From assembly GCA_030427805.1 (NCBI GenBank), contig JAUICP010000001.1:1-64000 (forward strand): a stretch of 64,000 nt of DNA, written 5' to 3'. Under the pieces are notes generated by a model, which was not told the DNA's origin, searched no databases, and saw nothing but the letters and a program-made list of their open reading frames with translations. Below are positions 1 to 64,000 of this stretch, piece by piece. Source of the DNA: Bdellovibrionia bacterium. GTDB lineage: Bacteria; Bdellovibrionota; Bdellovibrionia; Bdellovibrionales; JAGQZY01. A program made the translations under genes and the position numbers. Each line of letters opens with the position of its first letter. Positions within the stretch are counted from its first letter, which is position 1.

Positions 1-108
1 TATAAAATCGATTACAGCCTCTCGGTGTCGTAATAATGGAGCAACCAGACCAAAAATCATAATTATGACACTAAGAAACCGTCTTATTTTGAGCCTATTC
101 AGTGTCAT
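1..108 (-). CDS. Truncated gene, N-terminus of a membrane or exported protein
   Basis: The minus strand is open from an ATG at 108 to the left edge of the window, 36 codons without a stop. It begins with a few basic residues (K/R around residues 5-10) followed by a hydrophobic stretch at about residues 12-26, as in a signal peptide or membrane anchor. It is divergent from the secreted protein starting at 181, so 109-180 would be a shared promoter region. No clear Shine-Dalgarno sequence is visible and no function can be named. It could be chance, as only 36 codons are seen. Confidence 0.45.
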   Translation of the reverse strand, partial: MTLNRLKIRRFLSVIIMIFGLVAPLLRHREAVIDFI

Positions 109-180
109 TAATTTCGGATCAATTCGTACTTAAATGAGTTCTTCCGTTTAGAATATAAAGTTTTTTGCCGATGAATCTTT

Positions 181-2616
181 ATGGGACAGGTGTGGCCTTT
201 TTTTGTTTTATTAATAGTATTTAGCTCAGTCTTACGGGCCGAGGAAGAGTACAACTCAAATCGCAGACCGACCACGCCACCGTCTCAAAATGAGATTCAA
301 TGTCGGGCTTTTTTAGAGCGAAGCCAAGCAGGTCTTGTGGCTTCTCTTGAAGCCCAAATTCAAGAAGCCACGGTTTCACGAGATTGCTCTAATACCACAC
401 CGCTCACCGACTGTGCTCAACTACGCGAACTCTTTCTTCAAGATCTTGAACAATATCGCCAATATCGATCTCAAGTAGGCCGCAGAGATATTACTTATGC
501 CTTAGGCGAGTATTCAATCTCTGGCGGCGGTATGGGTACTGACTTACGCACTCCCATGCGCGAACCGATGTCGGGATTAGGAGCAGACGAGTCTGCGCAG
601 ATATGGAATCAGTTTATTGAGTTTCAAAAAGGGCAAATCACTTCCATGTTTGCGGAATCCCACGCTGGCCAAATGCTCTATCCCCGCGAAATGCTCGGCT
701 ATGCCGACTCCGCCCATTCTGAGTGTTTACTTAGAAATGAGGAGGGACAAATTCAATTTGAGGTCAATCAAGAAAGACATATCGTAACTCCACAATTCGT
801 AACCGAGTTTCCTAGGGAACAAAGAGATCTCCAGGTCGGTTGCCGACAACTTCAAAGCCAATACACAACGAATCGAGATTTTCAAAGAGCCCTCCACACG
901 ACAATTTCTCAGGCCTATCGAAGTCAAGATCGAGCCGAAGGAGATGTCCATAGAGATTGGAATGCAGATAACGGCCTTGCTTGGCTCAATTATTTAAGCG
1001 GTAGTACCGAAGGGAAGTCTGAAAGCGACCTACTGACTATGGCGTCTGAGGCCTTCAATAGGCAAGTCTCTGATTTAACGACTTTGAAAAATAGAATTGC
1101 AGGCCTGGGACCTTCTGAAATTGATCAACTTCTTTCTTTAGATACTATCAGAGAAGAAATTGGTGGCTCTGAAATGTGTAATGATTTTGGGCAGACGAGT
1201 TTGCGCGAAGCTGCGGGAGTCGTTGCAACTTTTTTACCTTTTGTGAATTTAGCAGCCATTCACTTTGAAGGCCTCGCTAATGATCAAAACTTTATCGCCG
1301 GCTTTAACAGCCTTGAAACCTATAACGAAACGAGAGCCGGTTTATCTCAGGCCATGGCCCAAGCGGTAGTGACAGATGCCTTTGTGGGAGCCCTTGCCGG
1401 CGAAGCCCTCATTATGGGTGGCCGAGTTGCTTCAAGAATTATAGGAAGACGATCGAGGGCTAGGAACTTGCGACCCAGTCAAGTAGATCCTTTCCCCCCC
1501 AATCTCGTATTAAATGAAAATCAAGTAGCGCAAATGCGTGCCGATTTGCAGCGAATAACGGCGGCATCAGGTATCCATTTCATACCAGATAGTGCTGCCG
1601 CAAGAACCTGGGCCGCCGAAGAAATTCAGACGGGTGCTACCGCCCTTGGTGCTGGCGTCACTGCCGATGACCCTATCGTTAGCCGCTTCTACACCCCTGA
1701 TACTCGAATCCTTAGAGATATTCACGACAATGAGTTGGGCTTAGCCTTTAATCATCAAGATTACCGATCCTTAGTAACTGAGGCCGAACGTTTTGGTTAT
1801 CGAGTTGTCGTTGACCCTACCATTAGAACCTTTAACGTCGGCGGATATGTCGACGCTAGCCAAGGGATTTTGGCCCTCGGACCCGATGCAACCATGACTA
1901 CTCTAAGGCACGAACTTCAGCATATTCAATTTGAACACCATATTAGAGGTAATTGGGCATCTGTTCGACATTCTGCTCTAACAAGAAATCCTGAAAGCTT
2001 TTTCTTAAGATTACCTCGTCAAGCACGAGACGCCTATCGCTATGACCCTCGAGCCCGCGGTCTCTGGTCCCGAGAGGAGTGGAGAATAATTCAAAGGGGA
2101 ATCGCCGCCGGTCACCCGGACAACGCAATAGATGAAGCTGTTTCAGTGCAAAGGCAAATTGAAGCACTCGGTTTTCAAAGAATTAATTTTAGAACGGCTG
2201 CCGAAGCAAGTCGCTTGGGAGGCTCCTATCAAAGAGAAGCTGCCACCGCTATACACTCACGAATATACGCCAATTCTCATTTGATTATGGATCTTAGAAG
2301 ACTACGCTCCCAAGGTGGACTTAATCGGAGGCAATCAAGAGAGCTTCGAGCAGCAGAAAGACGGCACGTTGAACTTACCGACATTCTCAACAGAGCCATT
2401 GAACCTTCCCAAAATCGATCAACACCTTCTGGGGTTCGATCAAGAGCAGCTCTCGCCGCTCTTATTGCTAGCTCTTATGTTGGTGTTGCACATGCGAATC
2501 CTCAGGAAATTGCCGAACAAGCTCGAGAAGTTTACTTCCATCCACAAAGAAATGCCATGATTGTAGTCCTTGAGAATGGTGAACAAATCATCCTTGGGCA
2601 GGCGCCGACCCAATAA
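181..2616 (+). CDS. Large secreted protein with an HExxH metallopeptidase-like motif
   Basis: An 811-residue protein of no family I recognise. It starts with a clear signal peptide (hydrophobic core at residues 5-16, likely cut near LRA/EE), so it is exported. A hydrophobic patch lies near residues 345-360 and a second near 757-773. At about residues 577-581 the sequence reads HELQH, followed by more His and Glu (FEHH). HExxH is the zinc-binding and catalytic motif of many metallopeptidases, and here it follows a short region that could form the usual helix. The third zinc ligand is not obvious. The C-terminal third is rich in Arg and Glu. No Shine-Dalgarno is evident, so the start rests on the signal peptide. 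Peptidase activity is an inference from one motif. Confidence 0.8.
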   Translation: MGQVWPFFVLLIVFSSVLRAEEEYNSNRRPTTPPSQNEIQCRAFLERSQAGLVASLEAQIQEATVSRDCSNTTPLTDCAQLRELFLQDLEQYRQYRSQVGRRDITYALGEYSISGGGMGTDLRTPMREPMSGLGADESAQIWNQFIEFQKGQITSMFAESHAGQMLYPREMLGYADSAHSECLLRNEEGQIQFEVNQERHIVTPQFVTEFPREQRDLQVGCRQLQSQYTTNRDFQRALHTTISQAYRSQDRAEGDVHRDWNADNGLAWLNYLSGSTEGKSESDLLTMASEAFNRQVSDLTTLKNRIAGLGPSEIDQLLSLDTIREEIGGSEMCNDFGQTSLREAAGVVATFLPFVNLAAIHFEGLANDQNFIAGFNSLETYNETRAGLSQAMAQAVVTDAFVGALAGEALIMGGRVASRIIGRRSRARNLRPSQVDPFPPNLVLNENQVAQMRADLQRITAASGIHFIPDSAAARTWAAEEIQTGATALGAGVTADDPIVSRFYTPDTRILRDIHDNELGLAFNHQDYRSLVTEAERFGYRVVVDPTIRTFNVGGYVDASQGILALGPDATMTTLRHELQHIQFEHHIRGNWASVRHSALTRNPESFFLRLPRQARDAYRYDPRARGLWSREEWRIIQRGIAAGHPDNAIDEAVSVQRQIEALGFQRINFRTAAEASRLGGSYQREAATAIHSRIYANSHLIMDLRRLRSQGGLNRRQSRELRAAERRHVELTDILNRAIEPSQNRSTPSGVRSRAALAALIASSYVGVAHANPQEIAEQAREVYFHPQRNAMIVVLENGEQIILGQAPTQ

Positions 2617-2642
2617 AAAAGGCCCAATTGAACGGGCCTTTT
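2615..2642. terminator. Bidirectional intrinsic terminator
   Basis: A-tract plus GGCCC, loop AATTGAAC, GGGCC plus T-tract. The stem overlaps the stop of the plus-strand gene and lies 26 bp beyond the end of the minus-strand POT transporter. With A and T tracts on both sides it can serve both converging genes. Confidence 0.8.
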
Positions 2643-2667
2643 AAAAAATCAGTATTTAGAAGTGAAA

Positions 2668-4347
2668 TTAAGCGTAGGTTGTTGCCTCAGCATCCGTTTC
2701 AGGATTATCAACTCTCTCAACTTCGTAGTCTTGAATATAGCTTTCTTCTTTGTAGAATTTAGCCGCGATAATGAAGGCGACTCCGGCAGCGATAACCAAC
2801 TGAGTAAAGAACATATAATACTCAGTACCCGTGAGAGCAACAGTTCCATCAGGGTTTTGAATAACGCTATTTACGATCGCAGTAATTGTGTTACCGAGAG
2901 ATACTGAAAGTAAAAACACACCCATGATAATCGATTTCATAGCATGGGGAGCTTGAGTATAAGAAAATTCAAGTGCCGTAATCGAAATTAAAACCTCACC
3001 TGCCGTAATAATTGCGTAGGCAACAAACTGCCACATAATACTTGGAGTTTGTCCTGCTTCAATAAGGCTTTCAGCCTGAGCAATGATCGCAAATGAAATC
3101 GCCGTTAAGAAAAATCCCGTTCCAATTTTTCGTAGAGGAGTGACATCTACAAATTTTTGGAAAAGTGGATAGATAACAAAATTAAAAAGAGGAATATAAG
3201 AAAGGATGAGAAGCGGGTTCAAAGCTTGAATCTGCGAAGGAAGAAGTTCAAAGTTCAGCCAAGACATTTGGAATGGGCCGAACCGTAAATCCACCCAACG
3301 ATTCATATTGTCAGCCTGAAGGACCCAGCTTGAACCAGTTTGATCAAACAGGCACCAAAAAACGGCGATGAATACGTACAAAACACCAAGGCCAAACAAT
3401 GCCTTAAGACCTTTCTTTGAGAAAACCTCTTTAGAAAAGTCGAGAGTTCCCTGTACATTGTATTTGTTTGTCTTTTTAAACTGCTCCCTTTGGTCACCCG
3501 TTCTAAAGAAGTAAAAACCAAAAGCGAGAAGAGCCAAGGCTGTAACAAGAAGAATGGTACCTATACCAGCTCCCATCATCGCAGCACTGACCGGAGTCAA
3601 AACCATCATCACCAGCATAAGAGGCTTCATGAAGTTTTCATTGAGCTTAGCCCCATCTTTAATCGCTAATTTCTCAGCAACAGATGGAATTGCGGTAAAC
3701 TTTGTTCTTCCAATCCAAAAAAAGTAAGTGGCGATAAACATGAGTAGGCCCGGAATTCCAAAAGCAACGGCCGGTCCATAGGCTTGTAGCAACCACGGTG
3801 TGGCAAGTGTCGATAAAAAAGCTCCGAAGTTAATCGAAAAATAAAAGTAACTAAATATTTTATCGAGGAGTGTTTTTTGGTGGGGTTTAAATTGATCCCC
3901 AACGTGGGCCGAGACACAAGGTTTAATTCCACCCGATCCCACGGCAATTAACCCTAAGCCAAGAGCCAACCAAGTTCTTGGTTCAAGAAGTTGGGTCATG
4001 GCATGAACATCCATAAAAGCGAGACTGAGGTGACCTAAGCAGTAAACGACAGAAAGAGCCATAATGGTTTTGTACTTGCCCCAGAATATGTCTGAAAGAA
4101 GAGCTCCTAAAATAGGAAACGCATAAACCGCTGTTGAAAAAGAGTGATACCAAACCTTAGCCTCTTCTGGAGTCATGGCATCGGCTGAGCCCGATGAATC
4201 CACAAGATACTTTGTCATAAAAATTACGAGAATAGTTCTCATTCCATAGTAACTAAATCGTTCGGCTGCTTCGTTCCCGATAATGTATGGAATTCCGCCT
4301 GGCATTTTGGGCTTATCAGCCCCACTAGTGGTCGATTGAGTGGCCAT
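2668..4347 (-). CDS. POT/PTR2-family proton-coupled oligopeptide transporter
   Basis: A 559-residue multi-pass inner membrane protein of the proton-dependent oligopeptide transporter family (major facilitator fold), which imports di- and tripeptides with protons. The family signature ExxERFxYYG is seen near residues 26-35 (EAAERFSYYG), where the two Glu and the Arg couple proton and peptide. Helices alternate with short loops throughout and length fits bacterial members such as DtpT. The start has a strong Shine-Dalgarno (AAGGGGAG, 4 bp upstream). It is monocistronic, with a terminator shared with the converging gene. Peptide uptake would suit an organism living on protein hydrolysates. Exact substrates cannot be read from sequence. 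Confidence 0.93.
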   Translation of the reverse strand: MATQSTTSGADKPKMPGGIPYIIGNEAAERFSYYGMRTILVIFMTKYLVDSSGSADAMTPEEAKVWYHSFSTAVYAFPILGALLSDIFWGKYKTIMALSVVYCLGHLSLAFMDVHAMTQLLEPRTWLALGLGLIAVGSGGIKPCVSAHVGDQFKPHQKTLLDKIFSYFYFSINFGAFLSTLATPWLLQAYGPAVAFGIPGLLMFIATYFFWIGRTKFTAIPSVAEKLAIKDGAKLNENFMKPLMLVMMVLTPVSAAMMGAGIGTILLVTALALLAFGFYFFRTGDQREQFKKTNKYNVQGTLDFSKEVFSKKGLKALFGLGVLYVFIAVFWCLFDQTGSSWVLQADNMNRWVDLRFGPFQMSWLNFELLPSQIQALNPLLILSYIPLFNFVIYPLFQKFVDVTPLRKIGTGFFLTAISFAIIAQAESLIEAGQTPSIMWQFVAYAIITAGEVLISITALEFSYTQAPHAMKSIIMGVFLLSVSLGNTITAIVNSVIQNPDGTVALTGTEYYMFFTQLVIAAGVAFIIAAKFYKEESYIQDYEVERVDNPETDAEATTYA

Positions 4348-4662
4348 TGACTCCCCTTTTCCTTTGGATTTTCGGCCTTAAACTAGTCAGAAATTGGCGG
4401 AATTAAAAGGAATTTTTAAGACTTGGTTAGGATTACAGGCCCTTTTTAGCCTCAAAATGAGTGTCTACTGACTTTACACACGTCAGTGCGTGCAGAAGCT
4501 CGAAAAATGCCATTTTATTCAATAATTACTTATACTTAAGTGATATATCTCAGCCTGAAACCTTTAATATAGGCGCCTGTACATATAGTAGACACACTAA
4601 GTTACTGAAATTAAAGGCCTTTTAAATAGCCCTGTGGCACTTATCTTGTATTTACAAAGAGT
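4348..4662. other. Intergenic region between divergent genes
   Basis: It should hold the promoters of the POT transporter (minus) and of the small membrane protein at 4663 (plus). The only structure I see is a 6-bp inverted repeat, ACTGAC/GTCAGT with a 9-nt spacer, at 4467-4487. No open frame with a ribosome site was found. Confidence 0.4.
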
Positions 4663-5136
4663 ATGGAAATGAAAAAGGTTTTAAAAGAAAAGATACAGTT
4701 TTTACCACAAGTTCTTATCCTCTTTGTTTTTGCAATGATCTCTGTGGCGGTTTTGCACCCCAACATAAGAAAGAACTTACGGTCCAAATTTCTTCCAGAG
4801 AAAAGACAAATTCTCTCTACGGTCAGTGGCGATGTTATTGGCGAGGGCCAAGACTTGAAAGTGGTAAAAATAAAATCCAAAGCTGGGTTATTCCTAGAAG
4901 TTTACAAACCGACCCAAGAAGGCTTTTCATCTAAAATTGCACAGATCAAACTTGATGATCGAACCGATGGTTACTTCAACTTTAATGGTCGCGCTTCAAA
5001 CCTTGCACTTAAAGATGTGAACGGTGACGAGATTGCCGAAATCATTGCACCGAGTTTCGACGAGGACTTTGTAGCCCATCTCAATGTATTCTCTTACAAT
5101 AATTTCACTGGTCAGTTCGAACTGATCTCAGAGTAA
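4663..5136 (+). CDS. Membrane-anchored protein with one FG-GAP-like loop
   Basis: A 157-residue protein with one membrane segment at about residues 14-30 and a C-terminal domain predicted to lie in the periplasm. That domain contains DVNGDEIAEI near residues 123-132, resembling the calcium-binding loop of FG-GAP/VCBS beta-propeller repeats, but only one copy is present, too few for a propeller. An alternative ATG lies two codons downstream (MKKVLK). It is followed by a weak hairpin. Function unknown. Confidence 0.75.
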   Translation: MEMKKVLKEKIQFLPQVLILFVFAMISVAVLHPNIRKNLRSKFLPEKRQILSTVSGDVIGEGQDLKVVKIKSKAGLFLEVYKPTQEGFSSKIAQIKLDDRTDGYFNFNGRASNLALKDVNGDEIAEIIAPSFDEDFVAHLNVFSYNNFTGQFELISE

Positions 5137-5156
5137 CGAGAACGAGTTGATGTTTG

Positions 5157-5178
5157 GGGAGAAATACTTAATTCTCCC
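5157..5178 (+). terminator. Possible weak terminator hairpin
   Basis: GGGAGAA and TTCTCCC form a 7-bp stem with an 8-nt loop, 20 bp after the preceding stop. The following sequence is not a T-tract, so termination efficiency is doubtful. Confidence 0.35.
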
Positions 5179-5282
5179 TAAGATATCTCTGTTCACTCGT
5201 TTTGTAACAAATATATAACTCTCAAAATTTTCATAACATATCTATTCTGTAATTGGTTTGGGGTAACTGCGGAAGGATGGGT

Positions 5283-5456
5283 ATGAAGTTATTTTCTTTA
5301 TTAAGCTATGGTCTTTTTATCTTTACTCTTTTTTTACTGACATCAAGTTGTGAGGTCGATCAAGTCGACATACAAACACTGAATGAAGAAACCCCTAAAT
5401 TACAATCGGTTCGAATGAAGGGATTCATTCCTGTTAACGACATCGCCGCCAACTAA
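5283..5456 (+). CDS. Small lipoprotein
   Basis: A 57-residue protein if started at the ATG at 5283, which has GGAAGG six bases upstream; start codons at 5253 and 5277 are less well placed. A hydrophobic segment rich in Leu and Phe is followed by the lipobox LTSSC, so it is probably exported and lipidated. The mature part is only about 35 residues, acidic then mildly basic. No homology recognised. Small lipoproteins of this kind may be structural or accessory to envelope complexes, but nothing here shows which. Confidence 0.65.
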   Translation: MKLFSLLSYGLFIFTLFLLTSSCEVDQVDIQTLNEETPKLQSVRMKGFIPVNDIAAN

Positions 5457-5643
5457 GCGCTGATTACAATTTTGTCGTATTAAATTGAGAAACTCGTATA
5501 TGGCAAAAATCTAGTCGCAGGTAAGTACACTTAATTAATTCACTTTTATGTATCAGCAATATAACGAGATTTTTTGTTCAAAGTTTTTATAATCAAATGT
5601 AGTTGAGGGTGAGATTAGATTACAATGATTTAGGGGTTGTATT

Positions 5644-6165
5644 ATGGTTAAATGGTTTAGGATTCTATCCTTTATATTTCTTAGTGCCTTCATTTTAATT
5701 ACCAATCAAAACTGCAATGTTGTAGCTGGTGACTTACTTCCTGTTGAAGCAGAAGGTCCCAAAACAAATGCTCCACTCGATTTGGGGGGATCAGGGGACG
5801 GACAGGGTGTTCCCGGCCTGCAAATCTCCCATCCCGAATCCTCGATGCCTGGCGAAGAAATCCCAATACAAATTGAATCTGGAGGGGTAGGTCCTTTTAG
5901 TTATGTTTACATAAACAACGCCGGTGATGGAGTGGGCCCATCGATTGATATTTTAGACGAACTATTCATGTTCGAGATTCCCGCAGACATAGCTGGTGAG
6001 TTTTGTGTTTTAAGAATCACAGATCACGGGACGGGCCTAATCTACGAAATTGAAATTCCCATTACTGAGGACCCTTCTGCTGGGGCTCTACTGGGCGGAA
6101 ATCCGGGGGCCCTGTTTGAATCAAATGATGGCAATAGTGACAGTCTAGACATTTTAGTAAATTGA
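5644..6165 (+). CDS. Putative lipoprotein with Ig-like region
   Basis: A 173-residue exported protein. Residues 4-20 are hydrophobic and end at ITNQNC, so Cys24 could be lipidated, although Asn at -1 is not the usual Gly, Ala or Ser. The mature part begins with a Gly/Pro-rich linker, then a region of alternating hydrophobic residues at about 60-140 (PESSMPGEEIPIQIES, then FCVLRITDHGTG) that resembles a small bacterial Ig-like or cadherin-like beta domain. This is an impression from pattern, not a match. It ends only 5 bp from the stop of the converging gene. Confidence 0.7.
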   Translation: MVKWFRILSFIFLSAFILITNQNCNVVAGDLLPVEAEGPKTNAPLDLGGSGDGQGVPGLQISHPESSMPGEEIPIQIESGGVGPFSYVYINNAGDGVGPSIDILDELFMFEIPADIAGEFCVLRITDHGTGLIYEIEIPITEDPSAGALLGGNPGALFESNDGNSDSLDILVN

Positions 6166-6170
6166 TCAGA

Positions 6171-7682
6171 CTAACTTACTTTTTTATAGCTCTTACTCGG
6201 TGAGAGAATATAGCGGCTGGCCTTCTTTTGACCCATTTTCTTAAGAAGGCCTTCTCCCATTGCCCACTGGGCCCACCTTGAAAAGGCCATTCTATTTTCA
6301 AACAACCCTTCTCGTATCTGCTTTCTAAAAAATGTTTTTGAGCCAAACTGCACATAAAGCTCTTTAAAGAGCAGTTCATTTTTATTCAATACACTTTCAT
6401 TGATGTGTGCCCTTATGCTTATATCCTCTAGGAAGTTCAAACTGTATCTAAAACTTTCTTGAATAACTTCTATCGGAACCCCCCCCGCTCTTAAGGATTC
6501 TCTGAGGCGAAAAAGACTTTGCCTCACTCGGTTGGGGCTACTGTTAGGATCATAAAAGTCTCCAGAATAGAGCTCGTTAAATATATTCCCTAGGCTCATT
6601 GGTCTAAATTGATCTTTGTTAAGGAGTTTAATCAATTTCAATACAATACCATCATCATCAAGAACTGGTTTTGAATTTCTAAAGATATTTGTATTTGTAT
6701 CGAACAACCATTTCCCATCGGGGCTACCGAACAGAAGACTCTCTGGCAGACTCCACGCAGGATTCATCTTTTTAGTCATCACCTGGCGATAACTAGAGTA
6801 AGGAGTTCCAAAATAGACTTTTCTAAACAGGTCCTCCTTTTCGACACTAATCGCCTTGCGAAAGCTCATATCTCTATAACTTTCCCAGAATCCCAATCGA
6901 TAACTTTCATCAATCAGCTCATCAAAAAGTAAATTTCTTTCTTTTCCTGAAGCCTCGTAAGCGTTTATTAATTTATACCATTTGCGAACTAAAAAAGATC
7001 CACCTCTGGTCGTACCTTGAATGAGATCTTGGCAATGGTCTAAGCTCATTCTCGCCTCTTCATACTTCGATTGATCAATAAAAATCATCGACCTCATACG
7101 AAGAATATGTGTTTTCAGATTATTGAATTTGTTCGTCGTGCAAAACTGCAATAAGTCCGATAGTTCAGAAGCCGCTCGCTGGTATTGAGATACAAATATC
7201 AGTGCCGAACACAAGTTCAGCCGACCAACGGCTCTTCGATAGTCATCTTCTTCGCTGTCTATATAGGCCTCGAGACTCGGTATGGAATCCTCATAACGCC
7301 AGTAACTAAAAAAAATGAAAGCTCTAATGAGATGAACCCGGGGCTGATGAGACTCATCCACTTCATCTAAGAGGATTAAGGCCTCTTTTCTTGCACCAAT
7401 TTCATTGAGTAAACTAGCATATTCTAATTTTTCTTCGTCTCTTGCGACATCATTTGAGAGACTATTTGTAGGGCGCACAATATCTTTAAGAGTTCTCAAG
7501 CCCAAGTTATAAAGACCCGTTCTAAAGCAAAAGTTCGCAATAATAACAAATTCGGATTTTCTTAAATCAGTGCGCTTCACCCCCTTCAATATCTGCCGGG
7601 CGTGTGCGATTTTACCTTCTCGAATAAGATCTTCAATATAGGAAAATTTGCTGTGTCCACTGAATTGAACCATAAGATTCAA
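6171..7682 (-). CDS. TPR protein with C-terminal winged-helix-like region
   Basis: A 503-residue soluble protein. Roughly the first 270 residues consist of helical pairs resembling tetratricopeptide repeats (for example the segments starting near residues 15, 45, 90 and 170). Residues about 325-425 look like an OmpR/SARP-type winged helix: a basic helix with the pattern VRQSLFRLRESLRAGG precedes a short beta hairpin (VIQESFRYSLNF). This suggests a transcription regulator sensing protein partners through the TPR part. The start is TTG at 7682 (AAGG 4 bp upstream) or ATG three codons later. It lies 73 bp downstream of mltG on the same strand. Assignment is inferred from pattern. Confidence 0.75.
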   Translation of the reverse strand: MNLMVQFSGHSKFSYIEDLIREGKIAHARQILKGVKRTDLRKSEFVIIANFCFRTGLYNLGLRTLKDIVRPTNSLSNDVARDEEKLEYASLLNEIGARKEALILLDEVDESHQPRVHLIRAFIFFSYWRYEDSIPSLEAYIDSEEDDYRRAVGRLNLCSALIFVSQYQRAASELSDLLQFCTTNKFNNLKTHILRMRSMIFIDQSKYEEARMSLDHCQDLIQGTTRGGSFLVRKWYKLINAYEASGKERNLLFDELIDESYRLGFWESYRDMSFRKAISVEKEDLFRKVYFGTPYSSYRQVMTKKMNPAWSLPESLLFGSPDGKWLFDTNTNIFRNSKPVLDDDGIVLKLIKLLNKDQFRPMSLGNIFNELYSGDFYDPNSSPNRVRQSLFRLRESLRAGGVPIEVIQESFRYSLNFLEDISIRAHINESVLNKNELLFKELYVQFGSKTFFRKQIREGLFENRMAFSRWAQWAMGEGLLKKMGQKKASRYILSPSKSYKKVS

Positions 7683-7755
7683 TCGGCCTTTTTGTAACAG
7701 AAATTTAATGGGCCAAGTGGCTTATCTTGAGACGAACCTAGTTATCACGAAAGGG

Positions 7756-8802
7756 CTAATTCTTTTTGTAATCGCGCCAGGACTTCCCTCGGCGCATCGA
7801 TGGGTCGAGCTGGAACTTTCTTACCGCCGCATTGTGCTTTTTGTAGGTTTCCGAAAACACATGGGTTCCATCATTACGACTGACAAAGTAAAGAAAACTC
7901 GAACTTTCAGGCTGAACCGTCGCCAACAGGGCTTCTTTTCCAGGATTAGAAATTGGCCCTTTTGGTAGGCCGTTTATTCTGTAGGTATTATAAGCCGTCT
8001 TAGTTCTAAGGTCTTTTTTGGTGATATTCTTCTTCATGGTCTTTGTGATATCTAAAATTCCATAAAGCACTGTTGGATCTGTTTGCAATCGCATGTTCTT
8101 ACGAATACGGTTATGAAAGACTGAAGAAATACGATTTCTTTCTTCCGGAACACCAGTCTCTTTCTCTACAATACTTGCCAGCGTTACAATTTCGTGGCGA
8201 CTCATGCGAATTCGACGCTCAAAAACTTGAACGTCTTTGTAATTCTCAAGGAAAGTCTTTACCATCTTCGCTATTAACTTCTTGGGCTTTGTAAACTTCG
8301 TGTATTTATAGGTTTCAGGAAAAAGATAGCCCTCTAAAGAGTAAAGTTCTTCGCCAAGAAGAGTCTTGATAAACTTCTTATCTTTAAAAATTCTAATGAC
8401 TTGATTGCGATCTCCCATGCCGGCTATTTCAAACATGGTGGCAATCTCATACATATTGGTGCCCTCAGGAATCGTCATGCTGTACTCAACACTTCTCCCT
8501 GATGCCAATATATTCAAAACTTTAAAGGGTGACCAGTTGCCTTTAAATTCATATTCGCCAACCCGAACAGATCTCGCCTTGCCGGTTAATTTAGCCAAGT
8601 AGACGAAATAGTCTTCGTTAGTAATCACACCTTGAGAAAATAATTTCTTTGCAACGACTCTTAGGCTCTCGCCCTGGGCAACATCTACAATTTTTATTTT
8701 TTCATCACCCTTAGGAAAGAAAAAATGAAAGCCTTCGAAGGCAAAAAAGGCACCGATAAATAGAACGAATATAAAAAGAAAACTTAGAAATAACTTCTTC
8801 AT
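7756..8802 (-). CDS. mltG: Endolytic murein transglycosylase MltG
   Basis: A 348-residue inner membrane protein that cleaves nascent glycan strands, acting as a terminator of chain elongation. One N-terminal membrane segment spans residues 3-22, followed by a LysM-like part and the YceG catalytic domain. The family hallmarks are present: EGYLFPETY near 157-165, ASIVEKETG near 209-217 with catalytic Glu213, LQTDPTVLYG, and the C-terminal GLPKGPISNPG motif. Length matches the family (about 340). It lies 6 bp after astD, so it is probably co-transcribed with the amino-acid operon. In many genomes mltG is near pabC or tmk, so this placement is unusual. Confidence 0.96.
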   Translation of the reverse strand: MKKLFLSFLFIFVLFIGAFFAFEGFHFFFPKGDEKIKIVDVAQGESLRVVAKKLFSQGVITNEDYFVYLAKLTGKARSVRVGEYEFKGNWSPFKVLNILASGRSVEYSMTIPEGTNMYEIATMFEIAGMGDRNQVIRIFKDKKFIKTLLGEELYSLEGYLFPETYKYTKFTKPKKLIAKMVKTFLENYKDVQVFERRIRMSRHEIVTLASIVEKETGVPEERNRISSVFHNRIRKNMRLQTDPTVLYGILDITKTMKKNITKKDLRTKTAYNTYRINGLPKGPISNPGKEALLATVQPESSSFLYFVSRNDGTHVFSETYKKHNAAVRKFQLDPSMRRGKSWRDYKKN

Positions 8803-8808
8803 AAACTC

Positions 8809-10326
8809 CTATAAAGGTTCGTAGTTGAGACCCGTCATTTGATTGTTCGGATCAAATTCAGTGTGATCTTCTAAGCTTGCCACGGGTACCGTACAGTAAA
8901 AAACTGCAAAGAAGGCAGTTGGCCGGTCATTACCCGACTTACCCATCCCGCCAAAAGGAAGCTTAGAACTTGCACCATTGGTTGTTCGATTCCAGTTAAC
9001 TAGGCCCACTTTCGCTCTTTTAACAGCTTGATTATAAAGTTCTTTATTTTTCGTGAAAACTGAAGTGACGAGACCAAATCCAGTACAATTGTTGATTTCC
9101 ATAGCTTGGTCAAAATCATCGACTGTATAAAAGGCAACGTTAGGACCAAATATTTCATTGGTTTGATAGACCGACTTTTTGTTAAAATCTTTGACCCGCA
9201 TAATTGAGGGCGTAACGTAGTTACCTTTGTTTTTCAACTCGAGAACTTTACCCCTCATTAACCGCTCTGCATTTTCCCTCAATCCAATTTCTTGAAAACG
9301 AATGTACTTTTCGACAGCGCCCTCATCAATCAAAGGCCCCATAAAAACATCTTCTTCGGCCCAGTGGCCAATCTTTATTTTTTTAGCAGACTCGTAGAAT
9401 TTATCTATGAATTGATCTGCAATTTTTTTGTGAAGAATAATTCGACTCGTACAAGAGCATCTTTGTCCGGCAGTAACAAAACAACCTACAAGATTTTCAT
9501 ATATGGCCTTGTTCATATCAGCATCATCCCAAACGACAGCGGCGTTTTTTCCGCCCATTTCGAGTGCTAACATTTTCCAGTAGTGAGTCATGGTCTTTTC
9601 TTTAATTTTTAAACCAACATCATAAGACCCTGTAAACAAAACTCCATCGACTCGGTCGTGATCTACTAATTTTTTACCCGTCTCGGCCAAACCTTGAACC
9701 ATGTTAAAAACACCGGGGGGCAAATCAGCTTTTGCTACAAGCTCCGCATAAAGCTGGCCCGTGGCAGGTGTTAGCTCGGATGGCTTGAAAACAAGTGTAT
9801 TACCAGTAATGAGTGCTGGAACAATATGTCCATTGGGTAGATGTCCCGGAAAGTTAAAAGGACCCAAGACCACAAAAACACCCCTTGGCTTATAACGGAT
9901 GTATCCATCTACACCTGGTAAGGCATTTTCAATTTTATGCTCTTCGATCAGCTTCATCGAATGTTCAAGAGTGACGTCAAACTTAGCGAGCATGGCCTTG
10001 GCCTCGCCCTTTGATTCCCAAAGGGGCTTACCCGTCTCTCTAGAAATCACTTCAGCAATTCTGTCTTGATTGTCTGCAAAGACGTCTCTAATTCTTAAGA
10101 CAGCTTTTTTTCTGACGTCGTAATCGAGTTCCGACCACTCACGAAAGGCATTATGGGCTGACTCTACAGCCCGATCGACATTTTCATAGTTACAGCGAAT
10201 ATCGATAACTTCATCTTTAAAGTCAGAGGGACTCTTTTTTGAAAACTCATCATCAACGCGCTCGTTAGTAATAAATCGACCATTGATATAATCGCCTTTA
10301 AATTCGATTTTTTCATACGTGGCCAT
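8809..10326 (-). CDS. astD: N-succinylglutamate 5-semialdehyde dehydrogenase
   Basis: A 505-residue cytoplasmic aldehyde dehydrogenase that oxidises N-succinylglutamate semialdehyde to N-succinylglutamate with NAD+. The ALDH core is complete: PFNFPGHLPNGHI near 157-168, FTGS near 231, catalytic base Glu256 in LEMGGK and nucleophile Cys290 in TAGQRCSC. The PFNFPGHLPNGHIVPAL segment is characteristic of AstD among ALDHs. Its place nine bases after astA supports the assignment. Length is slightly above the usual 490, with the extra residues near the N-terminus. It is the fourth gene of the operon starting at 14103. Confidence 0.94.
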   Translation of the reverse strand: MATYEKIEFKGDYINGRFITNERVDDEFSKKSPSDFKDEVIDIRCNYENVDRAVESAHNAFREWSELDYDVRKKAVLRIRDVFADNQDRIAEVISRETGKPLWESKGEAKAMLAKFDVTLEHSMKLIEEHKIENALPGVDGYIRYKPRGVFVVLGPFNFPGHLPNGHIVPALITGNTLVFKPSELTPATGQLYAELVAKADLPPGVFNMVQGLAETGKKLVDHDRVDGVLFTGSYDVGLKIKEKTMTHYWKMLALEMGGKNAAVVWDDADMNKAIYENLVGCFVTAGQRCSCTSRIILHKKIADQFIDKFYESAKKIKIGHWAEEDVFMGPLIDEGAVEKYIRFQEIGLRENAERLMRGKVLELKNKGNYVTPSIMRVKDFNKKSVYQTNEIFGPNVAFYTVDDFDQAMEINNCTGFGLVTSVFTKNKELYNQAVKRAKVGLVNWNRTTNGASSKLPFGGMGKSGNDRPTAFFAVFYCTVPVASLEDHTEFDPNNQMTGLNYEPL

Positions 10327-10335
10327 CGAGTCCTC

Positions 10336-11352
10336 CTAATCTATTAAAGAGTAAAAGACTTCCATTCCTTCTTCAACTCCTAGGGTCTTTCTTAGGCTTT
10401 CAGGTAGCATAATCTTGCCATCTTTTACATTGATAGAAGACGCTGCCGCGCGAAATTGACCATTTATGGTACAACCTATAAGAGCTTGATCATCAAAAGA
10501 TGGCTTGCCTTTAGTTTCAACTTTTGCCCACTTGCCTTTAGCAACAACACTAATTTCTTTTAGAGGACAGGCATAATGAGGTCCTCCGTCAAAAGGATCG
10601 ACCTCATGGGTATATTTAAATCCAATTTTTTCGAGTAAATGCTGGGCCGGCTTCGTTTTTGTTCCCACTCTACCAACAACAAGTCTCGCCTTAGATTCTA
10701 ATAAAGTTAAGTAGATATCTTCTTCTGGAAACAAGCTTGAAATAAACTCTTTGTGATTCTGACTAAGCATATCGGCTTCTTGATAGGGAAGCCCCGTAAA
10801 ACGCCGCCCAAGAGCCTCCCAAAAATCACTGCGGCCGTCATTATCAAGGGGCGGAGTTAGCTCACAAAGAACCCGCTCTTCAAATCGCTCGGGATACATA
10901 CCCATAAAAACAAACCGAGATAAACTAATGAGACGCCCTAGTTTTTCCGGCCTCCTACGGTAATGATAGTCGATAAGGAGGCCACCGATTTCAGTCGGCC
11001 CATCCGTGTCAGCATGAAACTTGAGCACCTGATGAATAAAGCCAACACCTAGATCTTCTGAAAAACGATTTCTTTTTTCAATTTTGAAAAAATTATGGGG
11101 AGAGTTTGGAGTCCCGTGTTTTGCCATAATCAAAGAGGTACCCACAAGATTCTCGTTTTCTAGGTCTTCTAAAATAAACAAATATTCACACTCTTCTTTT
11201 TTAAGAGTGCCCGAGAACGAATTGACACTCCTCTCGATTTTTTCCCTCAATACCGATTTATCGTCAGGTAAATTTAGAAGAGTAAATTGCTTTGCCAAGG
11301 CATATAGATTATCTAAATCACTTTCTTCTGCTTCTCTAACAATGAAACTCAT
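10336..11352 (-). CDS. astA: Arginine/ornithine N-succinyltransferase
   Basis: A 338-residue GNAT-fold enzyme that moves succinyl from succinyl-CoA to the alpha-amino group of arginine or ornithine, the first step of the AST route. Family stretches seen include the GLL(I/L)DYHYRRRPEKLGRLIS region, CELTPPLD, FWEALGRRFTGLPYQEAD near the middle and KIGFKYTHEVDPFDGGPHY in the C-terminal half. Length is the family norm (about 340). It overlaps no neighbour but sits 3 bp from the M20 gene upstream and 9 bp from astD downstream. AstB, needed for the arginine branch, is not in this window, so ornithine may be the real substrate here (inference). Confidence 0.95.
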   Translation of the reverse strand: MSFIVREAEESDLDNLYALAKQFTLLNLPDDKSVLREKIERSVNSFSGTLKKEECEYLFILEDLENENLVGTSLIMAKHGTPNSPHNFFKIEKRNRFSEDLGVGFIHQVLKFHADTDGPTEIGGLLIDYHYRRRPEKLGRLISLSRFVFMGMYPERFEERVLCELTPPLDNDGRSDFWEALGRRFTGLPYQEADMLSQNHKEFISSLFPEEDIYLTLLESKARLVVGRVGTKTKPAQHLLEKIGFKYTHEVDPFDGGPHYACPLKEISVVAKGKWAKVETKGKPSFDDQALIGCTINGQFRAAASSINVKDGKIMLPESLRKTLGVEEGMEVFYSLID

Positions 11353-11355
11353 AAA

Positions 11356-12693
11356 TTAGCCTTTTAATACTTCTGAATAGAATTCGATGGCTTTTTCAAG
11401 GTGTGCAATCTCAACATGTTCTTGGGGAGTGTGCCCACTGATCTCGAGAGATCCTGGACCAAATACGACACAATCTACTCCAACCCGGCTAAATACATTG
11501 GCTTCACAGGTTGTAGACTGTGTATGAAAATCTGATTTTAAATCGACCCGCTGGGCTGCCTTAACACAAAGTTCAAACACACCGGTCTTTTCTTTACTAC
11601 TACTATCATAAGGAGGCTTGTAATCGACAATTGTAAAATTTGAATCAACCGATGCACAGGTTTCTTTAAGCTCACTCATCCAAGAAAGATAATTGCTTTC
11701 ATCGACCCTTGGAGGAATGCGAACACAACCTTTAATAAGCACATCGTTTTCTCGGGTTTCTATTTTACCCAGATTAAAAGTCGTCATTGGTGGATCGAAA
11801 CGTTCGTCGATATCCTCATCAAACTTTTTTTGCAAATCGATTATTTTATCGTAAATAGTTTTCAACTTACTGAGTAGCGTATCTTCGATCTTAGAGTTTA
11901 AATCGATTTCAAGAAATGCTTGATTGGCAACGGTGTTGTAATTAACGCCACCTTCTAACTCCATGATTGCTATTCCCTCTGGCATCTTCATTAAATGCTC
12001 AAACATTTTCCAGATGGCATTTTCATTGAGGTCTGAAGTTGCTGAGTGACTACTTTGACCAGAAAAAATTCGGCTCTGGGTAGAGATACTCTCTTCATCA
12101 TCGTGATTCGCTCTAAATTTTATTTCAGAAGGACTAAACGGAATTCTCAGCTCAACTAATGCCATTCCTTTGCCCGCATGTACCAATTTTAAATCTGTCG
12201 CTTCTCCGACAAGGGCTCCCTTAACCTGAAGCCTCTTCTTTTTCATGAGCTTAATAGCTCCAACCATACCCAGCTCTTCTCCAAAGGTTCCCGCTAAAAC
12301 AAAGGACTTTTTGATGTTTTCAAGTCCCACACGGCGAATCGCTTCGAGCTTACACAAAAAATCTAATTTTGCTTCGACTGCCCCCAAGCCATAGAGTTTG
12401 TTTTGGTAGATTGTGGCCTGATAGGGATTGGAGCCAGTGCGGTCCCACAAACCAAAGTTACCCGGGTCTCGCGTATCGAGATGGGTCTGCAAGAGTAAAT
12501 CGTATTCATTCTTTTTTCCGTTACTTGCAATGATGTTTGCCTGATCTAAGCCATTGTACCTTTCGTCGAGCACCTCTACATCAAGACCGACGTCGGCACA
12601 AACCTCCCGCGCGGCCTCGACAATTTCTCGAGAGCCCGCATGTGGAGAGCTATCGATACTGATAAACTTTTGGCATTGTTCAATAAAATCCAA
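11356..12693 (-). CDS. M20-family deacylase (ArgE/DapE-like), possible succinylglutamate desuccinylase
   Basis: A 445-residue zinc hydrolase of the M20 family. Metal and catalytic motifs are seen in order: LLLQTHLDT (His ligand), GLGAVEAK, GTFGEELGMVGA (general base Glu and a ligand), GEATD, and the C-terminal GHTPQEHV His. The lid domain holds GQSSHSA. The residue that bridges both metals is normally Asp (GxGxxDxK); here it is Glu. Family members remove acetyl or succinyl groups from amino acids. Sitting between the aminotransferase and astA, it is the best candidate for the last step, N-succinylglutamate to glutamate plus succinate, replacing the M14-type AstE. That role is inferred from context. 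Confidence 0.88.
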   Translation of the reverse strand: MDFIEQCQKFISIDSSPHAGSREIVEAAREVCADVGLDVEVLDERYNGLDQANIIASNGKKNEYDLLLQTHLDTRDPGNFGLWDRTGSNPYQATIYQNKLYGLGAVEAKLDFLCKLEAIRRVGLENIKKSFVLAGTFGEELGMVGAIKLMKKKRLQVKGALVGEATDLKLVHAGKGMALVELRIPFSPSEIKFRANHDDEESISTQSRIFSGQSSHSATSDLNENAIWKMFEHLMKMPEGIAIMELEGGVNYNTVANQAFLEIDLNSKIEDTLLSKLKTIYDKIIDLQKKFDEDIDERFDPPMTTFNLGKIETRENDVLIKGCVRIPPRVDESNYLSWMSELKETCASVDSNFTIVDYKPPYDSSSKEKTGVFELCVKAAQRVDLKSDFHTQSTTCEANVFSRVGVDCVVFGPGSLEISGHTPQEHVEIAHLEKAIEFYSEVLKG

Positions 12694-12711
12694 GCAATTT
12701 CCTCGCCCTGA

Positions 12712-14103
12712 TTACAATTCGAGGAGGCTTTTTTCCATTACAGACACTGCCTCGTCAATTTGCTCATCGGTGATGACCATAGGAATTAAGAACCGAGCTC
12801 TAAAAGGACCCCTACCACAACCGAGTGTGATAATTCCGTTTTTATAAAGAACTTTGAGAAACTTCATCATCGTTTCTTTGCTTCCATCACCCGGAGTGTA
12901 AGCGAGCATTAAACCTTGATTCACTATCTGAGAAATTCGCCCCTTACATGAGCCCTCTTCTAGCTTTAGCAAACCCTCTTTAAAACGCTCGCCAATAGCA
13001 ATACAGCGCCCATTTTCTCCGAAATAATTTTCTTCTTCCATGATACGGAAAATTTCTAAACCAGCATGCATAGCCGGGGTCGTTCCTGCAAAGGTACCCG
13101 CCACGAGACCTGGCTTCGGTGCATACTCGTCAGTAAACAGAGTCGCACCAATTTGCGCTGTCTTTGCAATTGTTACGATGTCGACATACTTTTCAAAGCC
13201 AAGAGTTTGAAAAGCGTAGGGTTGCCCCGTTCTCAAGAAGGTCTGTACTTCGTCGGCCCAAACAGCAATACCTTCTTTTTTACAAATCTCCAGCATGGGC
13301 TCAAAGTAGCCCTTATAGGGAATACGATATCCCCCTTCACCGAGAATCGGCTCAAACACAAAAGCCGCAATGTCACCTTTGTTCTCTTCAAGGTGTTTTT
13401 GAAAAACCTGAAGGCTTTGTTCTTTATCTTTATTCTTTAAACTCGTCTCTGGATCGAACCCTTCGGCAAAGGGGACACGTAGAACTTCGTGATATTCAGG
13501 AAGCCCTTGTTTGTAGTTGGGGTTGTCAGTGACCTCTGCCATCATCGTCGAACGACCAGCAAAGGCATTTTTCATAGAAATAATTTTTTTAGCTGGCGTG
13601 TTTTTTTGCCGAGCCATTTTTAATGCGTTCTCGTTGGCCATTGTTCCGCAAGTCGTCAGCCAGGCATGTTTTAAATTCGAGCCCTTGGCCATTTCTACTA
13701 ATTTCTTCTTGAAGTAGAGATATTCTTTATTGGCTTGAAGGTTTCCATGATTAAGAACATCAGACATGGCTCCCTGGAGAGTTGCGCGAATCACAGAGGG
13801 ATTGCTATGGCCCTGAATGTGTACACCAATTCCGTTAATTAAATCCATTTTTATTGAACCATCTTCAAGCTCTACATAGGGGCCGTTACCGATACCCGTT
13901 CCGATATAAGGGTAAAATAATGGGCGCCCTCTATATTTTGCGATATCGTCGACGAGCTGTGAGTTTGACGCCTGAAACTCTTCTTGGGGTTCCCTAATTC
14001 CTGTAACCTCAGAACTATATTTTTGAATTTCAGCAACAACTTCATCGAGTTTTTTATTGATCACTTCAGATTGGTCTAATTTATGGCCCAGCAAATCGGA
14101 CAT
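12712..14103 (-). CDS. Class-III PLP aminotransferase, probable succinylornithine aminotransferase
   Basis: A 463-residue fold-type I aminotransferase. The PLP lysine lies in TIAKTAQIG, the preceding cofactor Asp in VWADEVQTFLRTG, and the phosphate-binding part in TCGTMANENALK. The omega-aminotransferase group includes ArgD, AstC, GabT and lysine 6-aminotransferases. As first gene of an operon with astA and astD, it most simply converts N2-succinylornithine and 2-oxoglutarate to succinylglutamate semialdehyde and glutamate. It is about 50 residues longer than AstC because of an N-terminal extension of roughly 45 residues. A Shine-Dalgarno (AGGGG) lies 6 bp before the ATG. Exact substrate uncertain; class certain. 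Confidence 0.9.
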   Translation of the reverse strand: MSDLLGHKLDQSEVINKKLDEVVAEIQKYSSEVTGIREPQEEFQASNSQLVDDIAKYRGRPLFYPYIGTGIGNGPYVELEDGSIKMDLINGIGVHIQGHSNPSVIRATLQGAMSDVLNHGNLQANKEYLYFKKKLVEMAKGSNLKHAWLTTCGTMANENALKMARQKNTPAKKIISMKNAFAGRSTMMAEVTDNPNYKQGLPEYHEVLRVPFAEGFDPETSLKNKDKEQSLQVFQKHLEENKGDIAAFVFEPILGEGGYRIPYKGYFEPMLEICKKEGIAVWADEVQTFLRTGQPYAFQTLGFEKYVDIVTIAKTAQIGATLFTDEYAPKPGLVAGTFAGTTPAMHAGLEIFRIMEEENYFGENGRCIAIGERFKEGLLKLEEGSCKGRISQIVNQGLMLAYTPGDGSKETMMKFLKVLYKNGIITLGCGRGPFRARFLIPMVITDEQIDEAVSVMEKSLLEL

Positions 14104-14131
14104 TTTGCACCCCTTTTACAAAAACTTCCAA

Positions 14132-14160
14132 ATCCTAATGATACTCTGATGTTGTGACAA
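14132..14160 (-). promoter_or_regulatory. Probable sigma70-type promoter of the ast-like operon
   Basis: On the minus strand TTGTCA (14155-14160) is separated by 17 bp from TAGGAT (14132-14137), five and four matches to the consensus boxes. The start codon follows about 29 bp downstream with its own ribosome site. Confidence 0.5.
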
Positions 14161-14209
14161 GGCACAGAGCAAAGCTAAGAAGACCCTACAGAGGACTTGT
14201 TTAGTCGAT

Positions 14210-15070
14210 GTGAAATCCCTACACTATTACCCTATGGCAAAGACGATTTTCATTATTATTTTAAGCCTTTCTTTTCTGGATAACTCTTGGGCCAGATCCA
14301 AAGAGGAAAGCCCCCAGTTTTCATTTGAGAAAGGCCTAGAGCAAGTCAGCGATCAAAACTATCGAGACGCCATCAAATTCTTTGACCAAGCCCTCTACCT
14401 AGAGCCCAGCAACCCCGACATTGCCTATAATTTGGGCGTAGCCTATATCTACGAAAAGCAGTTCGGGCCTGCGATTGCCTACCTGAGATACGCCATTCAC
14501 CTGAGTCCCTTTTTTGGCTCGGCGCGCAACGCCCTAGAAAAGGTTTACGAACTCTCCAATACCCAGACGGCCTCAGAAGATCTTACAGAATTCGAGGTCC
14601 TTCGTGAGTACCTCTTGGGTCGGTGGCCTCGAACGGTATTTATTTTTCTTCTTTGTTTTAGCTTCCTATTCTCTGGGTGGTTTCTAATCACATGGTTAGG
14701 AAACCGAAAGAAAGCCAAAATCGACGAACTCGAAGCCCCGCCTTTTCCTCCCATCGCCGGGGCCCTCATTGCATTTTTTATTTTAACCCTGGTGCTCGCT
14801 GGCTTAAAATTTGTCGATGAAGCCTCTGATCGAGGAAGTATTTTACCCAAAGAGGTAGACCTTCGATCAGGTCCCTCAGAAGATTTCCCTAAAATTGCGC
14901 AAATTTTTGAAGGCTTCGATGTCATTATTAAAAGAAAACAAAAAGACTGGGTACAGATCGTCCACCCTGGGGGATATTCCGGTTGGGTTCCAAAGAATTC
15001 TCTTTTAGAATATTCAAACAGAGGAAGTCATCGTGAATTATATCTGGGAAAATATACTAAAGAAGAATAG
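14210..15070 (+). CDS. TPR and SH3-domain membrane protein (BatE-like)
   Basis: A 286-residue protein with an N-terminal hydrophobic signal or anchor (residues 10-25), a TPR region at about 35-120, two membrane segments at about 143-163 and 180-200, and a bacterial SH3 domain at about 215-275 (EVDLRSGPSE, then DWVQIVHPGGYSGWVPKNSL). This order resembles BatE-like proteins and other envelope scaffold proteins. The start is GTG at 14210 or ATG at 14234, which leaves a cleaner signal sequence; neither has a strong ribosome site. The next gene overlaps its end by 38 bp, so translation is probably coupled. Role unknown; binding of partners at the membrane is inferred. Confidence 0.82.
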   Translation: MKSLHYYPMAKTIFIIILSLSFLDNSWARSKEESPQFSFEKGLEQVSDQNYRDAIKFFDQALYLEPSNPDIAYNLGVAYIYEKQFGPAIAYLRYAIHLSPFFGSARNALEKVYELSNTQTASEDLTEFEVLREYLLGRWPRTVFIFLLCFSFLFSGWFLITWLGNRKKAKIDELEAPPFPPIAGALIAFFILTLVLAGLKFVDEASDRGSILPKEVDLRSGPSEDFPKIAQIFEGFDVIIKRKQKDWVQIVHPGGYSGWVPKNSLLEYSNRGSHRELYLGKYTKEE

Positions 15071-15608
15071 AAAAAAGGACTCTCTTCGAACTTGCCTTAA
15101 ACTCAACTATCTTTTTCAAGATCTGTCTAGCCGAGAGTTAGATCTCGTAGCGAACATAATACACAAAAGAACTTTTCACACCGGGGAACCCGTGTTTCAC
15201 CAAGGTGAAATCGGTGTTGGCATGTATATTATCATGCGAGGGTCGGTAGACATTTACTTGCACGACAATCAAAGAATGGATCAACAAGAAAAAATCTTTG
15301 TTACGCGCCTTGAAGCTGGGGATTTTTTTGGTGAACTCGCCCTTATTGAAGACAATAGCATTCGTACAGCAACGGCCATTAGCCAGAATGAAAGCCTTCT
15401 CATCGGGTTTTTTCGACCGGATCTTCTTGAAATTGTAAATCGGAGTCCCTCTTGCGGATCTAAAATTATTCTTCGGCTCTCCGAAGTTCTCGGTCGCCGA
15501 TTGATTGAAACCACCGATAGAGTTTCCGAGCTCGGAAAAGAACTCAAAGAACTACAAGCCTTTACTAATGAGGAATCTCTTGGAAACAAGACGCCTTTTA
15601 CGACGTGA
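15033..15608 (+). CDS. Cyclic-nucleotide-binding-domain protein
   Basis: A 191-residue cytoplasmic protein made almost wholly of one cNMP-binding domain (residues about 22-140), with GDFFGELALIEDNSIRTATA as phosphate-binding cassette (Glu and Arg in the usual places) and a C-terminal helical tail likely to form a coiled coil (residues 150-180). There is no DNA-binding helix-turn-helix after it, so it is not a full Crp-type regulator. The start is GTG with GAGGAAG five bases upstream. Overlaps with both neighbours suggest an operon with the AI-2E-family permease, whose activity or site it might control (inference). Confidence 0.88.
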   Translation: MNYIWENILKKNRKKDSLRTCLKLNYLFQDLSSRELDLVANIIHKRTFHTGEPVFHQGEIGVGMYIIMRGSVDIYLHDNQRMDQQEKIFVTRLEAGDFFGELALIEDNSIRTATAISQNESLLIGFFRPDLLEIVNRSPSCGSKIILRLSEVLGRRLIETTDRVSELGKELKELQAFTNEESLGNKTPFTT

Positions 15609-16653
15609 ACGATATGTTCGCTTAGCCGCTGTGCTCATGATCATTGCCAGTGCCCTTGTGATAATTCTTGCTGTCGAGAATTTATTGGCCTCTTTTGTTT
15701 TAGCTTTTGTTATCAATTATCTGCTCGATCCGATCGTTGATGCTTTCGAAAGAAGAGGGCTACCTCGTACTTGGGCCATTGTAATCCCCTTTTTGGCCCT
15801 TGCCATCGTGATTGGAATAAGTATTTCACTCTTGGTTCCATTGATAAGCGATCAAATTAGAAATTTAGATTCAGAATTTCCCACCATGAGAAATCAATTG
15901 GCCGCGCTCATTACCAAAACCGAACATAAACTCCAAAGCTATCTCAACATTCAGGAGTTTTCGTTTTCAAAAGAGATAAACAATTGGCTCATACAGAGCT
16001 TTCAGTACTCAACTCACCTTGGCGTGTGGTTGCAAAACTCCTTAACGACCATGATACTTGCCCCATTCTTTGCTTTCTTTATGCTTCTCGATGGTCGAAA
16101 AATTTCTAGAAGTCTTTTAGCTCTTGTTCCAAATAATGTGTTCGAGATGTTTTTGAATATCCAGTACCAACTCAATGATCAAATCGGTGGATTTATTCGA
16201 GCCCGACTCTTTGAAGGCCTCATCGTTGGCGCCGTTGTATGGCTCGGCCTACAAATCATGGGCTTCCCCTATGCCGGTCTTATTGGCCTTGCTGCGGGTG
16301 TGACCAATTTAATACCCTATGTCGGACCTATCATCGGAGCTCTGCCCGCAATGATCATTTGCTTGGTGGCAGACGATCCCATTATTACAGACTCAACTAC
16401 GATCGATCTGGTTTTGGTTTCAGGAGTTTATTTGATCGCCCAGCTGATCGATATTATTTTCATCATCCCCCTCGTTGTTGCAAAAATAGTGAATCTCCAC
16501 CCGGTGACAGTTTTGCTCGCCATCATCATTGGTGCACAGGTTCTCGGAATTCTCGGTATGATTATTTCGATCCCCGTGGCAAGTGCTGTTAAGTTGGTAT
16601 TTTCAACACTTTACAGACACCTGGTTGCCTTCCGCGGTCAGAGTTTATTTTAG
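15568..16653 (+). CDS. AI-2E family transporter (PerM/YdiK type)
   Basis: A 361-residue inner membrane protein of the AI-2E exporter superfamily, whose members move diverse small solutes or act in Na+/H+ exchange. About eight hydrophobic segments are seen, with the family-typical central periplasmic region (residues 80-150) and the conserved GLAAGVTNLIPYVGPIIGALPA near residues 255-275. The ATG at 15568 gives the usual N-terminus; a TTG at 15505 would extend it by 21 residues into the previous gene. It overlaps that gene by 41 bp. The actual substrate cannot be read from sequence. Confidence 0.9.
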   Translation: MRNLLETRRLLRRERYVRLAAVLMIIASALVIILAVENLLASFVLAFVINYLLDPIVDAFERRGLPRTWAIVIPFLALAIVIGISISLLVPLISDQIRNLDSEFPTMRNQLAALITKTEHKLQSYLNIQEFSFSKEINNWLIQSFQYSTHLGVWLQNSLTTMILAPFFAFFMLLDGRKISRSLLALVPNNVFEMFLNIQYQLNDQIGGFIRARLFEGLIVGAVVWLGLQIMGFPYAGLIGLAAGVTNLIPYVGPIIGALPAMIICLVADDPIITDSTTIDLVLVSGVYLIAQLIDIIFIIPLVVAKIVNLHPVTVLLAIIIGAQVLGILGMIISIPVASAVKLVFSTLYRHLVAFRGQSLF

Positions 16654-16712
16654 CTCTGCTTGGCTGACACTATATTGACCCGGTCTCAGCGGAGAAGTAG
16701 ACTGTCCGAACT

Positions 16713-17450
16713 ATGAAAGTTTTGACTCTTTGCTTCATTTCCCTCGTGTTTTTGGCCTCTTGCTCTAGTATGGATGAGTCGACTGACCCTTCCACTGCAG
16801 AAGGTGCTTTTAAGTCAGCTCAAGCTCTTGAAAAAGATGATCGCTTTGAAGAAGCCATTATCAAATATCAAGAAGTTAAGAACCAACATCCTTACAGCAA
16901 GTATGCTAACCTGGCGGAGCTCGCCATAGCTGATGTTCACTTTAAGCGAGAAGCCTACATTGAAGCTCAAGGGGCCTATCAGCTTTTTAAAGACTTCCAC
17001 CCAAAACATCCAAAAATCGATTATGTCACCTATCGCCTGGGACTTTCTTTTTTCATGCAGCTCCCAGCCACGATCGATCGCGACCTTTCAATCGCCGAAA
17101 AAGCAATTCTCTACTTTTCAGAAGTTCAAAAGAGCTATCCCAATTCTAGCTATGTCAAAGAAGCTAAGCAAAATCGCATCGACTGTTTAAAAATGCTCGC
17201 CGAAAAGGAACTCTACATTGCCGACTTTTATTTCAAGCGCGAGTCCTGGAAAAGTGCTCTCGGTCGGTACGAAGATATGCTTCGAGTTTATTCAAAACTT
17301 GGTTACGATGCGCGGGCCATTTACGGTGCAGCCGTTAGCGCCCATAAAGCTGGCGAAAGAACAAAAACTCAACAGTACCTCAAGCGACTTCTCAACCAAT
17401 ATCCGACTTCTACTGAGGCTAAAAAAGCACGACAGGAGATCAAACTGTAA
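16713..17450 (+). CDS. bamD: Outer membrane assembly lipoprotein BamD
   Basis: A 245-residue lipoprotein, subunit of the BAM complex that folds beta-barrels into the outer membrane. The signal peptide ends at the lipobox FLASC (Cys17), and the rest is five TPR-like pairs. Family features are seen: the YQEVKNQHPYSKYA start of the first repeats, YVTYRLGLSFF, the SIAEKAILYFSEVQKSYPNSSY helix and ELYIADFYFKRESWKSAL. Length matches BamD (about 245). The next gene begins in the stop codon (TAATG), showing translational coupling with the TPR protein. Confidence 0.95.
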   Translation: MKVLTLCFISLVFLASCSSMDESTDPSTAEGAFKSAQALEKDDRFEEAIIKYQEVKNQHPYSKYANLAELAIADVHFKREAYIEAQGAYQLFKDFHPKHPKIDYVTYRLGLSFFMQLPATIDRDLSIAEKAILYFSEVQKSYPNSSYVKEAKQNRIDCLKMLAEKELYIADFYFKRESWKSALGRYEDMLRVYSKLGYDARAIYGAAVSAHKAGERTKTQQYLKRLLNQYPTSTEAKKARQEIKL

Positions 17451-18178
17451 TGAAGCCGGAATACAAAGAATTACTCGAGACTGCACGAATGAAGTATGAC
17501 TCCGGTGAACACGAAGTCGCCGAGAGCATTCTCAATCAGCTCATTATGGCTAACTATGCTTCCGCTGACGTTTTTCATCTCGTCGGTTGCCTTTCTTACG
17601 GAAAAGGCAAGGTCAAAAAAGCTGTAAAATCCTTTCGCAGAGCCCTTGAAATCGATCCCAAACACACGGATGCCGCCCTTGGGCTCAGTATGGTTCTCAA
17701 CGACACAGGGAAATATGAAGAGGCTGCGAAAGTTTACGAAAGTGGTATTGGCTCAGAAAAAGTGCGACAAGAAAAACGCAACCACCCTCTAGTCGAAGAT
17801 AAAATCGCAAGACGGCTCAAAGAACTAGGTGACCTTTACCTGCAAATCGAAAAAGTCGATGAAGCCATTAAGTATTACTTTGAAGCCTATAAAATGTCTT
17901 CACCGGCCGATAAAATGATTATTCGAATGCAGGTTATTAGTTGCTACATCAAAAAGGGCGAAAAACAAAAAGCCGTAGCCGAACTTAAAAGAATTATTAA
18001 AGATCGCCCCTACTACAGCGAAGCTCGAATCGTACTTGGCGAGATCTTTTACGCAATGAACAGAACTCTCGATGCCGTTGAGCAATGGGAAAGCGTTCTC
18101 TTGCGAGATCCTGACAATCCAAAAGTAAAAAAGCTCTTGGCTAAAGCGCAAGATAAAGGCACAACTGTACTGGCTTAA
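17450..18178 (+). CDS. Cytoplasmic TPR protein
   Basis: A 242-residue protein of tetratricopeptide repeats with no signal peptide. At least four repeats are clear, for example at about residues 8-40, 42-75 (VKKAVKSFRRALEIDPKHTDAALGLSMVL), 120-150 and 190-225 (LDAVEQWESVLLRDPDNPKVKKL). Such repeats bind partner proteins. Its start overlaps the bamD stop and hpt follows 12 bp later, so it belongs to the same transcript. No specific partner can be named. Confidence 0.85.
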   Translation: MKPEYKELLETARMKYDSGEHEVAESILNQLIMANYASADVFHLVGCLSYGKGKVKKAVKSFRRALEIDPKHTDAALGLSMVLNDTGKYEEAAKVYESGIGSEKVRQEKRNHPLVEDKIARRLKELGDLYLQIEKVDEAIKYYFEAYKMSSPADKMIIRMQVISCYIKKGEKQKAVAELKRIIKDRPYYSEARIVLGEIFYAMNRTLDAVEQWESVLLRDPDNPKVKKLLAKAQDKGTTVLA

Positions 18179-18190
18179 TGCGGAGGAATC

Positions 18191-18715
18191 GTGGCTAGAC
18201 TCAAAAAAGAAATGATCACTTTTTTAACCGAAGAACAAATCAACGGTTTAGTACAATCGATCGCTACGGAACTTGAGCGAGACTACTTGGGCAAAAAAGT
18301 AGTTATGGTCTGCCCACTAAAGGGTTCGGTGCTATTCTTTGCCGACCTTTTGCGACTTCTTCCCACTGAAATGAAAATTCAAACTGAATTTGTCCACCTA
18401 ACAGATACTGAAAAAAAGGGATCCATAGAGATTCACAAGGACATTAGCTTAAACATTAAAGGGCGCCACGTAATAATCGTTGAAGAAATTATTGATGTGG
18501 GCCGTACGCTTTCTTTCTTAAGAGACCGCATTCTTTCATCTGATCCGGCCTCGGTAAAAATCGTAGCTCTTTTAGATAAACCGGCTCGACGTGAATTACC
18601 GATTCGCCCTGACTACGTCGGCATGACTATCGATGATCGCTATGTGGTTGGCTATGGTATGGACTCCGAAGAGGTTGGACGGAACTACAAGGAAATAATG
18701 AATTTCTCTATGTAA
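18191..18715 (+). CDS. hpt: Hypoxanthine phosphoribosyltransferase
   Basis: A 174-residue purine salvage enzyme forming IMP or GMP from hypoxanthine or guanine and PRPP. The PRPP-binding loop VIIVEEIIDVGRTLSFL (about 96-112), the PPi loop region CPLKGSVLFFADLL (about 41-54) and the base-binding DYVGMTIDDRYVVGYGMD (about 141-158) follow the family. The usual EDI in the PRPP motif reads EEI. It starts at GTG with GGAGG five bases upstream. It ends 7 bp from the stop of a converging gene. Confidence 0.94.
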   Translation: MARLKKEMITFLTEEQINGLVQSIATELERDYLGKKVVMVCPLKGSVLFFADLLRLLPTEMKIQTEFVHLTDTEKKGSIEIHKDISLNIKGRHVIIVEEIIDVGRTLSFLRDRILSSDPASVKIVALLDKPARRELPIRPDYVGMTIDDRYVVGYGMDSEEVGRNYKEIMNFSM

Positions 18716-18722
18716 GTTGATT

Positions 18723-19463
18723 TTAACGATCAGGCTTGTACCAAAAACTGAGATTCTTTTCGTTCAATTTAAATCCAAAAAGCGCCTTCAGCAAAACGAT
18801 TGATAATCCAAAGACCTGAAACAAACTCATGTCCTTGCGATCTATTGTTGAAAATCCCGCGGACTTAATAAATCCATACCTCTTTCCTTGCTCTTTTGCC
18901 CTTTTTTTAAACAAAAAGGCAAAGGCTGAATCTTCAGCGATGAACTTATCCTCCGGAAATCCACCAAAAGAAAGGGCCTCTTGTTTTTTAAATGCAAAGA
19001 CCGCCCCTTTAATTCCTGAAATATTAAAAACAATAAATTGAAGGATCGAAGCGATGGTTCTTTTGTAAAAAGATTCCGATTTGAGTTTAAGATTTAGCGA
19101 AGCCCCAATGCTCTTTTCGTCCGAAAAGTAACTGGCAATTTCCGCTATAGCCGACTGATCTAAAATACAATCTGCATCGATAGTAATTATCAAATCGTAG
19201 CTTGCCTCTCGAATTCCATAGTTTCTAACGGCTGATATGTTTCGTTTAGAAAAATTAAGGACTCTAGCGCCTTTGGCTACCGATACTTCTTCGGTCCGGT
19301 CGGTTGATTCATTGTTAACGACGATAACTTCCCAGGGAATTTTCTTTTGCTGATGGAGAAATCGAATAGAGTTCTTTATTGAATCTAAAGTCGCCCCAAT
19401 AAAATTTTCTTCATTATGGGCAGGGATTATAATACTAATACCGTCAAGGTCTCGATGTTTCAT
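18723..19463 (-). CDS. Family 2 glycosyltransferase
   Basis: A 246-residue GT-A-fold enzyme with the usual start ISIIIPAHNEENFIGATLDSI, VVNNESTDRTEEV and the metal-binding aspartates in IDADC (about residues 96-100). Such enzymes transfer sugars to lipids, glycans or proteins. A weakly hydrophobic part around 130-160 may touch the membrane. The ATG overlaps the stop of the upstream membrane protein, so the two form a unit. Donor and acceptor are unknown. Confidence 0.88.
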   Translation of the reverse strand: MKHRDLDGISIIIPAHNEENFIGATLDSIKNSIRFLHQQKKIPWEVIVVNNESTDRTEEVSVAKGARVLNFSKRNISAVRNYGIREASYDLIITIDADCILDQSAIAEIASYFSDEKSIGASLNLKLKSESFYKRTIASILQFIVFNISGIKGAVFAFKKQEALSFGGFPEDKFIAEDSAFAFLFKKRAKEQGKRYGFIKSAGFSTIDRKDMSLFQVFGLSIVLLKALFGFKLNEKNLSFWYKPDR

Positions 19464-20449
19464 TATACCAAACCGGGCCGAGAGACTTTGATAAACCTCT
19501 CTTCAACGGCCACCAAAGAGTCTGCTATTTTATCAACGAGTTCCAATCGTTTTTCTAGTTTCTTTTTAACTTCCTCTTTACCAATATCATCATAGAAATT
19601 AGATTTATCGCCCACATACAATATCAGTCCCTTTGGCCCCCAAACAAAATCTATATTGTTTTCCTTGTCCGAATATACCTCTAAAACATGGTTTACAATT
19701 TTGATAAAGGGTAATGTGTCTACGGACCTTTGGTTCCCCTTAAAATACAAGGACTCAAAAACCCTGGAATACTGAAGGCCATACTTCTTAACTAAATTTT
19801 TATTAGATTGAATTACGGAAAGTGAAATTAAGTATATGATTAAGAACACCCCTAATCCAGGAAGCCCAATATAATAAAGCGACTCAAAATCTCTTGGCGA
19901 ATTAGTAACAAGCGCCAAAAGAAATACAAATCCATTCATTGCCAGCGCCACGTAAAAAAACATGGCAGCCCATCTAAAACCACTTCTCTTATAGTTTGTT
20001 AAAAAGAGGGTTCTATTAGATCGGGGTAGAAGATCCGCAAAATTGATTACCCAACCTTTAAAAAGACCCAAACCCCCTTTAACATTGGTTCCCGATTCAA
20101 CCTCGACATCGAATATTTTTGCAGTTCCAACTTTTGTTTTACGCTTAAAGAAACTGCTACCAGACAATAAGAAGCCGCCCCTGGGACCGAACTGTCTTAT
20201 AGGTAACCACTTTAACTCCGACTCTCTGAGTTCTTTTTTATAGTCAGGAAGGTCACTCAAGTAGGGTTCAGACCAGTCTAAACACTGCTTTTCCTCTTGA
20301 TTTAACCACTCCGGTCGATCTTCCTTGGGTAGGAATTTCAGCTTGATCCATATGTATAGACCCATCACTGAAAAGCCGACCGCCAATATAACATAAAAGA
20401 TCCAAAGATCGTCTTTTCCTGAATAATCGTATTTATTGAAATCAATCAC
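19463..20449 (-). CDS. Membrane protein of unknown function
   Basis: A 328-residue protein with membrane segments at about residues 15-34, 164-184 and 194-215 and a soluble C-terminal part rich in charged residues (EEVKKKLEKRLELVDKIADS). I do not recognise the family. It overlaps the glycosyltransferase downstream and the phosphatase-like lipoprotein upstream by one or a few bases, so the three are translated together. Function could be linked to surface glycan or lipid modification by association only. Confidence 0.75.
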   Translation of the reverse strand: MIDFNKYDYSGKDDLWIFYVILAVGFSVMGLYIWIKLKFLPKEDRPEWLNQEEKQCLDWSEPYLSDLPDYKKELRESELKWLPIRQFGPRGGFLLSGSSFFKRKTKVGTAKIFDVEVESGTNVKGGLGLFKGWVINFADLLPRSNRTLFLTNYKRSGFRWAAMFFYVALAMNGFVFLLALVTNSPRDFESLYYIGLPGLGVFLIIYLISLSVIQSNKNLVKKYGLQYSRVFESLYFKGNQRSVDTLPFIKIVNHVLEVYSDKENNIDFVWGPKGLILYVGDKSNFYDDIGKEEVKKKLEKRLELVDKIADSLVAVEERFIKVSRPGLV

Positions 20450-21009
20450 TACTTAACTTTTTTAAGAAGCCTTCGTGTCTTTTCGGTGAGAGCTTCATCA
20501 GTCATTCCATATTTTTGCCCCACAGAAATTGACTTATCAATTTCATCACCGTGGCCCTTGCCGTAATGGTAAGAAAACCAAGACGCCGCTCTATTACCCG
20601 AAGAACAATGAACCAACACTTCTTCTTTAGTATCTTTATGGTGCTTCATAAAAACTTCTTCAACTTTTGCGTAGGCTTCTGAGTCGAGTTCCTGGGCGGC
20701 ACCGTCTATAGGTAGGTTGTAATATTTGATTCCCGCTTTAGTGAGATTTTCGGGCTTGTAGTTCATCTGCGCCATCTCGCCTTTGGTTCGCAAATTTATT
20801 ACTACGGTTACATTCTTTTCTTTTTTAAGCTCGAGTATATCTGCTTCAGAAACCTGAGGGCCCAAGAAAACACGGTTGTGATGATTCTTTAGAGTCATTC
20901 CTGAATTGAGTTCAATTGTCTTAGCAGCCGACTTTCCGTCGTGATGATGTTTTGATGCACAAGAAATAGATAACAATAAAGTGGTGAATAAAAGACTTCT
21001 TAAAATCAT
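20449..21009 (-). CDS. DUF442/tyrosine-phosphatase-like lipoprotein
   Basis: A 186-residue exported protein. The N-terminus ends in LLSISC, a plausible lipobox (Cys17). The domain at about 40-170 follows the DUF442 (beta-lactamase-hydrolase-like) or dual-specificity phosphatase fold: FLGPQVSEADI, VTVVINLRTKGE, and the active loop VHCSSGNRAASWF. The loop is CX4R, as in DUF442 and rhodanese-like proteins, and not the CX5R of classical tyrosine phosphatases. It could act on a phosphate or sulfur group in the periplasm. The stop overlaps the start of the next gene. Confidence 0.82.
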   Translation of the reverse strand: MILRSLLFTTLLLSISCASKHHHDGKSAAKTIELNSGMTLKNHHNRVFLGPQVSEADILELKKEKNVTVVINLRTKGEMAQMNYKPENLTKAGIKYYNLPIDGAAQELDSEAYAKVEEVFMKHHKDTKEEVLVHCSSGNRAASWFSYHYGKGHGDEIDKSISVGQKYGMTDEALTEKTRRLLKKVK

Positions 21010-21035
21010 AATGATCCCCTAATTAGTTGATAGAA

Positions 21036-22685
21036 CTAATTTTTAGATCTGATTTCTTGGGCTGTCCATTGATAATGCGCCAGTAGCGATGGGCCATAGA
21101 CTGGCGCATCAATCATCAGGGCATAAGAGAGGTAACGCTTATTGATTTCACTCACGTAATTAACAGGCTCAATATAACCCATTTTAAGAAGTGCCACTTC
21201 GACATTTCCAAACCACTTGTTCGGGTCTAAACCCTGCTTTTCGGCATAGGCTTGGGCGCGCCTCAGGCGGCCAATGCCTGCATTATACGCGGCCATACTC
21301 AGTCGAATACTATTCTTATCGTCAATATCTGGACTCGAAAAGAAAACTCGTTTTAACCACGACAGATACTTAACACCAGCGTGGATATTGTTCTCGAAAT
21401 TTGTAGGACCTTTAATCTCTGGAATATTCACATAGGGCTCTTTAGCCACAAAGGGCTTTATTTGCATGATGCCCGTCGCTTTCCAGCGATTTTGGATGTT
21501 TTGTCGAAACCGAGACTCTTGATAGGCTAGAGCACTCAATAGGCGCCAATCCCAGGAGTACTTCTTGCCATATTTCTTGAAGTACTCATCGTACTTTGAA
21601 ATTCTCTGGGTCTCTTTTGAAAAGTATTCCGTTCTTATTTTCTTTAAGTCCCTAAAATAGCTTCTGTATATGAGGCGCTGTAAAATTTTACTAGCCCTTG
21701 TTTTTGCCAAAAACTGATTGAGCTGAACCATTAAGCTATGATTTTTCGGATTAACGGCCCACCGGATTTTAGAGTGGGGAGCCAATTCCAATTCGTCATA
21801 AATTTTAAAGTCCGAAAAAACCTGTTTCGCCAATTGAGCGACCTGAACATCAATGACAGCAAATTCAAAATGCCCCATCGAAACGAGTTCTAATAATTCG
21901 AGCTGACCAAGTTTCTCGTGAATGGGAATAACGTTGATAAGGTCTTTTTTTGCATCGACAAGTTTTGAATTAATTTTGTGCAGGCTGTGGAATTGAGAGC
22001 TATTTGCCGGCACGTGAATTGTTAAACCAGATAGATCTTCAATGGTATTTAGCTCAAAATCCATTCCCTCGGAAGAAACTAAAACCTTTTTAACTTCTCC
22101 AAAGCCCCTAGACACAGCAACATCACCATTTTGTCTTTCGTCTTCTATGAAACTTGAGGCCACGAGGTCACCATAACCTGAATTAAGCAGGCTAAAAAGT
22201 TCGCTTCGATCTACAGGAATCATTTCAAAACGTATTGGTCTTACTTTTTTATTACTGTACCCAAATTTCTTATTCAGATTGTGAACGAATGATTTCATCA
22301 TTTCGTACTGAAAACCTTTTTGTCGACCCTTATAGAGATAGTAGTCAAAAGAGTTTTGGGTCGTTAGAACGCGAAGAAACCGACGCTTTTTAATTTCTTT
22401 GAGCGTCCCCAAATACTGGTCTCTTCTATGTTCACCAAGGAGGGCGATCGCTGGGTTCTCATAGCTCCTTTTTATAAAGGCACTATAAGTTTGGTGAGAC
22501 TCAGCATTCAAAGATGAAGAAAAACCTATGTCGAAACTGATGAGACCTAAAATCAAAAATAAATGACTGGGTCGCTTTTTCAAATAGGAAGCACCTCCTA
22601 AAACAATCTTACCGACTGCTTTAAGAGACCTAGCTAGACCTGGCCCCAATCGAGACCCAAACTGGACATATAGACCCATAAACAT
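21036..22685 (-). CDS. mltF: Membrane-bound lytic transglycosylase F-like protein
   Basis: A 549-residue envelope enzyme with two domains: a periplasmic solute-binding type 3 domain (about 90-340) and a C-terminal SLT domain (about 365-500), the MltF order. The SLT domain shows LAYQESRF with the catalytic Glu, GIMQIKP, and MAAYNAGIGRL. It cleaves glycan strands to 1,6-anhydro ends. A hydrophobic segment lies near residues 42-58, unusually far from the start; the first 40 residues are basic and glycine-rich. No ribosome site is visible before the ATG at 22685. Confidence 0.92.
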   Translation of the reverse strand: MFMGLYVQFGSRLGPGLARSLKAVGKIVLGGASYLKKRPSHLFLILGLISFDIGFSSSLNAESHQTYSAFIKRSYENPAIALLGEHRRDQYLGTLKEIKKRRFLRVLTTQNSFDYYLYKGRQKGFQYEMMKSFVHNLNKKFGYSNKKVRPIRFEMIPVDRSELFSLLNSGYGDLVASSFIEDERQNGDVAVSRGFGEVKKVLVSSEGMDFELNTIEDLSGLTIHVPANSSQFHSLHKINSKLVDAKKDLINVIPIHEKLGQLELLELVSMGHFEFAVIDVQVAQLAKQVFSDFKIYDELELAPHSKIRWAVNPKNHSLMVQLNQFLAKTRASKILQRLIYRSYFRDLKKIRTEYFSKETQRISKYDEYFKKYGKKYSWDWRLLSALAYQESRFRQNIQNRWKATGIMQIKPFVAKEPYVNIPEIKGPTNFENNIHAGVKYLSWLKRVFFSSPDIDDKNSIRLSMAAYNAGIGRLRRAQAYAEKQGLDPNKWFGNVEVALLKMGYIEPVNYVSEINKRYLSYALMIDAPVYGPSLLAHYQWTAQEIRSKN

Positions 22686-22805
22686 GGGCGCTTTTGACCA
22701 TGAACGGGCTTCCTAGCCAAGAAATTGGGCACTATCGCTTGTGTTTGTAGAATGTGCAGTAGAAAGAAACACCCGGGAGTGCATTTTGTTCAGAATGGGC
22801 GTAAA

Positions 22806-22824
22806 GGGCCTCTAATAGAGGCTT
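22806..22824. terminator. Hairpin, possible terminator of the small minus-strand gene
   Basis: GCCTCT, AAT, AGAGGC form a 6-bp stem (22808-22822) with flanking A and T bases. It lies just after the small open frame 22847-22924. The trailing tract is short, so this is tentative. Confidence 0.35.
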
Positions 22825-22846
22825 TCAGGGGATTTTCGGACAGTAA

Positions 22847-22924
22847 TCAGGAATTTACGAGAACGTTGACTAGGAAGAAAATCAGGACTGAATAGACAAA
22901 AAGTACAACAAGCTTATTAGACAT
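22847..22924 (-). CDS. Candidate 25-residue membrane peptide
   Basis: A short frame from an ATG at 22924 to a TGA at 22847. The peptide begins MSNK and is otherwise almost entirely hydrophobic (residues 5-23, rich in Val, Leu, Phe), enough for one membrane helix. A GGGGG ribosome site lies about 6 bases upstream. Upstream are a possible promoter and a perfect inverted repeat, and downstream a hairpin, as expected for a real short transcript. It fills an otherwise empty 347-bp gap. Such peptides often act on a membrane enzyme or as type I toxins, but no function can be assigned. Confidence 0.45.
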   Translation of the reverse strand: MSNKLVVLFVYSVLIFFLVNVLVNS

Positions 22925-22938
22925 GACTTACCCCCAGA

Positions 22939-22976
22939 GTTATTAACATTGCATACTTAATAACGTTTTATGTCAA
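22939..22976 (-). promoter_or_regulatory. Promoter region with perfect inverted repeat
   Basis: On the minus strand TTGACA (22971-22976) is a perfect -35 box; TATGCA (22950-22955) is a possible -10 box at a short 15-bp spacing. GTTATTAA (22939-22946) and TTAATAAC (22957-22964) form a perfect 8-bp inverted repeat with a 10-bp gap overlapping the -10 region, the layout of a repressor operator. Confidence 0.4.
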
Positions 22977-23032
22977 CTCAACAAATTCTAGGGTTTAGAG
23001 CGTTGTGTGATGCGTTAATAATCACTCGCTCT

Positions 23033-24400
23033 TCAGTCGGGAACAATATGTCCAACAAGATCGTAATCATGACTTTCTGTAATCATGACATTCACCATAT
23101 CTCCGGGCTGGGCCTCACCATCATTAATGAGTACAACACCATCAATATCCGGAGCTTGTTGTGACGAGCGACCCTGAAGAAGCAAATCTGTTTCATCACT
23201 TAGGCCCTCAACAAGAACAGGTATCGTTTGGTTAACAAACTTCTCGTGCATTTCTCTACTGATATCTTGTTGCAACTCCATCAAGCGATGAAAGCGATCG
23301 GCTTTAATTTCATCATCAATTTGATCTTCCATCTTTCCACCGGGAGTATTCTCTTCGGGGCTATATTGAAAGCAACCAACGCGATCGAATCTTTGCTCTT
23401 CGACAAAATCGAGAAGCTCTTGAAACATTTCTTCTGTTTCACCCGGAAATCCAACAATAAATTGGGTGCGGATAACGGCCTCTGGAATTTCTTTACGAAT
23501 AAGATCGAGGACTTTAACAATTTCCTCTTTAGTCATTTTTCGATTCATTCTTTTCAGCATTTCATTATTGATGTGCTGTAAGGGCATATCGAAATATTTC
23601 ACCAAATTATTCTTCTCTTTAATAAGTTGAATCATCTCCGGCGTAATGCCATCAGGGTATAAATAAAGGACTCTAATCCAATCGAGACCCTTCACCTCAG
23701 AGAGGGCTCTCAATAATTCAACGGGGCTTTCTGTCGCTTCAGAATTTTTCCTTCTCAAGTCCCAACCATAATCAGTGAAATCATGTGAAACGACATTGAT
23801 TTCCCGAACACCTCCGGCGACAAGGAGTTTTGCTTCATTGACCACCGAATCAAGGTGGCGCGACTGAAGGTTTCCACGAATTTTTGGAATCGCACAAAAT
23901 GAACATCGCTTCAGGCAACCTTCAGAGATTTTCAAGTACGCACGCCAAAAGGGCTGGGTGTTGACTCGAGGAGTATCTTCTTCTTGAAGATAGGTAGGAA
24001 GGTTAAAGAAACGTTTTTCAGTTTCACCTTGCTCGCGATTTTTTAAAATCTCAGCAATTCGAGGAAACTCGCCAGAACCAATAAACAAATCCCCCTCAGG
24101 GAGACCATCGACCAATTCATCTTTGTATCTTTGCGAAAGGCAACCAGCAACAACAAGGTTTTTAAGAGAACCTTGCTCTTTGAGCTCTGACATTTCGAGA
24201 ACTTTCGAAATGGATTCTTTTTTTGAATCTTCAATAAAACCACAAGTGTTTACGACAATCGTGTCAGCATCCTCTTCGGACTCAGTCACTTCGTAACCAT
24301 CCTTCATCAATGATGCGAGCATAATCTCAGAATCGACGAGATTCTTGGGGCAGCCGAGGCTGACAAAATGGACCTTTTTCTTTGTATCTTGAGTTTCCAT
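23033..24400 (-). CDS. rimO: Ribosomal protein uS12 methylthiotransferase RimO
   Basis: A 455-residue radical SAM enzyme that adds a methylthio group to the conserved Asp of ribosomal protein S12. The N-terminal cluster cysteines are Cys17, Cys53 and Cys87; the radical SAM CxxxCxxC is Cys162, Cys166 and Cys169 (GCLKRCSFC). The C-terminal TRAM domain covers about 380-450. VSLGCPKNLVDSE and PLQHINNEMLKRMNR separate RimO from MiaB. It has its own spacing from lolA upstream (143 bp), where no strong promoter was identified. Confidence 0.96.
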   Translation of the reverse strand: METQDTKKKVHFVSLGCPKNLVDSEIMLASLMKDGYEVTESEEDADTIVVNTCGFIEDSKKESISKVLEMSELKEQGSLKNLVVAGCLSQRYKDELVDGLPEGDLFIGSGEFPRIAEILKNREQGETEKRFFNLPTYLQEEDTPRVNTQPFWRAYLKISEGCLKRCSFCAIPKIRGNLQSRHLDSVVNEAKLLVAGGVREINVVSHDFTDYGWDLRRKNSEATESPVELLRALSEVKGLDWIRVLYLYPDGITPEMIQLIKEKNNLVKYFDMPLQHINNEMLKRMNRKMTKEEIVKVLDLIRKEIPEAVIRTQFIVGFPGETEEMFQELLDFVEEQRFDRVGCFQYSPEENTPGGKMEDQIDDEIKADRFHRLMELQQDISREMHEKFVNQTIPVLVEGLSDETDLLLQGRSSQQAPDIDGVVLINDGEAQPGDMVNVMITESHDYDLVGHIVPD

Positions 24401-24543
24401 ATTTCCTTTTCACTGTGGTGCGCCCAAGATTCCTATATTTTACAAAAAAATCAAGCCTTTAGGGATTCAATGTAATAATTAGCAGGCCTCAAGAGCCTCT
24501 CCTACAGCGAATTTAGAGCAATTTTAAAGCCATCTATATCAGC

Positions 24544-25236
24544 TCAATAAACCGTGATATCAGCATCCGCTGGAGGGGTGAATTCGAACTGAGAGGGCTT
24601 CACAGAACCCACAAATCGAATATTAGAAAAATCATAGATTGTTTCGTTATCGAGATCATCCCAGTAGCTCAAGCGGAGAATCTTTTTCCCGGCCAAATCG
24701 ACGCTGATTTGCGCCCTTTTGAAGTCATTTGTGGTCTTCTTCGGCTGCATAAAGAACACCATTCGATCGGCTTCGCGTATGGCACCGACAGGATTGAAGT
24801 GCTTGAAAATCCCCCCTTTTGTCAGCATCTGAATCAAACCCTGTGAGCGTGATTTCTTACTATTCAGCTTGGCTTGAATAACCTGAAGAGGGGCTCCCTC
24901 GAATTCGGCCGGAGGGTAATTGACGATCCACATGGTTTTCTTGTCGACGATGACCAGAGTTTTATCTGGCTTGGTGAAATTGAGGCGCAGGCGCCCTTTA
25001 GAAAGAATAACATCACCACTACTTTGGGTTTCTCTACCGAGAAGGTTTTGTCTCAATGTTTTTTTCACTTCCATTAGAACATTGGAGTCGAGAGAATAGG
25101 ATTTATCGAGACGCTTAAGAATTCTCTTATCTTTTGCAGTTACAGCTTTCACTTTCTGGGGCTTACTCGATTCCGCAGCCCACGAAAAACTAACGACTAA
25201 AAGTGGTAAAAGAATCAAATTCAAAACTCTAATCAT
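24544..25236 (-). CDS. lolA: Outer-membrane lipoprotein carrier LolA
   Basis: A 230-residue periplasmic chaperone that carries lipoproteins from LolCDE to the outer membrane. The ATG at 25236 gives a clean signal peptide (IRVLNLILLPLLVVSFSWAA) and overlaps the comF stop by 8 bases; an upstream start at 25299 would add a meaningless N-terminus. LolA features: GDVILSKGRLRLNFTKPDKTLVIVDKKTMWIVNYPP and the later FKRAQISVDLAGKKILRLSYWDDLDNETIYDFSNI. Length is close to the family's 200-210 plus signal. Confidence 0.92.
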   Translation of the reverse strand: MIRVLNLILLPLLVVSFSWAAESSKPQKVKAVTAKDKRILKRLDKSYSLDSNVLMEVKKTLRQNLLGRETQSSGDVILSKGRLRLNFTKPDKTLVIVDKKTMWIVNYPPAEFEGAPLQVIQAKLNSKKSRSQGLIQMLTKGGIFKHFNPVGAIREADRMVFFMQPKKTTNDFKRAQISVDLAGKKILRLSYWDDLDNETIYDFSNIRFVGSVKPSQFEFTPPADADITVY

Positions 25237-25879
25237 GTAACAAACACCTATCAAACAGGGTCCAAATTTCAAAGGAAGCTGGCTTATCGAGGGCTTCATA
25301 GGCCGCCTGAGCCGTTGCTCCAGAAGTTATTATATCATCTACAAAAACATATTTGTAAGTTCTTGTAAAATCCAGGCCCTTTTCAGAATATAGGGCGGTT
25401 CTCCTCCTAAATTCAACACTTTGCTTCTTTTGGGGGCTCTGGGCTCCTTTATGGCGAAGTATGACAAAACAGCGGCTCCAAATCTGACTCAAGCAAGAAG
25501 CCATTAAGTAACTGTGAGACCTAAAGCCGTGTACTCTTCCCTCAACCCCGACAAAGACGAGGGGCTCATTTTTATGAAAATTTATCTCGCTAACGAATTG
25601 TAAACAAAGTTTTTCAATGAGCTTCTTACTTCGTTTTCCCTTTACTAGCCCGACCAAATCACAAACACCTTGAGAGCGACCGTCCCAGCTAAGGAGACTA
25701 AGACTCGGATGGGAACAATGGGTCGACCTTCTGCGCCGAACAAAGCTGATTTCATTGAGAATTGGCTCTAAACACAAAGGACATATTTTTTCACTCAACG
25801 ATATAGATCGACCACAACTGTAACAGGATTCGATTCGAATAAGCCATTGGCCCAAGGACTGGAGAGATGAAATAAACAT
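25229..25879 (-). CDS. comF: ComF-family phosphoribosyltransferase-like protein
   Basis: A 216-residue protein with a four-cysteine zinc-ribbon (CYSCGRSISLSEKICPLC, about 19-36) and a C-terminal PRTase domain with the PRPP motif YVFVDDIITSGATAQAA (about 177-193). ComF/GntX proteins act in DNA uptake or purine-linked processes, and the biochemical role is not settled. A PilT ATPase elsewhere in this window would fit pilus-linked DNA uptake, but that is speculation. Translation is coupled to lolA. Confidence 0.92.
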   Translation of the reverse strand: MFISSLQSLGQWLIRIESCYSCGRSISLSEKICPLCLEPILNEISFVRRRRSTHCSHPSLSLLSWDGRSQGVCDLVGLVKGKRSKKLIEKLCLQFVSEINFHKNEPLVFVGVEGRVHGFRSHSYLMASCLSQIWSRCFVILRHKGAQSPQKKQSVEFRRRTALYSEKGLDFTRTYKYVFVDDIITSGATAQAAYEALDKPASFEIWTLFDRCLLHD

Positions 25880-25964
25880 GAAACAAATTACTGCAATTTA
25901 AAATTCTGTAATTTAAAAAAATGACTTTACAGAGAGTATTTATTTTCCGAATTGCGAACGAACA

Positions 25965-26435
25965 CTATTCGTTATGATATGGAAGACCTTTTTGAATCAT
26001 TTGCGCTCGGTAAATTTGTTCTAAAGCCGCTAAGAGGGCGACCTGATGATTAAATACAAACTTAGAAAGTGAGATCTGTGTGTTGGCGCGCTTTTTTACC
26101 TCGTCTCCTAGGCCAAACGCACCCCCAATATGAAAAACAATATTAGACCGACCCGACTCTTCAAGGTCTTTTAAAAGCTCGGCAAACTGCTCACTACTTA
26201 GGGACTTTCCTCGCTCGTCAAAGTTGACAACATAGTCCCCCTTATCAAGTCGCGAGAGTAAAATGTCTTCCTCTTTTTTGACCTTGAGGTGACTCTGGTC
26301 CCTAGAAAACTTCGGGGGTTTCAATAGTTCAAGCTGGAAGTCTTTATGGTGTTTGATTTTAGTTTCATAAACTTTCAAGCCCTCTACGAGCCACTGATCT
26401 TTAGCGCTAAGAAAGCTTCTCAGAAACCACTTCAT
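25965..26435 (-). CDS. rlmH: 23S rRNA pseudouridine1915 N3-methyltransferase RlmH
   Basis: A 156-residue SPOUT methyltransferase that methylates the pseudouridine at position 1915 of 23S rRNA. The knot region is clear: FHIGGAFGLGDEVKKRA (about 103-119), SLSKFVFNHQVALLAALEQIYRAQMI and the C-terminal GLPYHNE. FDERGKSLSSEQFA near 74-87 matches the family's LDxxGKxxSSExFA. Length is typical. It lies 7 bp after the NadD-RsfS gene, a usual neighbour of RsfS. Confidence 0.96.
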   Translation of the reverse strand: MKWFLRSFLSAKDQWLVEGLKVYETKIKHHKDFQLELLKPPKFSRDQSHLKVKKEEDILLSRLDKGDYVVNFDERGKSLSSEQFAELLKDLEESGRSNIVFHIGGAFGLGDEVKKRANTQISLSKFVFNHQVALLAALEQIYRAQMIQKGLPYHNE

Positions 26436-26442
26436 TTATATT

Positions 26443-27468
26443 TTACTTTTTCTCTAATGCACTTGGCAGCTCAAGTTGAGCGCCGTCTTTCCACAGCTCT
26501 TCAAGTCGATATTCTTGTCGAACATAATCGTAGAATACGTGAATAATAAGTGCACCATAATCGATAAGAACCCAGCGACCTTCTTTTGTTCCCTCTAAGT
26601 TTTCAGGGAGTACACCATACTCTTCTTTAACTTTCTCAATTAAATTGCTGGCTAGTGAAGAGGCGTGACGTGTACTTGTACCAGAGGTTATTAGGGTAAA
26701 TTCAGATACGGCACTCAATTCCCGTAAGTCAAAAGCTTTAACATCAATACTCTTTCTATCGAGCAAGAACTGAGCACAGAAACGAGTAAACTGCTCATAG
26801 TCACCAATTTTTGGTCCCACTGGCTGATAGAGTTTATTTTCCTTAATATACTCCTCTACTCGCATATCGAGATGTTTGGTAACACTGCGGCCTGTTCTTA
26901 GGCGCTTTCTCACGTCAGTAGCAGATGTCTCCGAATCCTTTAGGCGAATAAACTCAATATGGCGACCGGTCTTAAGAGCAATAAACTGGCGATCAAAATC
27001 TTCAACAAGAGGCTGCAAACCTTCAGGAAGGTCATCAACAGTAAAAGGCATTTGTAAGCCTGGGCGAGTTGCAACAAGAAGGTTACACTCGGTCAAAATA
27101 GCTTCAAAGTCCTTCCACTGATCAAAAACCTCAAAACTATCCATACCGACAATGAGGTTAAGGTCGGATGCTTCATACTTTTCTCTGTAATGATTGAGGG
27201 TATCTATTGTGTAACTCGGGCCTTCTCTTTTAATTTCAAAATCTGAGAGCTCAACCAATTCAGGGTAATCCTGAAGCGCTACTGCAGTCATATCAAACCG
27301 CTGTTGGGCGGTTGGCCCCTCAACCTGTTCTTTAAGGGGGTTTGAATTAGCTGGAACTACAACGACGTTAACTAAGTTACTTTTTTCAGCTACCGTAAGT
27401 AAGCAATTCAAATGACCATGGTGAAAAGGGTTAAATGTTCCACCAAAAATACCAACCTTACCCGTCAT
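26443..27468 (-). CDS. Fusion of NadD (NaMN adenylyltransferase) and RsfS (ribosome silencing factor)
   Basis: A 341-residue protein joining two enzymes or factors that are normally separate neighbouring genes. Residues 1 to about 205 are NadD, forming NaAD from NaMN and ATP: GIFGGTFNPFHHGH at the start and the second nucleotide motif SATDVRKRL near 190. Residues about 221-341 are RsfS (YbeB/Iojap), which binds uL14 and blocks subunit joining: FDLRELSAVSEFTLITSGTSTRHA and WVLIDYGALIIHVFYDYVRQEYRLEELW. The ATG at 27468 has AAGGGAG six bases upstream; a GTG at 27495 is less likely. It overlaps obgE by 11 bases. No frameshift is needed to join the parts. Confidence 0.92.
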   Translation of the reverse strand: MTGKVGIFGGTFNPFHHGHLNCLLTVAEKSNLVNVVVVPANSNPLKEQVEGPTAQQRFDMTAVALQDYPELVELSDFEIKREGPSYTIDTLNHYREKYEASDLNLIVGMDSFEVFDQWKDFEAILTECNLLVATRPGLQMPFTVDDLPEGLQPLVEDFDRQFIALKTGRHIEFIRLKDSETSATDVRKRLRTGRSVTKHLDMRVEEYIKENKLYQPVGPKIGDYEQFTRFCAQFLLDRKSIDVKAFDLRELSAVSEFTLITSGTSTRHASSLASNLIEKVKEEYGVLPENLEGTKEGRWVLIDYGALIIHVFYDYVRQEYRLEELWKDGAQLELPSALEKK

Positions 27469-28495
27469 TTGAATCTCCCTTGGATAAAATTTCACTGCTC
27501 AAAATTTTCATTAAATCATCGATACCCTGACCGGTAACTGCAGATATAGCAACGACTTCAGAGTCAGATTTTCTTGCAAACAAGTTTTTGAAATACTCTT
27601 GATCATCAGCTGAAATAGTGTCGATTTTGTTTATTGCTATGATTTGTTTTCTCTCTGAAAGCTTACCTCCCAAAGAATCCTCACTCACATCATCATATTT
27701 TTTAAGTTCATTATTTATTTTTTCGAAATCATCAATAGGATCTCTGCCCGTCATTCCGCTACAATCGATAACGTGAACAAAAAATCGAGTTCTCTCGATA
27801 TGCTTTAAAAATTGAATGCCAAGGCCTATGCCTTCGTGTGCCCCTTCAATAATTCCGGGAATATCGGCCACCACGAATTGATTGCCATCACCAAGATCCA
27901 CCACACCGAGATTCGGCGCTAAAGTGGTGAAGGGATAGTCGGCAATTTTAGGTTTAGCCGCACTAATTCTACTAATCAGGGTCGACTTACCAACGTTCGG
28001 GAATCCGAGAAGACCCACGTCGGCAATCAATTTGAGCTCGAGACTCACTCTCGTTTCTTGCCCCTCTTCTCCGGGCTGAGAATAATCAGGGGTTTGGTTA
28101 ACACTTGTTTTAAAGTGCCAGTTACCCTTTCCCCCACGTCCTCCCGTGAGGAATTGAAAATCCTCTCCTTCGGGTATGTCGATCATCTGCCCCGTATTCA
28201 AGTCTTTGAGAATTGTACCCGGGGGGACTTCAATAATGAGGTCGGCACCATCGGCTCCGGTACAGTTGGAGCCCTCACCGGGCTTACCATTGCCAGCAAT
28301 CATCTTTTTTCTGAATTGGAGATCGAGAAGTGTTGTCTTACTGGTATTGGTCCGAAAGATGACATGGCCGCCGCGACCGCCATTTCCGCCGTCGGGACCA
28401 CCTCGTGGAAGGAATTTTTCACGCCTAAAACTAACACAGCCCGGACCACCATTGCCCGAGCTGAGTTCAAATTCGACTTTATCGATAAATTTCAT
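27458..28495 (-). CDS. obgE: Obg GTPase
   Basis: A 345-residue GTPase that acts in 50S ribosome assembly and stress control. The N-terminal glycine-rich Obg domain (about 1-158) is followed by the G domain: GFPNVGKST (G1), TTLAPNLGVV, DIPGIIEGAHEGIGLG (G3) and NKID (G4). It lacks the extra C-terminal OCT domain of some species, common in short versions. It sits directly after rpmA as in most bacteria and before nadD-rsfS. Confidence 0.97.
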   Translation of the reverse strand: MKFIDKVEFELSSGNGGPGCVSFRREKFLPRGGPDGGNGGRGGHVIFRTNTSKTTLLDLQFRKKMIAGNGKPGEGSNCTGADGADLIIEVPPGTILKDLNTGQMIDIPEGEDFQFLTGGRGGKGNWHFKTSVNQTPDYSQPGEEGQETRVSLELKLIADVGLLGFPNVGKSTLISRISAAKPKIADYPFTTLAPNLGVVDLGDGNQFVVADIPGIIEGAHEGIGLGIQFLKHIERTRFFVHVIDCSGMTGRDPIDDFEKINNELKKYDDVSEDSLGGKLSERKQIIAINKIDTISADDQEYFKNLFARKSDSEVVAISAVTGQGIDDLMKILSSEILSKGDSNDG

Positions 28496-28528
28496 TGATT
28501 ATGCCCCTAATTGGGCTCGCCTCACAAC

Positions 28529-28798
28529 TTAAGCAGTTGCGGGAGCATCAGGGTAAACGCTAATGCGTGTACGCGTTTTAGAGAAACGCTCAAATTTCAC
28601 ACGACCCTGAACTTTTGCAAAGATAGTATAGTCTTTTCCGAGACCTACGTTTCTTCCAACGTGGAATTTTGTACCACGCTGACGAACAATAATAGTTCCA
28701 GGAGCAACAAGTTCACCACCAAAGCGCTTAACACCTAAGCGTTTTGCATTTGAATCGCGTCCGTTCTTAGTACTACCTGCGGCCTTTTTCGATGCCAT
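28529..28798 (-). CDS. rpmA: 50S ribosomal protein bL27
   Basis: An 89-residue ribosomal protein near the peptidyl-transferase centre. It begins [16 protein letters not shown] and contains [28 protein letters not shown], the family signature. The ribosome site AAGGAG is six bases before the ATG. It lies 25 bp after rplU and before obgE, the standard order. Confidence 0.97.
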
Positions 28799-28823
28799 GA
28801 TTCACTCCTTAACTTGAAGAAAC

Positions 28824-29411
28824 TTATGTTGTTTTCTTCTTAGTTGTCTTTTTGCTCGTCGCTTTTTTAGCAGTTTTCTTCTTAGTCGTAGTTTTCTTAG
28901 CAGCTGTCTTTTTAGAAGAAGCCTTTTTAGTAGCCGTCTTCTTCTTAGTCTTTTTCTTAGTTACAGCTTCTTTATCGCCACCTGTCTTTTTTGACTGTCT
29001 TTTCGCTTCGATTGCATCAAGACGAGCCTTTTCTTTCTTTTCGGTGTTAGCGACGTGATCGATCACTTTTGCTTTTTTATCAGTGGCATCGGTATCGCCA
29101 TCTGGAGTCGTAATCGACTTAACAAACAATTCAGTAAATTGCTGACGGTGCCCCTTGAGACGACGGTATCCTTGACGTCTTTTCTTTTTGAAAACGATAA
29201 CTTTAGGAGCCTTTGTCTGCTGAGTAACAACTACGGTTACTTTAGCCTTATCAACAGTTGGTTCACCAACGTAGACCTTTTCGCCACCGACATATAGAAC
29301 TTCAGAAACATCAAATTCTGAACCCAAGTCTTTTTCTAATTTTTCAACTCTGACTGTATCTCCAGCCTTAACTTTATACTGCTTGCCGCCAGCCTTAAAA
29401 ATGGCATACAT
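28824..29411 (-). CDS. rplU: 50S ribosomal protein bL21 with long Lys/Thr/Ala-rich tail
   Basis: A 195-residue protein whose first 103 or so residues are canonical bL21 (MYAIFKAGGKQYKV, GYRRLKGHRQQFTELFVKSI). Canonical bL21 is about 103 residues, so the tail of about 90 is extra: first an acidic/basic mixed part (105-146), then a low-complexity stretch of Lys, Thr, Ala and Ser (about 147-195) like the histone H1-type tails of bacterial nucleoid proteins. The true start at 29411 has GGAGG six bases upstream; the frame remains open to 29474 but lacks a better start. It is first gene of rplU-rpmA-obgE. Confidence 0.95.
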   Translation of the reverse strand: MYAIFKAGGKQYKVKAGDTVRVEKLEKDLGSEFDVSEVLYVGGEKVYVGEPTVDKAKVTVVVTQQTKAPKVIVFKKKRRQGYRRLKGHRQQFTELFVKSITTPDGDTDATDKKAKVIDHVANTEKKEKARLDAIEAKRQSKKTGGDKEAVTKKKTKKKTATKKASSKKTAAKKTTTKKKTAKKATSKKTTKKKTT

Positions 29412-29445
29412 AGTGGTCCTCCAACCTGTCGGTTTAAGAGCACGA

Positions 29446-29474
29446 AATCTGCCACATCGCATGGGTAATGTCAA
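29446..29474 (-). promoter_or_regulatory. Possible promoter of rplU-rpmA-obgE
   Basis: On the minus strand TTGACA (29469-29474), spacer 17 bp, CAGATT (29446-29451). The -35 box is perfect and the -10 box weak. It would give a leader of about 30 nt before the rplU start. Confidence 0.4.
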
Positions 29475-29896
29475 TATTTTCAGCAGCTTTTTTTAGGCCT
29501 CAGGCTTATTTCTCTAGACTGACAAACACCTGAAAATAGAGCCCTTTTGTATATTGAAGAATTTACAATGGTCAGCTCATCCAGCCCTGTTCTGGGTCAT
29601 TTGTAAGAATTCCGAATCATCTCAAATGAAAGAGAGCAGGCCTAGGCCCCTAAAATTGTGGTCCATTAATCAGGCAAACGGTTCCAATGAAACCGTGTAC
29701 ATTCTGAAAGGAATTGAAGGGTTTAACCCGTTACTAATCTGACAGAACGATCCTGAACGAAAAGTCGTACAAATTCTAATCACTCAGGCGCAATTGAGCC
29801 CATAAAGAGCCGGTACATTCATTGTAATTACTTTTTCAATGAGAGTGGAACTAATGGAGAAAAACATGAGCGAGAAAGATACAGGAGAGAGACAGT
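29475..29896. other. Intergenic region between rplU and a secreted protein
   Basis: A 422-bp gap between divergent genes. I see a 6-bp inverted repeat ACGGTT/AACCGT at 29678-29696 and an AT-rich stretch near 29815-29840 that may be the promoter of the next gene. The 62-codon open frame inside (29554-29742) starts at TTG with no ribosome site and looks accidental. Confidence 0.4.
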
Positions 29897-30490
29897 ATGG
29901 GACTTCGTGGATTTTTTGTTTTAATGAGTACAATTAGTTTTTGGAGTCTAAGCGCTTCGGCACTCATGTGTAGCGACGACATCAATGCGGAAACGAGCAA
30001 ATACCTCAAACAAGGTGATCGCATCACCCTCAGTTCAACATCAACTGAACCAATAAGAATTTTCGGCAATCAAAATGGAGTTCTTTATGGAACTAATCTT
30101 TTAGCCAATGGCGAAGGCGACGTTGTTTCTTTACTGAGGCCAGACTTAGAGTATCCGCAGAATGTAGAAATAACCAATCAAGAAGAGTTTGTCGTCGACG
30201 AAGTACAGACGGATCGAATCATTTTAAAGAATACAAAGTCGAATACCACGTATATACTTGCCTGTGGAAATAGTGAATTTCATGGCGAAACAAGTGTCCT
30301 CGAGAATACCGGGCAATGTACTCTTATAGACTTAATTAATAATCACATTCCAACAGCTGAAATCTCTGTGGCGCGCTCAGGCTTTCAAGTGAGTGACGAA
30401 GACCTCTGTACTCGGGAAAACGCTGTTGTGCCCGCGAGCCACGAAATAAATTCTATTGTTCAAGCCGGGCCCGTACAGCGGGACATTTAA
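29897..30490 (+). CDS. Secreted protein of unknown function
   Basis: A 197-residue protein with a signal peptide (residues 3-23, probable cut after SASA) and a mature domain rich in beta-prone residues. Four or more cysteines (CSDD, LACG, QCTL, DLCT) may form disulfides. The ribosome site GGAGAG is well placed. I do not recognise a family. It is followed by a complex hairpin region and lies alone. Confidence 0.72.
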   Translation: MGLRGFFVLMSTISFWSLSASALMCSDDINAETSKYLKQGDRITLSSTSTEPIRIFGNQNGVLYGTNLLANGEGDVVSLLRPDLEYPQNVEITNQEEFVVDEVQTDRIILKNTKSNTTYILACGNSEFHGETSVLENTGQCTLIDLINNHIPTAEISVARSGFQVSDEDLCTRENAVVPASHEINSIVQAGPVQRDI

Positions 30491-30510
30491 ATTCTCGCTT
30501 GATAAAGTAA

Positions 30511-30602
30511 TGAGGTGAGACAGTTGTGGTAGTTAAAGAAATCAAAATCGTTCAGATGACTGTCTCATTTTTATTTCTATAATTTTATTTTTTCTCACCT
30601 CA
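30511..30602 (+). terminator. Terminator region with two alternative hairpins
   Basis: TGAGACAGT (30516-30524) can pair with ACTGTCTCA (30559-30567), followed by a T-rich tract. The overlapping TGAGGTGAG (30511-30519) can instead pair with CTCACCTCA (30594-30602). Both stems are 9 bp and perfect and share four bases, so they compete. The first one looks like the terminator of the preceding gene. Confidence 0.5.
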
Positions 30603-30828
30603 GACCCCACTCTGTAAAAAGAAAACGGGCTATTCCTACCCATTTAGTTATCAAAGACTGAAGAGGCGATCGATTCTGAAACAGATATCTAGGGAAGCTC
30701 CCCTTTTGATTCGGTCTTCTAAACAATGATGAAGAATTCTTAGCACATCGATTTGCCGTTCTATGAAATACTTAAAAACAACCTGTTTTCACAGTTACCG
30801 TAGAACGTTATTTGTATGGAGGATCATC

Positions 30829-31065
30829 ATGATTGAAGTGCCGCCGAAGTCGGATCTGCGCTGGCAACAATTCATCAAAAATGGGGAGAACTGCACTTTT
30901 AGCTCTCTTGCCACCAAGATGATGTATAAGCGCTGTCAAATGCTGTTAAAGCTAAACCCCGATAAACCCGAAAAATTTAATGAAGCCGTAGCTATTGCCC
31001 ATGAGTATTTTACGATCAATAAGGCTATTGCTGAGTCTGATTTAAAAATAGCTCTGGCAGCGTAA
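30829..31065 (+). CDS. Small protein upstream of the FIST-like paralogues
   Basis: A 78-residue soluble, helical protein when started at the ATG at 30829, which has GGAGG eight bases upstream; a frame open from 30763 is unlikely to be used in full. It carries two cysteines (ENCTF, KRCQM) and a C-terminal helix (AVAIAHEYFTINKAIAESDLKIA). The next gene begins 17 bp later, so it probably works with the two 333-residue paralogues. Family not recognised. Confidence 0.7.
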   Translation: MIEVPPKSDLRWQQFIKNGENCTFSSLATKMMYKRCQMLLKLNPDKPEKFNEAVAIAHEYFTINKAIAESDLKIALAA

Positions 31066-31082
31066 CCAACGGGAGTCTCAAA

Positions 31083-32084
31083 ATGAAAAAAACATTATTT
31101 AATTTAGACGAAGCAAAAACTGTAATTTCGAGCGGAAAAAAATTTATGGTGGCTGGTCCCGAAGAATTACTTTCTCAACTTCCTAAGGGCGACTGGATCG
31201 GCGGAACCATTCCATACTTTATGGGACAGGATGGGGGCGTTAAGTCTAAGGACCTTATTCAAATCACCGAATTAGATCCTAAAATTAAAAATTTTGCCAT
31301 TAAAGAATATTCTGCTGAAGAGTTAAAGAATATTCCAAAAGATTATTTCGAAAGAGGGATGTCGTTTATCATAATTCCAGCGTTTTCAGATCCTCATCTT
31401 GCGTACGCAAAAGATGCCGTAACATTTGATGGAATTTTTAAAAATCCAATTCTTGGCTGGGTTTCAGGTTTTGACCTGGATGATCCCCAAGGAAAGGCTG
31501 CAGTGTTTAATGGAAAATCTGGAAAACTCATCTTTGATAAGGCTGTGGTTTTACATTGTGAATTAGACTCTAGTTTTGCCGCTAATGTCGACATCATCAA
31601 TCCGTTTGTTTCTGACCGCGAGGGAATTACTATTGAGTTTCCTGAATCAACATGGAGCCCGTCTAAATGCCTTATAAACGGGGAAGAGGCTAATTTTGCA
31701 GAGTTTCTACAAAAAATTAATCATAACGAACAACTGCCAATAATGACAGACTTAGGGGACTCCGATATTAATGTCTGTATCATGAAAATCGATTCCGAAA
31801 ACAAAAAAGTCGATTTGTATAATCCGGTTATTGCGGGCTTCACTTACTATCTGGCTAGACCATTAAACGATTACGCCGAAGACTTTAGGAGCCAGGCGCC
31901 TAGTCACGAAGCTGATTGGTCTTGTAATTGTGTTTTGAATTACCTCTATTCTGGGCTCGAAGGAAAGAAACTCAATCAGCTGCAGGGACCGGTAACGTTT
32001 GGTGAAATCGCCTACCTATTACTCAATCAAACCTGCGTTTACTATGACGTTAAAGAGGTAGAAGCCCTACAAAAAGCAAGCTAA
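31083..32084 (+). CDS. FIST-like protein, first of two tandem paralogues
   Basis: A 333-residue cytoplasmic protein without signal peptide. The N-terminus has LPKGDWIGGTIPYFMG (about 33-48). The C-terminal part reads DWSCNCVLNYLY, then GPVTFGEIAYLLLNQTCVY (about 304-322), which resembles the end of the FIST_C sensory domain (conserved Cys, GEI, NxT). FIST proteins sense small ligands, perhaps amino acids, in signal transduction. This match is by eye and partial. Its twin follows at 32141 with the same length and about half of the residues identical. It is co-oriented with the 78-residue protein. Confidence 0.78.
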   Translation: MKKTLFNLDEAKTVISSGKKFMVAGPEELLSQLPKGDWIGGTIPYFMGQDGGVKSKDLIQITELDPKIKNFAIKEYSAEELKNIPKDYFERGMSFIIIPAFSDPHLAYAKDAVTFDGIFKNPILGWVSGFDLDDPQGKAAVFNGKSGKLIFDKAVVLHCELDSSFAANVDIINPFVSDREGITIEFPESTWSPSKCLINGEEANFAEFLQKINHNEQLPIMTDLGDSDINVCIMKIDSENKKVDLYNPVIAGFTYYLARPLNDYAEDFRSQAPSHEADWSCNCVLNYLYSGLEGKKLNQLQGPVTFGEIAYLLLNQTCVYYDVKEVEALQKAS

Positions 32085-32097
32085 ATGAATAATATAT

Positions 32098-32126
32098 AAA
32101 ACCTGAGCTCATGGAGCTCAGGTTTT
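32098..32126 (+). terminator. Strong 13-bp hairpin between the paralogues
   Basis: AAAACCTGAGCTC, ATG, GAGCTCAGGTTTT form a perfect 13-bp stem with a 3-nt loop ending in four T. It lies 13 bp after the first gene and ends only 14 bp before the start codon of the second, in place of a normal ribosome site. It may terminate transcription, or control entry into the second gene. Confidence 0.75.
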
Positions 32127-32140
32127 ATGGGTAATTAATT

Positions 32141-33142
32141 ATGAACGATTCTTTATATTCACTCACCGAAGCCAAAAAAATAATTGCCTCTGGAAAGCCC
32201 GTTCAAGTAGCCGGCCACGAAGGCTTATTGAAACAACTACCTAAGGGAAACTGGATCGGCGGGACCACCATATATTTTCTGGGGCAAACTGGTGGAGTCA
32301 CTTCGACTGAACTTATACAAATATTACCGATCAATGAATTTGTCGAAAGTATCTCAATAAAAAAGTACTCACATAATGATCTGGAACAGATAACCGATGA
32401 CTACCCTAAGAATGGAACTTCCTTTATTATTATTCCTGGGTTTTCTGAAGCCCATATTAAATTTGCAAAAGACTCCTTCATGTTTTCAAAATTGTTCGAC
32501 TCTCCTCTTTTGGGGTGGATATCTGGTTTCGACCTCAAAGACCCAGATGGGCAAGCCAAAGTTTTTAACGGACAAACAGGAGAGATTTTAAATAACGAAG
32601 CCATCGTAATGCATTGTAACCTTCCGTCGAGATACGGCTCTTATCTGCAAATTGTGAATCCCTTCGACGTTAAAGAAACAAGTAGCAAAGTACAGTTCTT
32701 TGAAACAACCTTCGAGGTAAAGAATTGTTTAATTGATGGGAAAGAGACCAATTTTGCTAGCTTTCTTGAGGCCAATAATGTCGACACCAAGTACCCTCTT
32801 TTAACAGACATTGGGAATGATGAGAAAAATGTTAGTTTTAAAAATATCGATCTCGATAAAAAGGTCGTTGAACTCTACGCCCCAGTTTTTCCGGGTATCA
32901 CTTATTACTTCGCAAAGCCCAATACTTCTTACAAAGAAAATTTCTTACAGCGAACCCCCAAAGGTGGGGCCGACTGGTCTTGCAATTGTATTTTAAATTA
33001 TTTGTATTCCGAATTGGAAGGAAAGAAAATTGGTCAACTTCAAGGCCCCGTTACATTCGGAGAGATTGCTTACATTCTGCTCAACCAGACCTGTGTTTAC
33101 CACAAAGTAACCGATAAAATGCAATTGAGAAATGCCGCTTAA
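32141..33142 (+). CDS. FIST-like protein, second of two tandem paralogues
   Basis: A 333-residue twin of the gene before it, aligned without large gaps. Both keep LPKGxWIGGT, SFIIIP, GW(V/I)SGFDL, the DWSCNC(V/I)LNYLY motif and the ending GPVTFGEIAY(L/I)LLNQTCVY. The most conserved part is the C-terminal 55 residues, suggesting the functional site is there (two Cys of CNC plus the later Cys). Its start at 32141 has no good Shine-Dalgarno and lies just behind a strong hairpin. Function unknown; sensory role inferred from FIST_C resemblance. Confidence 0.78.
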   Translation: MNDSLYSLTEAKKIIASGKPVQVAGHEGLLKQLPKGNWIGGTTIYFLGQTGGVTSTELIQILPINEFVESISIKKYSHNDLEQITDDYPKNGTSFIIIPGFSEAHIKFAKDSFMFSKLFDSPLLGWISGFDLKDPDGQAKVFNGQTGEILNNEAIVMHCNLPSRYGSYLQIVNPFDVKETSSKVQFFETTFEVKNCLIDGKETNFASFLEANNVDTKYPLLTDIGNDEKNVSFKNIDLDKKVVELYAPVFPGITYYFAKPNTSYKENFLQRTPKGGADWSCNCILNYLYSELEGKKIGQLQGPVTFGEIAYILLNQTCVYHKVTDKMQLRNAA

Positions 33143-33168
33143 ACATAAAGTATAAAGGAGTTCAAGAG

Positions 33169-33190
33169 GGCCCATGACGTGGGCCTTTTC
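33169..33190 (+). terminator. Intrinsic terminator after the FIST-like genes
   Basis: GGCCCA, TGACG, TGGGCC followed by TTTTCTTT. It lies between converging genes, 26 bp past the stop of the second paralogue. Confidence 0.75.
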
Positions 33191-33198
33191 TTTGATAT

Positions 33199-34725
33199 TT
33201 ACAAGGTGTAAACCTCAAATTGCTCAATATGATAGCCCGGCTCTAGCTTAAAAGTTACCGGGTGGCCAATGCGGTTCTCAATTTCTTCGACCATTTCAGG
33301 GGATTCGTTATAAATCCAATCGACAATATCACTATGGCAATGCACAAAAGTTGTCGCTTGTTTTTGATGTTGCTTCTGCTCTCTTTCGATTTCAGAAAAT
33401 ATTTCGTGGGCAATGGTCGACTTTTGTCGAACATAACCCTTTCCTTCGCAGTAAGAACAGGGCTCACAAAGGGTTTTATTGAGGCTCGGTCGCATGCGTT
33501 TTCGTGTCATCTCAACAAGTCCAAGACTCGTCATCGAAATCACCGAAGTCTTTGCGCGATCGTTTTTTAGTTCCTCTCGCAAGACACTTAAGACCTTTTC
33601 GCGATGATTTTCTTTTTCCATATCGATAAAGTCTATGATGATAATCCCGCCGCAGTTTCGAATTCTCAATTGATGGGCGATCTCTCCAACGGCTTCCATG
33701 TTGGTCTTGAAGATTGTTTCATCAAAGTCTTTTTTGCCAACAAAACGCCCCGTATTAACATCGATCACCGTTAAGGCCTCGGCTTCGTCAAAAACAATGT
33801 ATCCACCCGATTTTAACCAGACCCGTCTACCAAGAGCTCTTGATAATTCAAAGTCCACCCCATAACGATCTAAAAGTGGCTCTTGCTGATCATAGTATTC
33901 GAGGCGATCTTTGTATTGAGGCATGAACTTGCTGACGAATTCTTTGGCTTGGTTAAAAGAGGCTTTATCGTCTATTCGAACTCGAAAAACATCTTCAGAG
34001 AGCATATCTCGCAAAGCTCGTAGTTCGATACTCAATTCAGAATGAATGACTCCGGGTTTTTTAGTTTCCTCAGACCTTTTAAAGATTTCTTGCCAGAGAC
34101 GAGTCAGGTATTGCAAATCACTTTCTATTTCTTTTTTACTCGCCGACTCACCAGCCGTACGAAGGATAACTCCGCCTTGAATTTCAATTTCATCGATGAT
34201 CCCACGAAGCCGCTCTCTTTCGTCTTCGTCTTCGATTTTTCGAGAGACACCGATGTGTTCAAGTGTAGGCATGTAAACGAGATATCGACCTGGTAGAGAG
34301 ATATGGGTCGTTAAACGAGCGCCTTTTGTGCCAACGGGGTCCTTGGCAATCTGTACTAATACCTTTTGTCCTTCTTGTAGAAGCTCTTCGATTTTTGGTT
34401 TTTTCTCTTCTTCAATGGATTCACCTGGCGTGTCGAGCGCAATGTCGTCTGAATCATCGGGATCACCACCAACAAAAACGGACTCTCGATCTTGAATATC
34501 CTGGCGAACATCACCCACATAGAGAAACGCGGCTCGATCCAGACCCACATTAACAAAAGCGGCCTGCATACCGGGTAGAACTCGTATCACTTCGCCGAGG
34601 TGAATAGATCCGACCAAAGTCGGGGAGGTCTTTCTTTCGATCTTGATATCTAGAATCTCTCCAGAATCAATATAAGCGACTCTCGATTCGTTAGAACGGA
34701 CGCTGACGATAAGTTCTGATCTCAT
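33199..34725 (-). CDS. rng: Ribonuclease G/E family endoribonuclease
   Basis: A 508-residue RNase that matures 16S rRNA and decays mRNA. The ATG at 34725 gives the usual N-terminus (MRSELIVSVRSNESRVAYID); the 71 extra codons upstream are not convincing. An S1 domain covers about 37-140. Catalytic aspartates are in LTVIDVNTGRFVG and IIIIDFIDM, and the zinc link is CEPCSYCEGKGYV. The protein stops after the catalytic part, without the long RNase E scaffold, so RNase G is the better name. It is divergent from pilT. Confidence 0.93.
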   Translation of the reverse strand: MRSELIVSVRSNESRVAYIDSGEILDIKIERKTSPTLVGSIHLGEVIRVLPGMQAAFVNVGLDRAAFLYVGDVRQDIQDRESVFVGGDPDDSDDIALDTPGESIEEEKKPKIEELLQEGQKVLVQIAKDPVGTKGARLTTHISLPGRYLVYMPTLEHIGVSRKIEDEDERERLRGIIDEIEIQGGVILRTAGESASKKEIESDLQYLTRLWQEIFKRSEETKKPGVIHSELSIELRALRDMLSEDVFRVRIDDKASFNQAKEFVSKFMPQYKDRLEYYDQQEPLLDRYGVDFELSRALGRRVWLKSGGYIVFDEAEALTVIDVNTGRFVGKKDFDETIFKTNMEAVGEIAHQLRIRNCGGIIIIDFIDMEKENHREKVLSVLREELKNDRAKTSVISMTSLGLVEMTRKRMRPSLNKTLCEPCSYCEGKGYVRQKSTIAHEIFSEIEREQKQHQKQATTFVHCHSDIVDWIYNESPEMVEEIENRIGHPVTFKLEPGYHIEQFEVYTL

Positions 34726-34825
34726 AACTACTAGACCTTTGTCGCTTTCAAAAAAGTTAATAAAGTTCTCATATTTAGCCGATAAAGCTATTAACAGCTT
34801 ACCAGAACAAGGGAGTTCTTCGTCA

Positions 34826-36067
34826 ATGGCCAAGTTAGATGAATTATTCAGAAAAATGGTTGCAGAAGGTGCCTCGGATTTACATTTTACAACCGGCGCA
34901 GCTCCTTGTTTGAGAACCGATGGAGCGATTAAACCCATCGAAGGAATGGGCGTACTTACATCGGAAGTCGCTCAAGGACTTATCTTTGAAATCCTTCAAG
35001 AACGACATCGAAAGCAGTTCATCGAAAATTGGGAATTAGATACGGTTTATGAGGTTGAAAACTGCGGTCGATTTCGGGTCAATGTCTTTATGCAAAGAAA
35101 AGGAATCGGAGCTGTCTTTAGACATATTCCTACAGAAATTTTATCGGCCGAACAATTGGGACTCCCCCCTGCTTTGATGGATATGATTTCAGTCCCGAAG
35201 GGTTTGGTCTTAGTGACTGGTCCGACGGGCTCGGGTAAGTCGACAACTCTGGCTGCCCTCGTCGATTGGTTGAATCGCAATGAAAAGCACCATATTTTGA
35301 CTATTGAAGATCCCATCGAATTTACCCATGAAAATAAAATGTCGCTCGTTAACCAACGGGAAGTGGGCGGACATACGAAGTCATTTGCTAAAGCCTTGAA
35401 GGCTGCTCTTCGTGAAGATCCTGATATTATTCTAGTTGGTGAGATGCGAGATATCGAAACCATTTCACTTGCAATCACAGCTGCAGAAACGGGTCACCTT
35501 GTTTTTGGAACACTTCATACTATGAGTGCTGCAAAGACTGTTGATCGTGTTATTGATGTTTTTCCAGAAGATCGCCAAGCGCAAGTTCGTGTCATGCTCT
35601 CTGAGAGTTTACGTGGAGTTGTCGCCCAAGCCCTTTTACCGAAAGCTGGTGGAAAAGGACGAGTTGCTGCCATGGAAATCCTGATCAATTCAAAAGCAGT
35701 AGCCAACCTTATTCGTGAAGGTAAGACCTTCCAAATCCCATCAACTATGCAAACGAGTAAAAACGTTGGGATGCAGACCTTTTCTGATCATATTGATCGA
35801 CTTATTCAAGAAAAGAAAATTGACGTAGCTACTGGTTATGGATTTCTCGGTAAACCCGTTCCTCAAGCCGGTAGCGGAGGTGGACAAAGTATTGGATCTG
35901 CAGGAGCGAACCCCGGTACCGCCAGTGGCGGTGGTCAGCAAAATCCCGCAGCTGCGGCTGGGAACCAAAGACCTCCAGGTGGACCACGGCCACAAAGTGG
36001 ACCTGCTGCCAACCCACAACAAAAACAGGGCGGCATGCTCAAGAACCCATTTAAGAAAACCAGCTAA
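34826..36067 (+). CDS. pilT: Type IV pilus retraction ATPase PilT
   Basis: A 413-residue cytoplasmic hexameric ATPase that powers pilus retraction and twitching. Motifs: Walker A TGPTGSGKSTT, Asp box ILTIEDPIEFTH, Walker B ILVGEMRD, His box GHLVFGTLHT. The ATG at 34826 begins MAKLDELFRKMVAEGASDLHF, the family start; the TTG-initiated extension to 34739 is rejected. The last 60 residues are a Gly/Pro/Gln/Asn-rich tail not found in standard PilT, probably disordered. No other pilus gene is in the window. Confidence 0.95.
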   Translation: MAKLDELFRKMVAEGASDLHFTTGAAPCLRTDGAIKPIEGMGVLTSEVAQGLIFEILQERHRKQFIENWELDTVYEVENCGRFRVNVFMQRKGIGAVFRHIPTEILSAEQLGLPPALMDMISVPKGLVLVTGPTGSGKSTTLAALVDWLNRNEKHHILTIEDPIEFTHENKMSLVNQREVGGHTKSFAKALKAALREDPDIILVGEMRDIETISLAITAAETGHLVFGTLHTMSAAKTVDRVIDVFPEDRQAQVRVMLSESLRGVVAQALLPKAGGKGRVAAMEILINSKAVANLIREGKTFQIPSTMQTSKNVGMQTFSDHIDRLIQEKKIDVATGYGFLGKPVPQAGSGGGQSIGSAGANPGTASGGGQQNPAAAAGNQRPPGGPRPQSGPAANPQQKQGGMLKNPFKKTS

Positions 36068-36069
36068 TT

Positions 36070-37677
36070 CTACTTCATGAATTCTGAGGCTCTGGTGAAA
36101 AGAGCCTTTGCCGCTTCAAAGCGATCATGTGTTGCTTCGTCAAACTTTTCACCGAGGCCTTCAAGACCAAGTCGACCCAGGGACTTCGAAAAGGGACTCA
36201 TACTCGAGGGATCAACACTGAACATGAGCTTCAATCGACGATTCCTAGATTCTTTTCCCTCGGGAAGATCCAATCCCATGAATGCAGCAATAACCAAAGC
36301 GGGATCAGCGGTAATGTAATGAGATGCGGGCACTAACTCTAAAGAGAATTTTTGCATCTTTTCAGGTGCCGATGTAAATTCTTCGACAAGGTAATCGTGA
36401 AGTGCAAGCATGATAAAAAATGGAGCCAGTGCATGGTCTTCATCTCCGGCAACGAGCCTGACGCCAACACCCTCGTCGATTAATTCTCTAACAAAACCAA
36501 ATCCATTGAAATCCCTCACCCCATAAAGACTCAGCTTTGCGTGCAGAATAGCGGTGTCTTTATCAACTTCAGGGCGCCTAAATTTATCAATGATTTTTGC
36601 CAAAAGCTCATCCATATAGCCGCCCTCTACTTTTCCATTAACGTAACGAAAGAAGTAGCTAGAGGTAAAAGAAATCGCCGGAGAGTTGGCTACTCTTTTA
36701 GAAAAGTTTGCGAAAATCGTACTGGGTAAAGATTGCCGTGCTAAGAATAAAGGGAGTTCAGAAGATACATAATTTTCTGATGATTCGCTGGATTCGAATC
36801 CAAAAGCCCGTCTCCAAAAACGAAAGGGCAAGGTGTAGAGAGAAAGCTGATAGTCTGAAATTTCTTTGAGTTTTTTAAAGTAGTCATTAATTGTGCTTTG
36901 ATACTCCAATATAATATCTAGTGCGCCCCCCATTCGGTCGACAAAATCTTGCTCGTAAACATCACTTAAATAAACTAGGTATGGGGTGAGTAGTATGACA
37001 GGTTGAGCGAAACGACTGTGCTTTAACCATCGTTTGGCAATCTTGGCAGTATAAAGCGTGTCTATAGCGCCTTGGCTGTGTCCGCCGATTAAAACTCTCT
37101 TCCACTCTTCTTCGCCAATACCGAAACTTGAGTAAAGCGACAAAAATAAAAATTCGGACTGATATTTTTCATTGTACATGCGCACATATTCACTCTCCGA
37201 CATTTCTATGCCTTGCTCAGAAAAAGTTTCTAAGCTTTTAACTAAGCTTCGCCCACGACCCGGCAAATCCGGAAGGATCACTCTATAACCTTCTTCTAAC
37301 CAGGATTTGACCTGTGGGTCCGAGAAAAAAAGAGTTGAGTTAAATGTATCTGAATTGTGTGTAAATCCGTGATTTGCAACGACAACAGGGGCGTCCTCGT
37401 ATTCTTCTGGAGTTCCTGTAAAATACTCCGCAAGAAAAAGTTCACCAATATTAATGTCCGAATTAAAGATTTCAAATTCATAGCCTAATTTGTCTTCTAA
37501 TTCGACCCTCTGTTCGATCGAAAAACTGTCTATCAATTGTCTATGGTTAACAAATTTGGTCTTTTTTTGCAGCGTAAAGGATTGGCTACATGTAAGCGCA
37601 AATACTGAATCAGGCCCTAAGAAGAACGAGACGGCTATAAGAGCACATAATGAAAAAGATTTGATTTTTAGGTCCAT
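36070..37677 (-). CDS. Secreted alpha/beta hydrolase
   Basis: A 535-residue exported protein. The ATG at 37677 has GGAG five bases upstream and gives a signal peptide (ending near FALT). The alpha/beta hydrolase fold shows the oxyanion strand ANHGFTHNSD (about 103-112), the PDLPGRGRS loop and the nucleophile elbow IGGHSQGAID. A His near SHYITADP may complete the triad, and GDEDHALAP may carry the acid. Length exceeds that of a simple hydrolase, with a large insertion of about 150 residues after the nucleophile. Esterase or lipase action is likely, substrate unknown. Confidence 0.82.
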   Translation of the reverse strand: MDLKIKSFSLCALIAVSFFLGPDSVFALTCSQSFTLQKKTKFVNHRQLIDSFSIEQRVELEDKLGYEFEIFNSDINIGELFLAEYFTGTPEEYEDAPVVVANHGFTHNSDTFNSTLFFSDPQVKSWLEEGYRVILPDLPGRGRSLVKSLETFSEQGIEMSESEYVRMYNEKYQSEFLFLSLYSSFGIGEEEWKRVLIGGHSQGAIDTLYTAKIAKRWLKHSRFAQPVILLTPYLVYLSDVYEQDFVDRMGGALDIILEYQSTINDYFKKLKEISDYQLSLYTLPFRFWRRAFGFESSESSENYVSSELPLFLARQSLPSTIFANFSKRVANSPAISFTSSYFFRYVNGKVEGGYMDELLAKIIDKFRRPEVDKDTAILHAKLSLYGVRDFNGFGFVRELIDEGVGVRLVAGDEDHALAPFFIMLALHDYLVEEFTSAPEKMQKFSLELVPASHYITADPALVIAAFMGLDLPEGKESRNRRLKLMFSVDPSSMSPFSKSLGRLGLEGLGEKFDEATHDRFEAAKALFTRASEFMK

Positions 37678-37756
37678 GATTACTCCATTCATGGGCCTAT
37701 ACCTAAGCGACAATGGTGCCAGTTTATCTATAACTTCATTAGGATTTTGTTAGGAA

Positions 37757-38173
37757 CTAAAATTGATAGGAAAAACCTAAACGAGTTTTATTGATTTGTT
37801 CGTTGGTTCTCGCCATTACGAATTCACTCTCAGGTACGAGAAGTGATCCGACGGGTTGACCTGTTCCATAGAACTCTCGAGGATTCGATGCCGCTTGATA
37901 GGTCATTAATATCGTTCCACCAATAATTCCCACACCAAAACCAATTGCAATATTAGAAAGATGATCTTGAGGACGACCATAAAAGCTCAAGGTACTTAAT
38001 CCTAAAATCGCTCCACCAAGGCCTGCAAAAATAATAGTCGCAAGCTGTTTTCTTGGACCACCGGCTGTTGTTTCCGCCCCAGTATCATAGGGAGAAACCT
38101 GAGCCTGAACGTGTACCGAAGAAAGACTCAAACTAAATGCGATTACGGTAACTAGTATTAATCGAAAGACCAT
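37757..38173 (-). CDS. Small glycine-rich membrane protein
   Basis: A 138-residue protein with a signal peptide (residues 5-24, AQAQ cut) and two hydrophobic, glycine-rich segments at about 45-65 and 73-92. The C-terminus ends in Phe (LGFSYQF), as in outer-membrane proteins, but there are too few strands to be a barrel. Its start overlaps the end of acyP by 16 bases. Function unknown. Confidence 0.68.
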   Translation of the reverse strand: MVFRLILVTVIAFSLSLSSVHVQAQVSPYDTGAETTAGGPRKQLATIIFAGLGGAILGLSTLSFYGRPQDHLSNIAIGFGVGIIGGTILMTYQAASNPREFYGTGQPVGSLLVPESEFVMARTNEQINKTRLGFSYQF

Positions 38174-38463
38174 GGTTCATCTCCATCTGGCGCGACCGTC
38201 ATTTGCACGGGTAAGTTGATGTTTGCATGAATTATTTTTGATTCAATCCCCTTAACCTGTCCGCTATCGGGGCCTCGCTCGATATACACTTCTAGGGAGT
38301 CTACGTTCTCTTCTTGACCTGACGCGACAATCTCCACTCTTCCGTCCGTGAGATTCCGAACGCGCCCACCTACAGAGTTTTCACGACCTCTTTTTTCAAT
38401 GAATCGGCGATATCCGACTCCTTGAACGAGTCCCGAGACAAGATAATGTTTAATCATAGGCAT
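38158..38463 (-). CDS. acyP: Acylphosphatase
   Basis: A 101-residue enzyme hydrolysing acyl phosphates such as acetyl phosphate or 1,3-bisphosphoglycerate. The signature VSGLVQGVGYRRFIEKRG with the catalytic Arg (in YRRF) is at about 9-26 and GRVRNLTDGRVEIVASG with the catalytic Asn at about 33-49. Length is slightly above the usual 90. A second ATG two codons later could also be used. Confidence 0.93.
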   Translation of the reverse strand: MPMIKHYLVSGLVQGVGYRRFIEKRGRENSVGGRVRNLTDGRVEIVASGQEENVDSLEVYIERGPDSGQVKGIESKIIHANINLPVQMTVAPDGDEPWSFD

Positions 38464-38512
38464 AATCCAGGGTGGAGAAGTTTCAATTCAGTATAGTCAG
38501 AGAATGATATTT

Positions 38513-38571
38513 TTGACAAATAACTAGCGAAATGCTCGATTATCAGCACCTCCTTGCGATCACCTGATAAT
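38513..38571 (+). promoter_or_regulatory. Promoter and operator-like repeat of the nucleoside operon
   Basis: TTGACA (38513-38518) and GATTAT (38538-38543), spacer 19 bp. ATTATCAG (38539-38546) and CTGATAAT (38564-38571) form a perfect 8-bp inverted repeat with a 17-bp gap covering the -10 box and the likely transcription start, the place a repressor would bind. About 60 bp remain to the start codon. Confidence 0.45.
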
Positions 38572-38633
38572 ATTTAAAATTATTTTTTATCTATAGCCAA
38601 AAAAACGATAAAGCCCTATGATTTGGATGACTT

Positions 38634-39962
38634 ATGGAATTTCTCCCCGCTGAATTAATAAAGAAAAAAAGACGAGGCTACTCTCACAGCCAAGCCGAAC
38701 TCAAATTTCTCATAGATAACTATGTCAGTGGAGAAATCCCCGACTACCAAATGTCCGCCTGGCTGATGGCTAGTTTTCTCAACGGACTCTCCCTAGAAGA
38801 AACTGCGAATTTGACAGATATTATGAAGCATTCAGGTCGAGTCATCGAGTTTAACAATCTAAAACACAAGGCCATCGATAAACACAGTACCGGTGGAGTC
38901 GGAGATAAACTAAGCCTCATACTTGGCCCTATTGCGGCGGCTTGTGGTGTTCCCGTTCCAATGATTGCCGGCAGAGGATTGGGCCATACTGGAGGAACCC
39001 TTGATAAGTTAGAGGCCATCCCCGGTTTTTCTATTGATATTAGTATCGATGATTTTGTAGATCGAATCGGTCAATCAAATATTGCGATTATTGGGCAAAC
39101 CGATGAAATTTGCCCCGCTGATAAAAAGATTTATGCGCTCAGAGATGTGACAGCCACGGTTGAATCTCTGCCTTTAATCTGTGCCAGTATAATGTCAAAG
39201 AAACTGGCCGAAGGAATTTCTGGCCTCGTTCTCGATGTAAAGTGGGGAAGTGGCGCTTTTATGAAAACCGTAGAAGATGCCGAAGCACTTGCCAATTTAC
39301 TCTGTGACACGGGTGTTGAAAATAATATCGATGTGACGGCATTAATCACCGACATGAATCAGCCCCTTGGACAGTACATAGGTAACGCACTTGAAATCGT
39401 CGAAACCAATGCCATTCTAAAAAATGAAAGTGATGATTTTGTAAATCTCGATCGAGTTCAAGATTCAAGACAACTCAGCCTTCACCTTGCGGCGAATATG
39501 GTACTCCTTTCGGGGCTCGCCAATGATTTCGATTCGGCTCTTTCTCAGTGTGAAAAAGCCCTAGAAGATGGAAGTGCCTGGAAAAAGTGGCAAGAGCTGA
39601 TTCAAAAACAAGGTGGAGATCTCGAAAAACTTCCACACGCACCCCAGTGCTACGTTATACTCTCTCCTAAAAAGGGATATCTCGAATCTTTCAATACCGA
39701 AAAAATTGGCCTTTCGAGTATTAATTTAGGAGCTGGTCGCCTCAAGACAACCGACGAAATTGATATGGTGGCAGGAATAAAGTGCCATAAAAAAATTGGT
39801 GATTTTGTCGAAAAAGAAGAACCTATTTTCACAATCTACTCGAGCGACATTAGTCGTTTTGAAAATACCGAGAAAATGCTCTTAGACTGCTTCAACCTTT
39901 CTGAAGAGAAGGTAAAGCCAAACGAGCTCATAGTTAAAACAATTAGAAAACAACGGAAATAA
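38634..39962 (+). CDS. pdp: Pyrimidine-nucleoside/thymidine phosphorylase
   Basis: A 442-residue enzyme splitting thymidine or uridine with phosphate to the free base and (deoxy)ribose 1-phosphate. Family signature: IDKHSTGGVGDKLSLILGP, AGRGLGHTGGTLDKLE (the phosphate and substrate site) and SLPLICASIMSKKLAEG. The C-terminal domain (about 340-430) is present. Length matches both the pdp and deoA types, so specificity for uridine cannot be decided. It is followed after 2 bp by punA. Confidence 0.93.
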   Translation: MEFLPAELIKKKRRGYSHSQAELKFLIDNYVSGEIPDYQMSAWLMASFLNGLSLEETANLTDIMKHSGRVIEFNNLKHKAIDKHSTGGVGDKLSLILGPIAAACGVPVPMIAGRGLGHTGGTLDKLEAIPGFSIDISIDDFVDRIGQSNIAIIGQTDEICPADKKIYALRDVTATVESLPLICASIMSKKLAEGISGLVLDVKWGSGAFMKTVEDAEALANLLCDTGVENNIDVTALITDMNQPLGQYIGNALEIVETNAILKNESDDFVNLDRVQDSRQLSLHLAANMVLLSGLANDFDSALSQCEKALEDGSAWKKWQELIQKQGGDLEKLPHAPQCYVILSPKKGYLESFNTEKIGLSSINLGAGRLKTTDEIDMVAGIKCHKKIGDFVEKEEPIFTIYSSDISRFENTEKMLLDCFNLSEEKVKPNELIVKTIRKQRK

Positions 39963-39964
39963 GT

Positions 39965-40780
39965 ATGGTGCAGGAAAAGCTCAAAGAAACAGTTGAATTT
40001 ATTAGAACCCGCTCACAGTTAAAACCACGCATGGGAATTGTTCTGGGGTCTGGATTGGGAGCTTTTGTTGAACGGGTTGAGGTTGAAACTACGATTCCCT
40101 ATGACGAAATTCCCAACTTTAATTCACCGACGGTCGAAGGTCACCAAGGTCGCCTTATTCTTGGCAAGGTTGGTGGAATTGATCTCGCTATACTTCAAGG
40201 GCGAATTCATTACTACGAAGGACATTCCATGGCCGACGTCGTATTTCCGGTTCGAACACTCGCTCTATTAGGAACAGAAATTATAATGCTCACCAATTCA
40301 GCTGGGGGCCTCGATCCTAACATGAAGCCTGGTGACTTTATGATCCTTGAAGATCATATAAACCTAATGGGCGATAATCCTCTTAAGGGTCCAAATATTA
40401 AAAATCTTGGACCTCGATTTCCCGACATGACAGAGGCCTATGAAAAGTCACTCTCAGAAAAAATGTCGCAAATTCTATCACAAAACAATGTTCGCTATTG
40501 GAAAGGCACTTACTGCGGAGTCAGTGGCCCTACCTATGAAACTCCCGCCGAAGTTCGTTTTTTACAAACCATTGGTGGAAAGGCCGTCGGCATGAGTACA
40601 GTTCCCGAGGCGATCGCAGCCAATCACATGGGACAAAGAGTTTGTGCTATGAGCTGCATCACTAATATGGCTGCAGGTCTTTCTGCAAGCAAGCTCACTC
40701 ACGATGAAGTCACTGAAAAAGCCAAAGAGGTCGAAGCTCGGTTTTGTGACTTTTTAGAAGAGTTTGTTCAACAGGTTTAG
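39965..40780 (+). CDS. punA: Purine-nucleoside phosphorylase
   Basis: A 271-residue trimeric-type (NP-II) purine nucleoside phosphorylase. Phosphate and base-binding parts are seen: GIVLGSGLGAF (about 24-34), VEGHQGRLILG, GRIHYYEGH, TNSAGGLDP, and GPTYETPAEVRFLQTIGGKAVGMSTVPEAIAA. It releases free purine plus ribose 1-phosphate. With the pyrimidine phosphorylase it forms a two-gene unit for breakdown of nucleosides, useful when feeding on nucleic acids. Confidence 0.95.
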   Translation: MVQEKLKETVEFIRTRSQLKPRMGIVLGSGLGAFVERVEVETTIPYDEIPNFNSPTVEGHQGRLILGKVGGIDLAILQGRIHYYEGHSMADVVFPVRTLALLGTEIIMLTNSAGGLDPNMKPGDFMILEDHINLMGDNPLKGPNIKNLGPRFPDMTEAYEKSLSEKMSQILSQNNVRYWKGTYCGVSGPTYETPAEVRFLQTIGGKAVGMSTVPEAIAANHMGQRVCAMSCITNMAAGLSASKLTHDEVTEKAKEVEARFCDFLEEFVQQV

Positions 40781-40814
40781 GGTAAATTTCACCGTGTGTT
40801 TGATCTGAGAGAAA

Positions 40815-41270
40815 CTAGTTTGGGCTCGACTTAAAAAACAAAACAGCAGCACTGGCGAGGGCAAGACCAGCAGCTAATAGCTGCCAGTAGTTAGTGTTAA
40901 TCCCTTCAACAAAACGATCCCACAAAAAACTTCCTAGAATTTGCGCTGCAATCAGAATTATAAAAACATTAAGAGCACCAATTTTAGTAATCGAGTAGGG
41001 AACACCGATGACATAAACCAGTCCGGCTAATCCAGGAAGCACATACCACCACTTAAAACTCGAAAAACTATCGCGATCACCAAGAGATTCCATTAAAGGC
41101 AGTGAGGTTTTCGCATAGTAGTAAAACGCGACTGAACCGACCAGAAATACGATCGCATTAATAAGTACCGCACCGGGAAGACCCCAGCTGTCTCCAAACT
41201 GCTTATTAATTCCGCCTTGAAGGACGGCCAACAGTCCAATAATTAAAGTAAAAAGAATTGTTCCCGCCAA
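40815..41270 (-). CDS. Small DMT-type membrane transporter (YdcZ/DUF606 family)
   Basis: A 151-residue protein of about five membrane helices, half the size of a usual drug/metabolite transporter. It begins with a hydrophobic segment holding LLAVLQGGINKQFG, the pattern of the DUF606/YdcZ group, and has a second part GALNVFIILIAAQILGSFLWDRF in the same style. It starts at TTG with AGGA eight bases upstream, within the stop region of the gene before it. Substrate unknown. Confidence 0.82.
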   Translation of the reverse strand: MAGTILFTLIIGLLAVLQGGINKQFGDSWGLPGAVLINAIVFLVGSVAFYYYAKTSLPLMESLGDRDSFSSFKWWYVLPGLAGLVYVIGVPYSITKIGALNVFIILIAAQILGSFLWDRFVEGINTNYWQLLAAGLALASAAVLFFKSSPN

Positions 41271-41279
41271 AATTTGTTC

Positions 41280-41705
41280 CTAAAGTCCTTTAGCACAAGT
41301 TACAGACTTAAGAGTAGTGAGCTTTATTCCCTTAAACAAGGTATTACTTAAATCTTCTTGATAAAAAAAGTAAGCACCATGGGAGTTCGTGTAGCCTTCA
41401 GAATCATTTCCAGCCGGCTTAATAGCTGCCACCTGACTCATTCCACTCTTTATAAATTCACGAACGGTTTTTTCAAAGTTCACTTCAAAAGCCACAAGCC
41501 TAGAGTAACCAAGAGAAGCGCAAACCATCGCCGGCATATTGTTAGAATTATGAGTCGAGGAAATCACCGGAAGCCCCTGATAAGTAACCGGAGAAAGAGT
41601 TATCTGCTCTTGTAAATCCATAGCCTGCTCTAGACTCATACTCCCCGCACCAAATCCAATCTCAGAGCTCAATAGTACCGCAAATATTAGAGTTAAAAAT
41701 TTCAT
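41280..41705 (-). CDS. Secreted protein of unknown function
   Basis: A 141-residue protein with a signal peptide (residues 3-19, cut near FGA/GS). The mature part is about 120 residues with two cysteines (VCASLG, TCAKGL at the end) that could form a disulfide. No family recognised. It is co-transcribed with the small transporter downstream (10 bp). Confidence 0.68.
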   Translation of the reverse strand: MKFLTLIFAVLLSSEIGFGAGSMSLEQAMDLQEQITLSPVTYQGLPVISSTHNSNNMPAMVCASLGYSRLVAFEVNFEKTVREFIKSGMSQVAAIKPAGNDSEGYTNSHGAYFFYQEDLSNTLFKGIKLTTLKSVTCAKGL

Positions 41706-42052
41706 TCAAACCTCCAGTAAAGTCCATTGGCTTATAGCAAAGCTTTATTAAATCCCCATCGGAAAAGCCCAATTAGTAAAAATTTCTTGAACAGAAAGCT
41801 TTAATTTCGTCTAAAACAGGCAATGGGTCCCCAACTAGACTAGGAAAATTCTTCCACAAGAATAGAAAGTATTCTTAATACAAGACCACAAGATCCACTT
41901 ATGACACTCAACCTGTGTCCAAAACCCTTCGTCTAGAACTTCACTTCTGGTCTCTATTTGAGCCGAGTTTAGACCGATCAAACTAACCAGAAGGGTCACT
42001 AAAAGTGACAATATAACAAGGAACAGGAAGTTCCTGCCAAGGGGAGAAAGAC
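41706..42052. other. Intergenic region upstream of the subtilisin-like protease
   Basis: A 347-bp gap. The only clear structure is a 6-bp hairpin GTCACT/AGTGAC with a 3-nt loop at 41995-42009, about 45 bp before the protease start. It must hold promoters for both divergent genes. An 86-codon minus-strand frame here (41835-42095) overlaps the protease start and has no ribosome site. Confidence 0.4.
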
Positions 42053-43285
42053 ATGTTTGTCTATCGGCTAGTCCAAGCGGGACTTTTGATTCCAATGCTT
42101 GCGTTCATTGTTAATTGTTCTGGAAGCGGCGATACAACCGCCGAAGAGAAATTCCAATCGCCCAGTTCAACTTGCGGATCTTTTGCCATTAAAAATAAGT
42201 TCATCGTTCACTGGAAAAACGGTGATATGACTTTTGAATCTGCAGATGACCGCGAGAAGTTTGTAAACGAATTCATGACAGAAAATAATGAGGAAATTGC
42301 TTGGGCAGAACATGATTATAAACTCAAGCAGTTTAACCCAGTGACCAGCCCCATTGCTTCTTCAGAAGTGACCGAATTTGATTGGGGCCAACAAAAAATT
42401 CAAGTGGAAGACGTATGGGCTCGAGGAATTGATGGCTCTGGAGTTTTGGTGGCAGTTATTGATTCAGGGGTCGATATCGATCACCCACAATTAGCTAGTC
42501 AAATTTATCGCAATCCTCGAGAATTTGAAAACGGTATCGATGACGACGGAAATGGTTTAATTGACGACATTAGTGGATATGATTTCGAAAGAGATCGCCC
42601 ACAAGTCACAGACGGTACCGGCCATGGCACCCATGTTTCTGGAATTGTTGGCGCTAGTCACAACAATGGGAACATAAAAGGAATTGCATATGGAGCTAAA
42701 ATTCTTCCGCTCGATTTTATGAATTCCGAGGGTGAAGGCTCTTTATCTGATGCTGTTAGTGCTCTCAATTATGCCGCAGCTCAAGGGGCTAGAGTCATCA
42801 ACGCCAGCTGGGGAGGAGCTCCTTGCTCAGAAAGTTTGGGTGCAGCTATAAATGGACTCAATCAAAAGGGTGTACTCGTAGTCGTTGCTTCAGGAAACAA
42901 TGGACAAAACTTAGATGTGCGACCTGAATTTCCGGCGGCCTACACTTACTCCAACCAAATTACTGTTGGTGCTTCGTCGCCCAATGACTTTACGGCTGAT
43001 TTTTCTAACTATTCAGGAGCACTCGTTGATATCGTCGCCCCTGGGGTTTCGATCTATTCAACCTATACATTCCCTAGTGAGAGATACCTCGATGGAACTT
43101 CTATGGCAGCCCCTTTCGTGTCTGGTGCCGCCGCTCTTTTATTTAGTCACAGGCCTTCTGCTAGCGTACAGCAAGTTAAAGAAGCCCTGTTATTCAGTGT
43201 TGATTCAGGACCCTTCCCGGTAGCAACCCGTGGACGGTTAAATATTAAAAAAGCTATTGAATATATAGAGACTGTTGTTCAGTAG
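42053..43285 (+). CDS. Subtilisin-like serine protease lipoprotein
   Basis: A 410-residue exported S8 protease. A hydrophobic signal ends at FIVNC, so Cys22 may be lipidated, although Asn at -1 is unusual. A short propeptide-like part (about 45-100) is followed by the catalytic domain: Asp137 in AVIDSG, His191 in GHGTHVSG, oxyanion Asn283 in SGNNG and Ser350 in DGTSMAAP. The triad is complete, so it should be active. DDDGNGLIDD near 163-172 is a calcium-binding-like loop. A ribosome site GGGGAG lies eight bases upstream. It is followed by a strong terminator. Confidence 0.93.
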   Translation: MFVYRLVQAGLLIPMLAFIVNCSGSGDTTAEEKFQSPSSTCGSFAIKNKFIVHWKNGDMTFESADDREKFVNEFMTENNEEIAWAEHDYKLKQFNPVTSPIASSEVTEFDWGQQKIQVEDVWARGIDGSGVLVAVIDSGVDIDHPQLASQIYRNPREFENGIDDDGNGLIDDISGYDFERDRPQVTDGTGHGTHVSGIVGASHNNGNIKGIAYGAKILPLDFMNSEGEGSLSDAVSALNYAAAQGARVINASWGGAPCSESLGAAINGLNQKGVLVVVASGNNGQNLDVRPEFPAAYTYSNQITVGASSPNDFTADFSNYSGALVDIVAPGVSIYSTYTFPSERYLDGTSMAAPFVSGAAALLFSHRPSASVQQVKEALLFSVDSGPFPVATRGRLNIKKAIEYIETVVQ

Positions 43286-43293
43286 TATATCTT

Positions 43294-43330
43294 AGAGGCC
43301 TCAGTTTCCCCTATTGAGGCCTCTGTTTTT
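43294..43330 (+). terminator. Intrinsic terminator after the protease
   Basis: AGAGGCCTCA, 11-nt loop, TGAGGCCTCT, then GTTTTTTC. The 10-bp perfect stem starts 8 bp after the stop codon. Confidence 0.88.
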
Positions 43331-43640
43331 TCAATCACGAATCAAATACCAATTGTCTTAGATTGATACAGTTACAACTCAATACTCTACCTCATTTAAC
43401 AGAATCCCCCTAATTAACGGTACTTAAATGTGTATATAAAACTAACAGCCGGACAATCCCTGCTTTTCAAATCGAAATGAATGGCACTTGAACTGGGCAC
43501 GAATTTGCTTCCTTCTAAAGTTGGGTTAAAAGTTATTAAGAAGCGAGAGATACAAAGATCAATATCCAGGACGATTCTGTTTTCTAGCTGTCTCCAATAA
43601 TTCTTTTTGAGGGCTATTCATTGGAATAGGAGTGGAGACT
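43331..43640. other. Intergenic region before the six-cysteine family
   Basis: AT-rich, no open frame with a ribosome site. It must carry the promoter of the gene at 43641, but no box pair stands out. Confidence 0.35.
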
Positions 43641-44342
43641 ATGGGCATTTTAAGGTTTTTCTATTCGTTTACGTTTTTCTTTTTATTTTTAAACTCGGCT
43701 TGGGCAGTAGAATATCAAGCCATCGAGTACCGTTGTAGTAACGGACAAAACTACTCGGTCATAGCAAATACTCAGGTCATCACAGATTGGGACGGCAGAC
43801 AGGTTTATCGCCAACAGTATTTTTGCAATAGCTCCCACATACCCGATCGATTTTCGATTACCGACCAGGCCATACAAAACTGTAATGGAGATAATGACAG
43901 TCAAACCGCTATTTGTGGATCCGAGTTTGTTGAAAATGGAAATTTATCGTTTCTAAATGGTGGAGAAGCCCACGTGGTTGCAGCTGAAAACATCAAACAT
44001 GGCCGCGCCGAATCCGCACAAAATAAATCACAGTTCGAAGAAGCTGATATTCCTTTCTCTATTTGGGAAACAAAGGAAGAACAAATTCAAGCAAATTGTC
44101 TTCAAGTGGCGAAAACCTTTTTAGGGGTTGAGTCTAGTGCTACGCAAATAACTCGTCAGCAGTTTCACGGTCTTTATGCAGTTGCTACTCGGCCAGGAGC
44201 CCCCGCTGAAGGCTTTGAATTTGACGGAACAGCCTGTAGCGAACTGATCAGAACCGAAGCGCAAGCTTGGCGAGCAACAATTGGCAGTCAAAATGACGGG
44301 ACAGTTGCCCTTCCAACTTTTGATTTAGTCACCGAAGACTAG
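43641..44342 (+). CDS. Secreted six-cysteine protein, paralogue 1
   Basis: A 233-residue protein started at the ATG at 43641 (AGGAG nine bases upstream; the GTG at 43632 is too close to it). A signal peptide (about residues 3-20, cut near WAV) leads to a domain beginning IEYRCSNGQNY. With two others in this window it shares six cysteines in YRCSNG, FCNSSHI, NC, CxxEF, QIQANC and TACS, plus HGR. These suggest three disulfides in the periplasm or outside. Family unknown; described further under findings. Confidence 0.78.
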   Translation: MGILRFFYSFTFFFLFLNSAWAVEYQAIEYRCSNGQNYSVIANTQVITDWDGRQVYRQQYFCNSSHIPDRFSITDQAIQNCNGDNDSQTAICGSEFVENGNLSFLNGGEAHVVAAENIKHGRAESAQNKSQFEEADIPFSIWETKEEQIQANCLQVAKTFLGVESSATQITRQQFHGLYAVATRPGAPAEGFEFDGTACSELIRTEAQAWRATIGSQNDGTVALPTFDLVTED

Positions 44343-44409
44343 ATCATTTACTTTGAATTTTGCCATAGCTTTCGATCCCATTTATGTAACAAAAAAAGGA
44401 GAAAACTTC

Positions 44410-45108
44410 GTGTTTCTTAAAAATTCTTTCCTAATAGTATTTAGTTTAGTTCTTGGAGCCCTCGCCCAAGCACAAAATGACGGCATGCAAGCCATTGAAT
44501 ACCGCTGTAGCAACGGACAGAACTATCGAGCGGTTGCGAGTGATGTTCCAATTCAACTGGCTGGCGGAGAAAACATCTTCCAATTCTACCTCTTCTGTAA
44601 TGACTCACACATTCCCGACCCCAACAACTTAACGCCACAGGTTTTTGGAAATTGCAGCGGAGACGAAGATCGCGAAACCTATAATTGCTACGATGAATTT
44701 AAGAGAAAGGGCAACTCAATCACTTTAGGTGATGATCAACACGTCGTTTTAGCTAGAGATCTTATTGAACATGGTCGCGAGGCTGATGCCGAAGAAGAAG
44801 CTGCAATCGATCCCATCGTGCAAAAGGTATTTGATACCTACGGGGACCAGATTCAAGCCAACTGCCTGGAGCCAGGAAAACAGTTTGTCGATGTACCGAG
44901 ACACGCAACTCGCTTAACTGTCGGGTACTTTTCTGAGCTCTTCGCAATCGCCAATCGAGTCACGCGAAATGGCCATCCCTTTGACCGAACGGCATGCAAG
45001 CAGATGATTGTTGAACAAACAGCCGCCATTAGGGCCGGAGAAGCAAGTGGAGCACCCGCTAGTGGCTCACCAGTTATTTCAACGGGTGATGGCGATCAAG
45101 AAAGTTAA
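44410..45108 (+). CDS. Secreted six-cysteine protein, paralogue 2
   Basis: A 232-residue twin of the preceding gene. The GTG at 44410 has AAAGGAG eight bases upstream and is followed by a signal peptide (LKNSFLIVFSLVLGALAQA), so the TTG-initiated frame from 44353 is too long. The mature part begins after AQA, then MQAIEYRCSNGQNY. The shared elements are FCNDSHIPDP, the C-x-C-EF pair, HGRE, QIQANCLEPGK and FDRTAC. The C-terminus has a short Gly/Ser/Ala-rich tail not in the others. It follows its paralogue by 67 bp. Confidence 0.78.
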   Translation: MFLKNSFLIVFSLVLGALAQAQNDGMQAIEYRCSNGQNYRAVASDVPIQLAGGENIFQFYLFCNDSHIPDPNNLTPQVFGNCSGDEDRETYNCYDEFKRKGNSITLGDDQHVVLARDLIEHGREADAEEEAAIDPIVQKVFDTYGDQIQANCLEPGKQFVDVPRHATRLTVGYFSELFAIANRVTRNGHPFDRTACKQMIVEQTAAIRAGEASGAPASGSPVISTGDGDQES

Positions 45109-45140
45109 CTATTCAATTCGTATAAAAATTATGGGTGGAC

Positions 45141-45167
45141 AAAGAGGCTTTCAAAGCCTCTTTTTTT
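45141..45167. terminator. Bidirectional terminator
   Basis: AAAGAGGCTTT, C, AAAGCCTCTTT then T7. It separates paralogue 2 and the converging minus-strand gene; flanking A and T tracts suit both directions. Confidence 0.85.
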
Positions 45168-46398
45168 ATATTTCGTTAGCACTCTGACCTGTGGGCTCCG
45201 CAGGCCGCCCAGACTCTTCTGCGCGCAAGGCTGTTAACCCCATAGCGACACAAGTGCTGCGATCTCTTCGATTTCTGTGAATAGAGGTGAAAATCCCCTG
45301 AAGGCTCTCAGGCAATTCATTCAATTGGGTGATGGTTCGATCAAAAGTAAGTACGGGCTCTCCACCATTCAACTCACCCGTATCACGATAAACGTCAACG
45401 CCGGCGATCGATTGAGGAGCTGTGACATTATCTAGAAGAACATCGTCTGTAATTTGCGCGAGTAGCGAATGATTAACCTCTCCGGCATCAGTATAAGGAT
45501 TCCTGACCCTTCGAAGCATCGTATCTTCTGCAGAGCTCGTTCTTTCGTATTCATTAACTACGGCCTGAGCCATATTTCGACAGTAGTGATAGAGGGCTCC
45601 CTCTAGGTCATAAACTCCATCGCCATCTTCGATTGCGGCAGCAGCACAGCCGCCAAAATGAGTGCGGACATTTTGATCAAGCCAGGTGTCTATTTGCCGA
45701 CCCCAACGAGCCATAGTTGGATTTGCTGGCGGACGAACCCTCTTAGGACCGGGGTTAGATGGACTTCCGCCGTGAAGCCTGGCAAAGTTTCTATTCAAAC
45801 TTCTCAATGAGTTATTTAAACAAGGCCCAGCAATCATAACCCCGCCACCAACGGACACAGCAATAAATGCTCTCAAAACCCAAACAGCGGCGCCCGGGTT
45901 GGCATTCGCACGATCTATCAAGAGATCAAAGAGATTGGGTGTGTGAAACTGAACACTTGCTCTACCAAAAACTTTTATCCAAAGGCTTTCAAGACCTGAT
46001 TCGACCTTCCAGGTCACTCGCTTGTCGTTGATTAAATAAGTATTAAAACTAGGACCCGCTGCTTTCAGAGTCACCGGCTTTAATTTTCCAACCTTAACAA
46101 TCAAACTTGACTCTTTAAACTCCACTTTAATTCCAAGATCTTTGAAGTCATCGGGGAGCTTATCAAAATGCCTAAAAAGCATCTTCTCAAATTTCTTTGA
46201 ATTCAAAAGCTTCACCCGCTCTTTCAATTCCTTTTTACTATCTACATCTTTCAAAAGTATAGAAACCGCCCGCAGTGCTTCGGTCTGCTGGTGCAGGACA
46301 TTGTTAATAATATTGCTTCCCTCTATCGAAAAGCGAGGCCCTGCTACAGAAAGCTGGGGAAGAACACAAAGAAAGAAAACGAGTATCATCAAACGCAT
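45166..46398 (-). CDS. Secreted or membrane protein of unknown function
   Basis: A 410-residue protein. A signal peptide lies at residues 2-19 (cut near SVA/GP). A glycine-rich hydrophobic segment (VLRAFIAVSVGGGVMIAGP, about 183-201) could be one membrane span. The N-terminal 140 residues are rich in Lys and Leu. The C-terminal half holds several Cys and Arg. It lies between paralogues 2 and 3 of the six-cysteine family on the opposite strand. No family recognised. Confidence 0.68.
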   Translation of the reverse strand: MRLMILVFFLCVLPQLSVAGPRFSIEGSNIINNVLHQQTEALRAVSILLKDVDSKKELKERVKLLNSKKFEKMLFRHFDKLPDDFKDLGIKVEFKESSLIVKVGKLKPVTLKAAGPSFNTYLINDKRVTWKVESGLESLWIKVFGRASVQFHTPNLFDLLIDRANANPGAAVWVLRAFIAVSVGGGVMIAGPCLNNSLRSLNRNFARLHGGSPSNPGPKRVRPPANPTMARWGRQIDTWLDQNVRTHFGGCAAAAIEDGDGVYDLEGALYHYCRNMAQAVVNEYERTSSAEDTMLRRVRNPYTDAGEVNHSLLAQITDDVLLDNVTAPQSIAGVDVYRDTGELNGGEPVLTFDRTITQLNELPESLQGIFTSIHRNRRDRSTCVAMGLTALRAEESGRPAEPTGQSANEI

Positions 46399-46720
46399 AT
46401 AGTCTCTTCGTCTATTGAATGAAAGGTCTTAATCAAGTCTCATTTTGAAACAAATTCTTTGAGAGAATGTGCCCTTTTGGAACAAACTTCGCGTTTAATA
46501 ATTGAACAGTCGCATAGACCCTGCCGCTGAACTCTTTATAGATTTGATCTCAAGGGGGCATGGTATTGCATTTGATTAAGGTGGGTGTTGGTATTCTTTG
46601 TAAACGAAACCAAGCATTGTTATCAACCGGGTAATCAGGTCGCATGCTTCTCTTTTGAAAATTTCGTTTACAATTATGGTTATAGTATTTTGAAGGAATC
46701 AAAATATTAGGGGCCAGACA
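46399..46720. other. Intergenic region with a long inverted repeat
   Basis: A 322-bp gap between divergent genes. TTGTAAACGAAA (46598-46609) and TTTCGTTTACAA (46662-46673) are a perfect 12-bp inverted pair, 52 bp apart, ending 47 bp before the start of paralogue 3. They could be two operator halves or the arms of a hairpin. Confidence 0.6.
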
Positions 46721-47395
46721 ATGGAATTTGTCAAAAATCTCATAGTCTTTTTAAGTATTTCATTTATTATTAACTTCTCCCAGGCAAACGATTTTCACAC
46801 GATTGAATATCGGTGTAGTAATGGGCAAAACTATTTGGCGATCGCCAGCAAAGAAGCTCGCCATGTTTTTGATCAAACAAAGCTCTATCGACTCTATTCA
46901 TTTTGTAATAGTTCCCATGTGACTGAACCGGATCAACCGAGCCCTGAGGATCGAAACCGTTGTCACAAAGACATTACTCAGGATTCCTATCATTGCTATG
47001 CCGAATTTAAATTTTTGGACAACATGATTCAACTCAGTCGAGATACCTTAATTAAGGATCAAACGGGGATTTCCCACGGCCGCAGTATTAGTGAGCCCGT
47101 CGTTCAGGTAAAAACAGGCATTGACCCAAGGGCTAAAAAGGTTTTTCACAGCTTCAAAAAGCAAATTCAAGCGAATTGCCTCGAGCCAGCGAAACTCTAT
47201 GGGGGCCTAGATGCAGAAGCGAGCACACTCAATGAAAAGCAGTTTGAAAAGCTCTTTATCATGGCAATGAATCGACCAAAACGGGGCCCCAATTCGACTC
47301 ATTTTCACGCAACCGCCTGCAGTGCACTCATCAAAACTCAGGTTCAACGTTTTGAAATGTTTCAGGGCTTTTCTAAGCTCATCGTTGGCAATTAA
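46721..47395 (+). CDS. Secreted six-cysteine protein, paralogue 3
   Basis: A 224-residue protein with signal peptide (about residues 5-22, cut at SQA/ND). It shares IEYRCSNGQNY, FCNSSHV, the C-x10-C-EF pair, HGRS, QIQANCLEPAK and TACS with the other two, with the same six cysteines. It is more basic than they are. It has its own promoter region containing a 12-bp inverted repeat and its own terminator, so it is likely regulated apart from the tandem pair. Confidence 0.78.
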   Translation: MEFVKNLIVFLSISFIINFSQANDFHTIEYRCSNGQNYLAIASKEARHVFDQTKLYRLYSFCNSSHVTEPDQPSPEDRNRCHKDITQDSYHCYAEFKFLDNMIQLSRDTLIKDQTGISHGRSISEPVVQVKTGIDPRAKKVFHSFKKQIQANCLEPAKLYGGLDAEASTLNEKQFEKLFIMAMNRPKRGPNSTHFHATACSALIKTQVQRFEMFQGFSKLIVGN

Positions 47396-47423
47396 TAGGC
47401 CATAACACATGGCTTCAAAAAAC

Positions 47424-47466
47424 CCCTTCAGGGGTCGCTGCGACCTGTCTTTAAGGGCCTTTTTTT
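47424..47466 (+). terminator. Terminator after paralogue 3
   Basis: CCCTT (47424-47428) pairs with AAGGG (47453-47457), enclosing an inner stem around CAGG/CCTG and GGTCGC/GCGACC, followed by a T8 tract. Confidence 0.6.
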
Positions 47467-47550
47467 GGCTTGTACCTTCCGCCATATATAGATAATTTAG
47501 GCCTAATTTTGCCTAATGACGCTACGCTGATTTAACGGCTTGGGGGGCCT

Positions 47551-48843
47551 ATGAGGTACTTTATTGACGAGCTCCACAAACATGTGGGTCAAAAAGTCGA
47601 ACTGAAGGGTTGGGTGTTCAACTCGCGCGGTTCGAAAAAAATTAAATTTCTAATCCTTAGAGATGGAACCGGTTACTGCCAATGTACTTTCTTTAAGGGA
47701 GAGTGCGATGAGACGAGTTTCGAGAACTTTTCAGAAGATATCTCCCAAGAAACGAGCGTTAAAGTTGTCGGCACGGTCAAAGAAGAGCCCAGAGCTCCTG
47801 GCGGATATGAACTGAGCGCTGAAACCTACGAGGTCATTTCTAAGTCTGTCGACTACCCAATCACTCCCAAGGAACACGGAATTGATTTTTTAATGAATCA
47901 TCGTCACCTTTGGTTGCGATCAAAAAAACAGCACGCTGTCCTTCGGGTTCGTTCCGAAATAGTGAAGGCGATTCGCGATTTCTTTGATGGACGTGGTTTT
48001 ATCAATACCGATGCTCCTATTTTTACTCCGAGTGCTTGTGAAGGGACATCGAATCTCTTTGGCACCAAGTACTTTGATACCGAAGCTTATCTTTCGCAAA
48101 GCGGGCAACTGTACATGGAGGCAACAGCCGCCGCCCATGGAAAAGTTTATTGTTTTGGCCCTACTTTTAGAGCAGAAAAGTCAAAAACGAGAAGACACCT
48201 TATTGAATTCTGGATGGTTGAACCAGAAGTCGCATTTAATGATCTTTACGACAACATGGATTTGGCCGAACAGTTTGTTGAATACATTGTACAAAGAACA
48301 ATAAAAAACAAGGCAGAAGAGTTAAAGGTTCTCGAGCGAGATCTTTCTAAGTTAGAACCAATAAAAGGCTCTTTTCCTCGGCTTCACTATGAAGAAGCTG
48401 TCGAAATTATTAAAAAAGAAAATCCTGAATTTGTAGATGGTGATGACTTTGGTGGCGGAGATGAAACTATTATTAGTTCTCAATTCGACAAACCAGTTAT
48501 TGTCCATCACTTCCCAACGGCCATTAAAGCTTTTTATTTTAAAGAGGAGCCGAAAGATTCAAAGTATAGCCTCAGCTGTGACATGTTAGCGACCGAGGGG
48601 TACGGAGAAATCATCGGTGGTGGTCAAAGAGAAGAGAGCATCGATGTTCTTCAAACTAAAATTAAAGAACACGATCTCAAAGAAGAGGATTTTCAGTGGT
48701 ATCTCGATCTTCGCCGCTACGGCTCTTTCCCTCACTCAGGTTTTGGCCTGGGAATCGAAAGAACTGTTGGCTGGATTTGCGGTACTTCCCACGTCCGAGA
48801 AACTATTCCATTTCCGCGTCTTTATGGACGCAACTACCCCTAA
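47551..48843 (+). CDS. asnS: Asparaginyl-tRNA synthetase
   Basis: A 430-residue class IIb synthetase that charges tRNA-Asn. The OB-fold anticodon domain covers residues 1-110 (VELKGWVFNSRGS, FLILRDGTG). Class II motif 2 is FGPTFRAEKSKTRRHLIEFWMVEPE and motif 3 is HSGFGLGIERTVGWICG. EFWMVEPE and FPTAIKAFYFK favour asparagine over aspartate. It is preceded by a short intergenic region and followed 12 bp later by the carboxylase genes. Confidence 0.93.
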   Translation: MRYFIDELHKHVGQKVELKGWVFNSRGSKKIKFLILRDGTGYCQCTFFKGECDETSFENFSEDISQETSVKVVGTVKEEPRAPGGYELSAETYEVISKSVDYPITPKEHGIDFLMNHRHLWLRSKKQHAVLRVRSEIVKAIRDFFDGRGFINTDAPIFTPSACEGTSNLFGTKYFDTEAYLSQSGQLYMEATAAAHGKVYCFGPTFRAEKSKTRRHLIEFWMVEPEVAFNDLYDNMDLAEQFVEYIVQRTIKNKAEELKVLERDLSKLEPIKGSFPRLHYEEAVEIIKKENPEFVDGDDFGGGDETIISSQFDKPVIVHHFPTAIKAFYFKEEPKDSKYSLSCDMLATEGYGEIIGGGQREESIDVLQTKIKEHDLKEEDFQWYLDLRRYGSFPHSGFGLGIERTVGWICGTSHVRETIPFPRLYGRNYP

Positions 48844-48855
48844 TAGAGGTACGTC

Positions 48856-50421
48856 ATGAGCGATACAGAAAATATAAATTTAGTGCGTTTAAACGAACTC
48901 GAAACCAAGAATGAACAAGCCATGCTTGGTGGTGGTGAAACGCGAATCGAAAAACATAAAACAGGTGGACGCCTTACAGCGAGAGAACGCCTCGATATTC
49001 TTTTAGATCCCGGTAGCTTTGTTGAGCTCGATCGTTTTGTCCATCACAGATGTACGAACTTCGGCATGGAAAAAAGCCACATCGATGGCGATGGCGTCGT
49101 TACTGGTTACGGGCGAATTAATGGCAAGCTTGTGTTTGTTTATTCTCAAGATTTCACCGTCTACGGTGGAAGTATGTCGAGAACACAGGCAACAAAGATC
49201 TGTAAAATTATGGATCTCGCCGTAAAAAACGGCGCTCCTGTAATTGGGCTTAACGATTCGGGTGGAGCGCGAATTCAAGAGGGTGTTGAATCCCTTGCCG
49301 GCTACGGTGATATCTTCGTAAGAAACACCATGAGCTCCGGAATCGTACCACAAATTACAGCAATTATGGGGCCTTCAGCGGGGGGTGCCGTTTACTCACC
49401 TTCAATTACCGATTTTATTTTCATGGTTAAAGAGTCTAGTTACATGTTTGTGACGGGACCTGATGTCATTAAAACAGTGACCCACGAAGAGGTAACAAAA
49501 GAAGATCTCGGTGGCGCATCAACTCATTCATCTAAATCGGGTGTTGCTCATTTTGCAGCTGAAGACGATAAACATTGTCTTTTAATGATTCGAGAGCTCC
49601 TTAACTTCCTCCCCGGCAACAACTTGGATGATCCACCCGTTTTAGCGACAACTGATCGTCCGGATCGAATTGTTGATGAATTGAATACATTTATTCCCGA
49701 TAATTCAAAAAAACCCTACGACGTCGTTGAACTTATCAAGTTTATCGTCGATGAGGGTTACTTCCTCGAAGTTCATAAACATTACGCTACAAATGTCGTT
49801 GTTGGATTTGCTCGCTTCAATGGAAGACCCGTTGGTATCGTCGCTAACCAACCTCAAGTTCTCGCTGGATGTTTAAATATTGATGCATCTAAGAAGGGCG
49901 CACGCTTTATTCGATTTTGCGATGCCTTTAATATTCCCATTGTAAGTCTCGTGGATGTTCCCGGCTTCCTTCCCGGCACCGAACAAGAGTGGCAGGGGAT
50001 TATCACCCATGGCGCCAAGCTACTATACGCTTACGCCGAGGCAACCGTTCCCAAAATTACTCTCATCACGCGAAAGGCCTATGGTGGCGCTTATATCGTT
50101 ATGGGCTCTAAGCATTTGCGTTCTGATGTGAATCTCGCCTATCCGACTGCGGAAATTGCCGTAATGGGTGCCGAAGGTGCTGTTAACGTCGTATTTAGAA
50201 ACGAAGTTAAAAAGGCCTCCAATCCTGAGGCTGAAAGAACTCGACTGACTAAAGAGTACGAAGAAAAGTTCAACAATCCATACCGAGCAGCAGAACTTGG
50301 TTACATCGATGAAGTGATTGAACCAGCCATGACAAGAAAACGAATTGTCGATGCTCTAGAAATGTTAAAAAACAAAAAAGATGTTAATCCGCAGAAAAAG
50401 CATGGAAATATTCCACTATAA
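48856..50421 (+). CDS. Acyl-CoA carboxylase carboxyltransferase (propionyl-CoA type)
   Basis: A 521-residue PccB-type carboxyltransferase holding both crotonase-like halves. Typical stretches are [19 protein letters not shown] (about 35-53), [57 protein letters not shown] and [33 protein letters not shown]. Together with the next two genes it makes a carboxylase for propionyl-CoA or acetyl-CoA; the substrate cannot be decided by eye. Propionyl-CoA from odd-chain fats, Val or Ile is common in organisms feeding on biomass. Confidence 0.94.
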
Positions 50422-50435
50422 AGAAGGGCGCAGTT

Positions 50436-51929
50436 ATGTTTAAAAAAATACTTGTAGCCAATCGCGGTGAAATTGCAATTAGAGTTATCCGTGCTTGTAG
50501 AGATCTGGGCATTTCATCGGTTGCAGTGTACTCTGAGGCCGACCGCAAAAGCCTCCATGTTGCACTCGCTGACGAAGCTTACGAAATTGGACCAGCACCA
50601 AGCACGGAATCCTATTTAAAAATTGATCGAATCTTAGAGGCGGTAAGAAAGTCCGGTGCCGATGCAGTACACCCTGGTTACGGTTTTTTGAGTGAAAAGC
50701 CTGAGTTTGCCAGAGCCTTAGAAAAAGAAGGCGTTACTTTTATCGGACCCTCGCCAGAAAATATCGAAGCAATGGGAGATAAGCTCTCGGCCATCGATTT
50801 AATGCAAAAAGCAAAAGTGCCGACCGTTCCTGGAAGTGATGGTCCCGTCGCTGATGCAAGTGCTGCAAAAACTATTTCTGAAAAAATTGGATATCCCGTA
50901 ATTATTAAAGCTTCTGCTGGTGGCGGCGGAAAAGGGATGAGAGTTGTTCACGACCCAAAAGAAATTGAAAGCTCTTTTCGAGCCTGCCAATCAGAAGGAA
51001 AAAACTATTTCAACGACGACACCGTCTATATTGAACGTTTTATCACCAATCCAAAACATATTGAAATTCAGGTTTTTGGCGACAACCATGGCAACGTTAT
51101 TCACCTTTTTGAGCGCGAATGTTCGATTCAAAGACGCCATCAAAAACTCATTGAAGAAAGCCCTAGCCCAAGTGTGCCCGAAGAAGTTCGCGAACGAATG
51201 GGAGACGTTGCGGTGGCAGCTGCAAAGTCGATCGGTTATCGAGGCGCTGGAACCTTTGAATTCATTTTCGACAACTCAACAAAAGAATTCTTCTTCATGG
51301 AGATGAACACCCGGCTTCAAGTGGAACACCCGATTACAGAAATGGTAACTGGTGTCGACCTCGTTCAATTACAGATTAAAGTCGCCGCTGGCGAAGAGCT
51401 TGGCTATAAACAAGATGACATTAAGCAAGAAGGCCACGCCATCGAAGCGAGAATTTGCGCCGAGGACCCCGCCAACTTTGTACCTTCTCCTGGGGAAATT
51501 AGAAGATGTCGCCACCCTCAGGGACCTTTTATAAGAATCGACTCCTATGTTTATCCCGGCTACGAAGTTCCGATATACTACGACCCAATGATCACTAAGG
51601 TGATCGCCTGGGGAGCAACTCGAGACGCGGCTATTCAGCGACTACAAAGAGCCTTGATTGAATTTACTTTGACCGGTGTAAAGTCAAATATCGTTTTACA
51701 CAAATCAATATTAGAGCATCCAAAGTTTATAGACGGCACCTATACAACTCAGTTTTGTGAAAAGCATCTTGTCGTTACTGAACCGGAACTCTTTCGATTT
51801 GTTGATGACCATGTGTTTTTAATTGCTGCTGCCGTCCAGGCTTATAATGACCGAAAAAACAAAGATGTTTCTAAGCTCAATATTGCGAGTCGCTGGAAAA
51901 CTAAAGGTCGAATTGAACAATTGAGGTAA
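50436..51929 (+). CDS. accC: Biotin carboxylase subunit
   Basis: A 497-residue ATP-grasp enzyme that carboxylates biotin with bicarbonate. It begins MFKKILVANRGEIAIRVIRAC and contains the glycine-rich loop KASAGGGGKGMRVV, FLERECSIQRRHQK-like ERECSIQRRHQKLIEE, and the Arg/Glu site FMEMNTRLQVEHPITE. The C-terminal part is about 50 residues longer than E. coli AccC, as in PccA-type or stand-alone carboxylases. It lacks an attached biotin domain; that is the next gene. Confidence 0.94.
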   Translation: MFKKILVANRGEIAIRVIRACRDLGISSVAVYSEADRKSLHVALADEAYEIGPAPSTESYLKIDRILEAVRKSGADAVHPGYGFLSEKPEFARALEKEGVTFIGPSPENIEAMGDKLSAIDLMQKAKVPTVPGSDGPVADASAAKTISEKIGYPVIIKASAGGGGKGMRVVHDPKEIESSFRACQSEGKNYFNDDTVYIERFITNPKHIEIQVFGDNHGNVIHLFERECSIQRRHQKLIEESPSPSVPEEVRERMGDVAVAAAKSIGYRGAGTFEFIFDNSTKEFFFMEMNTRLQVEHPITEMVTGVDLVQLQIKVAAGEELGYKQDDIKQEGHAIEARICAEDPANFVPSPGEIRRCRHPQGPFIRIDSYVYPGYEVPIYYDPMITKVIAWGATRDAAIQRLQRALIEFTLTGVKSNIVLHKSILEHPKFIDGTYTTQFCEKHLVVTEPELFRFVDDHVFLIAAAVQAYNDRKNKDVSKLNIASRWKTKGRIEQLR

Positions 51930-51931
51930 TC

Positions 51932-52453
51932 ATGTTTTTTGAAGCAGAACTCAAAGGAAAACATTTTAAAATTAATGTTATCGAAGGACGACACCACTGG
52001 AAAGTTAGTATCCAAGAAGGTGAAACCGACTGGGTCCATTATACAATTAAAAAAATAGACTACCAGGAACTAGAACAAGTCATACTATTCCTGTTTAAAG
52101 GAAGCTCATACCTCTTAGATGTTGTAGGAACCGATACTGAGTACACAGTCTATACTCGCGGTTCTTATAGAACCGTAGAAATCTACAACGATGAGATGTT
52201 ACTCCATGAAAGCCTAAAAAAAGGTGGCGCAATTGGAAGCCAGTCCTCTTTAACCTCGGGTATGCCCGGAAAGATTGTTAAAATCATGGTTGAAAAGGGA
52301 CAAGAGGTGAAAGAAGGACAACCTCTTGTTATAATGGAAGCTATGAAGATGGAAAATGAGATGCGCGCCGCTAAAGACGTGAAAATTAAAGATATTTTGG
52401 TCTCCGACGGTGATAGTGTTGAGTCAGGAGCGACTCTCATTACTTACGCTTAG
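51932..52453 (+). CDS. Biotin carboxyl carrier protein
   Basis: A 173-residue protein. The last 75 residues are a biotinyl domain with MPGKIVKIMVEKGQEVKEGQ and the biotinylated Lys in EAMKMENEM (about residue 137). The N-terminal 90 residues resemble the small beta-rich BT region that joins the carrier to the carboxyltransferase in propionyl-CoA carboxylases. It starts 2 bp after the biotin carboxylase. With no attached carboxylase domain, the complex has three separate chains. Confidence 0.92.
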   Translation: MFFEAELKGKHFKINVIEGRHHWKVSIQEGETDWVHYTIKKIDYQELEQVILFLFKGSSYLLDVVGTDTEYTVYTRGSYRTVEIYNDEMLLHESLKKGGAIGSQSSLTSGMPGKIVKIMVEKGQEVKEGQPLVIMEAMKMENEMRAAKDVKIKDILVSDGDSVESGATLITYA

Positions 52454-52462
52454 GAGTTTAGT

Positions 52463-53137
52463 ATTTTACTGTCCCACTTTAAGACAGCCCTCCTCATCCT
52501 TTCTCTACTCTGGATTGGAGCTTGCTCCAACTCAGAGGAACCCGCTGACATTTCTGGAACACCATACACCGGAGAAGACTTTTCTGGAATTTGGATCACA
52601 ACCTGTGTTGAACTCACCACCCCTTTAATTCCTTCTATTAAGAGCGTTCAAGGTGTTATCACAGCCGACGGAATAGCAATGAATGAAACCTATAGTTTTT
52701 ATTCGGATACGGATTGCAAAATTGCTAGTGGTGAAATCGAGGTCGTACAAGTTTATTCAGTTGTCGGTGGTTCTACAGATATCGAAGGCGCTTTAAATAT
52801 TAACTATACCTTCCAAACTGCGGACTTAGTGGCAACCGCAGATGATCTCGTCTCCGATCTCAACGACGACAAACCCTGTGGTGGTACTCTACAGACTTTT
52901 GTGAAAGATCTGGCTCAATCAGTGGTTAACAGATCCTGTTTACTTCTAGACGAATTAAAATTGAGTTTCCCTGTGGCGGGAACTGCTATATTTAGCAATA
53001 TTCTCATCGATAGTGGAGTCACTCCGAATACAATTCGCCTTGGCGACTTAGACACCGGTGCTGGTGACTCAACTAATGATCGACCTGAGGAAGTAAATAG
53101 TGACTTTCTCTTTATCAATTCTAGTAGTACCCAGTAA
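52463..53137 (+). CDS. Lipoprotein that appears to start at ATT
   Basis: A 224-residue exported protein. The reading frame opens right after the stop of the preceding gene and the first in-frame ATG is far inside, at 52679. Before it lies a complete lipoprotein signal: hydrophobic LLSHFKTALLILSLLWIGAC with lipobox IGAC. Only two start codons can be upstream: ATT at 52463, with AGGAG six bases before it, or CTG at 52469, which is 12 bases from it. ATT is the best fit by spacing. The mature part holds several Cys and Asp-rich parts (DDLVSDLNDDKPCGG). Function unknown. Confidence 0.72.
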   Translation: MLLSHFKTALLILSLLWIGACSNSEEPADISGTPYTGEDFSGIWITTCVELTTPLIPSIKSVQGVITADGIAMNETYSFYSDTDCKIASGEIEVVQVYSVVGGSTDIEGALNINYTFQTADLVATADDLVSDLNDDKPCGGTLQTFVKDLAQSVVNRSCLLLDELKLSFPVAGTAIFSNILIDSGVTPNTIRLGDLDTGAGDSTNDRPEEVNSDFLFINSSSTQ

Positions 53138-53285
53138 ACTCCTTCTTATTTTTACTAAATTTTATCTCAGGCAAAATCTTTCAAAAACAACACCCACTCT
53201 CGACCCGATCACTACCCGATTTGCGGCTTTCTAATAAATATTTACAGGCCATCGGCGCGAAAGGTCTTGTAAGTAGCTGTTTATA

Positions 53286-53309
53286 CACGACTTAATTTCG
53301 AGGGTCGTG
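53286..53309. promoter_or_regulatory. Inverted repeat before the MltD-like gene
   Basis: CACGAC (53286-53291) and GTCGTG (53304-53309) with a 12-bp gap, 30 bp before the start codon. It may be a regulator site or a weak hairpin in the leader. Confidence 0.3.
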
Positions 53310-53338
53310 GTATATCCCTTGCTCATTGATAAAAGCTT

Positions 53339-54847
53339 ATGAGGAAAAATAGTGAGTCACTTAAAACCCGCTCTGAAAGCTTATTTCGTCTACTCGGAAT
53401 GGGCTTAGGATTCTCTTTACTTTGTAGTTCGCTTCTTGGTGGCATCCTTTGGTGGAAACACCTCCAGGAACAAAGAAATGAGCTCAACCGTTTGGGCCTG
53501 GGAACTGCAATTAAAGCGGAAAAAAAGATCTTCCCCGAATTTAGCTTTATTGAGGGAGCCCCTCTCACTTTCGAGCCCATTAAAGTCAAAGAACTCAGTG
53601 AAATTGATTCTAATGATGAAATTGAGGAACACCTTGGGCAAACCGTTGAGGTTTCAAAAAAGGAAGAACTCAATCGAGGTCATATCTTAAAAGATAAGAG
53701 CCAGCGAATTGATGATGCCTTCAGTATTCCCAAGGGAATGTACTGGAGAGTGGCCTTTTGGTTTGATATTTACACAAAATATGACTCGAACAAACGAGTC
53801 ATCCACCATCAAAAATATCCATGGATTATTTTTGAAGTCGTAGATATATCACCTTTTGTTAATAAAAAAGGTGGAAGCTATTGGTCTAAAGTGGCCCGCG
53901 GAGAAAGGCATGTTTCGAAAGTTGCTAACAAAGTTAGGACTCGATTGAAACGACTGGCAAATAGGAAGTCCTATAGAGGCCTTAAAGGCAGTGATCGACG
54001 CTACTATAATCTTCTCAAGCGAATACCGGGAAAACGAAAAAGAGTCATTAAGTCAGCGGCCTACTCCATTCGCTCACAAACTGGACAAAAAGATCATTTT
54101 CAAAAGGGTTTAACCAGAAGTGCTCGTTACTTTCCGGCGATGGAACAAATTTTTTCTAATAACAATCTTCCAACTGAACTTGTTCGACTTCCATTGACAG
54201 AAAGCAGCTTTAATTTGTACGCAACGAGCAAGGTCGGCGCCAGTGGTATTTGGCAGTTTATGCCCGGTATCGGATCACGCATGATGAAAGTCAGCAAGAC
54301 AATCGATGAAAGACGTTCACCACTAAAATCAACAGAAGCTGCCGCCCGGCTACTCAAAGAGAACTATACAATACTTTGGAGGAAATGGCCTCTTGCTGTA
54401 ACAGCTTATAATCACGGTCCCGGTGGAGTTAAGTTGGCCTCTCGAAGAGCTCGATCTCGCCAGCTTGGAGACATAATTTACAGATATCGGTCTAAGAGAT
54501 TTAGCTTTGCTTCATCAAATTTCTACGCTTCTTATTTAGCGGCCCTTCACGCAGAAAAGTATAAGGAACACCTCTACGACGACTTAAAAGTGCAACTCCC
54601 CATCTATCCGCGGGAGTATCGACTCGTTAAAACTCAAAGAGCCAAAACCCTAGTAGCTCGTCTCAACCTCGAACACGAGTTGTTTTACACTTACAACCCT
54701 GATTTAAAGGTCGCACTAAAAAAGAATTCAAAACTCCCAAAGGGACTAAGGATTTTCATACCGCGTTCTCATAAGCTTGATTTAATTGATTTTAAAAAGC
54801 TCCTAAGAGCCGAAGAAGACCGGTTTCTTACAATCCGTGAGTCATAA
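53339..54847 (+). CDS. mltD: Lytic transglycosylase, MltD-like
   Basis: A 502-residue envelope enzyme with an N-terminal membrane segment (residues about 21-38), a long basic region, an SLT catalytic domain (about 260-400) and a C-terminal part that resembles one LysM wall-binding repeat (AKTLVARLNLEHELFYTYNPDL, KLPKGLRIFIP). The SLT domain has LPLTESSFN with the catalytic Glu, ASGIWQFMPGIG and VTAYNHGPGGV. MltD enzymes usually carry LysM repeats, here one at most. Its last 20 bases overlap the end of the converging gene. Confidence 0.9.
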   Translation: MRKNSESLKTRSESLFRLLGMGLGFSLLCSSLLGGILWWKHLQEQRNELNRLGLGTAIKAEKKIFPEFSFIEGAPLTFEPIKVKELSEIDSNDEIEEHLGQTVEVSKKEELNRGHILKDKSQRIDDAFSIPKGMYWRVAFWFDIYTKYDSNKRVIHHQKYPWIIFEVVDISPFVNKKGGSYWSKVARGERHVSKVANKVRTRLKRLANRKSYRGLKGSDRRYYNLLKRIPGKRKRVIKSAAYSIRSQTGQKDHFQKGLTRSARYFPAMEQIFSNNNLPTELVRLPLTESSFNLYATSKVGASGIWQFMPGIGSRMMKVSKTIDERRSPLKSTEAAARLLKENYTILWRKWPLAVTAYNHGPGGVKLASRRARSRQLGDIIYRYRSKRFSFASSNFYASYLAALHAEKYKEHLYDDLKVQLPIYPREYRLVKTQRAKTLVARLNLEHELFYTYNPDLKVALKKNSKLPKGLRIFIPRSHKLDLIDFKKLLRAEEDRFLTIRES

Positions 54848-57173
54848 CAGAGACGATATTAGGCTCTACTAGAGTTAAGTTGCTGGAGTAAGCCTTGTCT
54901 TCAGGATCTAAGGAATCGACTAATACTGACTTTATCCCCTGCTCAACATTGAGAATAATATAACCAACTGCCTTTCTTTCTGAAGAATCCCTCATGAAGT
55001 CACCATTGGCATCGAAGAACAATAGTTGTGCTTCAGCAAAGCTTCGGTCTAATTCGAGCCTAAAACTTTCATCAGACTGTACAAATCCCACAATAGTCCC
55101 CAGAAGAGGGTTCTCTCTGATACTGGAATAGGAATAGGCTTCTTGAATCCACCTATTTGAAATCATAGGAACACCGATGATTGAGTCTTCCCTTTGATGG
55201 GTCAGTGTTAAGCTTCTATGAGTTTCTGTGGCGTCGACCTCTATAAATAGAGGGTCGTGTCCTCTATTAAATTCGATTCCACCCTGGCCATTACTAAAGG
55301 TTTCGTAATCCCTTTCAGACCCTAAAACTCTATAAGTTGTGGGTACTGAGTCACTACTATCGAAGGCCTCATAAAACTCAATGGGAACTTGCTTAATATC
55401 TCTAATATTAAAATCGAGGCGAGATACGGTTTTGTTTTCGACGGGAATCACCTTGAGGTCCGATACACTGCTATCTATTTTGACTTCAATACCAGTAGAT
55501 CCCGTTTCTACATTTACAAAGACAAATAGACCATTACTCGAAGTCGACTGTAGAGAAGGATCTGGTAAGAAGTCTTCATTAAAATAAATGGGTCTGGCTT
55601 GATCTTCACTATCAGATTTAACAACCGCACCGGAAACTTCTTTATTATCTTTTCGCACAACGCCCCAGATAACACCCTTTTCTTTAGCTTCTGACATTTC
55701 GTTTCGATCAAATATCAGTCCAAACAGAGACGAAATTAACTTTTCTGAATAGAGCTCAACATCTTCTGAAATTCCAGTTTTAGTATATTGAAGGGTCGAC
55801 CAATACTCCTTGTGGCTAACTCGGATAAGAGAAAGAGAAGAGTCCTGAGCATCAATATCAAGATAACTTCCATCTTGTACGCTTCGAACTGACTGCTCAA
55901 ATCCTAGTAATTCCACCTTTGCATTAGGAATAGTACTGCGACCATTAATCCCAGATCCCGCGGCAAATATTTGCCCCGTAAATCCAAATGCCATCGGTTT
56001 TATATCGATGAAGTATCCTGTTACTTCAACTTGGTTTTTTTCTGATAGGAGCTGATTGATCGGCACCGATCCCTTACCCAAGGCTGCTCCCTGATTATTT
56101 CTTAGTTCGGCAACGAGAAGGCCGCGATTTTCTTCAACGTATATTTCAAATTCACCCTCATCGAGGTAAACCTGACCAAACTCTTTTCTTTCGTTTTTAT
56201 AAGTTCGATAGATAACAATATGGTCGCCATCACCTGCTAGGGCTAATCCCTCACGAAGTTCAATTCGCCCCTTCAGAGCCATTGATTTTTTCGTTAAAGG
56301 GTCTTCTTTAGCTGAGAATACCGAAAGATCTTCATTCGCCAGAGAATCTTCTTTCGGAGCCTTCGCCTGTTTATCTGAGCTTGGCTGAGGTGGTTTAGGA
56401 TTAAGTTGGTTGTTTCTATGAACAACCCACTTTGTTTTACCGTTTTCTCCCTTACCGACAATTTTTTCGGATTGAGCTAAAGACATGCCGGGCTCTTTCT
56501 CAGTTGAAAAGGCACTTTTCATTTCTACGACATCGCTAAATACTTTTCTTGGATTCGTATTTTTCTTTTCAAGTGCGGCCATCTTCTGCTGAGAATCATA
56601 TTCTTTGTAAGTGGCTCTTCTATTTTCACTCGGTCTCTTTTTAGATTGATTAACTTTAGCAAGGTATGAAGGCTGCACTTCTTCTGCATTGCGAACCCGA
56701 TCATCTTCTAATTTAAGGCTAAATTTCACACCTTCTTCTGAAAGAGCCTTTGCGATATTGATCTTCATTGGCTTGAAGCGATACTTAGTATTTAGAATCG
56801 GCGGTATTTTAGAACTCGCAATATTCCTTTTAACTTTGCTGGCTTTGCCGCGTAAAGCTAAGGCCAACCTTCCGATTGAATCGGATTCGATTCTTAATTC
56901 TGTAGCGGGGATGTCTTCGGGAATCCACGGCTTATTTAGTGACTGTTCAATAGCCTCATCTAGATACTCATCAGCAATGACTGAGTAGGCAGGTGAAGAT
57001 GGGTTTATATTAAAAGTAAAACCACTAATAAATTTTCTATAATCGCGAGCTTCATGGGATTTTGGAAAGAACACTGAAAGAACAAATACACCGAGAAGAA
57101 CTTTTAAAAAGTTCTTAAATGCGAGACTTCGAATCCATGAACCTATGAGGTTCTGCACGTCCATTTGTTCCAT
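54828..57173 (-). CDS. Large secreted protein with carboxypeptidase-regulatory-like repeats
   Basis: A 781-residue exported protein. A membrane segment lies at about residues 22-38. Residues 40-300 are rich in Lys, Ser and Pro and look partly disordered. From about 305 several beta-rich stretches resemble CarboxypepD_reg or Ig-like domains: GRIELREGLALAG, NAKVELLGFEQSVRSVQDGSYL, GVIWGVVRKDNKEVSGAVV followed by STSSNGLFVFVNVETG. Such domains often adorn surface proteins. It is the last gene of the long minus-strand operon. The family is not one I recognise. Confidence 0.78.
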   Translation of the reverse strand: MEQMDVQNLIGSWIRSLAFKNFLKVLLGVFVLSVFFPKSHEARDYRKFISGFTFNINPSSPAYSVIADEYLDEAIEQSLNKPWIPEDIPATELRIESDSIGRLALALRGKASKVKRNIASSKIPPILNTKYRFKPMKINIAKALSEEGVKFSLKLEDDRVRNAEEVQPSYLAKVNQSKKRPSENRRATYKEYDSQQKMAALEKKNTNPRKVFSDVVEMKSAFSTEKEPGMSLAQSEKIVGKGENGKTKWVVHRNNQLNPKPPQPSSDKQAKAPKEDSLANEDLSVFSAKEDPLTKKSMALKGRIELREGLALAGDGDHIVIYRTYKNERKEFGQVYLDEGEFEIYVEENRGLLVAELRNNQGAALGKGSVPINQLLSEKNQVEVTGYFIDIKPMAFGFTGQIFAAGSGINGRSTIPNAKVELLGFEQSVRSVQDGSYLDIDAQDSSLSLIRVSHKEYWSTLQYTKTGISEDVELYSEKLISSLFGLIFDRNEMSEAKEKGVIWGVVRKDNKEVSGAVVKSDSEDQARPIYFNEDFLPDPSLQSTSSNGLFVFVNVETGSTGIEVKIDSSVSDLKVIPVENKTVSRLDFNIRDIKQVPIEFYEAFDSSDSVPTTYRVLGSERDYETFSNGQGGIEFNRGHDPLFIEVDATETHRSLTLTHQREDSIIGVPMISNRWIQEAYSYSSIRENPLLGTIVGFVQSDESFRLELDRSFAEAQLLFFDANGDFMRDSSERKAVGYIILNVEQGIKSVLVDSLDPEDKAYSSNLTLVEPNIVSVMTHGL

Positions 57174-57208
57174 CCTGGAAAATAATAAAATCTACTAATT
57201 CAGTATAC

Positions 57209-57643
57209 TTAGAAGGCCCGGAAATCGTCAATGAGGTCTCTATTGTTTGGACGTTTAGCTAAGAAGTCCCGAAACAAATCTTTGATCTCACGAGCCAGTT
57301 TTGAGCTCTCCCCGACTCTGGTATAGCGCCTTCCGGAACGCTTTTCTATGATGACTTCAAAGGTAACATCATAGGGGCGAGAGTCGCCGAGAATAGTAAT
57401 CTTAGAATAGGCTCTATATCTAGAACGAGTAGCGTCTGCGGAAAAGTCCCCTTTCCGCGAAAAGTACTCAGAAAAAAAGGTTCTGCCGTTTAAGCTCGTT
57501 CTACGGACTCCCCGAGGGGAAGCATAATCGGCAGCTCTTTTGAGAAAATTCACTGGCTTTTGCAAATTATCGATTCTTGTAGAAGCACAGCCTACAAGAA
57601 CCGTTGTCGAGATGATTGCCAGTAATATTAATAGTTTACGCAT
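57209..57643 (-). CDS. Lipoprotein
   Basis: A 144-residue protein with lipobox TVLVGC (Cys19). The mature part is basic (many Arg and Lys) with a central region RTSLNGRTFFSEYFSRKGD and KITILGDSRPYDVTFEVIIEKRSG, probably a beta-sandwich. It lies 23 bp after the transaldolase-like gene. I do not recognise the family. Confidence 0.78.
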   Translation of the reverse strand: MRKLLILLAIISTTVLVGCASTRIDNLQKPVNFLKRAADYASPRGVRRTSLNGRTFFSEYFSRKGDFSADATRSRYRAYSKITILGDSRPYDVTFEVIIEKRSGRRYTRVGESSKLAREIKDLFRDFLAKRPNNRDLIDDFRAF

Positions 57644-57666
57644 TGAGTATTCAAACCTTAGTTTGG

Positions 57667-58314
57667 CTATCCATTAGGAATTTGTGCGGCATCAGCTAGG
57701 AATTTTTGGATACCCTTTTCTGTGAGTGGGTGGTCAATCATCTGTTGCATCACCTTATATGGACAAGTCACGATGTCTGCTCCCATGAGGGCCGAGTCAA
57801 GGACGTGCATTGGGTGACGAACACTCGCTACCAACACTTCAGTGTCATAATTATAGGTCGAGTAAATCTGAGTGATCTGATTAATAAGACCCATTCCATC
57901 ATTTGCAATGTCATCAAGACGTCCTACAAATGGAGAGCAAAGTGTCGCTCCTGCTTTAGCGACCAAAAGCGCTTGCAGGGGAGAGAATATAAGGGTCACA
58001 TTCGTCTTAATTCCATCAGAAGCGAGTCTTCTTACCGCAACTAGACCTTGGTCGCACATAGGTATCTTAACCACAACATTGTCAGCAATTTTTGCGAGCT
58101 CAACACCTTCTTTGACCATACCATCTAGATCAGTGCTAATTACCTCAGCTGAAACTAAGCCGGAGACCTCTTTGCATATCTCAGCTATTACATCTTTGTT
58201 TGATTTTCCAGTTTTAGCCACGAGGGAAGGGTTAGTGGTTACACCATCAACTAATCCACGAGCGTTAGCTTCTCTAATTTCTTCAATATCAGCCGTATCG
58301 ATATAAAACTTCAT
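57667..58314 (-). CDS. tal: Transaldolase/fructose-6-phosphate aldolase (TalC type)
   Basis: A 215-residue small class I aldolase of the TalC/Fsa group. It begins [16 protein letters not shown] and has [13 protein letters not shown] (about 22-34), the Schiff-base Lys83 in [19 protein letters not shown] and SPFVGRLDD. It could transfer dihydroxyacetone units in the pentose-phosphate pathway or cleave fructose 6-phosphate; sequence cannot settle which. It follows the degenerate HPPK gene by 41 bp. Confidence 0.93.
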
Positions 58315-58355
58315 AGGATCTCCTCTAAATTCAGATGCCTTCAGATTTATTGATC

Positions 58356-58883
58356 TTAATAAGAAAAATCAAGAAGGCTTTTCCCTTGGGCGTAAAAGAC
58401 ACCCCAATTTTTGTTTTTAATTTGCGAACTTAGCTTAGCTAAACTCTCTTTAAGAACTGGATGCTCCATATCTCCGGCAATTTCAGCTGCAGGAACCAGT
58501 ATGTGCGGTTTGAGGTGGAGTTTTGGGTAGGGTAGAGTTAAATCGGGATTCATCAGTAAAAGGTCATCAAATAACAGCAAATAGAGAAGGGCGGCGCGTT
58601 GCGTCTTCATTTCATCAATATTGGTTTCAATATTTGATAGATAGGCAAAAAGACTCTGTGGTTCCAAGTCGGTTTTAAGGCGAATTGCAATGGCCAAGCG
58701 ACCAAAAAGTTTGAAGTTATCTGACCTTAGGTTTTCCGCCTGCTCCGGCAAGACTCGATAAATACTCGAGAGTTTTTCAACATCAGCGAACTGGGAGACC
58801 GTATCGACTAACTCCTTGAGACGAGCTACTCCACTTCCATAGTAAACTTCAATACCAACAATTGCACTGTGGTAAGACTTAAT
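58356..58883 (-). CDS. Degenerate HPPK (FolK)-like protein, apparent ATT start
   Basis: A 175-residue protein related to 6-hydroxymethyl-dihydropterin pyrophosphokinase by pattern: SSIYRV (near 39-44), the [20 protein letters not shown] strand, then [30 protein letters not shown], where FolK has TVPHYDMKNRGFMLWPLFEIAPEL. But the catalytic stretch of FolK (PRTLDLDI, with two Mg-binding Asp) reads RAALLYLLL here, so it should not be an active kinase. The frame opens at a TAG close to the dapB end; the best start is ATT at 58881-58883 with AGGGGG five bases upstream. TTG at 58751 would remove the first 44 residues. Confidence 0.7.
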
Positions 58884-58898
58884 GGAATCCCCCTAAAA

Positions 58899-59597
58899 CT
58901 ACTTTAATAAGTCAGCCAAATGATATTGGCCAGGACTCTGATCAACTAACCAACTTGCAGCGCGTACGGCACCGCGAGCAAAAACACTCCGATTTAATGC
59001 TGAATGTTCAATGATGATGTGCTCTTCGTCGGTCATAGCATGGACCTTGTGAATACCATATATTCCACCCCCACGAATTGCCAAGGGTCGGGGAACCTTT
59101 TTTTTCACAGTTTTACGTAAAGTCTTTTGTAAAAAAAGGGCAGTGCCGGATGGTTTGTCCAATTTTTTATTATGATGAAATTCTTCAATTTGAAAATCTG
59201 CTTCGTCAAAAGACTCCAAATTTTTAATCATCTCATTGATGACCGCAACACCGAGACTCATGTTTGGCGCCCATAATATGGGAATTTCCTTTCCAGCCGT
59301 CTCAATACTCTGCAATTGCTTGGCATCTAATCCTGTAGTGCCAGATACAAGCGGCAACTTATTCTTTCTGCAGAAATTTAGAAGTTTGGTGAAGACCGTG
59401 GGCAAGGAAAAATCGATGACTAAATCGACTCCGTTCGGCTTTTTCTCAGGGAGAGACTTTACAACGGACTTTGATTTTTCAGCAGCTTTCGCGAGACCAC
59501 CTGCAAATTTAAGTGCAGAGTGGTCTTCTAAAAGACCAGCAACCTCTTGTCCCATTCTCCCGGAATATCCAGAAACAAAGACGCCTCGCTTTTTCAA
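58899..59597 (-). CDS. dapB: 4-hydroxy-tetrahydrodipicolinate reductase
   Basis: A 232-residue reductase of the lysine and meso-DAP route, using NAD(P)H. The Rossmann start is VFVSGYSGRMGQEV; the substrate site is EEFHHNKKLDKPSGTALFL (about 136-154). The last step of the C-terminal domain is intact. It overlaps dapA by 4 bp. It is shorter than E. coli DapB (273), as in many bacteria. Confidence 0.95.
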   Translation of the reverse strand: MKKRGVFVSGYSGRMGQEVAGLLEDHSALKFAGGLAKAAEKSKSVVKSLPEKKPNGVDLVIDFSLPTVFTKLLNFCRKNKLPLVSGTTGLDAKQLQSIETAGKEIPILWAPNMSLGVAVINEMIKNLESFDEADFQIEEFHHNKKLDKPSGTALFLQKTLRKTVKKKVPRPLAIRGGGIYGIHKVHAMTDEEHIIIEHSALNRSVFARGAVRAASWLVDQSPGQYHLADLLK

Positions 59598-60475
59598 GAA
59601 AGTACTCCTATTTCTTTGAGACTCGTTTCGAGCTCTGGAAGGAACTGCTCACTTAAACTAGTCATGGGCAAACGAAGTTCATGGGAGCGGATAATTCCCA
59701 TCATTTTCAGGGCCGCTTTGACTGGTATTGGATTTGATTCAATATAAAGCATTTTTAAAACTTGATCGTATTTTTTAAATTCTTCTAAGGCTTTCTCAGA
59801 ATTTCCACTTCGTGCTTCTGAAATAAGGTGAGTCATTTCCTTAGGAAATATATGGGAGCAAACTGAAATAACACCATGGCCACCTTTTGCACAAAGCTCA
59901 ACGCTGGTCCCATCATCACCACTTGTCACCAAAAACCCTGGACCGCATTCATCTAAAGTCTGCTGTCCGAAGGCGACATCGCCAGTCGCATCTTTCACTC
60001 CCATAATATTAGGACGTCGAGAAAGCTCCTTTAAGGCCTCAAGTTCAATTCTCACCTGTGTTCGACCGGGAACATTATAAAGTAAAACTGGGAGAGAGGT
60101 GAATTCACTGACCGTGCGAAAATGTTCAGTAATTCCCCTTTGAGTCGGCTTGTTATAATAGGGAGTCACTACTAAAACAGCATCAGCTCCGAGCTCTTCC
60201 GCTTTTTTAGTTCGATCAACTGTGCTTCTCGTACAGTTCGTACCGGTACCGAAAATAAGTGGAACCTGGCCAGAAACCTCGGATTTCACAAAGTCAAAGA
60301 TCGCTTCCGACTCACTCGCCGTCAGCGTCGGAGATTCACCTGTAGTTCCATTAACGACAAAACCCTCGACTCCATTATCGAGCTGATGTTTTATAAGTTG
60401 CTTCAAAGAAGTAAAATCCACATCACCACTTATATATGGGGTCACTAGAGCTGTAAAAACACCTTCAAACTTCAT
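59594..60475 (-). CDS. dapA: 4-hydroxy-tetrahydrodipicolinate synthase
   Basis: A 293-residue TIM-barrel aldolase condensing pyruvate and aspartate semialdehyde. Features: FTALVTPYISGDVD, VNGTTGESPTLTASE, the LYNVPGRT (Tyr) loop and the Schiff-base Lys in IMGVKDATGD. It overlaps dapF by 11 bp. Length and motifs match the family closely. Confidence 0.97.
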   Translation of the reverse strand: MKFEGVFTALVTPYISGDVDFTSLKQLIKHQLDNGVEGFVVNGTTGESPTLTASESEAIFDFVKSEVSGQVPLIFGTGTNCTRSTVDRTKKAEELGADAVLVVTPYYNKPTQRGITEHFRTVSEFTSLPVLLYNVPGRTQVRIELEALKELSRRPNIMGVKDATGDVAFGQQTLDECGPGFLVTSGDDGTSVELCAKGGHGVISVCSHIFPKEMTHLISEARSGNSEKALEEFKKYDQVLKMLYIESNPIPVKAALKMMGIIRSHELRLPMTSLSEQFLPELETSLKEIGVLS

Positions 60476-61313
60476 TGTTAAAAAAATCCTTGTTGAGTTG
60501 TCCTTTGTATACGATACGCGCTGGTCCTTTTAAATAGACCTTGTTGTTTTTCTGGTCGATGCGCACGTTAAGCCTACCACCAGGGTTTGAAACATCAATC
60601 TGATCTTCTTTAGTTTGAAATAAATCGACGATAGCAGCCGCCATAACACCTGTTCCACAGGACAACGTGTAATCTTCGACACCGCGCTCAAAGGTAATGG
60701 CATTGAGATGATCCTTAGCTTCTTTTTTGTACAAGGTAACATTAGCGCCAGCCTCGCCAAGACGGGGGTGATTTCGGATCGACTCAATTTTCGGCTTTAA
60801 CTCTTTTCTAATGGGCCAATAGGCAGACTCGATAACAACGTGAGGAACGCCAGTATTGATAAACCAACTTCGCCTGGTTCCATTCATTAGGCCGACATCA
60901 AATTCTTCGGGCTCAAAACTGGGAACCTCAATGGCTACCTCTATTAAGTCACCGGCCTTTTTAGCTTCCACCGGCCCGATGTCAGTGAGAAAATTAACGG
61001 AATCACTTTTATTAAAAAACTCCATGCCGACAAGGCCAATACAACGGGCGGCATTTCCACACATCTCAGCCCGCGAACCATCGGCATTAAAAAAATCCCA
61101 CTGAAAATCTTCGCCCGTTTTTGTGTCCTTAATAAAAACGACTCCATCACAGCCTAAACCAAACTTCGGTGTAGATAATTTTTTTACGAGCTGAATTTGA
61201 TCAACAGACTCTACTGCTTTCTTAACTCCAGGTTCCCGTAGGTCAAGTACTGCAAAATCATTCCCGGCACCTTCAATTTTCCAAAATGAAAAGTCTGTAA
61301 ACTCATTGGCCAT
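60465..61313 (-). CDS. dapF: Diaminopimelate epimerase
   Basis: A 282-residue cofactor-free epimerase making meso-DAP for lysine and peptidoglycan. The two catalytic cysteines are in AEMCGNAARC and LSCGTGVMAAA. The start IEGAGNDFAVLD follows the family's GxGNDF. It overlaps the LptM-like gene upstream by 11 bp and dapA downstream by 11 bp, so the four are translated together. Confidence 0.96.
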   Translation of the reverse strand: MANEFTDFSFWKIEGAGNDFAVLDLREPGVKKAVESVDQIQLVKKLSTPKFGLGCDGVVFIKDTKTGEDFQWDFFNADGSRAEMCGNAARCIGLVGMEFFNKSDSVNFLTDIGPVEAKKAGDLIEVAIEVPSFEPEEFDVGLMNGTRRSWFINTGVPHVVIESAYWPIRKELKPKIESIRNHPRLGEAGANVTLYKKEAKDHLNAITFERGVEDYTLSCGTGVMAAAIVDLFQTKEDQIDVSNPGGRLNVRIDQKNNKVYLKGPARIVYKGQLNKDFFNNEV

Positions 61314-61509
61314 TAGACGGTCCTTTCTTCTTCTTTTTATCCTGCGGCTTCAACTCTCTGATTCCCGCCTCATCATACATGGGCTCGCCACGACCTATAT
61401 AAGGCGGCTCTAGCGGTGGTTGAGGATCACCTTTTACTCCACAGCCCATCATTAACAGTAGAAGTGTTAGGCCAATTAAATTGAGGCTCTTTGATTTGAT
61501 TGCAGACAT
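61303..61509 (-). CDS. lptM: LptM (YifL)-like lipoprotein
   Basis: A 68-residue lipoprotein with signal peptide and lipobox LLMMGC. The mature N-terminus reads CGVKGDPQPPLEPP, matching the LptM pattern CGxKGxLxxP. LptM stabilises the oxidised LptDE translocon for LPS export in the outer membrane. In E. coli its gene is also just before dapF, so synteny supports the call. The C-terminus is a Lys-rich tail (KKKKKGPSNGQ). Confidence 0.85.
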   Translation of the reverse strand: MSAIKSKSLNLIGLTLLLLMMGCGVKGDPQPPLEPPYIGRGEPMYDEAGIRELKPQDKKKKKGPSNGQ

Positions 61510-62285
61510 AAATCATAGCTCCATCGATATAGTATTTTCTTTTTCAGTGATAGCTTCTTACATTGATAGAGGTAGTTTTTATAGAGAGCGACATCCTCTT
61601 TGTTTAAAGCCTTTAAAATATACCACTCCCAATAGGTGGTTTCCGGGAAGTCAGTATCTAGGGATTTTCCATTTTTAATGAGTTCTAAAGCAATATCATA
61701 ATTCTTATTGGCTATCGCTGATTTGACTCGAAGAATAGTAAAGTGAAGATTAAACTGGCTTCGATCTGTACTACTCAATCCTTCTTTTTCATTTTCAGAA
61801 AATAGGTTGTAATCACCTCGACAGGCTTTAAGTTGTAACTCAATTAACTGCCTCTTACCCGACGCTGGCCAACTCGCCTGAAAGTTATCAAATATTTTTT
61901 TTGCTTCGCTGCAATTCCGTAAACGAAGATTTACAAGGATATTGGCAATGACTAATTCATAATTATTGGGCTCAGATGAAAATGCTTTTTCTAAGTGGCT
62001 CTTTGCTAAACTCGTATCGTTAAAGAATTGGGAGAGGCCTATTTGATAGTCTTTTTGCGCGTCATCCGTAAAAAAAATCGTTTCAATTCTACGTAGCTGA
62101 CCTTCGACACTCGCCCTCTGTTCATCGGACAAATTTTCTTTCTCAAGCTCTTCGTGAAGAATTTTAATCGCCTTCATTCTCTGTTTACTGAGAATCAACT
62201 TTTCTAGCTTGTTCTCCAATTTTTCATCGGCCAGTGAAGGAGTTGAAAGTATAAAAAATAGACTAAAAAGGACTTGGAATAACAC
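61476..62285 (-). CDS. Exported helical-repeat protein
   Basis: A 269-residue protein with a signal peptide (residues 2-19) and a helical mature part that resembles TPR or SEL1 repeats: AKSHLEKAFSSEPNNYELVIANILV at about 94-118 is the best unit. Many Lys and Asn. The stop overlaps the lptM start by 34 bp. It is the gene directly after ftsK. Function not known. Confidence 0.72.
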   Translation of the reverse strand: MLFQVLFSLFFILSTPSLADEKLENKLEKLILSKQRMKAIKILHEELEKENLSDEQRASVEGQLRRIETIFFTDDAQKDYQIGLSQFFNDTSLAKSHLEKAFSSEPNNYELVIANILVNLRLRNCSEAKKIFDNFQASWPASGKRQLIELQLKACRGDYNLFSENEKEGLSSTDRSQFNLHFTILRVKSAIANKNYDIALELIKNGKSLDTDFPETTYWEWYILKALNKEDVALYKNYLYQCKKLSLKKKILYRWSYDLCLQSNQRASI

Positions 62286-62305
62286 GGACTGATTATTACA
62301 TTTCT

Positions 62306-64000
62306 TTAGCTGGGTTGTTCAAAGGAATTGATTAAAACTTGACGCGGTTTGCTTCCATTAGCCGGCCCTACGACGCCTTCTTTCTCGAAGATCTCTATAA
62401 TTCGAGCCGCTCGAGGGTACCCAAGGCGAAATTTCCTTTGTAGGAGTGAGGCGCTTACAGATTTTTGCTCTGAAACCCAACTTAAAACCTCGTCATAGCG
62501 CTCGTCATACTCATCCTCGGGCTCAGAAAATCCAGAGTCATCGCCAAATTCAGAGGATCCCGCACCGCCCCCATCAAGGATCTTCATCGCCTGTTGATCA
62601 TATTCAGGTTCGGCTTGATCTCCCCAAAATTCCATTACGGCTTCAATCTCTTTTTCGGTGAGCCAAGGACCATGATGTCTTTCGGGCTTCGCTACTCCAG
62701 GCGCGAGAAAAAGCATATCCCCTCGTGCCAGAAGTCTTTCTGCACCAGCCTCATCGAGGATAATTCGTGAATCCATTTTGCTGGCCACCTTAAAACTAAT
62801 TCTTCCCGGCACATTGGTTTTAATTAAGCCTGTGACTACATCTTTTCGTGGCGACTGCATGGCTAAAATTAAATGAATTCCACAGGCACGAGCCATCTGC
62901 GCTAATCGTACAACAAGTTGTTCAACATTCGACTTGTCTACTGCCATCAGGTCACCAAATTCTTCTACGACAACGACAATATAGGGTAAGGGTTCGAAAT
63001 AATACGTCTCATTCCCTTTACGTGAATCCATAAGGTGTTCGTTGTATTCTCGATGTTCCTCAACCTCTTCTTTGCTGAGCTCACCGACGATGTCGTTATA
63101 AGATTCAAGGCCACGGGCTCCGAACTTAGACATCGATCTATAGCGCTTTTCCATTTCTTTTACAGCCCACCTTAAAGCAGTTACCGCTTTCTTTGGGTCC
63201 AAAATCACAGGCATTAACAGATGGGGAACATCGTTGAAGGCCGCCAAATCGACTTGCTTGGGGTCGACCAAAATAAGCCGTAAAGTTTTAGGGGAGTGGC
63301 GAAAAAGAAGGCCCGTTAAAATTGAAACTACGAAAACAGATTTTCCCGAACCCGTAGTTCCGGCAACGAGCAAGTGGGGCATTTTTCTAAGATCTACAAC
63401 TTTAGGAATTCCATCGGCTTGTCTTCCGAGGGCAATCGGAAGTTTTAGGTCCGAATCCCAAAACTTTTCTTCTGCCAAAATATCCTTAAGAAAGACAGTT
63501 TCCCTATTTTGATTCGAAGTCTCAATTCCAACGACATTTCTACCGGGAATTGGTGCAATAATTCTGACAGACTCACTACTCAAAGCTAAACTCAAATCAT
63601 CAGCGAGTTCTGTAATTTTTGAAATCTTAACGTCCGATCGCGGTTTAAACTCAAACATCGTTACCGCTGGCCCTGGCTTAATCCCTGTGACCTCTCCTCC
63701 AACAGAGAACTGTGACAATTTATCTGTAAGAGTATGACTTTTATTGCGAATTTCTTTTTCGTCGATTCGATATCGGCTCGCTGGAGGGTCCTCAAGCATT
63801 GAAATTTCAGGGAGGCGCCAATTTTCTACCTTCCTTTGAACCTTTGCCTTGAGCTTAACTTTTCGTCTCTCACTTGGCGCAGGCGGTTCTTTAATTTTAC
63901 CGGCATTATCCTCCGCATATTCAATGACGGCTTCCTCTTCTAGAAAGTCCTCATCTTCACCGAGTTCGGCAAACTCAAGTTCTTCTTCATTCCCATTTTC
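62306..64000 (-). CDS. ftsK: DNA translocase FtsK, C-terminal part, cut by the window edge
   Basis: The frame is open to the right edge, 565 residues visible; the N-terminal membrane part lies outside. It holds an acidic linker (E/D-rich at the edge), alpha and beta parts of the motor and the gamma (winged-helix, KOPS-reading) domain at the end. Walker A is VAGTTGSGKSVF, and MARACGIHLILAMQSP follows. The Walker B segment reads VVVVEEFGDLM, with Glu where Asp is usual (VDEFADLM). The ATG at 63799 is not the real start. It moves DNA for chromosome dimer resolution at the septum. It heads the operon leading to dapF. Confidence 0.96.
   Translation of the reverse strand, partial: ENGNEEELEFAELGEDEDFLEEEAVIEYAEDNAGKIKEPPAPSERRKVKLKAKVQRKVENWRLPEISMLEDPPASRYRIDEKEIRNKSHTLTDKLSQFSVGGEVTGIKPGPAVTMFEFKPRSDVKISKITELADDLSLALSSESVRIIAPIPGRNVVGIETSNQNRETVFLKDILAEEKFWDSDLKLPIALGRQADGIPKVVDLRKMPHLLVAGTTGSGKSVFVVSILTGLLFRHSPKTLRLILVDPKQVDLAAFNDVPHLLMPVILDPKKAVTALRWAVKEMEKRYRSMSKFGARGLESYNDIVGELSKEEVEEHREYNEHLMDSRKGNETYYFEPLPYIVVVVEEFGDLMAVDKSNVEQLVVRLAQMARACGIHLILAMQSPRKDVVTGLIKTNVPGRISFKVASKMDSRIILDEAGAERLLARGDMLFLAPGVAKPERHHGPWLTEKEIEAVMEFWGDQAEPEYDQQAMKILDGGGAGSSEFGDDSGFSEPEDEYDERYDEVLSWVSEQKSVSASLLQRKFRLGYPRAARIIEIFEKEGVVGPANGSKPRQVLINSFEQPS

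Follow-up and report, generated by a model that had tools for sequence, protein, structure and literature searches.

A FIST-like predicted fold and a dedicated small partner protein for the uncharacterized family DUF6976 in a Bdellovibrionia gene cluster

The window analyzed here, a stretch of 64,000 nucleotides of forward-strand DNA from a Bdellovibrionia bacterium, contains a cluster of three genes at positions 30829-33142, all on the plus strand. The first gene (30829-31065) encodes a 78-residue protein, an uncatalogued helical domain with the consensus PPKxDPxW...LATKM...R...FFxKN...D. It is followed by two tandem genes for proteins of 333 residues each, copy 1 (31083-32084) and copy 2 (32141-33142), the second of which lacks a small gene of its own. 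An alternative in-frame ATG upstream, at 30763, would give a small protein of 100 residues; the start at 30829 is preferred because it is preceded by GGAGG and because homologues begin at the motif M-x-PP-K. The two large proteins are identical at 169 of 333 positions (51%), with 46 identities in the last 70 aligned columns, in agreement with a sequence-only reading of this DNA that had described a 78-residue ORF and two equal-length paralogues, about half identical. Relative to the orthologues in a sister genome (L001, which is genome G302, assigned to the same genus by match coordinates equal to those of the same-genus genome G291), dN/dS is 0.025 for the small gene, and 0.048 and 0.093 for the two large genes. 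These ratios rule out a coding artefact, and all three ORFs are thus real genes under strong purifying selection.

The sister genome has the same tandem along with a third copy, and in the window's own genome a third pair of small and large genes is likewise encoded elsewhere (G000:C11:98443-99426). Copies 1, 2 and 3 share one clade of the tree, so that the duplications are, as judged by this phylogeny, local to the lineage and specific to the genus. It is plausible that the two tandem paralogues are sensors for related ligands that arose by this genus-specific duplication. Two predicted hairpins, both absent from the sequence-only reading, accompany the genes. A strong one between the paralogues (32096-32128; -23 kcal/mol, z -5.9), terminator- or attenuator-like and with its stem kept in the sister genome, may lower the expression of copy 2; the other, terminator-like and on the plus strand, closes the cluster (33165-33189; z -3.4).

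The neighbors of the cluster in the window include genes for L27, RNase E/G and PilT, and no signalling gene, either kinase or c-di-GMP related, is present among the flanking genes. We rejected PilT and RNase E/G as functional partners, given that rng, on the far side of the terminator-like hairpin, is transcribed towards the cluster and that pilT lies farther out than rng. Upstream of the cluster is a 197-residue ORF (29897-30490) with a signal-peptide-like start and no Pfam family.

Both large proteins match the Pfam family DUF6976 (PF22396) over model positions 2-320 of 321, with 381.7 and 380 bits against a curated cut-off of 27 bits (E 2.9e-114 for copy 1 and 9.6e-114 for copy 2). We found no function, structure or paper for DUF6976 in the literature and databases searched. 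The suggestion that the module is undescribed therefore holds in part: the large proteins belong to a catalogued family, although no paper was found that names it, and the small protein belongs to none. The FIST models of Pfam (PF08495 and PF10442) give no match at E<=1 to either large protein, so neither is a FIST family member by that measure. The same genome also encodes two genuine FIST_C proteins that score above the Pfam cut-off (G000:C6:969628-970065 and G000:C8:445034-445423).

Profile comparison reaches further than these models. A DUF6976 profile aligned by hhalign with a profile of 16 genuine FIST_N+FIST_C proteins from the same phylum gave probabilities of 74-90% (P 2.7e-5 to 1.4e-6); the first orientation gave 74-78%, with P about 2e-5 over some 280 colinear columns, and the other gave 90%. 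Controls were null, with a probability of 0.4% for the reversed FIST profile and 0.1% for an unrelated ISL3 profile. Searching PDB sequences directly with DUF6976 returned nothing useful. Within the alignment, Cys283 of copy 1 (codon at 31929-31931) and Glu308 (codon at 32004-32006, in the motif GPVTFGEIAY), each invariant in 41 of 41 relatives, align with the FIST cysteine C322 and with E358, the glutamate of the FIST (F/Y)GE motif. The FIST profile in turn aligns this pair with C326 and E362 of human FBXO22. In the aligned columns, DUF6976 shows no evident counterpart of the other FIST invariants (T205, P219-A220, R259 and R325 of the FIST protein L065), and the spacing from Cys to Glu is 25 residues in DUF6976 versus 36 in FIST. 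Because these invariants are missing, we regard DUF6976, going by profile and predicted fold, as a divergent offshoot of the FIST fold and not as a member of the FIST family in Pfam's sense.

The fold was predicted with AlphaFold2 for copy 1, using as input only sequences from the window and related loci, and the model has a pLDDT of 87.5. Compared with known structures, it best matches the FIST domain of FBXO22, with Z scores of 11.8, 11.8, 11.6 and 10.9 for four entries (8ua3 and 8s7d among them) over model residues 2-327. The next matches are chorismatases (4bps and 5a3k; Z 7.5 and 7.0), which a Dali search with the FBXO22 FIST domain also returned (PMC11185555), and all others score 4.8 or less. 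Foldseek also ranks FBXO22 first, but with E of only 0.004-0.02. FBXO22 itself is a eukaryotic F-box ubiquitin ligase with about 10% identity to DUF6976, and the likeness lies in the fold and in the Cys/Glu pair. The FIST resemblance, which the sequence-only reading had placed at the C-terminal end, thus extends over the whole protein in both the profile match and the predicted fold.

The chorismatase matches raise the alternative that DUF6976 is an enzyme resembling chorismatases or cyanuric acid hydrolases, with Cys283 and Glu308 in its active site, the small protein as a subunit or chaperone, and no part in signalling. Invariant Asn, Tyr and Trp residues could complete such a site together with the Cys and Glu, and in FBXO22 the reactive cysteine C326, with E362 beside it, is nucleophilic (PMC13316043). 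However, the chorismatases, metabolic enzymes compared with DUF6976 by fold, are clearly outscored by FBXO22, the profile match is to FIST proteins, several relatives lie in signalling neighborhoods, and no recurrent metabolic operon surrounds DUF6976 among the relatives examined. We regard the enzyme as improbable.

No family for the small protein was found in Pfam, NCBIfam, PHROGs or PADLOC; scattered Pfam matches of single members (best E 0.005) were inconsistent and were taken as noise. When DUF6976 loci were scanned with an HMM of the domain, each locus examined had a homologue immediately upstream, the third copy and a decayed one in genome G206 among them; copy 2 of the window is the exception. 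The two genes are separated by -4 (an overlap) to +70 bases. Across the phylum (291 genomes searched), DUF6976 and the small domain co-occur in 15 of 15 genomes (Fisher 3e-24), and a single extra small-domain match outside these genomes is marginal (E 0.007). In one genome (G026:C47, locus L032) the two are fused naturally into one ORF of 417 residues. An obligate companion of DUF6976 that is at times fused to it, the small protein has strong backing for its proposed role as a partner from adjacency, co-occurrence and fusion alike. This pairing sets DUF6976 apart from FIST genes, since none of those examined has a small domain nearby.

Several loci show variations on the pair. At G206:C19:8609-9398 (L041, L055), DUF6976 has decayed through several stops and frame breaks beside an intact small-domain gene, and a protein with a chemoreceptor signalling domain is encoded a few kb away. 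An Ideonella partner protein (L047:10859-11980) has two tandem small domains. At G262:C44 (L059:7797-8440), the pair has another small-domain protein beside it, transcribed divergently, and an NrfHA-like cytochrome pair, named from its sequence, lies upstream.

A small gene placed first, overlapping genes and a patchy distribution could also describe a toxin-antitoxin or defence-like module, in which the small protein would be the antitoxin and DUF6976 the effector. The pair occurs on three plasmids, and tyrosine recombinase genes adjoin DUF6976 at two loci: L050 in G074, where the gene was named from sequence, and L046 on a Sphaerotilus plasmid, where it is annotated. Recombinase neighbors and plasmid-borne copies suggest lateral transfer of the genes. 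Against a toxin-antitoxin module stand the sensor-type predicted fold, the natural joining of the two proteins in a single ORF, and the survival of the small gene beside a decayed large gene in G206. Searches also gave no PADLOC family match and no viral relative, on which grounds we rejected a defence system and a phage origin, respectively. We consider a toxin-antitoxin arrangement very improbable.

The neighborhoods in relatives bear on the output of the module. A dCache-HAMP histidine kinase lies directly upstream of the pair in L051, and a hybrid histidine kinase directly downstream of the fusion in L058. In L060 a histidine kinase and a REC-HD-GYP regulator stand beside the pair; L063, L061 and L064 have the same arrangement, as judged from similar gene starts and from a single kinase tested by profile. 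L062 has the regulator downstream and a kinase upstream, and in L047 a PAS-GGDEF-EAL protein is encoded downstream. Kinase adjacency, at about 4 of 12 contexts, is modestly above chance (P about 0.001 to 0.035), a rough estimate based on 12 contexts judged by hand to be independent and on the kinase densities of three genomes. Beside the third copy and the pairs of Methyloversatilis, Hydrogenophaga and Ectothiorhodospiraceae, whose neighbors were partly profile-tested, no kinase or c-di-GMP gene was recognized. The observation that the cluster lacks the usual FIST context is accordingly right for the window, whereas several relatives do adjoin kinases and c-di-GMP proteins.

This arrangement recalls NosRPK of Burkholderia, which comprises a REC-HD-GYP regulator, an NO sensor of the FIST type and a kinase that has no sensory domain (PMC12570481). 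With FIST_N+FIST_C proteins including NosP, DUF6976 has in common the colinear full-length profile, the predicted fold, the Cys and the (F/Y)GE motif and, in some relatives, kinase and HD-GYP neighbors, although it falls below Pfam detection. A NosP-like operon of histidine kinase and c-di-GMP response regulator is absent from the window and present in some relatives (L060, L062). A specific form of the sensory reading is that DUF6976 is a NosP-type heme/NO sensor proper that controls a kinase. The predicted FIST fold, the Bdellovibrio-like neighborhoods matching the NosK/NosR architecture, and the NrfHA-like cytochromes beside the G262 copy are all consistent with it. However, most copies have no adjoining kinase, and no histidine is common to DUF6976 and the conserved FIST positions, H105 being invariant within DUF6976 only; heme/NO binding by DUF6976 is thus unsupported by the alignment. 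We judge this form unlikely.

In Beta- and Gammaproteobacteria, the small domain is the C-terminal part of a longer protein (about 240 residues), and the N-terminus of this protein resembles the N-termini of ISL3 transposases, their DNA-binding end. The likeness is confined to this N-terminal half and is absent from the window's small protein. It appears as sub-threshold Pfam matches (Zn_ribbon_ISL3 is PF14690), as a blastp match to one ISL3 protein (L097) at E 5e-6 in a small database, and by hhalign at P 0.0012 versus 0.27 for the reversed control. For one such partner (L008), a fold search yielded nothing beyond weak HTH matches, with Z of 4.4 or less, and the proteobacterial partners lack both the CPxC zinc cysteines and the catalytic DDE domain of ISL3 transposases. 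The head, mainly on grounds of sequence, suggests DNA binding in many Proteobacteria. A broader proposal is that DUF6976 and the small domain form a separate, widespread FIST-type system that always uses a dedicated adaptor, and that the Beta- and Gammaproteobacterial adaptor captured an ISL3 DNA-binding head, which made the FIST sensor a transcription regulator. We offer this tentatively, as possible but on balance not expected.

Our main reading, to which we assign a probability of about 65%, is that the cluster is a sensory module of an accessory type, consisting of a dedicated small adaptor and FIST-fold sensors that have been duplicated in the genus. The FIST-fold protein would bind a small signal, which may be heme/NO, like that of NosP, or else an electrophile or redox cue acting on the conserved cysteine; the small domain would dock on the protein and pass its state on. 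In several Bdellovibrionota the output would be the neighboring histidine kinase and REC-HD-GYP (c-di-GMP) regulator, as in NosRPK, and in many Proteobacteria it would be DNA, reached through the fused ISL3-transposase-like head. No gene for the target adjoins the cluster in the window genome, where the module would act in trans. Copy 2, the genus-specific duplicate, probably shares one adaptor with copy 1, possibly at a lower level set by the intervening hairpin.

For DUF6976, an unstudied Pfam family, these results predict a fold and point to a likely homology, and they identify an obligate partner. Both the FIST link and the partner are apparently undescribed in the literature searched, and together they would extend the FIST sensors past the reach of sequence models. 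FIST signalling becomes testable here through one small protein and one Cys/Glu pair. As FBXO22 is recruited through the same cysteine in targeted protein degradation, the conservation of this residue in bacteria bears on the original role of the FIST cysteine.
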